From: Bacteroidales bacterium
GTDB lineage: Bacteria > Bacteroidota > Bacteroidia > Bacteroidales > JAADGE01
Assembly: GCA_021648725.1 (NCBI GenBank)
Contig: JAKISF010000026.1
Coordinates: 1 to 52,499, forward strand
Direction of reading: 5' to 3'
DNA length: 52,499 nt
The notes beneath the pieces were generated by a model. The model was not told the origin of the DNA, searched no databases, and saw only the letters and a program-made list of their open reading frames with translations. Position numbers and translations under genes: made by a program. Positions 1-52,499 of the stretch are shown in pieces (the first letter of the stretch is position 1; every line of letters begins with the position of its first letter).

Positions 1-70
1 GTTTATCAAATAAAATCAGCGATATTAATAGCTTGTATAATTTGTTCTAAATTAACAATTTACAATCAAA

Positions 71-244
71 CTAACAACTTTTTTTCATTATTTCGAGCAT
101 TTTTTTAACTTCGTAAAGTAGAATTAAGGCATTGTTTAGGTATGATGAACTGATATTAATAAATTCTTCTCTGACATCTTCAGTTGAGAAACATGGTGTA
201 TCATTTTGAGAGAATCTCTTAATTATTTCCCATTCTAACTTCAT
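71..244 (-). CDS. Small 57-aa protein, possibly a truncated winged-helix N-terminal piece
   Basis: I translated this ATG-to-TAG frame by hand; it gives 57 residues. The sequence has a helix-turn-helix-like pattern (STEDVREEF, then SSYLNNALILLYE), loosely like the N-terminal DNA-binding part of AbiEi-type antitoxins. The remainder of such a protein is absent, because the frame ends in KKSC soon after the putative recognition helix. It lies downstream of, and on the same strand as, the 75-residue protein at 419-646, 174 bp away, so the two could be co-transcribed. It may be a genuine small regulator or the broken start of a larger gene. Family assignment is a guess. Confidence 0.35.
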   Translation of the reverse strand: MKLEWEIIKRFSQNDTPCFSTEDVREEFINISSSYLNNALILLYEVKKMLEIMKKSC

Positions 245-302
245 TGGTTGTTGTTTATATCCTTTAAATCACAAATAATAGTATTATAAAGATACAAACA
301 GC

Positions 303-331
303 AACCACAAACAAAACTGAAATTTGTGGTT
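303..331. repeat. Hairpin with 9-bp perfect stem
   Basis: AACCACAAA at 303-311 pairs with TTTGTGGTT at 323-331. It lies just downstream of the minus-strand gene at 419-646. There is no clear T-run after it on the minus strand, so it is at best a weak terminator or mRNA end structure. Confidence 0.4.
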
Positions 332-418
332 TAACAGAGTTTTTTGATTTATTTTAAAGTAAACTATTCTTTATTAAATAACCCAAGAATACTGTTTTTT
401 TCTCTCAAAATACTCAGT

Positions 419-646
419 CTAAGCGTTTTTAATTATATCTCTGTTCCTTCCGACAAAATCATCAAGTATAATATCAAATACATTTTTCATCGTATCATCT
501 GAAATTTTAGAAATATGCTCAACAATATCTTTTGACCTCTGCGAGATATAAACGCTTGTGCCGTTTCTGTTGTTCTGCCCTTGTTTCTTGTCATAATAGT
601 TTTCAAATAACTCATTCAAATTCTTAAATTTCTTACTGTTTTCCAT
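419..646 (-). CDS. Small ribbon-helix-helix-like protein (DUF3408-like)
   Basis: A 75-residue protein with a charged N-terminal third (KFKNLNELFENYY), a basic linker and a C-terminal half reading TSVYISQRSKDIVEHISKI followed by a helix ending in FDIILDDFVGR. This strand-helix-helix layout resembles the C-terminal ribbon-helix-helix portion of DUF3408/TraB-like proteins from Bacteroidota conjugative elements, which are usually longer. A DNA-binding role is inferred. It starts with ATG, and a 24-bp perfect palindrome lies about 80 bp upstream (726-749), a plausible operator. The surrounding kilobase is poor in genes, consistent with a decayed mobile or accessory region. Confidence 0.5.
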   Translation of the reverse strand: MENSKKFKNLNELFENYYDKKQGQNNRNGTSVYISQRSKDIVEHISKISDDTMKNVFDIILDDFVGRNRDIIKNA

Positions 647-725
647 AATTGTTTTTATTAATGAATAATATAGATTTACACTTTTAAAGTCATATCCTAA
701 TGTTCTTTCCTAAGCTTCATAGTCA

Positions 726-749
726 GTATAAAGTATTAATACTTTATAC
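726..749. promoter_or_regulatory. 24-bp perfect palindrome, candidate operator
   Basis: GTATAAAGTATT at 726-737 is followed immediately by its reverse complement at 738-749, with no spacer. It sits upstream of the ribbon-helix-helix-like gene (start at 646). Perfect uninterrupted palindromes of this size are typical dimer-binding sites. The link to that protein is inference. Confidence 0.45.
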
Positions 750-796
750 ATCAGAACATATCAATAAGTAATACAATATTGCAATAGTTAAGTACG

Positions 797-818
797 TATT
801 CTTATACACATAAGAATA
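797..818. repeat. Inverted repeat, 9-bp arms with a 4-bp spacer
   Basis: TATTCTTAT at 797-805 and ATAAGAATA at 810-818 are perfect inverted arms separated by ACAC. It lies 48 bp from the 726-749 palindrome but differs in sequence. It could be a second operator or a small hairpin. Confidence 0.35.
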
Positions 819-877
819 AATGTCCTAAATTCAAGTAATAAATGCAACTTTTTGTAGCGATAAAAATTGAGAAATAA

Positions 878-1102
878 TTATATATTCTTAGATTTTGTCT
901 GGTTCTGATTAAAATAATATCAGAAAGTTTTTCCTACTTCATTTTCCATGTTCTGCCTTGGTTTTGGCTACCGAGTTTTGTTTTTTATTTCATTGGCGAT
1001 AAAAATGACAGCCAGAATGAAAAAATTAAAGTAGCGGCAGAAACTTCTTCTGACATTGAACCATTAATTGTTGATTCTTTTAAAACTGATAGTATTAATT
1101 AA
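878..1102 (+). pseudogene. Open frame without ATG, possible C-terminal remnant of a membrane protein
   Basis: A frame open from just after a stop at 875-877 to TAA at 1100-1102, with no ATG. It reads as a hydrophobic aromatic stretch (FHVLPWFWLPSFVFYFIG) followed by a polar acidic tail (KNDSQNEKIKVAAE...). A membrane segment followed by a soluble tail is protein-like, and its lack of a start suggests the 3' end of a gene whose front has been lost. No family is recognised. It could also be chance in AT-rich DNA. Confidence 0.25.
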
Positions 1103-1458
1103 AGTTTAAAAAAAGTGGAGAATTTGAAAAAAAAACGAACCTCTTTTTTATTCGTAAAATTCAGATACAGAATGTAAAGCAATAACCATAAACTATTAAA
1201 ATTATTTTTTGTGAAAATCTTAAATCTTACAAGCAGCAATAAAAAACAGTAAAACGCTTAACAAATAAATTTTGAACATTGAAATCGAGCTCTTGCCCTT
1301 TAAAATCTCAGCATTTTGCATTTCACAAATTTGCTCTTTTTTATTTTTTTTATAAATTCATGTTTAAATATATTAGTTTTCCTTAATTTTAAACATATTG
1401 AATTTTGAGGATGTTAACGAAAGTTATTATCTAAAACTTATACATTAACTATATTCAC
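1103..1458. other. AT-rich stretch ahead of the TPR-CHAT gene
   Basis: No plus-strand gene or convincing TAnnTTTG promoter is visible in these 356 bp. The only protein-like signal is the tiny minus-strand frame at 1220-1321. The promoter of the TPR-CHAT gene must lie here or read in from further upstream, but I could not place it. Confidence 0.4.
1220..1321 (-). CDS. Possible 33-aa lipoprotein-like peptide or gene remnant
   Basis: An ATG-to-TAA frame of 34 codons. From an internal ATG at 1279 it reads MFKIYLLSVLLFFIAACKI, which looks like a lipoprotein signal with a lipobox (IAAC) and almost no mature protein. It could be a small lysis-type lipopeptide, the broken start of a lipoprotein gene, or chance. 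The surrounding DNA is otherwise empty. Confidence 0.2.
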   Translation of the reverse strand: MQNAEILKGKSSISMFKIYLLSVLLFFIAACKI

Positions 1459-4400
1459 ATGAAACATATTCTTTCAATTTTAATCGTTCTGATTATTTTC
1501 AACAATGCTTTTTCTCAAACAGTCAATCAAGATACTCTTCGAGCAAGAGAATATTTAAGAACATCTGAAAAATTCAAAGAAGAATCAAAGTTCGAAAATT
1601 CATTGGAATACCTGAAAAAAGCTGAAAAAATCTATTCAACTTACAACCTCAATAAGGCTTTGTTAGAATGTGAATTAAAAAAAAGCGATATTTTTATTCG
1701 TAAAGGCGATTTAAATCAGGCGCTTGAAATTTTAAAAACAGGAAAACAAAAAGCTTTAAGTTTATCCGGTGAAAATTCGGTATTATATGCAGATTTTTGC
1801 GAAAAAACAGGTTTGGTTTATCTTTATGTAAAAAAGTATTCGGATGCTAAAAAATTATGGATAAAAACTTTAGTAATCCGAAAAAAAATATACGACAGTA
1901 ACCATATCAAACTTTCAGATTCATATAATAATTTAGGTGTATTATATTCTCAAACAGGTGATTATCTCAGAAGCCTTAAACTCCACCAAAATGCATTAAA
2001 AATCAGAGAAGAAATACTTCCCGAAGATGATTTAAAGATTGCTGCTTCGCTAATGAATATAGGCAGAGCATATTCTAAAATTGAAAATCCTGATTTAACT
2101 TTAATATATTTTTTAAAGTCATTGAAAATTAAAAAAAAGAAGCTTGATTCGTTTAATCCCGAACTTGCATCTTTATATAATATTACCGGAGATGTTTACA
2201 AAAAATTAGAAGAATATAATCTGTCAATAAAAAACTATAAAAATGCACTTTTAATAAAACAGAATAATAATGGTGAAAACCATCCCGAAACAGCCGGAAT
2301 ATATGCTAATTTGGGAGATGTGTATAATTTAACCGGAAATTACAATAAAGCATCGGAATACAATGAAAAAGCATTGCGAATATTTAAAGGAAAATACGGA
2401 GAAAACCACTGGACAGTTGCAAAAATATTAATAAATATCGGCAGTGTTTATTTAAATAAGGATGATATTAAAAAAGCGATTGAGAATTTCAATAATTCAT
2501 TAGAAATAAGCAAAAAACTATATAAAGTTTGGAATTTAAAAACAGCACAACAGTACACGAAAATAGGGTTGATTCTAAATAAGAAAAATGAAAATATTGC
2601 TGCAGAAAACTATTTTAATAATGCATTAAAAATCCAACAAAATGTTTTAAAAAGTGATAATCATCCCGAAATTGCTGAAACGTATCTTAATATCGGAAAT
2701 ACATATAAAAATAACAAAGAGTATTATGCGGCTTTGGAAAATTATAACAAAAGTTTAGCGATAAGACTAAAAATATCCGGGAACAAACATCCGGAAACAG
2801 CTCGTATTTATAAATTAACGGCATCGGTTTATAAAGCAAAAAAAGAATATACGGCAGAACTTAAATATTTACAAAAAGCATTAATCAGCAATATTGAAAA
2901 TTTTGATTCTCAGGATATTACAACTAACTCTGCTTTTAATAAATCAAATTTCTGTTTTAATCAAAATATAGTTTTAGAAACTCTTAATATGAAAGCCGGT
3001 GCCTTTTGGAATTTGTATTTAAGAACTAATAATACGGATAATTTAAAAGAAGCATTTAAGGTGTATAAACTTTCTGATTTAATTATCGAAAGAATAAAAA
3101 AAACAGTTTTAAAAAAAGAAGATAAAAAATATTTAGCAGAAAATATATCGAAAGTATATGAGAAAGCTGCCGTATTATGTTTACAGTTATATAAAAAGAC
3201 AAATGAAAATAAATATTTAAATAAATCCTTTTATTATTCAGAAAAAAACAAACAAGGTGTATTACTTTCTATACCCGAGGCAACAGATTTTGCAGACGTT
3301 TTGAATTCAGTCTTAAATGTTGAAACTGATTTATTAGCAGATATTACTTATTTCAGAAAAAAAGTTACTGAAAATCCCGGCGACACAAAAATCAGAACAA
3401 AATTGCTTACATTATACAAAGAACATAATTCTTTTATCTCAAACTTAAAAAATAATCATAAAGAATATTACGAATTAAAATACAAGCCTGTTTTTGTAAC
3501 AGCAGAAGATATTCAAAACCTGATAAATGACAGTACGCTTGTATTGCATTATTTTTATCCTGAAACTTCGAAGTATATGTATGTTTACATGATTGAAAAA
3601 GATAAAACAAGCATACGTTTTATAAAAAATATTGACGCTTTTAGTGATAAAATTATAAGTTTCAGAAAACATCTTATTTCTGATGATGAAAGCAGTGTAA
3701 AAGCCTATGCCCGAGAAGGATATTCATTGTACAAAGATTTACTTCCGAATATTTCAGAAAATGATGGTTCAACAAAACAGTTGATAATTATTCCTGACGG
3801 AAATTTAGGAATGATTCCTTTTGAGTCGCTGTTAACAGAAGAATATTTCGGAAGTTGGAATCAATTTAGTGATTATCCTTACCTGATTAAAAAATATGCT
3901 GTTTCTTATTCATTGTCGGCAAACGAATTGCAAAAAAACTTATATGAAAATTATCAGAGAAAAATTAATCTGTCAATTAATGATTCTGTTGATTCTGTTG
4001 ATTCAATTTACATGGATGATTGGGTCGGCATTGCCCCTGTTTTTGATGATATGAGCATAAACAAAACATCCGGCAAAACTCGTGATATTCTGAAAAACAC
4101 ACAAAAAACATTTCAAGATAACACCCAAACACATTTTTTGAGCAATAATAACATTTCTTATCTTCCGGAAAGTGAGAATGAAATAACAGCAATATACAAC
4201 GCGTTTCAAAATTCAGAAAAAATGCCTGAAACGGATTTACGTGAAGAAGCTGACGAGTTTTTTATTAAATCAATTGATTCGGAAGAATTTAAAATTATTC
4301 ATATTGCTTCCCACGGATTTATTAATTCCGAAAAACCTGAATTTTCAGGTATTATATTGGCAAACAGCAACACTGATGAAAATGACGGAATTTTATTAAT

Positions 4401-4734
4401 GAATGAAATATTTGACATGAAACTGAATTCCGATTTAATTGTATTATCAGCTTTTGAAACAGGAATAAAAAAGTTTCGAAGAGGAGAAGGTATTTTAGCA
4501 CTTACAAGAGCATTGTTGTATACAGGAACAAAAAATATTGTTATTTCTCTTTGGCAGGTTTCTGACAAATCAACCGTAAAGTTGATGGTTAATTTTTATA
4601 AGGATATTCTGAATAAACATGATAATCCGCCCGGCTATAATCATTCATTGCAAACAGCAAAATTAAAACTCATAAACGAAGGGGAATATGCACATCCCTT
4701 TTATTGGAGTCCGTTTATTTTAATAGGAAATTAA
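1459..4734 (+). CDS. Exported TPR-CHAT protein lacking the catalytic cysteine
   Basis: A 1091-residue protein. Residues 1-19 form a signal peptide (hydrophobic run ending AFSQ). Residues of about 25-480 are tandem tetratricopeptide repeats of the kinesin-light-chain type, with recurring NLG/NIG and HPE motifs. A linking helical region follows, and the C-terminal third is a CHAT domain (caspase-like fold). The family histidine is present in HIASHG (H952), as are EGILALTRALLYTG and SLWQVSD. The motif normally written LSACETG is LSAFETG here, so the nucleophile position 999 is Phe (codon TTT at 4453-4455, one base from TGT). By family knowledge this should abolish peptidase activity, leaving a binding or scaffold role. 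The signal peptide places it outside the cytoplasm. The convergent neighbour is a zinc-ribbon/propeller protein. Confidence 0.85.
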   Translation: MKHILSILIVLIIFNNAFSQTVNQDTLRAREYLRTSEKFKEESKFENSLEYLKKAEKIYSTYNLNKALLECELKKSDIFIRKGDLNQALEILKTGKQKALSLSGENSVLYADFCEKTGLVYLYVKKYSDAKKLWIKTLVIRKKIYDSNHIKLSDSYNNLGVLYSQTGDYLRSLKLHQNALKIREEILPEDDLKIAASLMNIGRAYSKIENPDLTLIYFLKSLKIKKKKLDSFNPELASLYNITGDVYKKLEEYNLSIKNYKNALLIKQNNNGENHPETAGIYANLGDVYNLTGNYNKASEYNEKALRIFKGKYGENHWTVAKILINIGSVYLNKDDIKKAIENFNNSLEISKKLYKVWNLKTAQQYTKIGLILNKKNENIAAENYFNNALKIQQNVLKSDNHPEIAETYLNIGNTYKNNKEYYAALENYNKSLAIRLKISGNKHPETARIYKLTASVYKAKKEYTAELKYLQKALISNIENFDSQDITTNSAFNKSNFCFNQNIVLETLNMKAGAFWNLYLRTNNTDNLKEAFKVYKLSDLIIERIKKTVLKKEDKKYLAENISKVYEKAAVLCLQLYKKTNENKYLNKSFYYSEKNKQGVLLSIPEATDFADVLNSVLNVETDLLADITYFRKKVTENPGDTKIRTKLLTLYKEHNSFISNLKNNHKEYYELKYKPVFVTAEDIQNLINDSTLVLHYFYPETSKYMYVYMIEKDKTSIRFIKNIDAFSDKIISFRKHLISDDESSVKAYAREGYSLYKDLLPNISENDGSTKQLIIIPDGNLGMIPFESLLTEEYFGSWNQFSDYPYLIKKYAVSYSLSANELQKNLYENYQRKINLSINDSVDSVDSIYMDDWVGIAPVFDDMSINKTSGKTRDILKNTQKTFQDNTQTHFLSNNNISYLPESENEITAIYNAFQNSEKMPETDLREEADEFFIKSIDSEEFKIIHIASHGFINSEKPEFSGIILANSNTDENDGILLMNEIFDMKLNSDLIVLSAFETGIKKFRRGEGILALTRALLYTGTKNIVISLWQVSDKSTVKLMVNFYKDILNKHDNPPGYNHSLQTAKLKLINEGEYAHPFYWSPFILIGN

Positions 4735-4762
4735 AATCTGTTATTTCAAAATCTGAATGGTT

Positions 4763-6436
4763 TTACAAGTAATCATCTTTTGACTTTTTGGCTTCTTCAA
4801 GCTCTTCGAGTAAATCTTCGTCTTCATTTATTGTACCCGGACTACGCCAAACCTGAGAACCGTCAGATGCTAAAATACGGAAATTATTAAAATCCTGATC
4901 ACATAAATGCATTTCTCCTGTTTCTCCTACTGCCATTCTTTCCATGTCTGTTCCTAAGGGGAAATTGTTGATATCATTTAAAGGGCCTGCCAGTATTTTA
5001 AAAGAGCCGTCAGGGCTGATTTTACCCACATGTGAATAATTTTCATTACCAATATCATTTTTATGATCAAATAGAACATATATTGTTCCGTCTTTTGTAA
5101 CACCGCAATCTTGTATCTTATCAACACCTTTTAGCTTAGGTTTAACAATTTCAAGCAGTTTTCCTTTACGGTCGAAGCGTGCAAACTTCCCTTTTTCTCT
5201 GTCCAAAACATAAAGTGTATTATCAGGACCACCCATTAACCAAGCTTCATCAGGGAACATTGTCGGTTGATCTGCCAACTGCTTGAAACTAACTTCATCT
5301 CTAAATTTTAATTTTAAATCTTCATAGCCTTCCCAAAGAGGAATACGATTCCCGTCAATATCAAAACGTCTTGGAGTATATTCATAAAACTCATAATTCT
5401 CTTCAAGGTCTAACCATCTTCTGTAGATAATTACACTTCCGTCTGTGCAAATTGCAATTCCCTCATGATCATAAGCTGTAATTAAGTTTTCATTCTCTTC
5501 TTCATTTTCAATTTTGGATATCAAAGCTCCTGTTACAGAATTAAAAATAAATACAAGGTGTTCATCTCTATCAATTACCCAAATCCTGTTGTTGTGTTTA
5601 TCATATAATAATCGAGCATAATCGGATATATCAAACTTCTTAGTTTGCCAGCGTAAGCCCCCGGACTTGTCCGAAAGACCAAGTCGTCCGGCACTATCTT
5701 GTTCCCACAGCAAAATCGTATTACCTGAGGGGAGTGCTTCCAAGTCAATAAAATCATCAATATCGTAAGGCAGTAAAGCAACATTTTCGCCTATATCCAG
5801 AATAATAAACCAAGGTCTTGCAACAGTTACCGGATTAAGTCTTGACCATATCTCATCGGGTACAAGTAAATCGTTTCCGCAAAATTGGCAATTTACTTTA
5901 CGGGAAGATCCGTCAAGAGGCAACTGCCCTCCGCAATGGTAACACCAAATACAGATACCTTCTTTAGTGTCTTCGATTTTAGTTCCTGAATCACCGGGAG
6001 ATTCTTCCCCAATGAGAAATTTGACATTCGGGATTACTTTATTAAACCATTCCGGAGGTTTTCGCACACTCCAAATTTTTCCGCATACGGTACAATTAAA
6101 TTCATTGTGTCCGGTTTCAGCAACTTCAAGAACATCTTTTAAAGGCCAAAGTGTACCGCAGCCATCTGCACATCTGGGAATCATGTTTCCGAATATCATA
6201 CTGAAATTGCCGAAGCCTCCTATAATACCATTGGAAAATGAGTCAGTTTCCGGTTTAAAAGTAGTTGCTTCAACCAAATTTTCTGTTACAAGTTTTTGCC
6301 AGAGTTCCACCGGAGCAAAGGATACTTCTCCGCAAGTATTACATAATATTTTCTCTGCTGCTTTGTTAATCGGTAAAGTATCACCACAATTTGAACAATC
6401 AATTGAAAACTTTAAACTTATGCTTTTTATGGACAT
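4763..6436 (-). CDS. Triple zinc-ribbon and beta-propeller protein of unknown function
   Basis: A 557-residue protein with no signal peptide, so probably cytoplasmic. The N-terminal ~200 residues carry three Cys-pair modules: C14xxC17 with C32xxC35; a CADGCG motif followed by CTVCGK; and CYHCGG followed by CQFCGN. The first and third modules are followed by similar acidic-aromatic segments (VELWQKL and DEIWSRL), so one probably arose by duplication. The remainder consists of repeated strands with WVIDRD-, YVLDRE- and IYVLFD-like motifs, suggesting an NHL/SMP-30-like beta-propeller. It ends with an acidic, lysine-rich tail. It is convergent with the TPR-CHAT gene, 28 bp apart. I recognise no named family; a protein-binding role is inferred. 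Confidence 0.7.
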   Translation of the reverse strand: MSIKSISLKFSIDCSNCGDTLPINKAAEKILCNTCGEVSFAPVELWQKLVTENLVEATTFKPETDSFSNGIIGGFGNFSMIFGNMIPRCADGCGTLWPLKDVLEVAETGHNEFNCTVCGKIWSVRKPPEWFNKVIPNVKFLIGEESPGDSGTKIEDTKEGICIWCYHCGGQLPLDGSSRKVNCQFCGNDLLVPDEIWSRLNPVTVARPWFIILDIGENVALLPYDIDDFIDLEALPSGNTILLWEQDSAGRLGLSDKSGGLRWQTKKFDISDYARLLYDKHNNRIWVIDRDEHLVFIFNSVTGALISKIENEEENENLITAYDHEGIAICTDGSVIIYRRWLDLEENYEFYEYTPRRFDIDGNRIPLWEGYEDLKLKFRDEVSFKQLADQPTMFPDEAWLMGGPDNTLYVLDREKGKFARFDRKGKLLEIVKPKLKGVDKIQDCGVTKDGTIYVLFDHKNDIGNENYSHVGKISPDGSFKILAGPLNDINNFPLGTDMERMAVGETGEMHLCDQDFNNFRILASDGSQVWRSPGTINEDEDLLEELEEAKKSKDDYL

Positions 6437-6471
6437 ATCTGAATAATGTAAATATTTATTTTCCTCAATTT

Positions 6472-6606
6472 ATGAAAAAAAACGGTAATATCATAATTAT
6501 TAACAATATAGTTTTGAAGCAGTGTTTAACCGGAACATTAAAGGCGATTCATGAAGTTCTTATTATTGAAGATGAGAAATATTTTAATAAGATAGAGGAT
6601 TTATGA
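6472..6606 (+). CDS. Possible 44-aa small protein
   Basis: An ATG start (MKKNGNIIII) with 44 codons, placed divergently from the zinc-ribbon gene and followed two bases later by a strong hairpin terminator. The terminator spacing is the main argument for a real short gene. The sequence has an aliphatic centre and an acidic end (EDEKYFNKIEDL) and matches nothing I know. Confidence 0.3.
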   Translation: MKKNGNIIIINNIVLKQCLTGTLKAIHEVLIIEDEKYFNKIEDL

Positions 6607-6608
6607 TA

Positions 6609-6638
6609 AAAAAAGCTGACTTTATAATCAGCTTTTTT
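6609..6638. terminator. Bidirectional hairpin terminator
   Basis: AAAAAAGCTGA (6609-6619) pairs with TCAGCTTTTTT (6628-6638) around an 8-base loop, giving a U-run on either strand. It would stop the small plus-strand frame and the lipoprotein transcript arriving from the other side. Confidence 0.8.
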
Positions 6639-6683
6639 AGTTTTTAAATAGTTAACATTATTTGTTCGTACAATATTATATTA

Positions 6684-7136
6684 TTAATTGCCGGGGTGAA
6701 TAGAATAACTGCCGTCTCCCTGAAAATTTGTTAAAACCATAGTAACTTTCCAAGTGCCTGCTTTACCTTCTATTGAAACGCCGGAATAAGAGTCAATGTC
6801 GGAGCCTCCGTTTATTGTATGGTTTAAAACTTCCTTCCCTTTTTTATCGTTTAAAATGAATTGAACACTTCCGGTCGATGAAGTAATATCAAAAGTTAGT
6901 GAAGCCTTATTTCCCGAATTAATCCAGGCAAAAGAATAAGTGCCGGAGTCTCCGCTTCCGGTAAAATCACCTGCGGGGTCACTTCCTGTTGATGTTACAT
7001 CTATGTTTCCGCTGAATGTATTTTCAATTACTTCGTTATCTTCATACTTGTTATATTTGCTGCAAGATGAAAATAACCCGAAACTCAGTATTCCGATTAA
7101 TAAAAAATTTACTATCATTTTCTTTAAAGTTCTCAT
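6684..7136 (-). CDS. Small lipoprotein of unknown function
   Basis: 150 residues. A basic start and hydrophobic run lead to a lipobox (LFSSC, Cys25), so the mature protein is probably lipid-anchored. The mature part is Ser/Gly/Thr-rich and ends in a predicted all-beta region (SGTYSFAWINSG, TLTFDITSSTGSVQFILND, GTWKVTMVL). That pattern resembles small bacterial jelly-roll domains in which a charged strand set is stabilised by glycine turns. It stands alone, with a terminator downstream at 6609-6638 and no recognisable promoter upstream. No named family assigned. Confidence 0.65.
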   Translation of the reverse strand: MRTLKKMIVNFLLIGILSFGLFSSCSKYNKYEDNEVIENTFSGNIDVTSTGSDPAGDFTGSGDSGTYSFAWINSGNKASLTFDITSSTGSVQFILNDKKGKEVLNHTINGGSDIDSYSGVSIEGKAGTWKVTMVLTNFQGDGSYSIHPGN

Positions 7137-7299
7137 AATTAGTAATTTTAAAAAATTTATAAAAAAAAGGTTTTATTATTTATAAAGCTGTCTGTTTTTT
7201 ATTTGATTCTTATATTTAATATATTCTTCTTTTATTGGTTTTAAAAAATATACTGTATAACTATATGAGTAAAGTTATAACTAAAAGGTTGGAATTTTT

Positions 7300-8508
7300 T
7301 TATTTAATTAAAACAGAGCTGTCTCCGTAACTTAAAAATCTGAAATTATTATTTAACGCAAAATCATAAACTTTTTTCCAGTCTTTACCGATAAATGCTG
7401 CAATTAACAGTAACAATGTGCTTTTAGGTTGGTGGAAGTTTGTAATGAGTTTATCGGTTAGTCTAAATTTGAATCCGGGAACAATAATAATTTGTGTTGA
7501 AGCATCAATTTTTGATATGCCTTTTTTCAACATATATGTAAGGATGTTTTTTAAAGCCCTTTCAGAACTTATACTTTGTTTCATATCATAAACTTCCCAT
7601 TGTTTGATATGAAAATTACTCAAATCAGGGTTTTGCTCTAATCTAAGACCTAAATAATATAAACTTTCTAATGTTCGTACTGTTGTTGTTCCCACGGCAG
7701 TAATTTTTCCGGCTTTTAAGATTAATTTCTCAATTAAATCCTTTGTAACAGAAAAATGTTCCGTATGCATTTCGTGTTCTGAAACAAAATCAGATTTAAC
7801 GGGTTTAAATGTTCCCGCACCCACGTGTAGAGTAATAAATCCTGTGTCAATTCCTTTTTTCGATAATGATTTTAATACATTTTCTGTAAAATGTAAGCCA
7901 GCAGTCGGTGCTGCCACAGAACCTTTATGTTTTGAATAAACGGTTTGATAACGTTTTTTATCATCTTCTTCCGATTTGCGTTTTAAATAGGGCGGGATAG
8001 GGGTTTGCCCTGTTTGTTCCAAAATATTGCCAAAACTTATTCCCGGGTTATCCCATGAAAATTCAATAATATGAGAGTCAAAAAATGATTCTTCTTTTTT
8101 CGCTTTAACAACCGTTTCTGAGTTATCAAGTTTCACATTTAAGTTTAGATTACCGGTTTTCCATTTTTTTAAGTTTCCTACAATACATTTCCACTTACAA
8201 CTTTTTACAGATTGAAACATTAAATTGTAATCAGTAGGCTCAACAGGTTCCAAACAAAAAATTTCAATATTTGCACCTGTGATTTTTTTAAAATTTAAGC
8301 GTGCTTGTATTACTTTTGTATTGTTAAAAACAAACAGCTCATTTGAAGAAAATAAATTCGTTAATTTTGAAAATGAACTGTTGGATATTTTACCTTTTTC
8401 GTAAACTAACAGTTTTGAGCTGTCACGTTCGGGTAAAGGGTATTTTGCAATTCTGTTCTCCGGAAGTTCGTAATTATAATCTTTTATTTGAAGTTCATTA
8501 AAGTTCAT
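7300..8508 (-). CDS. queA: S-adenosylmethionine:tRNA ribosyltransferase-isomerase
   Basis: QueA transfers and isomerises the ribosyl group of S-adenosylmethionine onto 7-aminomethyl-7-deazaguanine in tRNA, the penultimate step of queuosine synthesis. Family motifs seen: YPLPERDSSKLLVY near the start, FNNTKVIQARL, AAPTAGLHFT, HVGAGTFKPV, EHEMHTEHF, GTTTVRTLE and FHQPKSTLLLL. The size fits the family's longer Bacteroidota form. I place the start at the ATG at 8506-8508 (MNFNELQIKDYNY). The longer open frame to 8526 would need a TTG that overlaps the -7 promoter element at 8524-8531. It is divergent from the DUF2027-Smr gene. Confidence 0.95.
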   Translation of the reverse strand: MNFNELQIKDYNYELPENRIAKYPLPERDSSKLLVYEKGKISNSSFSKLTNLFSSNELFVFNNTKVIQARLNFKKITGANIEIFCLEPVEPTDYNLMFQSVKSCKWKCIVGNLKKWKTGNLNLNVKLDNSETVVKAKKEESFFDSHIIEFSWDNPGISFGNILEQTGQTPIPPYLKRKSEEDDKKRYQTVYSKHKGSVAAPTAGLHFTENVLKSLSKKGIDTGFITLHVGAGTFKPVKSDFVSEHEMHTEHFSVTKDLIEKLILKAGKITAVGTTTVRTLESLYYLGLRLEQNPDLSNFHIKQWEVYDMKQSISSERALKNILTYMLKKGISKIDASTQIIIVPGFKFRLTDKLITNFHQPKSTLLLLIAAFIGKDWKKVYDFALNNNFRFLSYGDSSVLIK

Positions 8509-8523
8509 ATTCAAAAATTTGTG

Positions 8524-8531
8524 CAAAGATA
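8524..8531 (-). promoter_or_regulatory. Putative -7 promoter element of queA
   Basis: On the minus strand this reads TATCTTTG, matching the Bacteroidota -7 consensus TAnnTTTG. No good -33 match sits 19 bp upstream. Its position makes the ATG at 8508 the credible queA start and implies a very short leader. Confidence 0.5.
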
Positions 8532-8552
8532 ATATTTGAATGTTAATCTTAG

Positions 8553-8583
8553 TTTGTAATGATATTTAATTGAATTACTTTTG
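8553..8583 (+). promoter_or_regulatory. Consensus Bacteroidota promoter of the DUF2027-Smr gene
   Basis: TTTG at 8553-8556, exactly 19 bp spacing, then TACTTTTG at 8576-8583. This matches the sigma-ABfr-type pattern TTTG-N19-TAnnTTTG in full. The ATG follows at 8607, giving a leader of about 15-20 bases. Confidence 0.75.
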
Positions 8584-8606
8584 CAAAAATTATAAATATT
8601 ATTGAT

Positions 8607-9623
8607 ATGAAGATTAAAGCAGGAGATCAAGTTAAATTTTTAAATGACGTAGGCGGCGGAAAAGTTACAAAGATTATAGATAAAGAAACAGCATTAATAC
8701 TAAATGACACAGGTTTTGAAGTGCCGGTTTTAATTGAAGAATTAATGCTTGAAATAACTGATGATGTCCGTCGGTCAATTTCTGAATCTGTTATTCCTGA
8801 AAAAGAAATAAACGTATTTGAAGAAGAACCTATTTATACCGACAGTAATGAAGTTAATTTCTATCTTGCTTTTGTTCCCGAAAATCAGAAACGAATAGGA
8901 GATACTGATTGTGAAGTATATCTTATAAACGACAGTAACTATTTTGTATATTATAATTATGCAGTAAAGAAAGGGGAAAAATATACAAGTATTACGGGAA
9001 AATTAGAACCCAACGTAAAGGAAAAAATAAGTGTTTTTGAGTTAAATTCTTTACAAGACACAATAAATATTGTGATGCAACTTATATTTTTTGATAAAGA
9101 AGAATATTCATTAAAAGAACCCGTAAGCAGCCGGATAAAATTAAAAGCAACAAGGTTTTTTAAACAAAACAGCTTTAAGGAAAACGATTTTTTTGATGAA
9201 TTTGCAATAATTACTTCTGTTACGGAAGAAAATTCAATGCAGGAAGCCGTTGAAAAATTAAAAAAAGAAGATATTGATGCCGTTGTTAAACAAAAAGACG
9301 GAAAAAGACCGAGGATTCAGCAAAATAAAGAAAACAAAAGCATTAAAGAAGTTGATTTACACATCCACGAACTTATTGATGATGAAAGCGGAATGTCTGA
9401 CTACGATAAATTGCAACTGCAATTAGATGCCTTTCATAAAGAACTTCAAACCGCAATAAAAGAAAATTACAGAAGAATCGTTTTTATACACGGCGTAGGA
9501 AGCGGTAGCTTGAAACTTAAAATAAGAAGCGAATTACAACATAAATATAAAAAATATCAATTTCAAGATGCTTCTTTTAAAGAATACGGATACGGTGCAA
9601 CCATGATTTTATTGAGAAAATAA
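8607..9623 (+). CDS. DUF2027 and Smr domain protein
   Basis: 338 residues. The N-terminal ~70 residues (GDQVKFLNDVGGGKVTKI, then EVPVLIEELMLE) form the small beta domain typical of DUF2027. A middle beta-rich domain follows (about 95-215). Residues of about 245-338 are an Smr domain, with VDLHIHEL, a long amphipathic helix, VFIHGVGSGSLK and a C-terminal YGATMILL strand. Smr domains are nucleic-acid-binding and sometimes nicking modules best known from MutS2; this architecture lacks any MutS ATPase. It is predicted to be cytoplasmic. A good promoter lies directly upstream, and the mgtE promoter overlaps its 3' end. Actual substrate unknown. Confidence 0.85.
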   Translation: MKIKAGDQVKFLNDVGGGKVTKIIDKETALILNDTGFEVPVLIEELMLEITDDVRRSISESVIPEKEINVFEEEPIYTDSNEVNFYLAFVPENQKRIGDTDCEVYLINDSNYFVYYNYAVKKGEKYTSITGKLEPNVKEKISVFELNSLQDTINIVMQLIFFDKEEYSLKEPVSSRIKLKATRFFKQNSFKENDFFDEFAIITSVTEENSMQEAVEKLKKEDIDAVVKQKDGKRPRIQQNKENKSIKEVDLHIHELIDDESGMSDYDKLQLQLDAFHKELQTAIKENYRRIVFIHGVGSGSLKLKIRSELQHKYKKYQFQDASFKEYGYGATMILLRK

Positions 9624-9640
9624 TTTTTATTATACCTTTG
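9612..9640 (+). promoter_or_regulatory. Putative promoter of mgtE
   Basis: TTG at 9612-9614, an 18-bp spacer and TACCTTTG at 9633-9640 match the Bacteroidota consensus. The -33 part lies inside the last codons of the upstream gene. Predicted leader of roughly 45 bases before the ATG at 9693. Confidence 0.6.
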
Positions 9641-9692
9641 CAATAAGAAAACAATATTTTAAGTTCTAAACTGTTTTGATTAAACTTTTAAA

Positions 9693-11054
9693 ATGCAATT
9701 TGAATTAACGCGTGAATATTTAAATCGTCTTATTTCTGTCATTGAAAATAAAAATGACAAGGAAGCCGCAAAATTAATGGATGAAATTCATGCCGTTGAT
9801 ATTGCCGAAGTTTATGATGAACTTAATATTGAACAAGCAAAATATTTATTTCTTTTAATTGAAAACAGAGAAAAAGCAGCCGATGTTCTTGCTGAACTTG
9901 ATGACGATGACAGAAGCAAGTTTTTAAAAGCATTGCCCGATGAAATTATTGCATCAAAGTTTATCGACCACATGGATTCTGACGATGCAGCCGATGTTAT
10001 TGCCGATTTACCTGATGAACGCCAAGAAGAAGTACTTCAAAAAATAAAAGATATTGACCAAGCCGGAGATATCGTAGATTTATTATCATACGATGAAGAT
10101 ACTGCCGGCGGTTTGATGGGAAAGGAAATTGTTACGGTAAATATTGAAGATGATGTTGAAGATGCAATAACGCAAATAAGAAAAAGTGTTGAAGAAGTTG
10201 ACGAAATATATTATGTTTATGTAACTGATAATGACGGTATTTTATTAGGCACATTATCGTTGGCAAAATTATTATTAGCAGCAAAAGGGGCTAAAATTAA
10301 AGATATTTATCAATCGGATGTTATTTCCGTAAAGGCAGATATGAAAGCAGAAGATGTTGCAAATTTGTCTGATAAATACGATTTGGTTGCTTTACCGGTA
10401 ATTGATAATATCGGTCGTTTGCTCGGACGTATTACATTTGATGATTTGGTTGATGTTATGCGGGAAGAAGCCGGAAAAGATTATCAAATGATGTCGGGTT
10501 TAACTGAAGATGTTGAGCATAGTGATAAAGTTTGGCAACTGACAAGAGCAAGGCTGCCTTGGTTATTTATCGGATTAGTAGGCGGTATTTTTAGTGCATT
10601 AATTATCAGTTTGCATGAAGAAAACCTTGCAGAAAATGCTTCTTTAGCTTTTTTTATACCTTTAATTGCTGCAATGGGCGGAAATGTAGGAGTGCAATCA
10701 TCGTCAATTGTTGTTCAAGGTTTGGCAAGCGGAAATGCCGGCTTTGAAAGTACATTTAAAAAAGTGCTGAAAGAATTTATGGTTGCTTTGATAAATGCTT
10801 CTGTTCTTGCGTCGGCAATATTCCTATTTAACTTTTTTCACAGTCCTTCATTTGCTTTAACTGTTTCAGTAAGTATTTCGTTATTTATTGTTATTATTTT
10901 TGCATCTGTTTTCGGAGCATTTGTTCCTTTAGCTCTTAACAAATTTAAAGTTGATCCTGCTTTGGCAACAGGGCCTTTTATAACTACAACAAATGATATT
11001 GTAGGCTTACTTGTTTATTTAACTACAAGTGCTTTAATGTTTTCAATTCTGTAA
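9693..11054 (+). CDS. mgtE: Magnesium transporter MgtE
   Basis: 453 residues with the complete MgtE layout. An acidic N-terminal superhelical domain (about 1-130, with repeats such as LDDDDRSKFLKALPDE and DSDDAADVIADLPDE) is followed by two CBS domains (about 130-255) and five predicted membrane helices from about 283. The pore-region signatures PLIAAMGGNVGVQSS and FITTTNDIVGLLVY are intact. The family imports Mg2+ through the inner membrane as a dimer, with the N and CBS domains acting as a Mg2+-sensing gate; the acidic patches needed for this are present. The DUF4105 gene starts 2 bp after the stop, so the two are very probably co-transcribed. No Mg riboswitch fits in the 69-bp leader. Confidence 0.95.
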   Translation: MQFELTREYLNRLISVIENKNDKEAAKLMDEIHAVDIAEVYDELNIEQAKYLFLLIENREKAADVLAELDDDDRSKFLKALPDEIIASKFIDHMDSDDAADVIADLPDERQEEVLQKIKDIDQAGDIVDLLSYDEDTAGGLMGKEIVTVNIEDDVEDAITQIRKSVEEVDEIYYVYVTDNDGILLGTLSLAKLLLAAKGAKIKDIYQSDVISVKADMKAEDVANLSDKYDLVALPVIDNIGRLLGRITFDDLVDVMREEAGKDYQMMSGLTEDVEHSDKVWQLTRARLPWLFIGLVGGIFSALIISLHEENLAENASLAFFIPLIAAMGGNVGVQSSSIVVQGLASGNAGFESTFKKVLKEFMVALINASVLASAIFLFNFFHSPSFALTVSVSISLFIVIIFASVFGAFVPLALNKFKVDPALATGPFITTTNDIVGLLVYLTTSALMFSIL

Positions 11055-11056
11055 TT

Positions 11057-12229
11057 ATGTATAAAATACGTTTGTTTTTATTTTTGGCGATAATAAGTTT
11101 CAGATTTAATGATTTGAAAGCTCAAAATTTATCTTCTCAAGCCGAAATAAGTATTATTACCTGTGCACCGGGCAATGATTTATATTCAACTTTCGGGCAT
11201 TCGGCAATAAGAATAAAAGACCCTGTATTAAGAATTGATAATGTTTATAATTACGGAACTTTTAACTTTGAAACCCCGGGCTTTTACATGAAATTTATGA
11301 GAGGTCAGTTAGATTATATGCTTAGTGTTGCTCCTTATAAATATTTTGTGATTTCGTATATGAATGAAAACAGATGGATAAAAGAACAGGTTTTAGACTT
11401 AAATAAATCGCAAAAAAATAAGGTTTTTGCCTTTCTTAAAAATAATGCTTTGCCTGAAAATATGTATTACAGGTATGACTTTTTTTATGATAATTGTGCA
11501 ACACGAGTAAAAGATGTTATCAGAGACGTGTTGGGTAATGAAATTATTTTACCTGAAAAAATAACCGATGAAGGTGTAACATACAGAGATTTGTTGTACA
11601 TCTATTTAAAGAATAAAAATTGGGAACGTTTCGGAATAAATTTAGCATTAGGTTTACCGACCGATAAAGTTGTTACGGCTGAAGAAGCAACTTTTTTGCC
11701 CGATTATCTTGAGAAATCATTCGACAAAGCAGTTTTGAATATTAACGGTGTTAAAAAACCGATTGTTAAAGAAACAAGAATGTTGTTTGAGCCGAAAGAG
11801 AGTATTTCTGATACATCCTCGGGAATGTTTACTCCGGTTGTATTGTTTTATTCTTTACTTTTTGTTTTTCTTGTCTTAACTTTTGTTGAATATAAAAATA
11901 AGAAATACTATTTAATTCTTGATAAAACTTTATTTTTTATTGTAGGTTTCTTTGGTTTTATAATTTTATTATTGTGGTTCGGAACTGAGCACGGAGCTGT
12001 AATAAACAATCAAAATATAATTTGGGCAATGCCTTTGTTTTTTATTGCCGCATTTATGTTAAAAAAGAATAATAAGAACTATATAAAGCGTTTTTTTATT
12101 TTTATGTCTGCACTTATCACTGTCAGTTTAATAATTAATCTTGCAATTTACAGATTATTTGATTTTGCACTTATTCCTTTATTGATAATAATAATTTTCA
12201 GGTCTGTTTTGATATTCAGAAATACGTAG
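11057..12229 (+). CDS. DUF4105 (Lnb-type periplasmic domain) membrane protein
   Basis: 390 residues. A signal peptide (to about residue 22, ending LKAQ) precedes the DUF4105 domain. Its landmarks are ISIITCAPGNDLYSTFGHSAIRI, YNYGTFNF, and FFYDNCATRVKDV with a conserved Cys. From about residue 255 there are four or five hydrophobic segments, so the N-terminal domain faces the periplasm and the rest is membrane-embedded. The conserved GHS histidine and DNC cysteine hint at a papain-like fold, but that is inference and the substrate is unknown. It follows mgtE by 2 bp, sharing its promoter. Confidence 0.8.
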   Translation: MYKIRLFLFLAIISFRFNDLKAQNLSSQAEISIITCAPGNDLYSTFGHSAIRIKDPVLRIDNVYNYGTFNFETPGFYMKFMRGQLDYMLSVAPYKYFVISYMNENRWIKEQVLDLNKSQKNKVFAFLKNNALPENMYYRYDFFYDNCATRVKDVIRDVLGNEIILPEKITDEGVTYRDLLYIYLKNKNWERFGINLALGLPTDKVVTAEEATFLPDYLEKSFDKAVLNINGVKKPIVKETRMLFEPKESISDTSSGMFTPVVLFYSLLFVFLVLTFVEYKNKKYYLILDKTLFFIVGFFGFIILLLWFGTEHGAVINNQNIIWAMPLFFIAAFMLKKNNKNYIKRFFIFMSALITVSLIINLAIYRLFDFALIPLLIIIIFRSVLIFRNT

Positions 12230-12385
12230 AAATGCCAGTTTGACATAGTATTCAGTGTTTAATGTGTCAATAAGGCGTGTTTTGGGTTCTAATATTGCCG
12301 TTTTTTCACTTTTTCTTCTTCGGTATATGAATTGATATATTTTAAGCAAATTAAAAACTAATTATTAACTTAAAATATTTTAATC

Positions 12386-12817
12386 ATGACACTTATTAGA
12401 AGAAACATCAATTCGCCGTTTTTTCCTGATTGGATGGAAGATTTTTTTTCGGGAGAAATTAACCCTTTAACAAAATCAAGATTATCATCAGTTCCGATGG
12501 TAAATGTTTTTGAGAATGATAAATCGTTCAGAATTGAACTTGCTGCTCCCGGAATGAACAAAGAAGACATAAAAATTAATTTGGAAAATGATGTGTTAAC
12601 AATTTCGGCAGATAAAGAGGTTGAAGCAGAACAAGAAAATGAAAACTGCACAAAGAAAGAATATTCGTACTTTAATTTTACAAGATCTTTTACTTTGCCG
12701 GAAGCTGCTGATGTTGAAAAGATTGAAGCAAAATCTGCAAACGGAATTTTGAAGATTACGATTATGAAGAAAGAAGAAGAAATTGTAAAACCGCCGAGAG
12801 AAATTAAAATTAAGTAA
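12386..12817 (+). CDS. Small heat-shock protein (Hsp20/alpha-crystallin)
   Basis: 143 residues. The alpha-crystallin domain runs from about residue 35 to 130: VNVFENDKSFRIELAAPGM near its start, DIKINLENDVLTISA in the middle, and the signature ANGILKITI. A short C-terminal tail carries the I-x-I anchor (IKIK) used for oligomerisation. Such proteins are ATP-independent holdases that keep unfolding proteins soluble in the cytoplasm. The gene is monocistronic, with a 156-bp upstream gap holding no consensus TAnnTTTG box, which may mean an alternative sigma factor, and a strong hairpin terminator just downstream. Confidence 0.93.
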   Translation: MTLIRRNINSPFFPDWMEDFFSGEINPLTKSRLSSVPMVNVFENDKSFRIELAAPGMNKEDIKINLENDVLTISADKEVEAEQENENCTKKEYSYFNFTRSFTLPEAADVEKIEAKSANGILKITIMKKEEEIVKPPREIKIK

Positions 12818-12827
12818 ATTTGGCAAG

Positions 12828-12858
12828 AAAGAGGTGTTTTAATTATAAGCACCTCTTT
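12828..12858. terminator. Bidirectional terminator between hsp20 and the sensor gene
   Basis: AAAGAGGTG (12828-12836) pairs with CACCTCTTT (12850-12858) and is followed by more T residues. It ends hsp20 on the plus strand, and its right flank touches the stop codon of the minus-strand sensor at 12861. Confidence 0.75.
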
Positions 12859-12860
12859 TT

Positions 12861-15800
12861 TTATATCTTAATTCCTGCAATTAGTATATCATCAATTTGG
12901 GCGGAGTTTGCTTTCCATTCAATAAAAGTATTTTCAAGTATTTGTTTTTGTTCTTTCATTGTTTTTTCTGAAATTGATAATAACAAATCTCTGAATTGCT
13001 TTATTTTAAATTTTTCTCCTGTTTTTCCATTAAATTGATCTACATATCCATCGGAAAACATATATAAGATGTCATTTTTTTGCAATTGAAACTGTTCATT
13101 TTTAAATGGTATTTCTTTAATAAATATTCCGACAGGATTAATCGTAGGGTTGAAAATTGTAAGTTTGCCGTTTCTTATTAAATACAAAGGATTATTTGCT
13201 CCTGCATATTGTAATTCATTAGTTTTTTTGTTTACGGAGCAAATAACCATATCTATACCTTCTGTTTGGTCGTCTAATCCGCCTTTTTGTTTCAGCGAAA
13301 CTTTTATTTCTTTTCTCAGTTCTTCAAGTACTTGATTTGCTTGTGTAATATTTTCTTTTCGAATTATTTCGTTAAGTAAAGACATTCCCAACATACTTAC
13401 AAGAGCTCCGGGAATTCCGTGTCCGGTACAATCTGCAACAACTGTAACGATATGTGCTTCATTATTAAAAACAAATTCTCTTGCCCAATAAAAATCTCCG
13501 CTAACAATGTCTCTGGGGTGGTTAATTATAAAAAAGTCAGAAAAATTTCTTTCGAATATTTTCATTGTCGGCAACATTGCATTTTGAATTTTCCCGGCAT
13601 AATCAATACTGTCGGTAATTTTTGTATTTGTTTGAAGAAGTTCTTCTTTTTGCTTATTTATTTCTACTGTTCTTTCAAGAACTTTTATTTCAAGTTTACT
13701 TTTTGCCTTTTTTAGTGACTTCATTCTTAGGTCTATTGCAATGTACAGAATTATTAACAGCAAGAATAAAGATAAAGTATAAAACCAAGTTTGTCTCCAG
13801 TAGGGAGGTTTAATAGTAAATTTAAATGAAACAGGTTGAGCATTCCAAAGGTCGTCATTGTTTGCCGAAATAACTTGAAATTCGTATTTGCCGGGTGTAA
13901 TATTTGTAAATACAGCTTTTTTATCGTATGTTTCAGGCGACCATATTTCGTTTTGCCCTAAAAGTCGATATTTATACTTAACTTTTTGCGGGTTTGAAAA
14001 GCAAAGCCCTATAAAGTTAAATGTCAGATGGTTAAGCTTGTGCGGGAGTGTTAATTTTATCGGAATATTATTATAGTTAACTGAATCTGAATATTCAAAC
14101 CAATCGACATCTTTAAAAAATAATTGAATATCGGAAAGGTATGTTTTGTTTTCAACAATATTCATTTTATCTAAATCTTCATTATACCTGACTGCTCCGT
14201 TCACGGTTCCGAACCATATATTACCTTTTGCATCTTCTGCTGCTCCGTTTATATTTGTTTCAACCCCTATAAACCCGTCATCTTTTGTGTAGTTTTTAAT
14301 GTCTGTTAAAATATTGTTTTCGTCAAAAATAATTTTATCAACACCTTTTTCACTCCCGCACCATAAATTTCCTTTTGAATCAGGAAAAAGGAAATAAATA
14401 TTGTTTGAATTTAATCCGTCTTCTTTTTGATATTGCTCAAAATGATATTTTTTATTTTCAGTTTTAATAATTTTATATATTCCTGATGAACCCGTACCTA
14501 TCCATAATGTTCCTTTTCTGTTGACAATAGATCTTATAAAATCGAGTTCAATATTTGTATTAGTTTTAACAACTGTTTTTCCGTCATATTTTAATAACCC
14601 GCTATTTATTGTGCCGAACCAAATATTATTATCATCATCTTCGCAAATTGTCATTACAGTTTTTGCAGTAAAACCTTGTTTTGAGCCAAAGCGTGTAAGG
14701 TTTCTTCCGTCATACTTATAAACACCCTCATTATTTGTTCCGAACCAAAGATTTTCTTTGCTGTCTTTAAAAATTGTAAGAACACGCAGATATTCCGGAC
14801 TGTCTTTTGTTTTTATTTGAGTGAATTTTTTCCCGTTAAATTTAATAATACCGTTATTCCCGGATGCTAACCAGAAGTTGCCGTTTTTATCGGTTTCAAT
14901 ATCAAAAAAATAATCATCAATACTTCCTTTTTGTTTATTGAATTGTGTATAGTTTTCCCCGTTAAATTTAACCAAACCGAAGCCGTATGTGCAAAACCAT
15001 ATATTATTGTCTTTGTCGGGCAGAATTCCCATAACTATCTCATTATCAAATGAACTTATTTGGTCATAATGAATAAAAGGTGTTCCTGTATTTATCATTG
15101 TAACACCGTTTCTGCCTCCTATCCAAATATTTTTTTCGCTGTCTTCGTAAAGAGAAAGCACGACTGAATTTGTTAATCCGGAATTTACGGTTAGGTTATG
15201 GAAGAGGTTTTGAGAATAAAAGCCGCAACCTTTCTGTTCGGAAGAATACCACAGATTGTTTTCTGAATCAATAAGAAGTTTATTAATATTATTGTTTAAT
15301 AAACCGCTATTTGTATTAAAGTGCTTAATTTTATTGTCGAAGATTTTGTAAATCCCGTTATTTGTTGCAATCCACAGATTTGATTTCTTGTCTTCGATAA
15401 AGGAGTTAAAAGGAGTTTTTATTTTTTTTATATTAATTTTCGGCTTTTTAAATTTACCTTTATCATAAATGTAAATGTTTTTTTCTGTAAGTATCCAAAT
15501 TTCATTATTATTTCTCAGAATAATATCTCTCGGTTTTATGTCTTCAGATATTTTTTTTATTGTGTCATTACTTAAAATATTTGTTCCTTCGGTAGTAACA
15601 ATCAAAAGTTCTTCGGTAGGTAATTCAAATGTTTTATAAATTATGTTTGAAAATAAGCCGTCATTTTCGGTATATGTTTTAAATTTATTCTTTTTTAGTT
15701 CGGTTAATCCTTTTTTTGTTGAGAACCAAAATCGTTCTTTTGAGTCTTGAAGAATATGAATTACGAAGTTACTTTTTAAACCGTTATCTTTATTATAAAC

Positions 15801-16016
15801 AGTATAATCATATCCGTTAAATTTTACGGCACCGTTTTGTGTTGCAAACCACATAAATCCTTCATTATCTTGCATAATAAAATCGGCATTTGACTGAGGG
15901 AAACCTTTTTCAACGGTATAATTTGTAAAATTAAAAAGTTGGGCATAAGCATTTTTACCGCAAATATTTAAATAAATTATTGCGAGTAACGTGATGTATT
16001 TTAATGCATTATGCAT
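12861..16016 (-). CDS. Propeller-Y_Y_Y-SpoIIE phosphatase transmembrane sensor
   Basis: 1051 residues. A signal peptide (1-25) is followed by some 12 or more Reg_prop repeats (patterns such as DNEGFMWFATQNGAVKFNG, DSKENLWFGTNNEGVYKYDG) that should build a double periplasmic beta-propeller. A Y_Y_Y domain (about 665-745, ending ITPGKYEFQVISANND) precedes one membrane helix (about 755-778), a coiled coil (ERTVEINKQKEELL) and a cytoplasmic PP2C/SpoIIE phosphatase. The phosphatase motifs are VADCTGHGIPGALVSM, EGIDMVICSV and YMFSDGYVDQF, with metal-binding aspartates present. There is no histidine kinase or receiver domain, unlike hybrid two-component propeller sensors. By analogy with RsbU it could dephosphorylate an anti-sigma antagonist, but none is encoded nearby. 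Paralogue of 16546-19878. Confidence 0.88.
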   Translation of the reverse strand: MHNALKYITLLAIIYLNICGKNAYAQLFNFTNYTVEKGFPQSNADFIMQDNEGFMWFATQNGAVKFNGYDYTVYNKDNGLKSNFVIHILQDSKERFWFSTKKGLTELKKNKFKTYTENDGLFSNIIYKTFELPTEELLIVTTEGTNILSNDTIKKISEDIKPRDIILRNNNEIWILTEKNIYIYDKGKFKKPKINIKKIKTPFNSFIEDKKSNLWIATNNGIYKIFDNKIKHFNTNSGLLNNNINKLLIDSENNLWYSSEQKGCGFYSQNLFHNLTVNSGLTNSVVLSLYEDSEKNIWIGGRNGVTMINTGTPFIHYDQISSFDNEIVMGILPDKDNNIWFCTYGFGLVKFNGENYTQFNKQKGSIDDYFFDIETDKNGNFWLASGNNGIIKFNGKKFTQIKTKDSPEYLRVLTIFKDSKENLWFGTNNEGVYKYDGRNLTRFGSKQGFTAKTVMTICEDDDNNIWFGTINSGLLKYDGKTVVKTNTNIELDFIRSIVNRKGTLWIGTGSSGIYKIIKTENKKYHFEQYQKEDGLNSNNIYFLFPDSKGNLWCGSEKGVDKIIFDENNILTDIKNYTKDDGFIGVETNINGAAEDAKGNIWFGTVNGAVRYNEDLDKMNIVENKTYLSDIQLFFKDVDWFEYSDSVNYNNIPIKLTLPHKLNHLTFNFIGLCFSNPQKVKYKYRLLGQNEIWSPETYDKKAVFTNITPGKYEFQVISANNDDLWNAQPVSFKFTIKPPYWRQTWFYTLSLFLLLIILYIAIDLRMKSLKKAKSKLEIKVLERTVEINKQKEELLQTNTKITDSIDYAGKIQNAMLPTMKIFERNFSDFFIINHPRDIVSGDFYWAREFVFNNEAHIVTVVADCTGHGIPGALVSMLGMSLLNEIIRKENITQANQVLEELRKEIKVSLKQKGGLDDQTEGIDMVICSVNKKTNELQYAGANNPLYLIRNGKLTIFNPTINPVGIFIKEIPFKNEQFQLQKNDILYMFSDGYVDQFNGKTGEKFKIKQFRDLLLSISEKTMKEQKQILENTFIEWKANSAQIDDILIAGIKI

Positions 16017-16036
16017 AAATATATTGTTAAGTTCTT

Positions 16037-16486
16037 TTAAGAAAGAAGTTCTTTAACTTTTGCTGCAATTAATTTTCCCTCTGTTTTTCCTGCAAGTTCT
16101 TTTGATGCAATACCCATGACTTTACCCATGTCTTTCATTGACGTTGCACCTAAATTGTCGATAATTATTTTTATTGAGCTTGAAAGCTCTTCTTCAGACA
16201 TTTGTTCGGGCAGGTAGGGTTGAATATATGAAACTTCTGCCATTTCAGTTTTGTATAAATCTTCTCTGTTTTGAGATTTATATATTTCAGCTGCATCTTT
16301 TCTTTGTTTTACCATCTTTTGAAGCAGTGTTATTCCTTCTTCTTCAGAAATTTTATCATTACCGCTTCCGGAGGTCTTTATTAAAAGCAATTGTGCTTTT
16401 ATTGCTCTTAATGCGGCAAGTTTTTCTTTTTCTTTTGATTTCATTGCCGAGATTATATCAGCATTTATTTTTTCAAACAGTTCCAT
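16037..16486 (-). CDS. GatB/YqeY domain protein
   Basis: 149 residues covering the whole YqeY family. It begins with a helical region (INADIISAMKSKEKEKLAALRAIKAQL), contains QRKDAAEIYKSQNREDL and YLPEQMSEEEL, and ends with MKDMGKVMGIASKELAGKTEGKLIA. The family resembles the C-terminal tRNA-binding domain of the GatB amidotransferase subunit, but its freestanding function is not settled. It sits between two paralogous sensor genes on the same strand, 20 bp before the downstream one, so it probably shares a transcript with that gene. This is a housekeeping-type gene in an unusual position. Confidence 0.9.
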   Translation of the reverse strand: MELFEKINADIISAMKSKEKEKLAALRAIKAQLLLIKTSGSGNDKISEEEGITLLQKMVKQRKDAAEIYKSQNREDLYKTEMAEVSYIQPYLPEQMSEEELSSSIKIIIDNLGATSMKDMGKVMGIASKELAGKTEGKLIAAKVKELLS

Positions 16487-16545
16487 TTTATTTTTTTATT
16501 ATTGTTGTAAATTTACATATTTTTTATTCAAAAACAATTTTCAAT

Positions 16546-19500
16546 TTAAAGTCTTACACCTATTATAACAATATCATCAATTTGAGGTTCGTTTCCTTTC
16601 CAGTCTTCCATTGTTTTTTCTAATATTTTAAGTTGTCCTTTCATAGGTTTGAGATTAATTTCTTCCAATAATCTTTTTAATCGTCCCTTCATAAATTTTT
16701 TATTTTTCGGTCCGCCGAATTGATCGGGATATCCGTCGGAAAACATATAAATTGAGTCTCCTTTCTGAATTTTAAAAGATTGAACAGAAAACGGTTCCAT
16801 AATATCGTATAATGCAACCGGCATCCTGTCTGCTTTAATTTCTGATATTTTGCCGTTTTGCAAATAAAATAATGAATTATATGCACCTGAAAATTCTATA
16901 ATATTTTTCTTAGTATCAATTACGCATAAAGACATATCCATTCCGTCTTTTGATTCTGTTTCAAAGCCTTTAGGATGAAGGGCGTTTATAACGTTGTTTC
17001 TGAGGCGGTTTAATATTTCTCCCGGGTTTGTTATGCCTTTCTCATTTACAATTTTATTTAAGAAGCTGATTCCCAGCATACTCATAAAAGCACCGGGAAC
17101 ACCGTGTCCTGTGCAATCAACTGTCGTAATTATTATTTTTGAACCTTTTTTTCCTACCCAGTAAAAATCTCCGCTTACTATATCTCTGGGTTTAAATAAA
17201 ATAAAATGCTCAGGAATATTTTCGGAAATATATTCATTTGTCGGCAAAGCAGCCGTTTGAATTTTTTTTGCATATAATATGCTGTCGGTTATTTCTTGTT
17301 TTTGTTCTGAAATAAAATCTTTTTGAATTGATAATTCATCTCTTTGAGACCTTATTTCTTCGTTTTGTTGTCTTATTTCAAGAGTTCTTCTTTTAACTTC
17401 TGTTTCAAGCTCTTCATTTCGTTTTTTTATTGTTCTCATTCTTATTTTAAAGAATAAAATTATAGAGGAGATTAAAAGTGCAGTTAATAATATTTTAAAC
17501 CATAATGTTTGCCAAAAAGCGGGTTTAATTATTATTGTCAGGCTTGCTCCTTTTTCATTCCAAACATCATCGTTATTTGACCCTATTACTTTAAAGGTAT
17601 AATTGCCCGGTTTTATGTTTGTGTATTTTGCAAATCGTCTGAACCCTGCATCATTCCAGTCATCGTCATCACCTATAAGTATATATTTGTATTTGTTTTT
17701 TTGCGGGAATACAAAATCAAGTGCAACGAAATCGAAAGAAATATCGTTTTGATAATGTTTTAGTACAATTTGCTTTTTTAAACTTATTATTGTATCTGTT
17801 TTAATGTATTGGTTCGAGATTTGAAATCCGGTAATTACGATAGGGGGTTTGTGCGGATTATCTTTTATTTCTTTGGGATAAAAAGCATTAAATCCGTCAA
17901 TTCCTCCGAAAAGAATCTCTCCGTCTTTTTTTTTATAAAATGAACCTGCTAAAAATTCATTGCTTTGAAGACCGTCACCCATATCAAAGTTCTTTATTTC
18001 TCCTGTTTTTTTATGCATTCTGCTTATACCGTTGTTTGTGCTCATCCAAAGGAACTCACCGTCTTCAACAATTCCGAGAATTACATTGTTAGGCAGTTCG
18101 CAATTTTCTCTTGTAAATGTTTTAAATGTTTCTTTTACAGGATTAAATTTATTTAGCCCGCCTTTTGTTCCTATCCATAAAGTACCCTCGTTGTCCTCAC
18201 AAATTGAATAAATTCTGTTATTGCTTATTGAATTAGGATTGTTTTCATCGTTAATATAAACTGTAAAAGTTTCATTTTCGGGGTTAAATTTGTTTAAACC
18301 TAAAAATGTACCTATCCAAATGTTTCCTTTTTTGTCTTGAAGAATTGAGGTTACTAAGTTACTGCTTATTGATTTGTTACTGTCTTCGGAATGCATATAA
18401 TGTTTAAATGTTCCTTTGTCGGGATTAAAAAGATTTAAACCGCCTCCGAATGTTCCTGCCCAAAGTTGATTGTTATTGTCTTCAAAGATTTTCCAAACTC
18501 TGTTGCTTGATATTGAGTTTGTATCTTTTGATTCTTTATAACAAGTAAAAGTACCTGTTTTTTTATTGAAAAGATTTAGCCCGCCTCCGTCAGTAGCAAC
18601 CCAAAAGCGATTTTTGTTGTCTTCAAGCATTGATCTTATATGATTGTTGCTTATTGAGTTATTTTGTTTAGGGTTATGTTTGTAATGAGAGAATTTATTA
18701 TTTTTTTTATTCCATTTGTTGAGCCCTCCTTCAACAGTGCCGACCCATATATTTTCATTTTTGTCAACGTAAAAACTTCTTACTTGTGATGCACTGAGGC
18801 TGTTTTCATTGTACGGGTTGTGTCTGAATACATCTATATCTTCAGCAGCTCTGTTCCACTTGTTAACACCTCCTAAAGAAGTACCTACCCATAAAATATT
18901 TGCATTATCTTTATATATAGAAATAATGCTGTTTGTAGATAAGCTGTGTTTGTTAACAGGTTCATGTTTATAAATAAAATAATTATGCGTTTTTTTATTA
19001 AAACTTATCAAACCTCTTGTTTTTGTCCCTAACCAAAATATATCATTTTCATCATTAATAAAAGTTGTAATATTTGCTTTTATTTTTACATCTTTTTTTG
19101 AGTATAGGTTTATCTTATGTTCTGTAAGTTTGTCATTATTTGTGTTATAGCTGAAAAGCCCTATTGAAGTTGCTATCCATATAATACCGTTTTCGAAACA
19201 GATGTCATTTATTCTCACATTAGAAATTTCAGGGTGTTTTAATGTTTTTATTTTATTGTTTTTTGTGTTAAGAAAACTAACCCCTTTTTGTGTTCCTATC
19301 CATAAATTATCCGAGGAGTCAAATTCTAAACACAAAACTGTGTCCGACGGAATAGAACTATTATTTTTTGAATGAGAGAAATATGTAAAATTATTAATGT
19401 TTTGATTAAACTTATTTAAGCCTTTGTTTGTAGCAATCCATAAAATCTCATTATCCCCTGTAATATCATTAATACTGTTGTTGCTTATTGAATTCTCTTT

Positions 19501-19878
19501 GTATTGTGAAGATTTAAAAGTTTCAAAGTTATCTTTCAATCTGTTGTATTTAGATATCCCGTTAGATTTTGTACCTATCCATAATGTAGGGTTTGCTGTA
19601 TCTTTTGTTTCAAATAAAGTTGTTACAATATTGTCGGGAATTGTATTTTTTTTTGTTTTACTGTTCCAATATACTTTGAAATTATAACCGTCAAACTTAT
19701 TTAAACCATCTAAAGTTGCAAACCACATAAAGCCTTGGCTGTCTTGAATAATACTTAAAACTGAACTTTGAGACATTCCGTTTTCAACTGAAAGTTTTTC
19801 AAACTTAATAATAGGCTTTTGAGTATAAGAAATGAAAGCAGGCAGCAGAAGTATTATTAAAATAATAGTTTTTTTCAT
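16546..19878 (-). CDS. Second propeller-Y_Y_Y-SpoIIE phosphatase sensor
   Basis: 1110 residues with the same order as its neighbour. A signal peptide (to about residue 19) precedes roughly 14 propeller repeats. Their phrasing is of the NSISSNRVWKIFEDNNNQLW type, alternating with GGGLNLFNPDKGTFKHY. A Y_Y_Y domain (ending IKPGNYTFKVIGSNND), a membrane helix (WFKILLTALLISSIILFF), a long coiled coil (EVKRRTLEIRQQNEEI) and a SpoIIE phosphatase follow. The phosphatase shows TTVDCTGHGVPGAFMSM, DGMDMSLCVI and YMFSDGYPDQF. The longer repeats differ from the neighbour's, suggesting a different ligand with similar output. A promoter candidate lies at 19903-19933. The GHG and SDG motifs indicate an active phosphatase; the target is unknown. 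Confidence 0.88.
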   Translation of the reverse strand: MKKTIILIILLLPAFISYTQKPIIKFEKLSVENGMSQSSVLSIIQDSQGFMWFATLDGLNKFDGYNFKVYWNSKTKKNTIPDNIVTTLFETKDTANPTLWIGTKSNGISKYNRLKDNFETFKSSQYKENSISNNSINDITGDNEILWIATNKGLNKFNQNINNFTYFSHSKNNSSIPSDTVLCLEFDSSDNLWIGTQKGVSFLNTKNNKIKTLKHPEISNVRINDICFENGIIWIATSIGLFSYNTNNDKLTEHKINLYSKKDVKIKANITTFINDENDIFWLGTKTRGLISFNKKTHNYFIYKHEPVNKHSLSTNSIISIYKDNANILWVGTSLGGVNKWNRAAEDIDVFRHNPYNENSLSASQVRSFYVDKNENIWVGTVEGGLNKWNKKNNKFSHYKHNPKQNNSISNNHIRSMLEDNKNRFWVATDGGGLNLFNKKTGTFTCYKESKDTNSISSNRVWKIFEDNNNQLWAGTFGGGLNLFNPDKGTFKHYMHSEDSNKSISSNLVTSILQDKKGNIWIGTFLGLNKFNPENETFTVYINDENNPNSISNNRIYSICEDNEGTLWIGTKGGLNKFNPVKETFKTFTRENCELPNNVILGIVEDGEFLWMSTNNGISRMHKKTGEIKNFDMGDGLQSNEFLAGSFYKKKDGEILFGGIDGFNAFYPKEIKDNPHKPPIVITGFQISNQYIKTDTIISLKKQIVLKHYQNDISFDFVALDFVFPQKNKYKYILIGDDDDWNDAGFRRFAKYTNIKPGNYTFKVIGSNNDDVWNEKGASLTIIIKPAFWQTLWFKILLTALLISSIILFFKIRMRTIKKRNEELETEVKRRTLEIRQQNEEIRSQRDELSIQKDFISEQKQEITDSILYAKKIQTAALPTNEYISENIPEHFILFKPRDIVSGDFYWVGKKGSKIIITTVDCTGHGVPGAFMSMLGISFLNKIVNEKGITNPGEILNRLRNNVINALHPKGFETESKDGMDMSLCVIDTKKNIIEFSGAYNSLFYLQNGKISEIKADRMPVALYDIMEPFSVQSFKIQKGDSIYMFSDGYPDQFGGPKNKKFMKGRLKRLLEEINLKPMKGQLKILEKTMEDWKGNEPQIDDIVIIGVRL

Positions 19879-19902
19879 ATACCGAATTTATACAGAATTA
19901 AA

Positions 19903-19933
19903 CAAATATATAAAACAACAATACAAAAAACAA
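19903..19933 (-). promoter_or_regulatory. Putative promoter of the second sensor gene
   Basis: Read on the minus strand: TTG at 19933-19931, a 20-bp spacer, and TATATTTG at 19910-19903, close to TTTG-N19-TAnnTTTG. The ATG is 25 bp further on at 19878. This promoter could also serve yqeY and the first sensor. Confidence 0.5.
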
Positions 19934-19980
19934 GTTATTTTTTGTTTGCATATATAACTTCCAAAAAGTATTCATTAACA

Positions 19981-20011
19981 AAGAATCCCAATCGCAATGA
20001 TTGGGATTCTT
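19981..20011. terminator. Hairpin after the GEVED/FnIII gene
   Basis: AAGAATCCCAATC (19981-19993) and GATTGGGATTCTT (19999-20011) form a perfect 13-bp stem with a 5-base loop, 21 bp beyond the stop of the minus-strand gene. The following T-run on that strand is poor, so termination may be partial. Confidence 0.65.
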
Positions 20012-20032
20012 ACTTGATATATTCAAATAAAT

Positions 20033-23000
20033 TTATTGTTTAATAAATCGCCCGGTAACTAATTTGTTGTTTTGGATTAATCTTAAATTATAAATACCGT
20101 TCGGTAAATCAGAAATATTTATTTGATTATTATATTCAGAAATTTGAACTTCTTTAATCAAAGAACCTGTAATTGAATAAATTTGAACAATTGAATTCTC
20201 ATTCATGTTTTTCAAATATACAGTAATTATATTTTGGGCAGGGTTCGGATAAATGTATAAATTATTTTTTTCCGTGGTATAAGATTTTGCTCCTATTACA
20301 ATTGTATAATCTTCTACTTCTCCATAATCAAAGTTTCCGCAAGGTAAAGGGATTGTATTATATTGCATAGAAACTCTCATGCGTGTTGAACCTATAGTTG
20401 CTGATGCCGGAATTGTGAATGATCCGTTAACACTTGTCGCAGTTGTTTTAGCATTTGTAAATACCTGCTCTCCTGCATCATCAAAGTCCCCGTCTTGGTT
20501 ATAGTCAATCCAAACAGAATATCCTTCAGAATAAACAGTAGCTGACCACGTAGGATATATTGTTATGCTGTAAATACTATTTCTTGTCATATTTGTTGAC
20601 ATTGCGGTAAAGTCTGCATAACCGGCATTTACTCCTGAGTTATTATCAATACTTCCGCAAACCACTCTTTGAATCCATTCGTCCGAAACATTGTTTCCTT
20701 TTGAAGTACAATAAGTAACAGTTGCCGGAGAAGTTGTAATGTTTATTGTATTACTTTGCCCGGAAACATTACCTGCAGCATCTTCTGCTGTTACATAAAA
20801 ACTGTAAGAAGTTCCTGCCGTTAAACCGGTTACTTGAGCTGATGTTCCTGTTACTGTTCCTAAAAGAGCTCCATCTTTGTAAACATTATAGTTACTTACA
20901 CCTACATTATCAGTAGAAGCACTCCAAGATAAATCAACAGTTGTTTGTGTTATATTTGAAGCTGCTAAACTTGTCGGAGCGGTAGGAGCTTGTGTATCGG
21001 CACCCGACGAGATAATATTTACCGTATAATCTTCAACTTCACCGTAAGAGAATGCCTCACAGGCTGTCGGTATTGCATTATATTTCATAGAAACTCTCAT
21101 TCTTGTGTTTCCTGTAATAGTTCCTGACGGAACAGTAAATGAACCGCTAACAGGTGTATTCTTTGTAGCTGCCAAAGAGAAAACTTGTTCTCCTGCATCT
21201 GCAAAATCGCCGTCTTGGTTATAATCAATCCAAACAGAATATCCTTCCGAGTAAACTGTTCCTGCCCATCCGGGAGTAATTGTTATACTTTGACTTACCC
21301 CGATATTGATATTAGTTGACATAGATGTAAAATCAGCATAACCTCCGTTTGCTCCGGAATTATTATTAATACTTCCGCAAACAACTTTTTGTATCCACTC
21401 ATCTGCAACGCTGTTTCCTTTTGAAGCACAATATGTTGCACCTGCTGTTGTTGTAGGGTTAACTGTATTGCTTGCAGCTGATATATTTCCTGCTGCATCA
21501 TAAGCTTTTATATAAAAACTATAAGAAGTCGAAGGGCTTAATCCTGAAACTGTATAGCTTAAATTCGCAGTTGATGCAATATTTGTACCTCCTTGATAAA
21601 TATAATAACCTGCAACCCCTACATCATCTGTTGATGCTGTCCAGTTTAAATTTAATGAAGTTGATGTTATATTTGAAGTTGTTAAACTTGCAGGAGCTGT
21701 CGGAGCTTGAGTATCGGGAACACTTAAAGTCGTAATGTTAACTGTGTTGCTTGCAGTTGAAACATTCCCTGCCGCATCTTTTGCTTTTACATAAAATGAA
21801 TATGATGTTGATGCCGTAAGGCTGTTGACTGTATAAGATGTACCGGTTGTGTTAATGAGAAAAACACCGTCTTTATAAATATCATATCCGGTAACACCTA
21901 CATTATCAGTTGCTGCTGTCCATGATAACAGAACACTTGTTTGTGTAATATTAGAACTTGTTAAATTCGCAGGAGCAGTCGGTGCTTGCAAATCACCCCC
22001 GTCTTGAATGTTAACCGTATAATCTTCAACTTCTCCGTAAGAGAATGCTTCACATGAGGTCGGGATTCCGTTATATTTCATAGAGATTCTCATTCTTGTT
22101 TCTCCGTTTATTGCAGAAGCAGAAACTGTAAATGAACCATTTATGGGAGTGTCTTTTGTAGCAGCTAATGAGAAAACTTGTTCTCCTGCATCTGCAAAAT
22201 CGCCGTCTTGGTTATAGTCGATCCAAACTGAATAACCTTCGGAATAAACAGTACCTGACCATGCAGGAGTAATTGTAATACTTGCACTATTTCCTTTATA
22301 TAAAGGTGTAGAAAGATAAGTAAAATCACCATATCCTGCATTTGCTCCTGAGTTATTATCAATATCACCGCATATTACTCTGTCAATCCATTCATCGGCA
22401 ACACTATTTCCTTTTGAAGTACAATAAGAGATGCCTCCTGATTGAGTTGTAACACTAACTGTATTGCTTTGTGATGATGTATTTCCTGCTGCATCTGTTG
22501 CAATAACATAAAATTGATAAGTGGTAGCAGCTGATAATCCGTTAACAGTATAAGAAGTTCCTGTAACTGAAGTTAATAAGGTTCCGTCTTTATATATTTT
22601 ATATCCGGTAACACCTACATTATCAGTAGATGCAGTCCAAGATAAATCGACACTGATTTGAGTTACATTTGCAAATGCTAAACTTGAAGGAGCCGTAGGT
22701 GCTTGCGTATCTGCCTCTACTGCTGTAGTAACAGATATTGTATTGCTTGCATTTGATTTATTTCCGGCAGCATCATAAGCTTTTACATAAAAACTGTACT
22801 GAGTTTCGGGTGTAAGACCTGTTACACTTGCAGATGTTCCGGTAACTGTTCCTAAACTTGTTCCGTCTTTGAAAACTTCATATCCTGTTACAGCTACATT
22901 GTCTGTTGATGCAGTCCATGAAATAGTAAGGCTGTTAGATGTAACACTTGATGAGCTTAAGTTTGAAGGAGCCGTAGGTGCTTGTGTGTCTCCTGCATTT

Positions 23001-25363
23001 ATTATGTTAACTGTGTAATCTTCAACTTCACCGTATGAGAATGCTTCGCACTGTGTAGGAATAGCATTATATTTCATTGAAACTCTCATTCTTGTATTTC
23101 CTAATATTGTTCCGGAGGGTATAGTAATTGTTCCGGAAACAGAAGTTGATTGAGATGCGGCATTTGAGAAAACTAATTCATTTGTATCGTTAAAATCACC
23201 ATCTTGGTTTATATCAATCCAAACAGCGTAGCCTTCAGAATATGTTTGACCTCCCCAAGCAGGGTATATTGTAATTGTTTCCGGGGTTCCTTCTGCAATA
23301 TCAAAAGACATAGAAGTAAAGTCGGCATAACCTCCGTTTGCTCCGGATGTATTATCAATTGTTCCTATTGTTACTCTGTTTATCCATTCATCAGCAACTG
23401 AATTGCCTGCTGAAGCACAATAAGAAACTCCTGTTGTTGTTGCATTGCCCGACAGTTCAGTTGTGTTGTAGCAATTATCTGCGGTATTATACTCATATAC
23501 AGCAAAATAATAAGTTGTGCCTTGAGTTAGACCACTAATACTTACTGAACTTCCCGTACCTCTGTATAAAACATAATTTCCTGTTCCTATTTGACTCCCT
23601 GAGCCGAAAACAGAATTTGAAGTATATGATGTTCCTGAAACCGGATCAGCATTTACAACAGATGCTTCATGAGCAACTAACATAACGCTGTTTCCGCTTC
23701 CTCGTGTCCATGAAATTGTCATAGTATTATCTCCGATTGAATTTGCAGAAAAATTGCTTGCTTGTGAGGAAGGAGGGGTACACGATGCTTCATCAATCGT
23801 AAAAGCAGCAATTTGTGTTCCGTGTGTTGAACTTCCCATATATTCTGATGTGTACCAAAATGTTTTTCCGTCTGATGGATCTACTGAAATATTTGAATAG
23901 TCTCCCCAACGTTCTGCGGCTGTTTGAGAATATTGTCCTGTTTTTATTACTGTTTCAGCAACATCCATTACTCCTGAGGGTGCATTTGATGTTTGTCCGC
24001 AATATCTTATTCCCGGGTAAGTTGAAGTTCCGTTTGATACAGCATAACCCATTCCGATTTGACCTAAATCATTCATTGCTATACTTGCATTCCACCGACT
24101 TATGTTATCAGGATTATAAGTTCCTTGTTGTGCAATAGACCAGCCAGATCCTGTATTTTCTAATTCGTACCATCTGATTGCAGACTCTGTAGAAGTTTCG
24201 GCAATTGTGTGTGTACAAACTATTTTTTGAGTTCCTGAAAAGTTTCGATATTGTGCTCTGTACATTAATACCGTTGAAATTGCATCAAGTTTTTGAGTTG
24301 TTCCCGGTTGAGGAATATTTTTCCAATCACTTGTAAAATTACCGCTGAATGAGTTTACATTTATTGTTTGTGTACGTACAAAAGTAGAATTTGAAGGAGT
24401 AATCCAGTCAGCATTTAATTCATAGATATATAGTGCATCGGAAGGATTGTTTTGTCCGTTATCTGCAATTGTAATAAATTGTCCGGGTGTTCCTGCAGGA
24501 GCCCACAGTCCGTCATTGTCGAGGGGCTGAATACAGTGAAACCCGTCAAAAGTACTCGGTCTGTTCGGGTTATCAAATGCTATCATTTGAGGGTTCGGAT
24601 CACCGGCAATCATTTTGCTTCTTTCAAAAACATAAACATCGTTTCCGTTACTTGTATTTGTTGACATATAATAACCGTCTTGCCAAATACCGAATTTCAT
24701 ATAGTCAGGTGTGTCGTCAACATCAAAAGACCAAGAGTACCATGTGCCTGTAGGATCGTTTGTGGTTGAAACAGCAATTAACATATAATCGTTTGCTCCT
24801 CCGAGAGAAAATTCAGAGTAGAACCATCTGTCTGCTTGTTCGTCCCAAAGAACAATCGGGTCTCCGTCGTTATAGCCGGCACCCGGAAGAGTTGAGTTGA
24901 AAATAGAGTTTAATGCAGACGGTCCGGCTACTTTAACACCGTCAGATTTGTTATAAATTGCATAAGTTAAGTTTACGACTTGAAAATAGTGGTTAGGCCC
25001 GGCTGTTCCGTTACAATCCGGAGGGTATGAACTGCTGTTTTGACCGACATAATTTTTAAGCAGCCCTTTTGAATTTTTAATCCGGCCTTGTTCTTTCTGA
25101 ACATTCGGGTCAACAGGCATACTTTTAAAATCCGGAGGAGTAATACTCGGGTCAATTATCCTGTCTCGATGTTTGTTCATATAAAATTCTTCGTATTGTT
25201 TTTCAAAACCGGTAATAACAGGGTTGTCTTTTAATGGTTTTGTAATTTCAAATCCAACGGGTTTTTTTATTACAGTCGGATAAACTTTATTTTGTGCAAA
25301 TATTTGATTGTGTGTAATAAATGCAAAAATTAAAATCAGAATTAGTAAACTTCTTTGTTTCAT
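20033..25363 (-). CDS. Giant T9SS-secreted protein with GEVED and fibronectin-III modules
   Basis: 1776 residues. A signal peptide (to about 23) precedes a roughly 500-residue N-terminal domain, propeller-like by pattern, with motifs such as GPNHYFQVVN, GDPIVLWDEQADRWFYSEF and WQDGYYMSTN. Then come six fibronectin-III-like domains (five starting with an APTAP motif) interleaved with four GEVED modules centred near residues 710, 1045, 1375 and 1620. Each GEVED module carries a DxNQDGDF loop resembling a calcium site. The last ~80 residues form a type A T9SS sorting domain (LYIYPNPAQN, ending YNLRLIQNNKLVTGRFIK). The protein is expected to be exported across the outer membrane and anchored or released. 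Last gene of a three-gene unit, 16 bp after the previous stop. An adhesive or surface-layer role is inferred. Confidence 0.88.
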   Translation of the reverse strand: MKQRSLLILILIFAFITHNQIFAQNKVYPTVIKKPVGFEITKPLKDNPVITGFEKQYEEFYMNKHRDRIIDPSITPPDFKSMPVDPNVQKEQGRIKNSKGLLKNYVGQNSSSYPPDCNGTAGPNHYFQVVNLTYAIYNKSDGVKVAGPSALNSIFNSTLPGAGYNDGDPIVLWDEQADRWFYSEFSLGGANDYMLIAVSTTNDPTGTWYSWSFDVDDTPDYMKFGIWQDGYYMSTNTSNGNDVYVFERSKMIAGDPNPQMIAFDNPNRPSTFDGFHCIQPLDNDGLWAPAGTPGQFITIADNGQNNPSDALYIYELNADWITPSNSTFVRTQTINVNSFSGNFTSDWKNIPQPGTTQKLDAISTVLMYRAQYRNFSGTQKIVCTHTIAETSTESAIRWYELENTGSGWSIAQQGTYNPDNISRWNASIAMNDLGQIGMGYAVSNGTSTYPGIRYCGQTSNAPSGVMDVAETVIKTGQYSQTAAERWGDYSNISVDPSDGKTFWYTSEYMGSSTHGTQIAAFTIDEASCTPPSSQASNFSANSIGDNTMTISWTRGSGNSVMLVAHEASVVNADPVSGTSYTSNSVFGSGSQIGTGNYVLYRGTGSSVSISGLTQGTTYYFAVYEYNTADNCYNTTELSGNATTTGVSYCASAGNSVADEWINRVTIGTIDNTSGANGGYADFTSMSFDIAEGTPETITIYPAWGGQTYSEGYAVWIDINQDGDFNDTNELVFSNAASQSTSVSGTITIPSGTILGNTRMRVSMKYNAIPTQCEAFSYGEVEDYTVNIINAGDTQAPTAPSNLSSSSVTSNSLTISWTASTDNVAVTGYEVFKDGTSLGTVTGTSASVTGLTPETQYSFYVKAYDAAGNKSNASNTISVTTAVEADTQAPTAPSSLAFANVTQISVDLSWTASTDNVGVTGYKIYKDGTLLTSVTGTSYTVNGLSAATTYQFYVIATDAAGNTSSQSNTVSVTTQSGGISYCTSKGNSVADEWIDRVICGDIDNNSGANAGYGDFTYLSTPLYKGNSASITITPAWSGTVYSEGYSVWIDYNQDGDFADAGEQVFSLAATKDTPINGSFTVSASAINGETRMRISMKYNGIPTSCEAFSYGEVEDYTVNIQDGGDLQAPTAPANLTSSNITQTSVLLSWTAATDNVGVTGYDIYKDGVFLINTTGTSYTVNSLTASTSYSFYVKAKDAAGNVSTASNTVNITTLSVPDTQAPTAPASLTTSNITSTSLNLNWTASTDDVGVAGYYIYQGGTNIASTANLSYTVSGLSPSTSYSFYIKAYDAAGNISAASNTVNPTTTAGATYCASKGNSVADEWIQKVVCGSINNNSGANGGYADFTSMSTNINIGVSQSITITPGWAGTVYSEGYSVWIDYNQDGDFADAGEQVFSLAATKNTPVSGSFTVPSGTITGNTRMRVSMKYNAIPTACEAFSYGEVEDYTVNIISSGADTQAPTAPTSLAASNITQTTVDLSWSASTDNVGVSNYNVYKDGALLGTVTGTSAQVTGLTAGTSYSFYVTAEDAAGNVSGQSNTINITTSPATVTYCTSKGNNVSDEWIQRVVCGSIDNNSGVNAGYADFTAMSTNMTRNSIYSITIYPTWSATVYSEGYSVWIDYNQDGDFDDAGEQVFTNAKTTATSVNGSFTIPASATIGSTRMRVSMQYNTIPLPCGNFDYGEVEDYTIVIGAKSYTTEKNNLYIYPNPAQNIITVYLKNMNENSIVQIYSITGSLIKEVQISEYNNQINISDLPNGIYNLRLIQNNKLVTGRFIKQ
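20299..23424 (-). repeat. Four in-gene repeats encoding GEVED modules
   Basis: Approximate copies at 20299-20712, 21016-21432, 22011-22428 and 23005-23424. The first three encoded copies (the higher coordinates) end in CEAFSYGEVEDYTVNI at the protein level and recur about every 995 bp together with linked FnIII units. The C-terminal copy is more diverged (CGNFDYGEVEDYTIVI). High DNA similarity between copies would allow recombination to change module number. Confidence 0.8.
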
Positions 25364-25379
25364 AGGAATATTATTTAAT

Positions 25380-28013
25380 TTACTTTATTGAAATATTTTC
25401 TTTAAATGTTTTGTCTGTTTCAGACATTTTATTGTTCTTTTCTCTGTTAATTTGAATTATATTATTATCAATATTATTTTTGTTCTCTTTTTCCCTTTCA
25501 GGAAGTGCATCAAATCTAATTTGTTTACCGTCCCACCATATCGGTTTACCGGAATTATTCAAATCGTTTTCATTAAACATGAAGTTGTCTAACTTTGAAT
25601 CAAAGTCATAAGAGAGTACTTCTTTCGGATTATTCGGGTTTTCATAAGCTTTTCTGACTGCAACAGCAATCCAAGTAAATTGTATGTTTCCTTTACCTGA
25701 GTTATTTTCGGCAACTCCGAAGCCTGATGTTTTTAAGCTTGTAAGATGAATACCTTGTGTTTCTCCTATTGGTGTAACAGTTACAATTACAGGGATTTTA
25801 TCTGAAATAATATTTTTATATTTTTCATCAAATGTTATTGATGCTTTTCCGTTTAATAACTGCCCGGTACCTCTTAAATATATATCGGCACTTGTTGAAA
25901 CAGGAACATAAGTAGGTATTCTTTCGTTATTTCCGTTATTTTCAAGCGAAACTATAAGGTTGTTTGTATATGTTTTTCCGCTAATGTATTGAGCAAAACG
26001 TTCTCCTTTTGTAATTGTACCGTAAATATTCCCTTTGAACCATGCACCTGCTAAATCTCCATAGCTTCCTACTCCTATTCCTATTTTATTATTCTTTCCG
26101 CCACCGCTACCATAGGTTGTTGTACCGTTTGCATAGACACCGTAAGTGGTTAAAGTACTACTTCTATATGCGAGGCTTCCCCAGTAAGAACCAAGTCTTT
26201 CAGCACCTAATATCCCACCTGAACGACCGTTATTGTCATCCCAAAAATGACCTGTTACACCAAAAGTCCAAGAATCTCCGTATGAGGTATAGCCTTCAAC
26301 AGCTTCATTTGTTCCTGTAACAGAGTAATCTGTTCCGTCATTTTGAGCAACGCAACTCCTCCATGCATAAATAGTTGACTGATCGTCTCCGTCAGCAGCA
26401 TCTTCTTTGTGATAAAAGAAGTTTGCTGTAGGAATTGAATGCCCCAAAACTCCGTAGCTGTTCGCAGCAGTTCCGTCATGATGGTAGCCGATAACACCGT
26501 AGCCTGCATCAGAACCGCCGATAACACCGTCACCGTTTCCTGAATAAATAATTGATGACAAATTACTTCCGAGGCCGAGAACTGCATTGCCGTCAGATGT
26601 TCTTGCTACTGAATATAGTCCCCAGCATTGATCTGCGGCTGTTACTCCGTCGGTTCCGGCAAGGACTTGTATTCCGTAAACGGTTTCTGCACTGTCAACT
26701 TCTGCTCTGATTCCCCAAGAGTATGTACCGACTCCTTTTGTAGATGCATATGTGTCAATACCTTCTGAATCTTGTGTATTTCCGATAGCATAAAATGCAC
26801 CACCTATTGTGTAGCCCCTGTTTTGAGTACCTTCTTTATATTTTGAATATCCTTTTACGGCGGTTTGATTTCCTGTTTTTGTAACATCTACGATTAGCTG
26901 ACTGTAAAGACCTGAGTGTGAAGTTGTTGCATTGTCATAGCAATAGTAGTACCCTGCTGTCCAAACATCAGAATAACCGATAATAGCAGCGGTGTTTGCA
27001 TCTCTTCCTGTTCTTCCGAAAATTGCTGTTCTGTTTTTGTCTTCAACCATACCGTAAACAGCAGTTCCGTCAATTGATAAGTCGCTTAATGCGTTAGTGT
27101 AATTTCCGTTATAGCCGAGATATCCGTATGTTTGACTTCCTAAAACATCCGAAAATCCTACAACTGCACTTGTAGGTGATGTTGCAGAAGAGGTAACAAA
27201 GTAACCTCCGTATTGGTTTAAACTTCCGTTGTAATAGAATCCGTATGTTTGATTGTCATCATATATTCTTACATTAGAATTGTCTTGCGGACGGATGTAG
27301 TTTGTTGCGGTAGGCTTGTACCACCACATTGTTTCGCCGCCGGGAGGGGCATTCGGTAATGCTGTCCATGTTGATGCTGTGTTTTTTTTGTATTCTAAAT
27401 CTCCGGCTCTTTCTCTGAACCCGTATCCGGTACTTCCGAATATACCGTCAAAATTAATATATTCTCCGGAGGAAATATTGTTCAGGAAATCGACATTTCC
27501 GTCATTTCTGAAAACAGCCATATCAATTCCGTCATCTTGTATAACATAAAAGGCAGTTCCTATTAAATTATAAACTAAATTGTAGCCTGTTCCGGCAGTA
27601 CCTAAATCAATATTTGTATGTTCAGATAATGAACCTCCTAACTTCACGGTATTTGAAGCGTTTTCGGTTAAGCCGTTTTCGAATGTATATGTTCCGTTTG
27701 TAAATTTTGTCCAGGACGTTCCGGTATAGTAATAGTAGCCCGGAGTTACATCACTTATTGTTGCAGTATTGTATATCATTAAACCTGTTGCCGGACTTGT
27801 TACGGATGTGTTATCACTTGTTCCGGTAAGTGCGACATTCGGTATAAGCAAACCTTTGTTATTAACATCACTCATGTCAAGAATAGAACTGGCATGCGGT
27901 AAACTTCCTGAAGTATTAATACTTACTGATTGAGAATCAGCACTTATGTAAAAGAAAATCAAAGTTATTGCCAACAGAGTTTTTGATAAGTTAATGTTAC
28001 AAGTCATCACCAT
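25380..28013 (-). CDS. Exported glycine/tyrosine-rich repeat protein, tail-fibre-like
   Basis: About 877 residues from the ATG at 28011-28013; the longer frame to 28034 would need a TTG start. A signal peptide (TLLAITLIFFYISADSQ) is followed by HASSILDMSDVNNKGLLIPNV, a motif that opens many Bacteroidota fibre-like proteins. The middle is a long run of irregular beta repeats: GVIGYHHDGTAANSYGVLGH, YGIQVLAGTDG, TAVKGYSKYKEG and similar, with many GYSD/GIQ/YG patterns recalling trimeric fibre shafts. The end is charged and Asn/Lys-rich, and I see neither a T9SS sorting domain nor an S74 chaperone. The gene lies between the M43 protease and the giant GEVED gene with 16 bp to the latter. Function unknown; a surface fibre is a guess. 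Confidence 0.75.
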   Translation of the reverse strand: MVMTCNINLSKTLLAITLIFFYISADSQSVSINTSGSLPHASSILDMSDVNNKGLLIPNVALTGTSDNTSVTSPATGLMIYNTATISDVTPGYYYYTGTSWTKFTNGTYTFENGLTENASNTVKLGGSLSEHTNIDLGTAGTGYNLVYNLIGTAFYVIQDDGIDMAVFRNDGNVDFLNNISSGEYINFDGIFGSTGYGFRERAGDLEYKKNTASTWTALPNAPPGGETMWWYKPTATNYIRPQDNSNVRIYDDNQTYGFYYNGSLNQYGGYFVTSSATSPTSAVVGFSDVLGSQTYGYLGYNGNYTNALSDLSIDGTAVYGMVEDKNRTAIFGRTGRDANTAAIIGYSDVWTAGYYYCYDNATTSHSGLYSQLIVDVTKTGNQTAVKGYSKYKEGTQNRGYTIGGAFYAIGNTQDSEGIDTYASTKGVGTYSWGIRAEVDSAETVYGIQVLAGTDGVTAADQCWGLYSVARTSDGNAVLGLGSNLSSIIYSGNGDGVIGGSDAGYGVIGYHHDGTAANSYGVLGHSIPTANFFYHKEDAADGDDQSTIYAWRSCVAQNDGTDYSVTGTNEAVEGYTSYGDSWTFGVTGHFWDDNNGRSGGILGAERLGSYWGSLAYRSSTLTTYGVYANGTTTYGSGGGKNNKIGIGVGSYGDLAGAWFKGNIYGTITKGERFAQYISGKTYTNNLIVSLENNGNNERIPTYVPVSTSADIYLRGTGQLLNGKASITFDEKYKNIISDKIPVIVTVTPIGETQGIHLTSLKTSGFGVAENNSGKGNIQFTWIAVAVRKAYENPNNPKEVLSYDFDSKLDNFMFNENDLNNSGKPIWWDGKQIRFDALPEREKENKNNIDNNIIQINREKNNKMSETDKTFKENISIK

Positions 28014-28045
28014 GAAATAAAATTTAAAAAGCAAATGTAATAAAT

Positions 28046-29392
28046 TTATTTTGATTTTTCAACTTTAATTTTGTACGATTTAATTTTATTGTAATTTGAG
28101 ATTTTCTGAATATTAATAAAGTATCTTCCTTTACTAATATCATAAAGTAATATGTTTTCCTCATTTTCAATGTTTTCAATGATTTTTTCTTGAATAATTT
28201 TTTCGTTAAAAAAAACAGTTATTTTAATTTTAGGAAACTCATATTCGGATTTTGAGACAGTAATTTTGTATGTTTGAGGTTTTGATGTATTTAAATCAAA
28301 ATATAGCCAATCAAATCTGTCGTAAAATTGTTTTTTTTTGCTCTTTGTGAGAATTTCATGAAATGTATGTGTTTGTATTGTTCTTAAAAAGATTTCGGAA
28401 GCAGTATTTTTTGTATTATCAGGTTCAAAATAATCAAAGTTATAATTCTCAAAGTTTTTATTTTCATCAGACCAATATTTTGAGTATTTATTTTTTGAAG
28501 CTGTATATAGCATTAGTGCAATTTGTTCCTGAGTAAAGTTATTTCTGCATTCTCTGTTTTTTGTATATGACATTATGTTATCTGTAGCAGGCTTATATTC
28601 TTCTCCGTATTTATCTTTTACATTCCGGCCTGTATATTTACAATTATCATCGGTGTAATTTGAAAGATTAGGTTCGGCAGGTGTATCGCATAAACCGTCA
28701 CCTTTTTTTTCGCACATTAAGGTATTTGTTCCCGGAATTAATCTTGTTCTGCTTACAGGTTCACTTTTTATTTTGCTTTTCCAATGTTTATGCGGATGTT
28801 TTAAACCGAGATAATGACCTATTTCATGAGTCAGCGTTGAAGAAGATACACCTTTTGCAATAATAATACCTTTTGAGAATGAATTGTATGTACCCGAAAA
28901 GTTTTTTGGAATATTAAAAACTCGATTCATCTTTAACTTTTCAGCAACATATATATTAATGCACGATTTCGATTTTCTTTTTAAAGTTTGAAAGGGAGCT
29001 TGGTTTAAATATTTAAGTTTAAACAGCCTGTCTTTATCTATATATTCAATATCCGGACGCAGATAAAATCTTATTCCCGTGTTGTTTGTTGAATGATAGT
29101 GATTTAGGTTTCTGAGATGTTCTTTTATTTGTATTTCGGAAAGACCGCCTGTTCCGTCAGATTTTCGATATATCCAAAACTTAACAGGAATTCTGTATTT
29201 AATATTTTCGATATACGGATTATAATTGCAATAATCAAGGTGCAATTTTATTTTCTCATAGTTTCTGAAACTTAAATTTTTTGAAAAAGTTTTTCCGATA
29301 TGTCCGCATATTTCTTCCTGAAAAAATTGTGCATAATTAACAGTTGTAAAAAACAAAAAATAAGATAATATTATTATTCTTTTTAATGACAT
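28046..29392 (-). CDS. Secreted M43-like (pappalysin-type) metalloprotease
   Basis: 448 residues with a signal peptide ending TVNYAQ. The zinc motif HEIGHYLGLKH (H189, E190, H193, H199) fits HExxHxxGxxH of metzincins. Downstream are CDTPAEPNL, DDNCKYTG and the Met-turn NIMSYT, as in the M43 cytophagalysin/pappalysin family, with cysteines that may form disulfides. A C-terminal ~120-residue domain (WLYFDLNTSKPQTYKITV...) looks beta-rich. The sequence ends IKVEKSK without a recognisable T9SS sorting domain, so it may act in the periplasm or leave by another route. It is the first gene of the three-gene exported unit. Its partners could be substrates or structural proteins it processes; that link is inference. 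Confidence 0.85.
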   Translation of the reverse strand: MSLKRIIILSYFLFFTTVNYAQFFQEEICGHIGKTFSKNLSFRNYEKIKLHLDYCNYNPYIENIKYRIPVKFWIYRKSDGTGGLSEIQIKEHLRNLNHYHSTNNTGIRFYLRPDIEYIDKDRLFKLKYLNQAPFQTLKRKSKSCINIYVAEKLKMNRVFNIPKNFSGTYNSFSKGIIIAKGVSSSTLTHEIGHYLGLKHPHKHWKSKIKSEPVSRTRLIPGTNTLMCEKKGDGLCDTPAEPNLSNYTDDNCKYTGRNVKDKYGEEYKPATDNIMSYTKNRECRNNFTQEQIALMLYTASKNKYSKYWSDENKNFENYNFDYFEPDNTKNTASEIFLRTIQTHTFHEILTKSKKKQFYDRFDWLYFDLNTSKPQTYKITVSKSEYEFPKIKITVFFNEKIIQEKIIENIENEENILLYDISKGRYFINIQKISNYNKIKSYKIKVEKSK

Positions 29393-29508
29393 TAAGATAG
29401 GATATAGTTTTAGAACATATTAGGATAATAAACAAATATTAATTTTGATAAAACTAAGATTTTTTGCAACTTTACTGCTTGAAAAATTAAACCATAAAAG
29501 TAATAATT

Positions 29509-30258
29509 ATGAAAAAACTAACAATTATATTTTTAATCAGTCTTTCATTCAGTTTTTCATCTTGCGATATTTTGATGCAAATTCTTGAAGATGCAAGCTC
29601 ACAAACAAGTTTAACAAATTCAGAAGTTGTTAAAGGATTAAAAGAGGCATTAAATGTAGGAACAAATTCTTCTGTTAAGGTTTTAAACGCAAACGACGGA
29701 TATTTTAAAGATAATGCAGTTAAAATTTTACTTCCTCCCGAAGCAAATGTTATTGTAGAAAACATACAAAAAGTTCCGGGTTTGGGACAAAAAGCAATAG
29801 ATGATTTAGTTTTAAGAATTAATCGTTCTGCCGAAGATGCTGCTTCAGAAGCAAAACCTATTTTTATTGATGCCGTAAGAACCATGACAATACAAGACGG
29901 GATGACAATATTGAAAGGTAACAATACAGCTGCAACAACTTATTTAAAAAATAAGACTTATAATAAATTAGTTTCGGCATTTAAGCCTAAAATAAATACT
30001 TCGCTTAATAAAAAGTTAGTGGGAAATATATCTACAAACAAAGCATGGACGGATATAACAACACTATACAATAAGGTTGCCCCTTTTATAGGGAAGCCTA
30101 AAGTTAATACCAGTTTGTCTGATTATGTAACAAGGCGTGCATTAGACGGTTTATTTTTTAAAGTAGGCGAGGAGGAGAAAAAAATCAGAGCCAATCCGCT
30201 GAATTATGTCAGCGACATAATAAAAAAAGTTTTCGGTTATGCCAAAAACAACAAATAA
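29509..30258 (+). CDS. DUF4197 family lipoprotein
   Basis: 249 residues. A lipoprotein signal ends in SFSSC (Cys19). The mature part is mainly helical and matches DUF4197: VVKGLKEALNVGTNSSVKVL near the start, IKILLPPE-like KILLPPEAN, NRSAEDAASEAKPIF, DGMTILKGNNTAAT, and ALDGLFFKVGEEEKKIRANP near the end. The family is widespread in Gram-negative bacteria and has no established function. A TAATTTTG box at 29440-29447 could be its -7 element, and a hairpin terminator follows the stop. Confidence 0.85.
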   Translation: MKKLTIIFLISLSFSFSSCDILMQILEDASSQTSLTNSEVVKGLKEALNVGTNSSVKVLNANDGYFKDNAVKILLPPEANVIVENIQKVPGLGQKAIDDLVLRINRSAEDAASEAKPIFIDAVRTMTIQDGMTILKGNNTAATTYLKNKTYNKLVSAFKPKINTSLNKKLVGNISTNKAWTDITTLYNKVAPFIGKPKVNTSLSDYVTRRALDGLFFKVGEEEKKIRANPLNYVSDIIKKVFGYAKNNK

Positions 30259-30266
30259 TTCTATTT

Positions 30267-30295
30267 AACCGGAAACATAAGTTTTCGGTTTTTTT
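30267..30295 (+). terminator. Terminator of the DUF4197 gene
   Basis: AACCGGAAAC (30267-30276) pairs with GTTTTCGGTT (30281-30290), one G-U pair, with an ATAA loop and then a T-run. It separates the lipoprotein from the aminotransferase, whose ATG is 24 bp further on. Confidence 0.75.
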
Positions 30296-30313
30296 ATTTT
30301 AAAAAGTAAAGTT

Positions 30314-31630
30314 ATGACTAATACACCTATTGATTCAAAAATAGTTAAAAGGATTTTAGAAGAAATGCACTTTGATAATGTTGCAAATGCTTCAATTCGG
30401 GAGATTGTCAGATTAGCAAATAGAATTGAAGAAGAATCCGGAGAGAAGTTTATCAGAATGGAAATGGGAGTTCCCGGTATTGATGTTTCTGAAATAGCAT
30501 TTAATGCTGAAGTTGAAGCCTTTAAATCCGGAGTTGCTTCAAAATATGCTCCCATAGCCGGAATTGAACCTTTAAAAAAAGAAATTTCTCGCTTTGTTAA
30601 AAATTTTCTGGATATTGACATAAGTCCTGAATATTGTTTTACTTCAGTAGGTTCTGCACAAGCCAGTATTGCTTTGTTTATGGTTGCTTGCAGAACAGAC
30701 AAAACAAGAAGAGGAGTGTTATTTATTGACCCCGGTTTTCCTGTTCAAAAACTTCAAATTCAAGTTTTAGGTTATGAGTATGATACTTTTGATGTTTTTA
30801 AGTACAGGGGAGAAAAATTAAGAGCAAAACTTGAAGAATTGATAACTGAGAAAAAAATAAGTTCGATATTATATTCAAACCCGAATAATCCTACCTGGAT
30901 AAGTTTTACGGATGAAGAGTTACAAATTATAGGCGAACTTGCAACAAAATATAATCTTGTAGTTATAGAAGATTTGGCATATTTCGGAATGGATTTCAGA
31001 AAAGATTACTCCGTTCCTGGAGAAGCACCTTTTCAACCTACGATTGCAAAATATACTGATAATTGGACAATGCTTATTTCAAGTTCAAAGGTATTCAGTT
31101 ATGCCGGACAAAGAGTAGGAATGCTGGTTGTTTCCGAAAAGATTTATAATAACAGGTATCCTGATTTGAAGCGTTTTTATACAAGTGACCAATTCGGACA
31201 TTCATTAGTTTATAATGCCCTTTATACATTATCGGCGGGTGTTTCTCATACTCCGCAATACGGTTTGGCAGCATTATTAAAAGCAGTTAATGACGGGAAG
31301 TATAATTTCAGAGATGATGTTAAAGTTTACGGAGAACGTGCAAAAATTATGAAGAAAATGTTTTTAGATGCAGGTTTTGAATTAGTTTACGATAATGATA
31401 TGGGAGAACCCTTAGCCGACGGTTTTTATTTTACAATTTCTTATCCGGGAATGCGAGGAAGCCAATTATTAGAAAACTTGCTTTATCACGGTATAAGTGC
31501 AATTGCATTGCAAACAACCGGAAGCGAAAGACGAGAAGGCTTAAGAGCTTGTGTTTCGCAAATAGGAGAGGAGCAGATACCTGTTTTAGAAGAGCGATTG
31601 AAAAGATTTAAAGAGAATTTCGGACAGTAA
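30314..31630 (+). CDS. Class I/II PLP-dependent aminotransferase
   Basis: 438 residues with the fold-type I pattern. MEMGVPGID is near the start, SVGSAQASIALF in the cofactor-binding loop, YSNPNNPTW the substrate/PLP asparagine motif, VIEDLAYFGMD the aspartate that pairs with the pyridine nitrogen, and SSSKVFSYAGQRVG carries the Schiff-base lysine (K259). The reaction transfers an amino group between an amino acid and a 2-oxo acid. The exact substrate cannot be read from sequence, although aromatic or aspartate-type enzymes are the closest by pattern. Stands alone between two hairpins. Confidence 0.88.
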   Translation: MTNTPIDSKIVKRILEEMHFDNVANASIREIVRLANRIEEESGEKFIRMEMGVPGIDVSEIAFNAEVEAFKSGVASKYAPIAGIEPLKKEISRFVKNFLDIDISPEYCFTSVGSAQASIALFMVACRTDKTRRGVLFIDPGFPVQKLQIQVLGYEYDTFDVFKYRGEKLRAKLEELITEKKISSILYSNPNNPTWISFTDEELQIIGELATKYNLVVIEDLAYFGMDFRKDYSVPGEAPFQPTIAKYTDNWTMLISSSKVFSYAGQRVGMLVVSEKIYNNRYPDLKRFYTSDQFGHSLVYNALYTLSAGVSHTPQYGLAALLKAVNDGKYNFRDDVKVYGERAKIMKKMFLDAGFELVYDNDMGEPLADGFYFTISYPGMRGSQLLENLLYHGISAIALQTTGSERREGLRACVSQIGEEQIPVLEERLKRFKENFGQ

Positions 31631-31632
31631 GT

Positions 31633-31657
31633 TTTCCGAGTTTTTAAAACTCGGAAA
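31633..31657. terminator. Inverted repeat between convergent genes
   Basis: TTTCCGAGTTTT (31633-31644) and AAAACTCGGAAA (31646-31657) are perfect inverted arms with T-rich flanks on both strands, placed exactly between the aminotransferase stop and the flavin reductase stop. Confidence 0.7.
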
Positions 31658-31658
31658 G

Positions 31659-32237
31659 TTATTTTGTTTTCTTTACAGAATATCCGAAAGCTCCCATACG
31701 TTTACCCAAGATATAATAAAATCCGTGAGAATAAGATAAGAGATTTGCTTTATCTAATCTTAATTTTTGTGTTTTAGGGTCAATAAGTTTTTCATCGACA
31801 TTAACATTTACGACTTCGGCAATAAACATATCGTGAGATCCGAGCGGAATTATTTGTGTTACCTTACATTCAAGATTTACCGGAGATTCGCCGATTAATA
31901 CAGTATTAATTTTTCTTGCAGGAACAGGCGTTAAGCGACTTTCTTTAAATTTATCCATGTTTTTTCCGGATTTAACTCCGTTAAAATCCGTAACATAAGA
32001 TAACTTTTCTGTTGTAAGATTAACGACAAATTCCATGTTCTTTTTCAATATTTTGTATGAATGCCTTTCAGGACGAACAGAAATATAGAGCATCGGCGGG
32101 TTTGTGTTTATTGTTCCTGTCCATGAAATTGTAATTATGTTGTATTCTTCGGGATTTGAACCGCAACTTACCATTACTGCCGGAAGCGGGTAGAGGAGAT
32201 TTCCCGGTTGCCATTCTGTTTTTATTATTTGTTTCAT
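31659..32237 (-). CDS. Flavin reductase / flavoredoxin family protein
   Basis: 192 residues covering the flavin reductase-like split-barrel fold. Motifs: PLPAVMVSCGSNPEEYNIITISWTG near the FMN site, PPMLYISVRPERHSY, FVVNLTTEKL, the LECKVTQIIPLGSHDMFIAEV strand pair and the C-terminal YYILGKRMGAFGYS. Members bind FMN and take electrons from NAD(P)H or act as small electron carriers. It starts 10 bp after the stop of the AhpD-like gene on the same strand, so they are likely co-transcribed and both point to redox chemistry. Confidence 0.87.
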   Translation of the reverse strand: MKQIIKTEWQPGNLLYPLPAVMVSCGSNPEEYNIITISWTGTINTNPPMLYISVRPERHSYKILKKNMEFVVNLTTEKLSYVTDFNGVKSGKNMDKFKESRLTPVPARKINTVLIGESPVNLECKVTQIIPLGSHDMFIAEVVNVNVDEKLIDPKTQKLRLDKANLLSYSHGFYYILGKRMGAFGYSVKKTK

Positions 32238-32246
32238 ATTTTTATT

Positions 32247-32510
32247 TTATTGAAATTGCAAATTTAACATATTTTTTACTTCATTGCTGCTTATTCCGGA
32301 AGCTATTGACTTTTTTGCATGAAACCATTGACAATAAACACATCCGTTTACGGTTGAAACAATAGTCATTATTTTTTCAAAAAATGCTTTTGATATTTTC
32401 TTATTTTTAGAAACTCTTCTTATATTTTTAAAATTTTTAAACAGAAAGCCGAAATCATTAAATAACAATGTTGCAGTAAATATTCTTCTCGTAAATTTTT
32501 GTTCGGGCAT
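32247..32510 (-). CDS. Short AhpD/carboxymuconolactone decarboxylase-like protein
   Basis: 87 residues. The motif CVYCQWFHAKK (C57, C60, H64) is the redox-active CxxCxxxH signature of AhpD-like proteins, preceded by IMTIVSTVNG as in the family. The sequence stops at EVKNMLNLQFQ, where related proteins typically continue with a further helical half, so the C-terminal half appears to be missing. The next gene starts 10 bp later. A CAAAGGTA (minus-strand TACCTTTG) box lies at 32534-32541. It may be a functional minimal form or a truncated gene. Confidence 0.65.
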   Translation of the reverse strand: MPEQKFTRRIFTATLLFNDFGFLFKNFKNIRRVSKNKKISKAFFEKIMTIVSTVNGCVYCQWFHAKKSIASGISSNEVKNMLNLQFQ

Positions 32511-32576
32511 TTTTGTTTATTTTTTTTGCAATACAAAGGTATAAATATATCTTAGACAAATAATAATTCAGAAAAA

Positions 32577-33344
32577 ATGAAAGACAGAATAACATTACAA
32601 AATAAGAAGGCTTTAATAACCGGAGCAACAAAGGGAATAGGAAATGCAATTGCAAAAGAATTTGCAGAACTTGGTGCCGAACTTGCCGTAGTTGCAAGAA
32701 GTAAGAATGAATTAAACGCAATGCTTAAGGAGTATTCCGAAAAAGGAATTAAGATTTTCGGAATACAGGCGGATGTTAGTAAACGTAGTGATTATCAAAA
32801 AATTACAGATAAAATAAGTGAGAGGTGGGGAAGCCTTGATATTTTTGTGAACAATGTAGGAACAAATATCAGAAAACCGACAACAGATTATAATTATAAT
32901 GAATATGACCATATAATGCATACAAATCTCAGGTCGGCTTTTGAGTTAAGTCGATTACTGTTTCCTTGTTTAGAGAAGTCAAATCAAGCAAGCGTTGTGT
33001 TTGTATCTTCCGTTGCCGGGCAAATTCATTTAAAAACAGGTTCAATTTATGCTATGACAAAAGCAGCTATCAATCAGCTTACAAAAAACCTTGCAGTAGA
33101 GTGGGCAAAAGATAATATAAGAGTAAATGCCGTTGCTCCTTGGTATATCAGAACTCCTTTAGCAGAAACTGTGTTAAAAGATATGGCTTATAAACAAGCT
33201 GTTTTAAGTCGTACACCCATGAATAAAATAGGAGAACCGGAAGATGTTGCGGCAGCAGTTTCGTTTTTTTGTATGCCTGCCGCAAAATACATTACCGGGC
33301 AAATCCTTAGTGTTGACGGCGGGTTTACTGTAAATGGATTTTAA
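32577..33344 (+). CDS. Short-chain dehydrogenase/reductase (tropinone-reductase-like)
   Basis: 255 residues, a complete classical SDR. The Rossmann motif TGATKGIG (15-22), NNVG, the serine in FVSSVAGQ, and Y158-x-x-x-K162 (YAMTK) are all present. The late motif [16 protein letters not shown] is typical. It should oxidise or reduce an alcohol/ketone with NAD(P)(H). The pattern around [14 protein letters not shown] resembles the tropinone-reductase-like subgroup, but many such proteins have other substrates. It is divergent from the AhpD-like/flavin reductase pair, which may mean shared control. Confidence 0.9.
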
Positions 33345-33384
33345 CCATTTAAAATCTTTGTTTTGATTGTATTTGATGCTGAGT

Positions 33385-34938
33385 TTAATCTTTTTTATTA
33401 ATCATTTCTGCACATCTTTCTCCGTCAACAGCTGATGAAATAATGCCGCCGGCATATCCTGCTCCTTCACCGCAAGGATATAAATTTTTAATTTGCGGAT
33501 GTTGTAAAGTTTCTTTGTCTCTGGGTATGCGAATCGGAGAAGATGTTCTGGATTCTACCCCGAGAAGAATTGCTTCATTTGTTAAAAAACCTTTCATCCG
33601 TTTCCCGAAATTTTTAAAAGCAATTTGTAACCTTTTACTTATATGTTCGGGTAACCAAAAGTGCAAAGGCGAGGAAATAACTCCGGGATGATAAGACGTT
33701 TCCGGTAAAAAAGGCGATAATTTACTGTTTACAAAATCATGTAACCTTTGTGCGGGAGCAATAAGTCCGTTTCCTCCGTTCAAGAAAGCTGTTTTTTCTA
33801 AATTTTCTTGAAACTTTAATCCTGCAAGCACACCGTATTTCTCTGTTTCGGGAAAATCTTCAACTTTAATTTCAACAACCATTCCCGAGTTAGCAAACTT
33901 AGAATTACGTTTTGAAGGCGACATACCGTTTACAACCGTTTCGCCCGGAGCCGTAGATGCAGGAACTATAAATCCGCCCGGACACATACAAAATGAATAA
34001 ACACCTCTGCCGTTAACTTGCGAAACTAAATTATATGCAGCGGCAGGTAAATAATCACTTCTTATTTTGCAACTGTATTGAATGCTGTCAATCAACCCTT
34101 GCGGATGTTCAACTCTTACACCCATTGCAAATGATTTTGCTTCAAGCAGAATATTTTTTTTATGAAGTAATTCAAAAATATCTCTTGCAGAATGTCCTGT
34201 TGCTAAAATAACTGCTTTTCCGAGAACTTTATCTCCGGCTTGAGTTACAACACCTTTAATTGTATTGTTTTCTATAATAAAATCGTCAATACGAGTATTA
34301 AAACGTACTTCTCCGCCGGCGTTTATAATTGATTCTCTTATTTTTACAATAATTCCCGGTAATTTATTGGTTCCGATATGCGGATGAGCATCCGACAATA
34401 TATTTTTCCCTGCTCCGTGAAATTTTAATATATCCAGAATGCGTTTAACATCTCCTCTTTTTTTTGAACGAGTGTATAATTTTCCGTCGGAAAAAGTACC
34501 TGCACCGCCTTCTCCGAAACAATAATTTGAATCAGGATTTACGCCTTTATTTGTATTTATATCTTGAATGTCGCGCTTTCGTTCACTGACATCTTTTCCT
34601 CTTTCAAATATTATAGGTTTTAAACCTTTTTCAATTAATTTTAATGCAGCAAATAAGCCGGCAGGTCCGGCACCTACTATAATAACTTCGGGTTTTTCGG
34701 AAACATCATTTAACTTTAAATTGAATTCTTCCGGCTTCACATAAGCTTCGTCCCACCAAACTTCCATTTGTAAATTCACCATAACAAACTTCTTTCTGGC
34801 ATCAATTGATTTCTTAAGAACTTCGATTCGGGTAATGTCATTTTCATCAATTTCAAGATGTTTTGCTGCATCTTTTTTATAATGTTTAATATTTGATGCG
34901 TTTTTAGGAGGCAAACGCAATGCAATTATCTTTTTCAT
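33385..34938 (-). CDS. FAD-dependent dehydrogenase, COG2509 type
   Basis: About 517 residues from the ATG at 34936-34938; the frame extends to a TTG at 34944 that is not needed. An N-terminal ~90-residue domain (IIALRLPPKN, KKSIDARKKFVMVNLQMEVW) precedes the FAD-binding motif VIIVGAGPAGLFAALKLIEKG. Further landmarks are ERGKDVSERKRDI, YCFGEGGAGTFSDGKLYTR, ATGHSARDIFELL, CMCPGGFIVPAST and the C-terminal PCGEGAGYAGGIISSAVDG. This matches the widespread COG2509 flavoprotein family, whose physiological substrate is not established. A CAAAGTTA box (minus-strand TAACTTTG) at 34965-34972 is a possible -7 element. Confidence 0.88.
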   Translation of the reverse strand: MKKIIALRLPPKNASNIKHYKKDAAKHLEIDENDITRIEVLKKSIDARKKFVMVNLQMEVWWDEAYVKPEEFNLKLNDVSEKPEVIIVGAGPAGLFAALKLIEKGLKPIIFERGKDVSERKRDIQDINTNKGVNPDSNYCFGEGGAGTFSDGKLYTRSKKRGDVKRILDILKFHGAGKNILSDAHPHIGTNKLPGIIVKIRESIINAGGEVRFNTRIDDFIIENNTIKGVVTQAGDKVLGKAVILATGHSARDIFELLHKKNILLEAKSFAMGVRVEHPQGLIDSIQYSCKIRSDYLPAAAYNLVSQVNGRGVYSFCMCPGGFIVPASTAPGETVVNGMSPSKRNSKFANSGMVVEIKVEDFPETEKYGVLAGLKFQENLEKTAFLNGGNGLIAPAQRLHDFVNSKLSPFLPETSYHPGVISSPLHFWLPEHISKRLQIAFKNFGKRMKGFLTNEAILLGVESRTSSPIRIPRDKETLQHPQIKNLYPCGEGAGYAGGIISSAVDGERCAEMINKKD

Positions 34939-34955
34939 CTTCAATTTTTTAAATA

Positions 34956-34990
34956 AAAAACCTTCAAAGTTAATAACAATGAAGGTTTTA
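34956..34990 (-). terminator. Hairpin after porT
   Basis: AAAAACCTTC (34956-34965) and GAAGGTTTTA (34981-34990) form a 9- to 10-bp stem. It lies 20 bp beyond the porT stop on the minus strand and is followed there by T residues. It overlaps the candidate -7 box of the next minus-strand gene. Confidence 0.65.
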
Positions 34991-35009
34991 TTTGTAATAT
35001 TTTATAAAA

Positions 35010-35732
35010 TTATTCAAAATGGAATGATAGCATAAAAACTTTTGATTTTAAATACTTCATTGCTCCCGTATATTCTGTGTTATCATCAACTGCCATATTA
35101 TTAATCCCGACACCCATTTTTAATTCGGGCGAGAACTTAAAATACGGTAAATAAAAATCAAGCCCTAAGCCGAACTCTCCGTATATGTCAGGTTGGGATA
35201 ATCGAATCATGGGCATCAGTTCGTCAGGTATTTTTTTCTTTGCGGCTAAGTCTAAAGATGGTTTTACACCGCCTATTAAATAAAATCTGTAATTATTTAT
35301 TCTGTGAGATTTATATTTTATTAAAAAAGGGAACTCTAAAAATGTAGAAGATAATTTCATTGTATGTGTATCAAAATATGATTCTCCTGCTGAGTTTTCT
35401 TTCAAAATTCTGTATTGTAAGTCTCTTTGTGTAAAATTTAAATTAATTAAAAATCTTAAATCAAAATATTTTCCGATTCTTAAATTAGAAATAGGTCCGA
35501 GGTGAAAACCGGGTTGTTGTTTGTTTTCAATGCTGTAAACTTCATTTATAACAGCGGTATCAAAAAAAGTGTCGGAATTACGAATATAAAAATCAGACGT
35601 ATTCAAACCTACCGTGAAACCGAAGTGTAATCTTTTTTGATCATACAATCTTAAATTCTGAACTTTCTCAACTTGTGAAAATGCAGAAAAAGAAACTAAA
35701 AACAAAAGTATTATTATAAATTGTTTCTTCAT
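35010..35732 (-). CDS. porT: T9SS outer-membrane barrel PorT
   Basis: 240 residues. A signal peptide ending AFSQ is followed by an outer-membrane beta-barrel with the family's landmarks: RLHFGFTVGLNTSDF, GFHLGPISNLRIGKYFDLRFL, the FLEFPFLIKYK segment, NNYRFYLIGGVKPSLDL, YGEFGLGLDFYLPYFKFSPELK and a terminal KSKVFMLSFHFE ending in Phe-Glu. PorT (SprT) is an essential part of the type IX secretion system. It is on the same strand as the GT-C-like gene but 82 bp away and has its own downstream hairpin. Confidence 0.88.
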   Translation of the reverse strand: MKKQFIIILLFLVSFSAFSQVEKVQNLRLYDQKRLHFGFTVGLNTSDFYIRNSDTFFDTAVINEVYSIENKQQPGFHLGPISNLRIGKYFDLRFLINLNFTQRDLQYRILKENSAGESYFDTHTMKLSSTFLEFPFLIKYKSHRINNYRFYLIGGVKPSLDLAAKKKIPDELMPMIRLSQPDIYGEFGLGLDFYLPYFKFSPELKMGVGINNMAVDDNTEYTGAMKYLKSKVFMLSFHFE

Positions 35733-35814
35733 TTATGGCTTTTTTCAACTTTATAAACAACAAATATCTTAAAAAATTGTAAACAAATGTGAAAACTGTC
35801 TTTTTTGTTTTAAA

Positions 35815-37236
35815 TTATTTTGAATAAAGAGAAACGAAAACCCCGAAAGATTTATAAGTTTTTAAAAGTTTGAATTCATTTTTAAGTTTATCAATTTCTG
35901 TATCTTTTAGGTCATTATAAATATTGGAATAGAAAAAATATTTATTTTTATCTAAATCAATTTCAGAAAATGAAGTTGTATCATTGCTTAAATCTAAATA
36001 TTTAAATTCGGCTGTGTTAGGAAATGATGATGCTGTTTCGTTAACAGAAATTTTGTTTTTTCTCATGTATTCTAACATTTCACTTCTTAATTTATAATAC
36101 GGAAGGTGTGTAAGCGAAGAATCCCAGCCTTGTGCAACTTTTTCGGGATAAATCCAAAAGTTACCGCTTAACATTCCGGTAAGCACAATTGAAAAAATAA
36201 TATATTTCAACTTTTTGGGTTTTATTTTCTCAAAAATAAGATAAGAAGCGAACAAAGCAAAAATAAGATATACAGGTAAAATATAACGATGTGCGGCTAA
36301 ACTTTTATAAAGTAAGAAACTTACGGCTAAACTTAATAATGTAAAAATAAAGATAATCCCGATTTGTTTAATGTTTTTATCTTTAAAAATCGACTTATTG
36401 AATTTCAATAAAATTGCAGATGCGGCAAGCCAAATAAAAATTTTTCCGAAATCTAAAAGTCGCCAAATTAGAATTCCTATATTTTTAATAAAACCTGATA
36501 AGTTTGTTATTTCAAAATTAGATTGCCAAGGAGAATCTTCGTGATAAGCTACCCAACCTTTAACTTTGTAATGATAAATATTGTAAATTATAAAGATAAA
36601 TAAGGCAGGAATATAAAATAATGATTTTTTAAGAAGTTGAAGAATCGTATTTTTTAAATTTTCAAACTTTATATTAAAAATAATATCCAAAACTAAAATT
36701 GAACTTGCTGCCATCATTCCTCTCATGCTTATAAGAAATAATCCTGCAACAGATATTGATAACAAAAAATTATTTTTTTTTAAAACAGAATTAAGTGCCG
36801 TTAAAAATAAAAATACCAATACAACATCCGGACTTATAAGTGTTGTTTGAGCCAATAAAGTTGCATCAGCTAAAAACATGATTAAAGCTAAGAATACGTA
36901 TTTTTCAGATATAAATTTTTTAATAAGTAAATATGCTTGTCTTATAATCCCGATAATAAACGGAAGCATTGCAAAATGGCTTATAAATAGTGTTTTGCCG
37001 AAAAATTTCCAAATAAATGCCAAATATACACCGAATGCAGGAATATGTCCGCTGTCAATATTATCCGGTAAAAGCAGGTTTTGAAAATTGGTATCAAAAA
37101 AGTAATGTGCGTGGGCTGATGCTAATTGTACGGTGTCCCAAAAAAAAATATTATTTGAAACAAACCAAGTTAGGATTGTAAAAAATAAATAAAAAGGTAA
37201 TAATTTAACTGTTTCCGTGTAAATGTTTTTTTTCAT
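35815..37236 (-). CDS. GT-C fold-like multi-spanning membrane protein
   Basis: 473 residues with about ten predicted membrane helices. An acidic motif in the first outer loop (FFWDTVQLASAHAHYFFD) is the expected place of the catalytic Asp in GT-C/ArnT/PMT-type glycosyltransferases, which use polyprenyl-phosphate sugars. A soluble C-terminal stretch (SLTHLPYYKLRSEMLEYMRKN onward) lies outside the membrane. It starts 11 bp after ispH, whose enzyme feeds the isoprenoid pathway, and this may be more than coincidence. The donor and acceptor cannot be told. Family assignment is by topology and the acidic motif, so moderate. Confidence 0.65.
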   Translation of the reverse strand: MKKNIYTETVKLLPFYLFFTILTWFVSNNIFFWDTVQLASAHAHYFFDTNFQNLLLPDNIDSGHIPAFGVYLAFIWKFFGKTLFISHFAMLPFIIGIIRQAYLLIKKFISEKYVFLALIMFLADATLLAQTTLISPDVVLVFLFLTALNSVLKKNNFLLSISVAGLFLISMRGMMAASSILVLDIIFNIKFENLKNTILQLLKKSLFYIPALFIFIIYNIYHYKVKGWVAYHEDSPWQSNFEITNLSGFIKNIGILIWRLLDFGKIFIWLAASAILLKFNKSIFKDKNIKQIGIIFIFTLLSLAVSFLLYKSLAAHRYILPVYLIFALFASYLIFEKIKPKKLKYIIFSIVLTGMLSGNFWIYPEKVAQGWDSSLTHLPYYKLRSEMLEYMRKNKISVNETASSFPNTAEFKYLDLSNDTTSFSEIDLDKNKYFFYSNIYNDLKDTEIDKLKNEFKLLKTYKSFGVFVSLYSK

Positions 37237-37247
37237 TAATACACTGT

Positions 37248-38126
37248 TTAATTATCAAATTTTTGAATTGCAGATTTTATATTTTCCATTAACCAATCAG
37301 GTGTTGATGTTGCACCGCAAATTCCTACGGAATCAGTTTTATTAAACCATATTTGTTTTAATTCTTTAATGTTTGAAACAAAGTAACTTTTTTCATTTTG
37401 TTTTCTGCAAACGTTGTATAATAGTCTCCCGTTTGAGCTTTTTTTACCGCTCACGAATATTATTACATCATGTTTTTTTGCAAATTCTTTTAAAATAACA
37501 TCTCTTGTAGAAACTTGACCGCATGTTGATGCATTTGAAATAAAATTAATTTCTGCATTTTTTTTTTCTTTATCTAATCTAATTCTGATTTCCTCGATAA
37601 TTTTATTATAACCTGTTCTGCTCTTTGTTGTTTGCGAAAAAATGTTTATCGGTTTTGTGAAATCTATTTTATCTAAATCGTTTATTTCCGACACAACAAT
37701 GCCTTTATTATCGGTATGTCCGAGTAATCCGATAACTTCTGCATGCCCTTCTTTTCCGAAAATTACAATTTGCCCTTCAATTTTATCAAATTCGGTATAA
37801 GCTTTGTGTATTTTTTGTTGAAGATTAAGAACAATAGGGCATGAAGCATCAATTAATTCAATATTATTTTTTTTTGCAATTTCGTATGTTTCCGGTGGTT
37901 CTCCGTGTGCTCTTAAAAGAACTTTTGCATTTTTTAATTTCTTAAATTCTTCTTTATTTATTGTTACTAGGCCTTTGTTTTCCAGTCTTCTAACCTCAGC
38001 TCCGTTATGAACAATGTCGCCTAAACAATAAAGTATTTCATCTTTTTTTAATTCTGATTCTGCTGTTTCAATAGCTTTAACAACTCCGAAGCAAAATCCT
38101 GAATTTGAATCTATTTCTATTTGCAT
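37248..38126 (-). CDS. ispH: 4-hydroxy-3-methylbut-2-enyl diphosphate reductase
   Basis: 292 residues, full family length. The three iron-sulfur cysteines are visible in SGFCFGV, DASCPIV and STCGQVS, with the family motifs LGDIVHNGAEV, RAHGEPPE, GKEGHAEVIGLLGH, SQTTKS and GICGATSTPDWL. The enzyme carries out the last step of the MEP pathway, making IPP and DMAPP from HMBPP, in the cytoplasm. It lies 32 bp downstream of cmk and 11 bp upstream of the GT-C-like gene. A TAACTTTG box on its strand at 38145-38152 could give it its own promoter. Confidence 0.95.
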   Translation of the reverse strand: MQIEIDSNSGFCFGVVKAIETAESELKKDEILYCLGDIVHNGAEVRRLENKGLVTINKEEFKKLKNAKVLLRAHGEPPETYEIAKKNNIELIDASCPIVLNLQQKIHKAYTEFDKIEGQIVIFGKEGHAEVIGLLGHTDNKGIVVSEINDLDKIDFTKPINIFSQTTKSRTGYNKIIEEIRIRLDKEKKNAEINFISNASTCGQVSTRDVILKEFAKKHDVIIFVSGKKSSNGRLLYNVCRKQNEKSYFVSNIKELKQIWFNKTDSVGICGATSTPDWLMENIKSAIQKFDN

Positions 38127-38158
38127 TTTTATTAGTTAAAAGTACAAAGTTAAAGGTT

Positions 38159-38854
38159 TTAAATTAAGTTTTTAACTAACTTTATTGCATTTTGCAATTG
38201 CTCCTCAATTGATATATGTGAATTGTCAAGTAAAACGGCATCTTTTGCTTGTCGTAACGGATTTGTAGCTCTTGTAGAATCTATATTGTCTCTTTCCTGC
38301 ACATTTTTAAGAATTTCTTCATAAGAAACGTTTTGCCCTTTTCCCCTTAATTCTTTATATCTTCTTTTAGCTCTTATTTCAGCATCTGCTGTTAAAAATA
38401 TTTTTAAATCGGCATTCGGAAATACATTTGTTCCTATATCTCTTCCGTCCATTACAATTTCTCCTTCTTTTCCCATTTCTCTTTGAAGTTCAACAAGTTC
38501 ATGCCTTACAAAAGGGATAACTGCAACAGGGCTTACAAGGTTTGAAACTTCAATACCTCTAATTTTATTTTCAACGTTTTGCCCGTTAAGCAAAGTCTCG
38601 GATTTCTTTGTTTCAGAATTATATTGAAATCCTATTCTTATTTTTCCGTTTTCAAAGTCTTTTTGAAGTTGTTCCTCATTAATTGACTTGCCCTTAAAGA
38701 GTTTATTTCTTATAACATAAAGTGTTACAGCCCGGTACATTGCTCCCGTATCAATGTATTTATATGAAAAATGTTTTGCCAAATCTTTTGCAAGTGTGCT
38801 TTTTCCGCAAGAAGAATGACCGTCTATTGCTATAATTAATTTTTTATTGTTCAT
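38159..38854 (-). CDS. cmk: Cytidylate kinase
   Basis: 231 residues. The P-loop GHSSCGKST (residues 12-20), DTGAMYRAVT, the substrate-binding segment VMDGRDIGTNVFP and the Arg-rich lid (EIRAKRRYKELRGKG) identify a CMP/dCMP kinase, which phosphorylates CMP and dCMP with ATP. It follows porQ by 42 bp on the same strand and precedes ispH. A cmk-porQ pairing is, as I recall, common in Bacteroidota, and probably reflects old gene order and not function. Confidence 0.95.
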   Translation of the reverse strand: MNNKKLIIAIDGHSSCGKSTLAKDLAKHFSYKYIDTGAMYRAVTLYVIRNKLFKGKSINEEQLQKDFENGKIRIGFQYNSETKKSETLLNGQNVENKIRGIEVSNLVSPVAVIPFVRHELVELQREMGKEGEIVMDGRDIGTNVFPNADLKIFLTADAEIRAKRRYKELRGKGQNVSYEEILKNVQERDNIDSTRATNPLRQAKDAVLLDNSHISIEEQLQNAIKLVKNLI

Positions 38855-38896
38855 TGTTTTGTTTTATAAAACGGTAATTGGGTGATAGTTAGTGTC

Positions 38897-39973
38897 TTAT
38901 TGTTCACTTGTTTGTATTTTGATATTTTTCTTTTTTCCCATTTTTGACATATCAAAATAAAACGAGAAATGATTTGATGCACCGGCAAGGTGGTAAGTTG
39001 CTCTTGCGAAACTTATCCCCATTTTCTTTAATTTAAGACCGAAGCCCCAGGAAAATCCTGCTGTACCGCCTTTTTCGTAAATTTTCATTTCTTGTCTTCT
39101 TTGATGATTATAACCCAATGAAACATAAAAACTTTTTAGCGGAATTAATTCAACTCCGAGAATCAAATGTCTTAAAGAATTATCTAAAATATTTGTAAGA
39201 ACTTCGCCTTTATTTGTATCTGATTCATCGGCAAAAGAAATTTGTGTAACTTTTTCCGGAATTTCATATCGTAAATTCCATTTATTTAAGCTGTGTGCAG
39301 TAAGATTAACTCTGAAAGGTGCATGTGCTAATTTTTTTGAAACTCCCATTTGAATATCAAAAGGAACTTTTTCAAAATGCCCTTTATAATAAGGTTTAAT
39401 TTGTGTTCCTATGTTTTTTAAAACCAAAGATGCAGCAAATTCTTCTTCGGTTTTATAATAGGTAATTCCTGCATCGACAACAATTCCGAATGAATTATAG
39501 ACTTCGGCATGAGAATAAACAGGTTTAATATTTACTCCTCCTTTAATATTTTTAAATAAATCTTTTGACCAAATTAAATTCAGGGCATAATCCGAAGCAT
39601 TAAATTCTCCCGAAATAATACCTGTTTCATCGGCAGCCGTAAAAGTTCCATAATTCAAATATTGTAAACCGACAGAAATTGTTCCGAATTTTTTGTGCTT
39701 GTAAGCATATCCGACCGAACCAATATTTATTCCTGCAAAATAGTTCAAATAATTAATGTAAATTTTATTGTTCATCTCAGAATTCAATAAAGCAGGATTT
39801 TGGAATGCTAAATTCAAATCTTCATCATATATGGAAATATTTGTTCCGCCTAAAGAAGCAACTCGGGCAGAGCTGTTAATATTTAAAAAATCAAAAACAC
39901 CTTTTCCGCCTGTTTGTGCATTTATAAAAAACGGTAAAACAATTAAAATAATAATTATATTAATTCTTTTCAT
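38897..39973 (-). CDS. porQ: T9SS protein PorQ
   Basis: 358 residues with signal peptide ending FINAQ. FDFLNINSSARVASLGGTNIS and AFQNPALLN at the N-terminus, YLNYFAGINIGSVGYAY and the repeated outer-membrane strand pattern are characteristic of PorQ, a FadL/PorV-like barrel that takes part in T9SS substrate maturation. The C-terminal segment (HFSFYFDMSKMGKKKN) follows the last strand. It is divergent from the M3 peptidase gene, with a minus-strand TATCTTTG box at 40019-40026. Together with porT it shows that the host encodes T9SS components matching the CTD-bearing proteins here. Confidence 0.85.
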   Translation of the reverse strand: MKRINIIIILIVLPFFINAQTGGKGVFDFLNINSSARVASLGGTNISIYDEDLNLAFQNPALLNSEMNNKIYINYLNYFAGINIGSVGYAYKHKKFGTISVGLQYLNYGTFTAADETGIISGEFNASDYALNLIWSKDLFKNIKGGVNIKPVYSHAEVYNSFGIVVDAGITYYKTEEEFAASLVLKNIGTQIKPYYKGHFEKVPFDIQMGVSKKLAHAPFRVNLTAHSLNKWNLRYEIPEKVTQISFADESDTNKGEVLTNILDNSLRHLILGVELIPLKSFYVSLGYNHQRRQEMKIYEKGGTAGFSWGFGLKLKKMGISFARATYHLAGASNHFSFYFDMSKMGKKKNIKIQTSEQ

Positions 39974-40018
39974 ATTGAAAATGTTTTTAATAATTTTTAA
40001 TTTCCAATCTCAAATATA

Positions 40019-40026
40019 CAAAGATA
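40019..40026 (-). promoter_or_regulatory. Putative -7 element of porQ
   Basis: The minus strand reads TATCTTTG, matching TAnnTTTG, about 46 bp before the porQ ATG. No -33 match at 18-21 bp. Confidence 0.4.
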
Positions 40027-40086
40027 AACTTTTTTATATTGAACGGTATATTTAATTTTGAGCAATAATTCAATTAAATTTTAACG

Positions 40087-41787
40087 ATGAAATCTAAAAG
40101 AAATTTTATAAAAGAGAACTTAATTATTAAATCAAAAGAAGACATTATTCCTTATTTGGAAAATTTAAAAGAAAGAAAGATCAAATCTGTTGAAGATTTA
40201 AAAAGGTGGTGGGCAGACAGAAGCGAAACAAATGCTTTTTTGGAAGAAGATGCAGCATGGAGATATATTAAAATGAGCTGCAATACTGCCGATAAAGAAC
40301 TTGCCGAAAGCTTTAACTTTTTCGTAAAAGAGATTGAGCCTGTTGTTTCGGAATATTCTGATGTGTTAGATAAGAAGCTGATTAACAGTGAGTTTTTTAG
40401 CGAGCTTGATAAGAATAAATACGAAGTTGCCAAAAAGAAGATAAAACGTTCAATTGAACTTTTCAGAAAAGAAAACATTGATTTATTTTCTGAGCTTCAA
40501 CAAAAAGAACGTGAATTCGGAACAATTTCGGGTGCAATGACGGTAAATTATAAAGATGAAGAAATGACATTGCAAAAAGCCGGTAATTTTCTGAAAGATA
40601 CTGACAGAGAAGTGAGAAAAGAGATTTTTGAAATGATTCACGAAAGACGATTTAAAGACAACGAAAAATTAGATACTTTGCTTTCTGAACTTATTCAATT
40701 AAGACACAAAGTTGCCGAAAATGCCGGTTTTGATAATTACAGAGATTATATGCACTCGGCATTAAAAAGATTTGATTATACGATTGATGATTGCATTTCA
40801 TTTCACAACTCAATAAAATCAAAAGTTTTACCAATTATTAATAAAATTAACGGAGAAAGAAAATCAAAACTCGGTTATGATATATTAAAACCTTATGATA
40901 CTTCCGTAGATATTGATTTAAAACCCGCACTTAAGCCTTTTGAAGACGGTAATGAGCTGATTGACAAAGCAATATATGTTTTTGCAAAAGTTCGTCCTAA
41001 ATATGGCGAGTATCTAAAAATTATGAAGGAAAATTCTTATCTTGATTTGAATTCTCGCAAAGGAAAATCTCCGGGAGGTTATAACTATCCTCTTTACGAA
41101 AGCAATATTCCCTTTATTTTTATGAATGCAACCGGCAACCAAAGAGATTTAGAAACAATGATGCACGAAGGCGGTCATGCAATTCACTCTTTTCTTAGCA
41201 GTGATTTGGAACTTGTAGATTTTAAAGAGCTTCCGAGCGAAGTTGCAGAACTCGCATCAATGTCTATGGAACTTATTTCTTCTGAATATTGGGATGTGTT
41301 TTATTCTGAGAATGAAGACCTTAAACGAGCTAAAAGAAACCATTTGGAAGGTGTGCTTTCTGTATTACCGTGGATAGCAACGGTTGACAAGTTTCAACAT
41401 CAACTATATTTAAATCCTGACCACAATGCCGAAGACCGCAAAGAAATTTGGAATTCAATTGCTAAGGAATTCGGCAGTTCAGTTGTAGATTGGTCGGGTT
41501 ATGAAAAATATTATTCAACACTTTGGCAAAGACAAATGCACATTTTTGAAGTTCCGTTTTACTATATTGAGTACGGAATTGCACAACTCGGAGCAATTGC
41601 CGTTTGGCGAAATTTTAAGAATAATCCTCAAAAAGCATTAAATGATTATGAAAATGCTCTGAAATTAGGTTATTCAGTTCCAATTCCCGAAATATACAAA
41701 ACAGCAGGAATTGAATTTAATTTCAGCAAGGAATATATTTCTGAATTGATGGATTTTGTAAAAACTGAATTAAATAAACTTAAATAA
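40087..41787 (+). CDS. pepF: M3 family oligoendopeptidase
   Basis: 566 residues, typical of M3B oligopeptidases. The zinc motif HEGGHAIH (H360, E361, H364) is intact, with the likely third ligand E388 in ELPSEVAE. Other family features are LQLQ-like helices in the N-terminal half (NAFLEEDAAWRYIKMS), the FGTISGAMTVNYKDEEMTLQ segment and WQRQMHIFEVPFYYIEYGIAQLG. These enzymes hydrolyse short peptides in the cytoplasm. There is no signal peptide. A TAATTTTG box at 40053-40060 could be its -7 element. The enzyme should be active as written. Confidence 0.92.
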   Translation: MKSKRNFIKENLIIKSKEDIIPYLENLKERKIKSVEDLKRWWADRSETNAFLEEDAAWRYIKMSCNTADKELAESFNFFVKEIEPVVSEYSDVLDKKLINSEFFSELDKNKYEVAKKKIKRSIELFRKENIDLFSELQQKEREFGTISGAMTVNYKDEEMTLQKAGNFLKDTDREVRKEIFEMIHERRFKDNEKLDTLLSELIQLRHKVAENAGFDNYRDYMHSALKRFDYTIDDCISFHNSIKSKVLPIINKINGERKSKLGYDILKPYDTSVDIDLKPALKPFEDGNELIDKAIYVFAKVRPKYGEYLKIMKENSYLDLNSRKGKSPGGYNYPLYESNIPFIFMNATGNQRDLETMMHEGGHAIHSFLSSDLELVDFKELPSEVAELASMSMELISSEYWDVFYSENEDLKRAKRNHLEGVLSVLPWIATVDKFQHQLYLNPDHNAEDRKEIWNSIAKEFGSSVVDWSGYEKYYSTLWQRQMHIFEVPFYYIEYGIAQLGAIAVWRNFKNNPQKALNDYENALKLGYSVPIPEIYKTAGIEFNFSKEYISELMDFVKTELNKLK

Positions 41788-41839
41788 TCAATTTGTTTTA
41801 AACAAGTTTATATAAACACATCTATTCAATCATTTTTTT

Positions 41840-41847
41840 TATATTTG
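41840..41847 (+). promoter_or_regulatory. Putative -7 element of the lipoprotein-EEP unit
   Basis: TATATTTG matches the Bacteroidota -7 consensus, 28 bp before the ATG at 41875. No clear -33 match. Confidence 0.4.
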
Positions 41848-41874
41848 TAAAGAATTAATTAATAAGTTTAACAT

Positions 41875-42531
41875 ATGAAACGAATAATTTTAATATTGAC
41901 CTCTGTTCTTTTTCTTTTTACTGTAGGTTGCAATATTACACAAGAATACACTTTTAATAAAGATATGTCAGGAACATCAAATATGGAGATTGATATTTCT
42001 GCATTAATAAGTTTTATGGGCAATATGGATTCTCTTGAAAATAAAAACTCTTTAGACAGTTTAGACGAATCTTTTGCAACTGTTGCCGAAGAATACAAAA
42101 AAATGGGAGCAACAAATGTAGAATACGGTTGGAAAAATAATAAAACAGTATTATTTATATCTTATGATTATAAAGATATTGAGATGTTAAACAAACTGTT
42201 ATCAGCAGAAACAGGTGATTTGTTAGGTTCAAAAATATTAGGCGATTCCACCGAAAAGCCTAAATTTATCTTAAAAGGAAAATATAAACTGATATATGAT
42301 GCACCGGAAGTTTCAAATGATACTTTATTTAATAATAAAGATATGGAATCAATGAAAGATTATTATAATTATAAGCTTAAGTTTAATTTTGCAACAGAAG
42401 TTAAGAAGTTGAAAAGCGAAAAAGCAGAGCTCAGTTCCGATAAAAAAAGCATTGAATTTTCAGGAAGTTTATTTGATATATTTTCAAAAGATTATACCAC
42501 TGACTTTAAAGTAAAACTCAAATCAAAATGA
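41875..42531 (+). CDS. Lipoprotein of unknown function
   Basis: 218 residues with a lipobox ending FTVGC (Cys19). The mature protein begins NITQEYTFNKDMSGTSNMEIDIS, a beta-hairpin-like opening seen in many Bacteroidota lipoproteins with a phase of alternating charged residues, and ends in a lysine-rich FKVKLKSK. Its stop overlaps the start of the EEP-fold lipoprotein (ATGA), so the two are translationally coupled. No specific family recognised. Confidence 0.7.
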   Translation: MKRIILILTSVLFLFTVGCNITQEYTFNKDMSGTSNMEIDISALISFMGNMDSLENKNSLDSLDESFATVAEEYKKMGATNVEYGWKNNKTVLFISYDYKDIEMLNKLLSAETGDLLGSKILGDSTEKPKFILKGKYKLIYDAPEVSNDTLFNNKDMESMKDYYNYKLKFNFATEVKKLKSEKAELSSDKKSIEFSGSLFDIFSKDYTTDFKVKLKSK

Positions 42532-43622
42532 TGAAAAAAAATAGAATTTTATTTTTCAGTATAATATTATTGTTTGCAGCATGTGACCCTTTTAATAATA
42601 TTATTGAAAACGATGCACCGGAAGATGCAGTTATTGAATACACGGCAGAAAATATAAAAACTCCGAATTCTGTTGATACATTGAAGATTGTAACTTGGAA
42701 TATAAAGTTCGGAGGAGGCAGAATTGATTTCTTTTTCGATTGCTACGGCGACAGGGTTTTAATGACAGAAGACGAAGTTGTTGCAAATATGCAGTCTCTT
42801 GTTGAAGGAATAAAACAATTAAATCCCGATGTCATTTTTCTTCAAGAAGCAGATGTTGATTCAAAACGTTCAGCTTATGTAGATCAAATTCAATATATTT
42901 TAGATAATACTGATTTGAATTACGGAATATACGGTTCTCAATGGAAGTCAGATTTTGTTCCGAGTGACGGAATAGGACGTATGAATTCAGGGAACGCCAT
43001 ATTATCAAAATATGAATTAACCGAAAGCGAAAGAATACCGTTATCATTAATAGAGTCTGACCCTGCAATTGTTCAATATTTTTATTTAAGGCGTAATCTT
43101 TTAAAATCAAAAATAACCGTAAGCGGAAAAGAAATTGTTCTTTTCGGAACACACACTTCTGCTTATTCAACTGACGGAACAAAAGAGAAACAATTAAAAG
43201 AAATTAAAGCAGAAATTGAAAAAACAAATACAGAGGGTAAAAGTTTTATTCTCGGCGGTGATTTTAACAGTATTCCTCCTAATTCCGTTGTTTTTGAAAA
43301 TTTTGATGATGATAAATGCGGTGAAGGTTCACAATTTGAAAGTCAAAGTTTTAAAGATGAGTTAGGTATTATGAATATCTTTTACGACGATTATAATCCT
43401 GCAATTAAAATGTCAAGATACGAAGCAAACAATTCACATTTCTTTACTTTTACATCAGATAAAGACGGTTTTTGGAACAGAAAACTTGATTATATATTCA
43501 CAAATAAATACTTTTTAAGCAATACCGGAATAGTATATATGGATATAAACAGAGGCGGAATAAATACAATGCCTTTATCTGACCATGCTCCTGTTTCTGT
43601 TAAATACATTATTAATCAATAA
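42528..43622 (+). CDS. EEP-fold lipoprotein (endonuclease/exonuclease/phosphatase family)
   Basis: 364 residues. A lipobox (FAACD, Cys19) anchors it. The EEP fold motifs are VTWNIKFGGG with its Asn, PDVIFLQEAD with its metal-binding Glu, FGTHTSA, GGDFNSIP (Asp and Asn), LDYIFT and MPLSDHAPV (the final Asp-His). All catalytic positions expected of the DNase I/sphingomyelinase-like superfamily are present, so an extracytoplasmic phosphodiesterase or phosphatase activity is likely. The substrate (nucleic acid, phospholipid or other) is not known. It overlaps the previous gene by 4 bp. Confidence 0.85.
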   Translation: MMKKNRILFFSIILLFAACDPFNNIIENDAPEDAVIEYTAENIKTPNSVDTLKIVTWNIKFGGGRIDFFFDCYGDRVLMTEDEVVANMQSLVEGIKQLNPDVIFLQEADVDSKRSAYVDQIQYILDNTDLNYGIYGSQWKSDFVPSDGIGRMNSGNAILSKYELTESERIPLSLIESDPAIVQYFYLRRNLLKSKITVSGKEIVLFGTHTSAYSTDGTKEKQLKEIKAEIEKTNTEGKSFILGGDFNSIPPNSVVFENFDDDKCGEGSQFESQSFKDELGIMNIFYDDYNPAIKMSRYEANNSHFFTFTSDKDGFWNRKLDYIFTNKYFLSNTGIVYMDINRGGINTMPLSDHAPVSVKYIINQ

Positions 43623-43632
43623 GTTAAGAAAT

Positions 43633-44394
43633 ATGAAATTTAAAATAATTATAATTCTCAGTTTGCTTTCTTTTCAGGTGATTAATGCCCAGTCATTAAA
43701 ATGGTCTGATAATACAACTAATATACTTGAACAAGGGCGAAAGGAAATGGGCCTTTTTTCTCCTTTTAAAATGGGTTTGAAAAATAATACAGAATTATCT
43801 GTTCAGCCTTTACTGTTTTTTGTAATACCGAATGCAGCAATAAAAAAACAGTGGAAAAACGGAGGAGTAAGCGTTGCAAGTGTTCATAAACTGACTTACC
43901 CTTCAATTTTGTATAATTTACTTTCAAGAGAAGGAACGGGAGGCGTTTTACCCAACACAAGCATAGTTCCTCCTATTTTTAAATTTAACAACAGTTTGCT
44001 TGTCAGTAAAATATTTAAAGAACAAACAATAACTTTAAAAGTAGGTTTTGACTTTGCACTTGCAATCGGAGATTCAGATTTTCCTGATATTGAATATCAT
44101 ATTGTTTACCCCAGAGTGTACTCTTTAAATAATATGTTCACGCCGCATGTCGGAATTAATTTTACAGGTATATTTTATAATAATTTTAAATACGATTACA
44201 ATTTAAACAGTTTTATATTTATAAATAATAATCCGGGGTTAGTATTAGAACATAACCTTAAAATTTCTTGGTTAAAATCTGACAGATTTGCCGTTAAAGC
44301 AGGTGTAATTTATACTCACGGGAATTACCCTTTCGGGAAAGGTTCCGGAATATTCCCTGTTTTTGATATTTTGATAGGATTCAACAAAAAGTAA
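43633..44394 (+). CDS. Outer-membrane beta-barrel-like protein of unknown function
   Basis: 253 residues when started at the ATG at 43633 (MKFKIIIILSLLSF, signal peptide ending VINAQ). The longer frame back to 43585 would overlap the upstream gene and blunt the signal peptide. The mature part alternates aromatic and polar strands (FVIPNAAIKKQW, FPDIEYHIVYPRVYSL, FTPHVGINFTGIFYN, FAVKAGVIYTHGNYPF) and ends in a strand (FPVFDILIGFNKK). It lies 10 bp after the EEP gene and is probably in the same operon. Function unknown. Confidence 0.65.
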   Translation: MKFKIIIILSLLSFQVINAQSLKWSDNTTNILEQGRKEMGLFSPFKMGLKNNTELSVQPLLFFVIPNAAIKKQWKNGGVSVASVHKLTYPSILYNLLSREGTGGVLPNTSIVPPIFKFNNSLLVSKIFKEQTITLKVGFDFALAIGDSDFPDIEYHIVYPRVYSLNNMFTPHVGINFTGIFYNNFKYDYNLNSFIFINNNPGLVLEHNLKISWLKSDRFAVKAGVIYTHGNYPFGKGSGIFPVFDILIGFNKK

Positions 44395-44422
44395 TTTCTT
44401 AATCTAATAAAAACATAAAAAA

Positions 44423-44959
44423 ATGAAAAAATTTAGTGTAATTATTTTAGCGGTATTATTCATGTTTATATTATCATGTAATAATGATGAAAAAGCTGCG
44501 GAAGAAGCTGCAGAAAACTTGATTGAAGGTTTAACGGAATATGCCACAAATTCAGACATTGATATTGACATCAATGAGGACGGTGATAACGGAGAAATTA
44601 CAATAAGCGGTGAAGACGGCACAGAAGTTACTATTAAAAATGAAGGAAATGAAATTCCTGAAGATTTTCCGAAAGATGTATTTCTTGTAAAAGGTGAAAT
44701 TGAATCAGCAGGAAGCATCAGCTCCGGAGAAGGAAATATTATTACTGTCGTAATTAATCCTGAAGCAGATTTTAAAGATGTTGTTTCTGAAATTACAAAA
44801 GAAATGAAAGCAAACGGCTGGACAAGTGCCATGAATATGAATATGGGAGGTGAAGCTCTGCAGATGTATTCGAAAGACGATAACAGTGCAACAGTTACAA
44901 TAAATAAAAATGGAGAAAAAGTTGAAGTTTCCTATTTGGTTACAGTAGCTAAAAAATAA
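44423..44959 (+). CDS. Acidic lipoprotein of unknown function
   Basis: 178 residues. A lipobox ends FILSC (Cys19). The mature N-terminal part is highly acidic with Asp/Glu/Gly repeats (DIDIDINEDGDNGEITISGEDG). The middle and end form an alpha/beta segment (PEDFPKDVFLVKGEIE, KDVVSEITKEMKANGWTS, SKDDNSATVTINKNGEKVEVSYL), like small domains found in other Bacteroidota lipoproteins. A terminator follows. It lies 28 bp after the outer-membrane protein gene. Confidence 0.65.
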   Translation: MKKFSVIILAVLFMFILSCNNDEKAAEEAAENLIEGLTEYATNSDIDIDINEDGDNGEITISGEDGTEVTIKNEGNEIPEDFPKDVFLVKGEIESAGSISSGEGNIITVVINPEADFKDVVSEITKEMKANGWTSAMNMNMGGEALQMYSKDDNSATVTINKNGEKVEVSYLVTVAKK

Positions 44960-44983
44960 TTTTATTATTTACATTTTAAATTT

Positions 44984-45007
44984 AGCCGGTTTTTCCGGCT
45001 TTTTTTA
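44984..45007 (+). terminator. Strong hairpin terminator
   Basis: AGCCGG (44984-44989) pairs with CCGGCT (44995-45000) over a 5-base T loop and is followed by a T-run. It ends the lipoprotein operon. Confidence 0.85.
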
Positions 45008-45015
45008 TACTTTTG
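45008..45015 (+). promoter_or_regulatory. Putative -7 element of the Dabb gene
   Basis: TACTTTTG matches TAnnTTTG. The open frame from 45013 begins with a TTG inside this box, so the true start is the ATG at 45046. Confidence 0.45.
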
Positions 45016-45045
45016 AAAAAAATATGTTCACAAAAAGTAAATGAC

Positions 45046-45345
45046 ATGATTAAACATATTGTATTCATAAAATTAAAGGGGGTTTCTGACGATGAAAAAA
45101 ATGACGGATTAAATAAACTTAAAACAGCATTAGATAATCTGCCGTCACAAATTTCTGAAATAAAAAAATTTGAAACAGGAATAAATATTTCTGACGCTTC
45201 AACTGCTTCAGATTTTGTACTTATAGGAGAATTTGAATCAAAAGAAACACTGGAAGCTTATAAATCTCATCCCGAACATCAAAAAGTTCTTGAATTAATC
45301 AGCAGTTTAAAAGGCAGAACAGCTGTTGTTGATTTTGAGTTTTAA
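45046..45345 (+). CDS. Dabb (stress-responsive alpha/beta barrel) protein
   Basis: 99 residues from the ATG at 45046 (MIKHIVFIKLKGVSDDE). The ferredoxin-like alpha/beta pattern shows IKKFETGIN, DFVLIGEFESKETLEAYKSHPEHQKVLEL and a final VVDFEF strand, the usual Dabb signature. These small dimeric proteins have varied roles; none can be assigned here. It lies directly after the operon terminator with its own -7-like box. Confidence 0.85.
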   Translation: MIKHIVFIKLKGVSDDEKNDGLNKLKTALDNLPSQISEIKKFETGINISDASTASDFVLIGEFESKETLEAYKSHPEHQKVLELISSLKGRTAVVDFEF

Positions 45346-45455
45346 TTAAAAGCTAGTTTTAGAATAAGCAAGTTTCATATTTTCTGTTTTATAAATTTGC
45401 AGTTTTGACCTCCAAAAACAAATCTCAATTTCTAACTTTAAATAGTTGCGTTATA

Positions 45456-46145
45456 TCATTTTTTTGTACTTAGTATCTTGTAGAAATACCACATTGCAAG
45501 AATTAATAAAACAGCACCTGCTGTAAACTCTAAATATATCCCCCACTTATAACCTTTTATCAGCACTGCGAAACCGGGGTCGTCCGGACTATAGTACACA
45601 GTAACTTTTTTGCCCTTTGGATAACGTTTGACTGTTGCATCCGGGTTTTGATAAGAAAAGGATACCTTGTTTGAAATATAGCTTTTTCCGTTAACCGTGT
45701 ATTCATAATAAATCCTTTCCAAATATTCTGCGACTTTTGCGGTTCTGACTAAATCCGAAGAAATAATTATGCCTTTTGTCGACGGCCAATTAACACTTTG
45801 CTTTCCAAAGGTTATTTGATTAAATCCTACGAATAGCAAGACCGCTCCCAATGTAAGTAAAAATATAGGGAATGCAATACGGGAAAGTCTGTATTTCAGA
45901 TTATAACGAGAGAGCAAAAACTTCGGATTGCAGAAGATTTCAGCAACAGCCTTTATGTTTTTATTTTGAATAAGTGTTTCAACCCTATTCATGATTTCTT
46001 TCCCGTAATATTCGGCAACTTCGGAACGGATTGAACTAAGAAAAGAATCAATTTTATGCTTATTATTTAAGTCTAATTTTCCTAAATCTTGTATAATTCT
46101 GTTGTTGCTGTTTTTTATTCTGTTATTATTTGAGAATTTTCCCAT
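45456..46145 (-). CDS. DUF3592 membrane protein
   Basis: 229 residues. A soluble basic N-terminal ~90 residues precede one membrane helix (IAFPIFLLTLGAVLLFVGF). The DUF3592 domain follows (WPSTKGIIISSDLVR, YYEYTVNGKSYISNKVSFSY, YPKGKKVTVYYSPDDPGFAVL), then a second membrane helix near the end (FTAGAVLLILAMWYFY). DUF3592 proteins are common and uncharacterised; the domain between the two helices is probably outside. The N-terminal extension (helical, with KNSNNRIIQDLGKL) is longer than usual for the family and could bind a partner. Confidence 0.75.
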   Translation of the reverse strand: MGKFSNNNRIKNSNNRIIQDLGKLDLNNKHKIDSFLSSIRSEVAEYYGKEIMNRVETLIQNKNIKAVAEIFCNPKFLLSRYNLKYRLSRIAFPIFLLTLGAVLLFVGFNQITFGKQSVNWPSTKGIIISSDLVRTAKVAEYLERIYYEYTVNGKSYISNKVSFSYQNPDATVKRYPKGKKVTVYYSPDDPGFAVLIKGYKWGIYLEFTAGAVLLILAMWYFYKILSTKK

Positions 46146-46380
46146 AATACTATTTTACATTCATAATTTTTATACTTCTGCCTACTCATTAATATAACTT
46201 TTATTCAAATAATTTTCTGTGAATAATAAAAAAATGCTTTTGTATTTATAGCAAATAAAATCTAATTATATTATTTGATATAGAAATGCTTTTATGTCGA
46301 ACTCAGGTATTATTTTGAACAAAAAAAACAGATTCTTGATATTCTGAAACCTGTTTTCTTTATTTATAAATTTGTTAGTT

Positions 46381-46624
46381 AGGGCTTGCTGAAAAGCTCA
46401 GATGTGCGTCTATTTTGGATTTTGTGAGAAGTAGATGTATATAAATACTTCAAATTGAATAAATTACAAAAAAGATGTGCAACTGAGCAGCAAAAATTTG
46501 GTAGTTTTATTAAAATAAGTGCAAGGGTTTCAAGATGTTTCATTCAGAAACCTTGCACTTTATCAAAAAAACACAAGCATAAAGTGTTGAATTACAACAT
46601 GTTTAGCGTTTTTCAGCAAGCCCT
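46381..46624. mobile_element. 244-bp MITE-like element or IS remnant with 15-bp perfect terminal inverted repeats
   Basis: The left end AGGGCTTGCTGAAAA (46381-46395) and right end TTTTCAGCAAGCCCT (46610-46624) are perfect inverted repeats. Interior marks include an 18-bp near-palindrome around TGTTGAATTACAACA (about 46584-46600) and a long hairpin (AAGTGCAAGGGTTTC with GAAACCTTGCACTT, about 46518-46561). No transposase is encoded. I see no exact target-site duplication: the flanks are AGTT on the left and GGTT on the right, one mismatch. It ends 5 bp from the stop codon of the zinc-ribbon gene at 46630, so it landed at that gene's 3' edge. The transposase family is not assigned. Confidence 0.7.
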
Positions 46625-46629
46625 GGTTA

Positions 46630-47745
46630 TTATTGTTGGTAAACACCAAAGAACCAATATAAACCTCCGATAACTGCAAGTCCTGCAAGTACTGCCAAAG
46701 TAATCTTAATCCAACTCCAAGGTCTTTCTCCTTGAACTTCTCCTGTTCTGGCATTAATCATAAATCTGTAAACTTTTTCTTTATATTTATATGCACTTAA
46801 CCAAATCGGCAATAAAATATGCTTAAATGTAGTATTATAATATTGCGTATTAACTGTTGAAATTCTTTGATGATCTCCTCCGATATCTCGCCTTATATCA
46901 CCTCTTATTACAGGATCCATTTTTCCTTTAGCTAATGTAAAACCGTCAGGTAAACCTACTTGATAAGTTTCACTTTTAAAACCTGCAAGATATTTAGTAT
47001 CGTAAGGAACAAGGTTTTGCAAGTCCCAAGGTTCTAATTTATCAACATATTTTCTCGGTAAAGTATTGCTTGCCGGAACCATCACATCATCAAAAAATCT
47101 GGATACTCTTCCGCTTACCGAAGACCACCTTGTTTTCGTAACTGTTCTTGTTTTAGTTTGACCGTCTTCATAATATGTTTCAGTTGTTTGATAGTTATCT
47201 CCTCGTTGTCCTGTATAATTTGTTTTTGTGTCAGAATCATAAGTCCAATACGGAGTATAAATTCCTGCTAAATCTTCCGTTTGTCTTGCTTGTTTTTTTA
47301 ATTTATTAGGAGCAAACCAAAGTTTTTTTAACCATGTTTTATATAGTGTAAAACCTTCTTTTTTTCCAATTTTAAAAGGAAGCATAGCTTTTGGGGCAAT
47401 AACCTGTGAAGTATGTGCTTCTTTTGAAACAAGCGGGCTGCCGCAAAAATCACATTCATCTGAAACAACATTCGGGTCAAAAGAAGTTTCTGCACCGCAA
47501 CCGTCACATTTTACGGTAGTAACTTCAATTTTAGGAGCAGTATCAACTTGTCCGTTTATATATGACTCGAAATCAATTTCTTGTATTGCATCATTACGTG
47601 CTTCTTCGTCAATTTCAATTTCATTTAAAGCACCGCAAAATTGGCATTCCAAGCTGTCTGTTCCGGGAGCAAAGTTTAATTTCGCACCGCAATTTTTACA
47701 TACAATCTCATTTTGTTTGCTTTCGCTTACTTTTTTGTTTTCCAT
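46630..47745 (-). CDS. Zinc-ribbon membrane protein
   Basis: 371 residues. Two zinc ribbons: CKNCGAKLNFAPG...CQFCGALNE (about 16-40) and CDGCGAETSFDP...CDFCGSPLV (about 80-104). The long middle region (GIYTPYWTYDSDTKTNYTGQRGDNYQ, QVGLPDGFTLAKGKMDP) follows a pattern found in proteins often annotated only as TFIIB-type zinc-ribbon proteins. A single membrane helix near residues 347-366 lies close to the C-terminus (VLAGLAVIGGLYWFFGVY). The bulk is therefore cytoplasmic and tail-anchored. A minus-strand TATATTTG box is at 47833-47840. Function unknown. Confidence 0.75.
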   Translation of the reverse strand: MENKKVSESKQNEIVCKNCGAKLNFAPGTDSLECQFCGALNEIEIDEEARNDAIQEIDFESYINGQVDTAPKIEVTTVKCDGCGAETSFDPNVVSDECDFCGSPLVSKEAHTSQVIAPKAMLPFKIGKKEGFTLYKTWLKKLWFAPNKLKKQARQTEDLAGIYTPYWTYDSDTKTNYTGQRGDNYQTTETYYEDGQTKTRTVTKTRWSSVSGRVSRFFDDVMVPASNTLPRKYVDKLEPWDLQNLVPYDTKYLAGFKSETYQVGLPDGFTLAKGKMDPVIRGDIRRDIGGDHQRISTVNTQYYNTTFKHILLPIWLSAYKYKEKVYRFMINARTGEVQGERPWSWIKITLAVLAGLAVIGGLYWFFGVYQQ

Positions 47746-47915
47746 AATAGTAATATTGTTTATATGTAAGATGTTAATATTTTATAATGTCTCAAAACAG
47801 TTTTTCTTATAAACAAGAAACCGTTATTTATACAAATATAATATAACTAAACCAAAATACAATATATATACTTTTGATTTTATTAATTTCTTGTAAAAGA
47901 CAGAGGGATATAAGA

Positions 47916-47945
47916 AAAAAGCAGTTCTTTAAAGAACTGCTTTTT
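47916..47945 (-). terminator. Perfect-palindrome terminator of the second giant secreted gene
   Basis: AAAAAGCAGTTCTTT (47916-47930) is directly followed by its reverse complement (47931-47945). It lies 20 bp beyond the stop of the minus-strand gene and gives U-runs on both strands. Confidence 0.8.
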
Positions 47946-47965
47946 AAATTGGATTTATATTGAAA

Positions 47966-50900
47966 TTAGTTAACAATTAATTTTGAGAAAACTCTGTTTC
48001 CGTCATAATTTATTAATATAAAATAAATACCTTCTGAAACATTTGTCAGATTAACCGTGTTTAATCCTTTGCTCAGAATCCCCTTTTCAGTAATTACCTT
48101 GCCTGAAATATCGGTAACTTTATAACTTGCTTTATTAAAATCATTATTGAAAAGTATGTTAAACATTCCGTTATTCGGATTAGGATAAATTTTAATACCG
48201 AATGATTCCGGAGTATTAATTGATGAGGCTGTAACACTTAATGCTGCAGCATCAGAAGTTACGGAGGCAGAACAAATATTTGTAATTACAACATCATAGG
48301 AACCTGCATCTGCGGTAACTACTGAATTGATTGTAAGGCTGCTTGTTAAACTTCCGGATATATTACCTCCGTCTGTTAAATTATTTCCGTCCTTTTTCCA
48401 CTGATAACTTAGGTTTGTACCATCAGCAGTTACGCTAAAATTAACATTATCACCTGCATTAGCATTAACATTTACAGGTTGGGAAGTTATTGACGGAGCA
48501 ACGGCAAATGACAGAACTGCAGCATCTGAAGTAACAGGGCTTCCGCAATCGGCCGTACAAATACAAGTATAAGAACCTAAATCTCCGGAAGTTACACCTG
48601 TTATGGTATAACTTGAAGAAGTAGCCCCGGAAATATCACTTCCGTCTTTTTGCCATTGGTAATTTACGTTTGTCCCCGTAACCGAAATATTAAAAGTAAC
48701 ATCGTTTCCGTCACATGTTTCCGTACTTTGAGGTTGCGAAACTATAGCTGCAGGATAACATGTATAAGCAATGGTTGTTGCTCCCGGTTTTAAATAACAT
48801 ACATCCGTATTAAAGTATTCATAAACAGCAAGTTGGTATTCGGTTGATGGATTTAGTCCGGTAATATTTACTGATGTTCCCGTTCCGTTATACACCACAA
48901 AATTACCTGTACCTATCTCGTCCCCGCTTCCGAAAACTGAATTAGCCGCATAAACATTTCCGCTTGAAGGATTTGTATCAACAGGACCTGCCTCATGAGC
49001 TAATACAATTACGGCATCACCGTTTCCTCTTGTCCAAGAGACCGTTATGTCATTCAAGTTTTGTACACTTTGTCCAAAACCTGAAGCTTGAACAGACGGA
49101 GCATTACAAGCAGGTGTACCGTCAATTTGAACATCATCAATTGCAACTCCGTACCCATATTGTCCTGTTGCTTCAAAACCAATGTAATATGTCCCGCTTA
49201 AATTTGGTAAAATAATTGTTTCTTGTGTCCAAGCGGCAATATTATTTGTATATGTTTGTAATAAATTCCATGTTCCGCCTGAAGTTGTTTTATAATACAC
49301 TCTCAACTCATCTTGGTCACCAGCCCAATCAGCTTGTGTATGCCAAAAAGTCAAAGTCGCATCAGCAAGATTTGACATATCAATAGCCGGTGTTATTAAT
49401 TTGCTGACATCCGGAGTCCAAGAACTTACATAAAACAGAGCATTAAATACACCTGAATGTGCAGATGCCGGATTGCCGCTATTCCCGCCGTTTTCATAAG
49501 TCCAAGAAGTTCCTTCGTACGACCAACAAGTAGGCAGCACACCTCCTTCAAAATCTTCCGTGAAAGGAAATGAACTAATAATACCGCATAATGTTGTTGC
49601 ATCAGCAATTACACCGGGAGAGTAAGAAGTTCCTCCGAGGTTAGACCAAGCTTTGTAAAAATATTGTGTGGATGAATTCAGTCCGCCATGATTTAAAGAG
49701 GTACTTGTACCGTAAGCCAATACTGTTCCGCCGCCGGGTATCGCATCTCCGATATTATATGTTGTTCCGTCAACAGGTGTTCCGAATGTTCCGTCAGCAG
49801 ACCATGCAACTAAAACATTTTCTGAGTTACCGTTTAGAGTCCAACTAAGATCAATTTGAGATGTTGATACAGCATTTGCTGCGAAGTTAATCGGGTCTCC
49901 GGTTAAAGTTGTTCCGAGTGTCGTAATACCTGTTGTATAAGTATTATCTGACTTATACGACCAACCTTTATAATAATATGTTGTGGCAGGGGTTAAACCT
50001 GTATGATTATATGTAGTCGGTGTAGTACCGTAAGACAAAACAACTCCTCCTCCCGGTATTACATCACCTACATTATATGTCGTTCCGTCAACGGGTGTAC
50101 CGAATGTTCCGTCAGATGACCAAACAATCAATGCGGGATTATTATTTGAATTTAAATCCCAAGATAAATCTATTTGCGTAGTACTTACACCTTGTGCAAC
50201 AAAATTATTAGGGGCATCAGGCTCTGAAAATCTGAAAGAATAAATTTGAGTACCCGGAGTACCTCCTGATTTTAAATATTCACCTGTATGCCAGAACGTG
50301 TAACCGTCAGGGTCTAAATAAGTTTGAGAATAATCACCGTTTCTGTTTCCTCCTGTTTGAGAACCTGCACCGGCTTGAACAACTACCTCTGCAACCGGCA
50401 ATGTACCTAAAGGATCAGAAGCATAACGTCCTGCATAAGCTAAACTCATATATATATCTGTCGAATTTGCTTTTGCATAACATAAAGCAATATCTCCTGC
50501 GTTATTCATAGCAGCACTACTCATCCAATAATAATCTGTTCCCGGAGCATAAATCCCTTGTTGATATATTGACCATTGATCAGTATTTTGATCTTGCCTC
50601 AGTTCACACCAAAAGATTCCTCTTTGAGTAGGACTTATTTGTACACCCCAACTTAAAACAACTGTATTATATCCTGCCCATTGTTTCCATTGTGCTCTGT
50701 ACATAAGGCAACCACCGATTCCGTCTAATTTTTGAGTTGTTCCGGGTTGAGAAATGTCATCCCAGTTAGCATCATACGAGGCATCAAAAGAAGCTGTAGG
50801 TATCGCTCCTGCAGAAGTTACCGTCATTGACGGTGTTGCTCCCCATGTAACACTTGCATTGTAAATGTTTACAGCATCAATGTTTCCGCCGCCCCAACCA

Positions 50901-51808
50901 TCGTCAGAATATGAGAATATAGGACAAGGTGTTCCTGCTCCGGGCATTACCCCGTCGGAAGCATCTGCAGGAAGAGGTACGAAAAAACCACTTTGCGGGG
51001 GAGAAAAAGATTGATAAATTGCTTCTGCACTTGCATCACCTGCTAACATTTTATCTCTGTTAAAAGCAAATATTTTTTGTGCATAATTTGCAGTCATATA
51101 ATAACCGTCTTGCCAAGCAGAAAATTTTAAATAATCGGGAAAATCAGGAGATGAAAAAGTATATGTGTACCATGAGCCTGTAGGATCATTAGTAACGGAT
51201 ATTGCAATAAACATTTCGTTACTGCTTCCAAACTGACTTAAAAACCACCTGTCTGCTGCTTTATCATACAAAACAATAGGGTCTCCCGCATTTCCTGTTG
51301 AAGGAGTCCATAAATCCCCGAATGTTCCGCTTAGTAATTCTGTTCCTGTTTTATCATAAATAGCATAAGTTGTAGCATTAATCATTTGTATGTAATGATT
51401 AGGACTTGCTGCACCTGACGGATCAAAAGGTCTGAATGCAACACTCGGTTGTTGTCCTGCCCAATTTTGTATTAAACCTTTTGTTAAAGATTTTCCGAAT
51501 TCTTTCTGAATAATTGAAGGATCTGAACCGTATTTCGGTCCGTCTTTTTCAACAGAATATTCAAATGTTTGAACAGGTCTGCCTTTTTTATCCGGATATT
51601 CAGAAAACGGATATGATTTATTTTCAATAATTGGGTGCTCGGCAACAATATCTCTTAAAGGTTTAGTGATGTTAAATTCCGAACAACGAATAACATGAGT
51701 TTCTTTATCCCAAGTTATGCTCATCATATTGTTGTTCTTTACCTTCTGGGAAAATCCGAAGTTTATGAACAGCAACATAATACCGGTAAAAAGTAAATTT
51801 CGCTTCAT
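47966..51808 (-). CDS. Giant T9SS-secreted multidomain protein
   Basis: 1280 residues. A signal peptide (ending NFGFSQ) precedes a ~500-residue N-terminal domain homologous in pattern to that of 20033-25363 (GDPIVLYDKAADRWFLSQFG, WQDGYYMTANYA, PGTTQKLDGIGGCLMYRAQW). Two FnIII-like repeats (about 545-735) are followed by a MAM/cleaved-adhesin-type domain beginning EDFEGGVLPTCWSYEG (about 735-905), another FnIII-like unit also shared with 20033-25363 (NSVFGSGDEIGTGNF), and two Ig-like domains ending near 1185 with YQWQKDG and YQWKKDG. A T9SS sorting domain (IKIYPNPNNGMFNI, ending RVFSKLIVN) closes the protein. It stands alone with a strong terminator. Adhesion is inferred; the ligand is unknown. 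Confidence 0.88.
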   Translation of the reverse strand: MKRNLLFTGIMLLFINFGFSQKVKNNNMMSITWDKETHVIRCSEFNITKPLRDIVAEHPIIENKSYPFSEYPDKKGRPVQTFEYSVEKDGPKYGSDPSIIQKEFGKSLTKGLIQNWAGQQPSVAFRPFDPSGAASPNHYIQMINATTYAIYDKTGTELLSGTFGDLWTPSTGNAGDPIVLYDKAADRWFLSQFGSSNEMFIAISVTNDPTGSWYTYTFSSPDFPDYLKFSAWQDGYYMTANYAQKIFAFNRDKMLAGDASAEAIYQSFSPPQSGFFVPLPADASDGVMPGAGTPCPIFSYSDDGWGGGNIDAVNIYNASVTWGATPSMTVTSAGAIPTASFDASYDANWDDISQPGTTQKLDGIGGCLMYRAQWKQWAGYNTVVLSWGVQISPTQRGIFWCELRQDQNTDQWSIYQQGIYAPGTDYYWMSSAAMNNAGDIALCYAKANSTDIYMSLAYAGRYASDPLGTLPVAEVVVQAGAGSQTGGNRNGDYSQTYLDPDGYTFWHTGEYLKSGGTPGTQIYSFRFSEPDAPNNFVAQGVSTTQIDLSWDLNSNNNPALIVWSSDGTFGTPVDGTTYNVGDVIPGGGVVLSYGTTPTTYNHTGLTPATTYYYKGWSYKSDNTYTTGITTLGTTLTGDPINFAANAVSTSQIDLSWTLNGNSENVLVAWSADGTFGTPVDGTTYNIGDAIPGGGTVLAYGTSTSLNHGGLNSSTQYFYKAWSNLGGTSYSPGVIADATTLCGIISSFPFTEDFEGGVLPTCWSYEGTSWTYENGGNSGNPASAHSGVFNALFYVSSWTPDVSKLITPAIDMSNLADATLTFWHTQADWAGDQDELRVYYKTTSGGTWNLLQTYTNNIAAWTQETIILPNLSGTYYIGFEATGQYGYGVAIDDVQIDGTPACNAPSVQASGFGQSVQNLNDITVSWTRGNGDAVIVLAHEAGPVDTNPSSGNVYAANSVFGSGDEIGTGNFVVYNGTGTSVNITGLNPSTEYQLAVYEYFNTDVCYLKPGATTIAYTCYPAAIVSQPQSTETCDGNDVTFNISVTGTNVNYQWQKDGSDISGATSSSYTITGVTSGDLGSYTCICTADCGSPVTSDAAVLSFAVAPSITSQPVNVNANAGDNVNFSVTADGTNLSYQWKKDGNNLTDGGNISGSLTSSLTINSVVTADAGSYDVVITNICSASVTSDAAALSVTASSINTPESFGIKIYPNPNNGMFNILFNNDFNKASYKVTDISGKVITEKGILSKGLNTVNLTNVSEGIYFILINYDGNRVFSKLIVN

Positions 51809-51903
51809 AATACGATAGAAATTAAATTATGTTAAATAAAACTAAGATGATTCTGTTATAAAATGGTTGCACAGTTTTAGTTTACCTTACCGCAAATCTT
51901 TTT

Positions 51904-51935
51904 TTTGAATAACTTCCGGCAGTAATTTATATTTG
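51904..51935 (+). promoter_or_regulatory. Putative promoter of the DUF3078 gene
   Basis: TTTG at 51904-51907, a 20-bp spacer and TATATTTG at 51928-51935 are close to TTTG-N19-TAnnTTTG. The ATG is 41 bp further at 51976. Confidence 0.6.
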
Positions 51936-51975
51936 CACAAATTTAATATTATAAACGCATTAACTATTTATTAAA

Positions 51976-52386
51976 ATGAAAAGAATATTTATTTTATTTT
52001 TTGCCGTAATAATTTCATTAAATATTGCTTCGGCTCAGATTACCGAAAAGGAAGACGATTTAAAGACGGTAAGTAAAGATACAACTGACGGATGGGAGAA
52101 GGGAGGTATATTCTCTTTAATATTTGGGCAAACCGGATTCTCAACTTATTGGGCAGCAGGAGGTATAAACTCAATTTCAATAAACGGTTTAGCAGGTTTA
52201 CACGCCAATTATAAAAAAGGAAACATATTTTGGGACAATACTCTTGATTTAGGATACGGAAAAAAAATTCAAGGTAAAAAAGATAATCTTGCTTACTTAA
52301 AAATTGATGATAAATTTGATTTTGCATCAAAATTAGGTGTTAAAGCAACTGATAAGATGTACTATGCAGCATTCAATGTCGTTTAG
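51976..52386 (+). pseudogene. DUF3078 protein, C-terminally truncated
   Basis: 136 residues with a signal peptide ending IASAQ and the DUF3078 opening: WEKGGIFSLIFGQTGFSTYWAAGGINSISING, YKKGNIFWDNTLDLGYGKK and YLKIDDKFDFASKLG. Family members continue for about another 150 residues as a likely outer-membrane barrel. Here the similarity ends at MYYAAFN and is followed by VV and a stop, and the DNA after about 52376 has no continuation in any frame that I can see. The front is well conserved and has a good promoter, so the loss looks recent: probably an insertion or deletion at about 52373-52376. Confidence 0.65.
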
Positions 52387-52499
52387 TTAAGGATTAATCA
52401 TAACTGTGTAAAAATAAGAAAAATATAATAAAAAGTTCTTTGAAATTTTGCTTTTTAAAAATAGTATTTATTTTTACGGTATATATAGGGGGTAAGTGT
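52387..52499. other. Non-coding tail beyond the broken DUF3078 gene
   Basis: An AT-rich stretch (TTAAGGATTAATCATAACTG, then A/T runs) with no frame matching DUF3078. It may be the left end of an inserted element continuing past the window edge. No inverted-repeat partner is available to test this. Confidence 0.35.

Follow-up and report, generated by a model that had tools for sequence, protein, structure and literature searches.

A TPR-CHAT protein of a Bacteroidales bacterium carries Phe at the position of the nucleophilic Cys of its peptidase domain and belongs to a small clade with a degenerate active site. Its gene lies in a 52,499-nucleotide stretch of contig JAKISF010000026.1 (assembly GCA_021648725.1), which is referred to here as the window. 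We consider it likely that this clade member lacks peptidase activity and has been kept by selection as a non-catalytic binding protein. The clade bears on what bacterial proteins with a dead caspase fold are kept for: one small group of sequences shows the loss, continued selection on the domain once dead, and a probable horizontal transfer, and active paralogues in the same cells serve as controls. Since one orthologue (in genome G005) has both catalytic residues and hence provides a natural comparison, the question is directly testable. The clade is also a hint that some of the TPR-CHAT proteins exported by Bacteroidales may do something other than cleave proteins.

The gene and its protein

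The gene (1459–4734, forward strand) is a single unbroken open reading frame of 1091 aa. Pfam assigned TPR repeats followed by a C-terminal CHAT domain (aa 756–1091, nucleotides 3724–4731, E = 3.7 × 10–51), and no other family; CHAT (PF12770) scored 174.7 bits against a curated cut-off of 24. The TPR superhelix spans about aa 24–480 (1528–2898) and resembles kinesin light chain, LGN, and OGT in Pfam, profile search, and structure comparison. A first caspase-like half is placed at about aa 693–860 (3535–4038) from the strands of the predicted structure and by analogy with Csx29, and is regarded as the counterpart of CHAT1, the pseudo-caspase half of that protein. The N-terminus reads by eye as a probable Sec signal peptide, MKHILSILIVLIIFNNAFS (aa 1–19, 1459–1515), ahead of Gln20, with cleavage presumably before that residue; F18-S19-Q20 is unchanged in the alignment of all five orthologues. 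The protein is therefore probably exported, as the first-pass annotation had proposed, on the strength of a signal-peptide-like N-terminus judged by eye only. Elsewhere, PADLOC returned only a generic TPR model, a PDB sequence search with the C-terminal part found no CHAT chain, and a single distant relative was found among phages (27.5% identity across 36% of the query).

The histidine motif HIASHG is intact (His952, codon CAC, 4312–4314), and the nucleophile motif reads LSAFETG, with Ser997-Ala998 (4447–4452) followed by Phe999 (codon TTT, 4453–4455). Both observations had been made in the first-pass annotation. Its further statement, that the surroundings of the site are otherwise conserved, did not hold, since residue 1004 (4468–4470), a Gly in all 62 catalytic homologues, is Lys here and in the orthologue of G009. 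The His-Cys dyad of an active peptidase is thus incomplete, with His952 present and Phe at position 999. The genome encodes five CHAT proteins, and in the other four both the His and the Cys motif are of the usual form.

A clade with a degenerate active site

Orthologues matching over nearly the full length were found in this uncultivated Bacteroidales genus at 70% (G009), 58% (G005), 54% (G012), and 53% (G002) identity, so that the protein is present in five of 14 genomes; every one of the 14 has at least two CHAT matches. A first scan of the genome contigs gave no match; a second contig scan with the five-row alignment recovered four loci (JANTGL010000010.1, JAOZQB010000062.1, JAADGE010000037.1, and JAJRUH010000133.1) with identities that match the four orthologues. 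In a CHAT tree of 69 rows, the five orthologues formed a single clade (100/99) with the window protein beside that of G009 (100/95), and a full-length tree of 16 rows concurred (100/100 for the clade, 97/97 for the pair). The reading frame is intact in all five species (1058–1091 aa).

At positions 952, 997, 998, and 999, the window protein reads H-S-A-F, G009 Y-P-Y-F, G005 H-S-T-C, and both G012 and G002 Y-P-Y-C. Hence Phe is not fixed among the close homologues, as had been asked at the outset: two orthologues have it, and three keep Cys999, two of these with Tyr instead of His. Tyr952 occurs in three orthologues (G009, G012, and G002), always together with Pro997-Tyr998, giving two recurring pocket configurations at 952/997/998, His-Ser-Ala/Thr and Tyr-Pro-Tyr. 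That the three positions change together suggests contact within the pocket rather than random decay. On the clade tree, the Tyr-Pro-Tyr pattern would need two parallel changes, or one change plus reversals. A short-tract transfer from G012/G002 to G009 was considered as its source and rejected, as the intervening sequence of G009, inspected by eye in the alignment, is unlike that of G012/G002; a parallel change in G009 is the preferred, if still provisional, reading.

The first-pass annotation had also allowed for a single-base error (TGT to TTT). A sequencing or assembly error of this kind in an ordinary active TPR-CHAT protease is very unlikely indeed, because the orthologue of G009, a separate genome, is 70% identical and carries TTT at this codon too; this strain is hence not alone in its clade in having lost Cys to Phe. 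Lys1004 is likewise common to the two copies, and the clade has lost further invariant pocket residues.

To set this loss against a base rate, we collected 120 CHAT rows, of which L023 and L094 were set aside as they do not have both positions. Both His and Cys were present in 112 of the remaining 118, the six exceptions being four clade members, L017, and L106. The dyad is therefore incomplete in four of five clade members versus two of the 113 other CHAT proteins with both positions visible (111 intact; Fisher p = 9.6 × 10–6, with relatives counted as independent). In some cases, a gene is represented by truncated copies (L050 and L063, for instance), and L146 contributes a second match of 285 aa. 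Most of the 61 family-level CHAT matches (21 genomes) were taken into the comparison, and 48 order-level loci were added last (28 new plus 20, one of which repeats L012); being best-scoring matches, the latter are biased toward intact sites. The two exceptions outside the clade differ in kind: Cys is replaced by Ser (LSASETG) in L017 (G014), and both dyad motifs are gone in L106 (G015).

Degeneration extends beyond the dyad. Columns 952 and 999 (by construction), 979, 997, 1004, 1010, 1011, 1036, and 1090 are unchanged in the 62 catalytic rows, and each is altered in at least one clade member. At the 88 columns conserved among those rows, the window protein departs at 13 and the other clade members at 14, 20, 21, and 23, against a median of 5.5 and a maximum of 20 for the catalytic rows themselves, three of which depart at 15 or more. 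As these three exceed the 13 departures of the window protein, its erosion beyond the dyad is pronounced without being unique. The G005 protein keeps the dyad, yet lacks three residues that never vary in the 62 rows (Gly1011, Asp1036, and Gly1090); because it retains His and Cys, the ancestor of the clade may still have been catalytic.

These data also bear on a changed activity, with another nucleophilic residue or a different chemistry. Such a change would fit the Cys999 kept in three of five orthologues, in G012 and G002 beside Tyr952, but Phe cannot act as a nucleophile, both the window protein and that of G009 have it, and the nearby invariant residues 1004, 1010, 1011, and 1036 are lost in various members; we regard a changed activity as quite improbable.

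Lastly, a degenerate DNA pattern for LPY[CF]ETG matched in 11 of 393 genomes of the order (two for a reversed control). Among these matches, only that of G012 lay in a CHAT protein (the sample did not include G009 and G002), which speaks against a wider spread of the motif among CHAT proteins in these 393 genomes.

Probable horizontal arrival of the gene

We compared the clade with a tree of MgtE and QueA, both taken from the window's own contig, for 13 of the 14 genomes (G010 was omitted as it gave no MgtE match). This genome grouped with G001, G003, G004, G008, and G013, and the four other holders of the orthologue came together in the opposite half of the tree (97/95). In AU tests, done after inspection of the trees, a species tree pairing G000 with G009 was rejected (p = 1.7 × 10–47), as was a TPR-CHAT tree with a clade of four orthologues excluding the window protein (p = 0.0049).

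The location of the gene is not shared either. In G009, G005, G012, and G002, the orthologue lies near genes that, by the look of their sequences, we take to be DUF134, paaI, iorB, iorA, and lipB, and the DUF134 protein of that locus has no match in this genome. Here, the TPR-CHAT gene sits between a repeat at the contig start and a gene unmatched in the 13 other genus genomes. The repeat (1–127), probably the end of a mobile element, has 98–100% identical copies in 11 other contigs of the same genome; since in six of the 11 it starts no more than one base from the contig's first base, a mobile element probably broke the assembly. The neighboring gene is convergent (4763–6436, reverse strand), and its 557-aa product has no Pfam match at 10–5; CxxC pairs resembling a zinc ribbon were noted in it by eye. 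A queA-DUF2027-mgtE-lnb block comes next on the contig. It is conserved in G001, G003, G004, and G008; the TPR-CHAT gene and the two neighbors on its left are unmatched there, barring a weak TPR match in G008. (Internal stops in queA of G009 and G005, at first considered an oddity, precede the true start.)

Taken together, the conflict between gene tree and species tree and the unshared location provide good support for a horizontal arrival of the TPR-CHAT gene in the lineage of this genome. We infer that a G009-like lineage was the probable donor of its Phe form, which has been retained since. Alternatively, the contig may be chimeric or mis-joined between the TPR-CHAT gene and queA. At the orthologue locus of G009 and G005 (L081/L082), the synonymous divergence of the TPR-CHAT gene (dS = 1.24) exceeds that of six flanking genes (0.27–0.66), which suggests an allele replacement there as well. 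Replacement is not general, as the corresponding value for G012/G002 (0.60) falls within its flank range (0.25–0.61).

Several other features of the window were noted. Positions 823–889 hold a dispersed repeat, some 67 bases long, that has copies at 90–96% identity in G008, G002, and G004 and is possibly a small non-coding mobile element. A 75-aa open reading frame (419–646, reverse strand) may, by its appearance, encode a small protein of the kind found on conjugative elements. Two large propeller (Reg_prop)–Y_Y_Y–SpoIIE phosphatase proteins are encoded on the same strand at 12861–19878 and are probably regulators of the sensor or anti-sigma type. A promoter scan of positions 1–5000 stayed at chance level (29 found, 29.6 expected), and Rfam gave no match at gathering scores.

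Selection on the CHAT domain

Next, we estimated dN/dS with a scripted Nei-Gojobori method. Between the window and G009 copies, both of which have Phe, the ratio was 0.183 for CHAT (bootstrap 0.116–0.264) and 0.153 for TPR (0.105–0.210), values that are rough as dS is near 1.1. By parsimony, since both copies have Phe, this divergence accrued without the nucleophile; a ratio of 0.18 under these circumstances indicates that the CHAT fold has been selected without catalysis. Whole-protein ratios were 0.16–0.27 in six orthologue pairs. The window protein can hence be called a pseudo-protease, as first proposed: a catalytic residue is lost and the fold retained, Phe999 recurs in G009 within a clade whose active site is degenerate throughout, and five intact frames and purifying selection on CHAT speak for retention by selection.

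Constraint on the CHAT domain of the clade is nevertheless weaker than in active relatives: the G012/G002 orthologues gave 0.222, and two pairs of active paralogues from these genomes gave 0.076 and 0.055. Together with the long branches of the clade in the CHAT tree, this might indicate a decaying gene under relaxed constraint, without present function and heading for loss. Against decay stand the intact frames in all five species, the whole-protein ratios, the upper bootstrap bound for CHAT of the window–G009 pair, and the apparent transfer of the gene followed by retention in its Phe form, and we judge decay improbable.

Of four bootstrapped regions, TPR had the lowest ratio (0.153 for window–G009, 0.130 for G012–G002), although the intervals overlap. 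In both active G012/G002 paralogue pairs, CHAT is constrained as much as TPR or more. A third active pair, G005/G009 (CHAT 0.089, TPR 0.028, partial gene), breaks this pattern; constraint may have moved from CHAT to TPR, but this is a suggestion only.

Predicted structure

An AlphaFold2 model of the window protein, built with 68 sequences, reached a pLDDT of 87.7 and a pTM of 0.78. The top structural Z-score was for the TPR part on LGN (32.6). Across TPR and CHAT together, the best match was Csx29 (chain 7y9x_B, Z = 27.7, 499 residues, 6.8 Å), and the protease domain of separase (5fby_A) matched with Z = 24.5 (322 residues, 3.6 Å); the first match in Foldseek was human separase, at a low TM-score. 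The model and these matches place the protein in the caspase/separase-type fold. The predicted fold is thus kept. As for the catalytic pocket, the retention of which had been in question, the predicted loops differ from those of an active own-genome paralogue (contig C12, model pLDDT 90.9). In the C12 model, strands 867–872 and 915–918 stop three residues before H875 and C921, respectively, whereas the matching strands of the window protein (944–954 and 993–1000) continue through positions 952 and 999. Residues 1003–1007 of the latter have a pLDDT under 50. We read this as catalytic loops pulled into the sheet, with a putatively closed cleft; the difference between the two models may also be model noise, the underlying alignments being different.

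Possible roles

In the proposed mechanism, the pseudo-protease would hold a polypeptide through its TPR groove and CHAT surface without cutting it. According to the Csx29 report (PMC10028731), cleavage was lost in a dyad mutant, and its authors infer that binding of the substrate is not under allosteric control, which suggests that a CHAT protein can hold a substrate uncut. The window protein would carry two pseudo-caspase halves, versus one in Csx29.

As a more specific role, we tentatively propose, by analogy, a decoy or dominant-negative partner of exported TPR-CHAT paralogues that are catalytically intact. Its targets would be the cell's own four active paralogues, much as cFLIP acts on caspase-8. 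All four have signal-peptide-like N-termini as well (by eye), which would place them in the same compartment as the window protein. Their co-occurrence with it is uninformative about a partnership, as CHAT matches are present in all 14 genus genomes. Dead caspase relatives that work with active ones are described for cFLIP and TbMC4 in PMC6426788, and Kaur et al. 2020 (PMC7159879) propose a dominant-negative or decoy action for inactive caspase domains in vWA-MoxR conflict systems; for these reasons, the decoy reading comes first among specific roles.

A paralogue-independent scaffold is about equally likely. The protein would then be an envelope scaffold or peptide receptor unrelated to the active paralogues, in which the TPR superhelix does the work and CHAT is a structural cap, a serious though still tentative possibility. 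The likeness of the TPR part to peptide-binding superhelices (LGN, OGT, and kinesin light chain) and the low TPR ratios described above agree with a scaffold, as does HetF, a CHAT-TPR protein reported to bind FtsI as part of the divisome (PMC8406250); according to the same paper, mutation of its putative active site led to loss of function. On the other hand, CHAT is likewise under purifying selection, and repeated, linked pocket changes would be needless for a mere cap.

A bolder and rather unlikely extension of the decoy reading would make the protein an envelope counterpart of cFLIP, mobile and selected, that caps or outcompetes active TPR-CHAT proteases or shields their substrate. Its active site would be plugged in two ways, by Phe at the Cys position or by Tyr-Pro-Tyr around the His/Cys pair, and its alleles would be swapped between species as an immunity-like trait.

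Comparison with known systems

Pseudo-caspases, His-to-Tyr changes among them, and inactive bacterial caspase domains are already known. In the open-licence literature, we found neither a TPR-CHAT pseudo-protease clade, nor two linked pocket configurations or horizontal spread of this kind, nor a description of the function of exported Bacteroidales TPR-CHAT proteins.

The window protein resembles Csx29 of the type III-E CRISPR Craspase in its TPR superhelix followed by two caspase-like halves, the first of which is a pseudo-caspase in Csx29. Catalytic spacing is also similar, with 43 residues between His615 and Cys658 in Csx29 (PMC10028731) and 47 between positions 952 and 999 here. By contrast, Csx29 is an active protease that works together with Cas7-11 and engages its substrate Csx30 via CHAT2, whereas the window protein has no nucleophile and has a probable signal peptide; sequence identity is 12% over the aligned part. 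Separase shares the protease-domain fold (5fby_A), but the dyad is absent in the window protein and there is no known functional relation.

Pseudo-orthocaspases and the Trypanosoma brucei pseudo-metacaspase TbMC4 likewise have a caspase fold without the His-Cys dyad (PMC6426788). According to the same source, the commonest variant among pseudo-orthocaspases is Tyr-Ser for His-Cys, and the authors doubt a partner role for the prokaryotic ones because some cells have the pseudo form alone. Those are p20 proteins with both residues changed, to Tyr and Ser, while the window clade is CHAT, with Tyr and/or Phe in varying combinations and a Pro-Tyr pair preceding the Cys position; the window protein itself has CHAT and TPR only, with His and Phe at the site. 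Unlike the vWA-MoxR systems, the window gene has no vWA or MoxR protein among its eight Pfam-scanned neighbors, stands alone by its surroundings, and encodes a product that seems to be exported. A further parallel is cFLIP, an inactive caspase homologue described as the partner of an active caspase (PMC6426788), a partnership that is here proposed by analogy.
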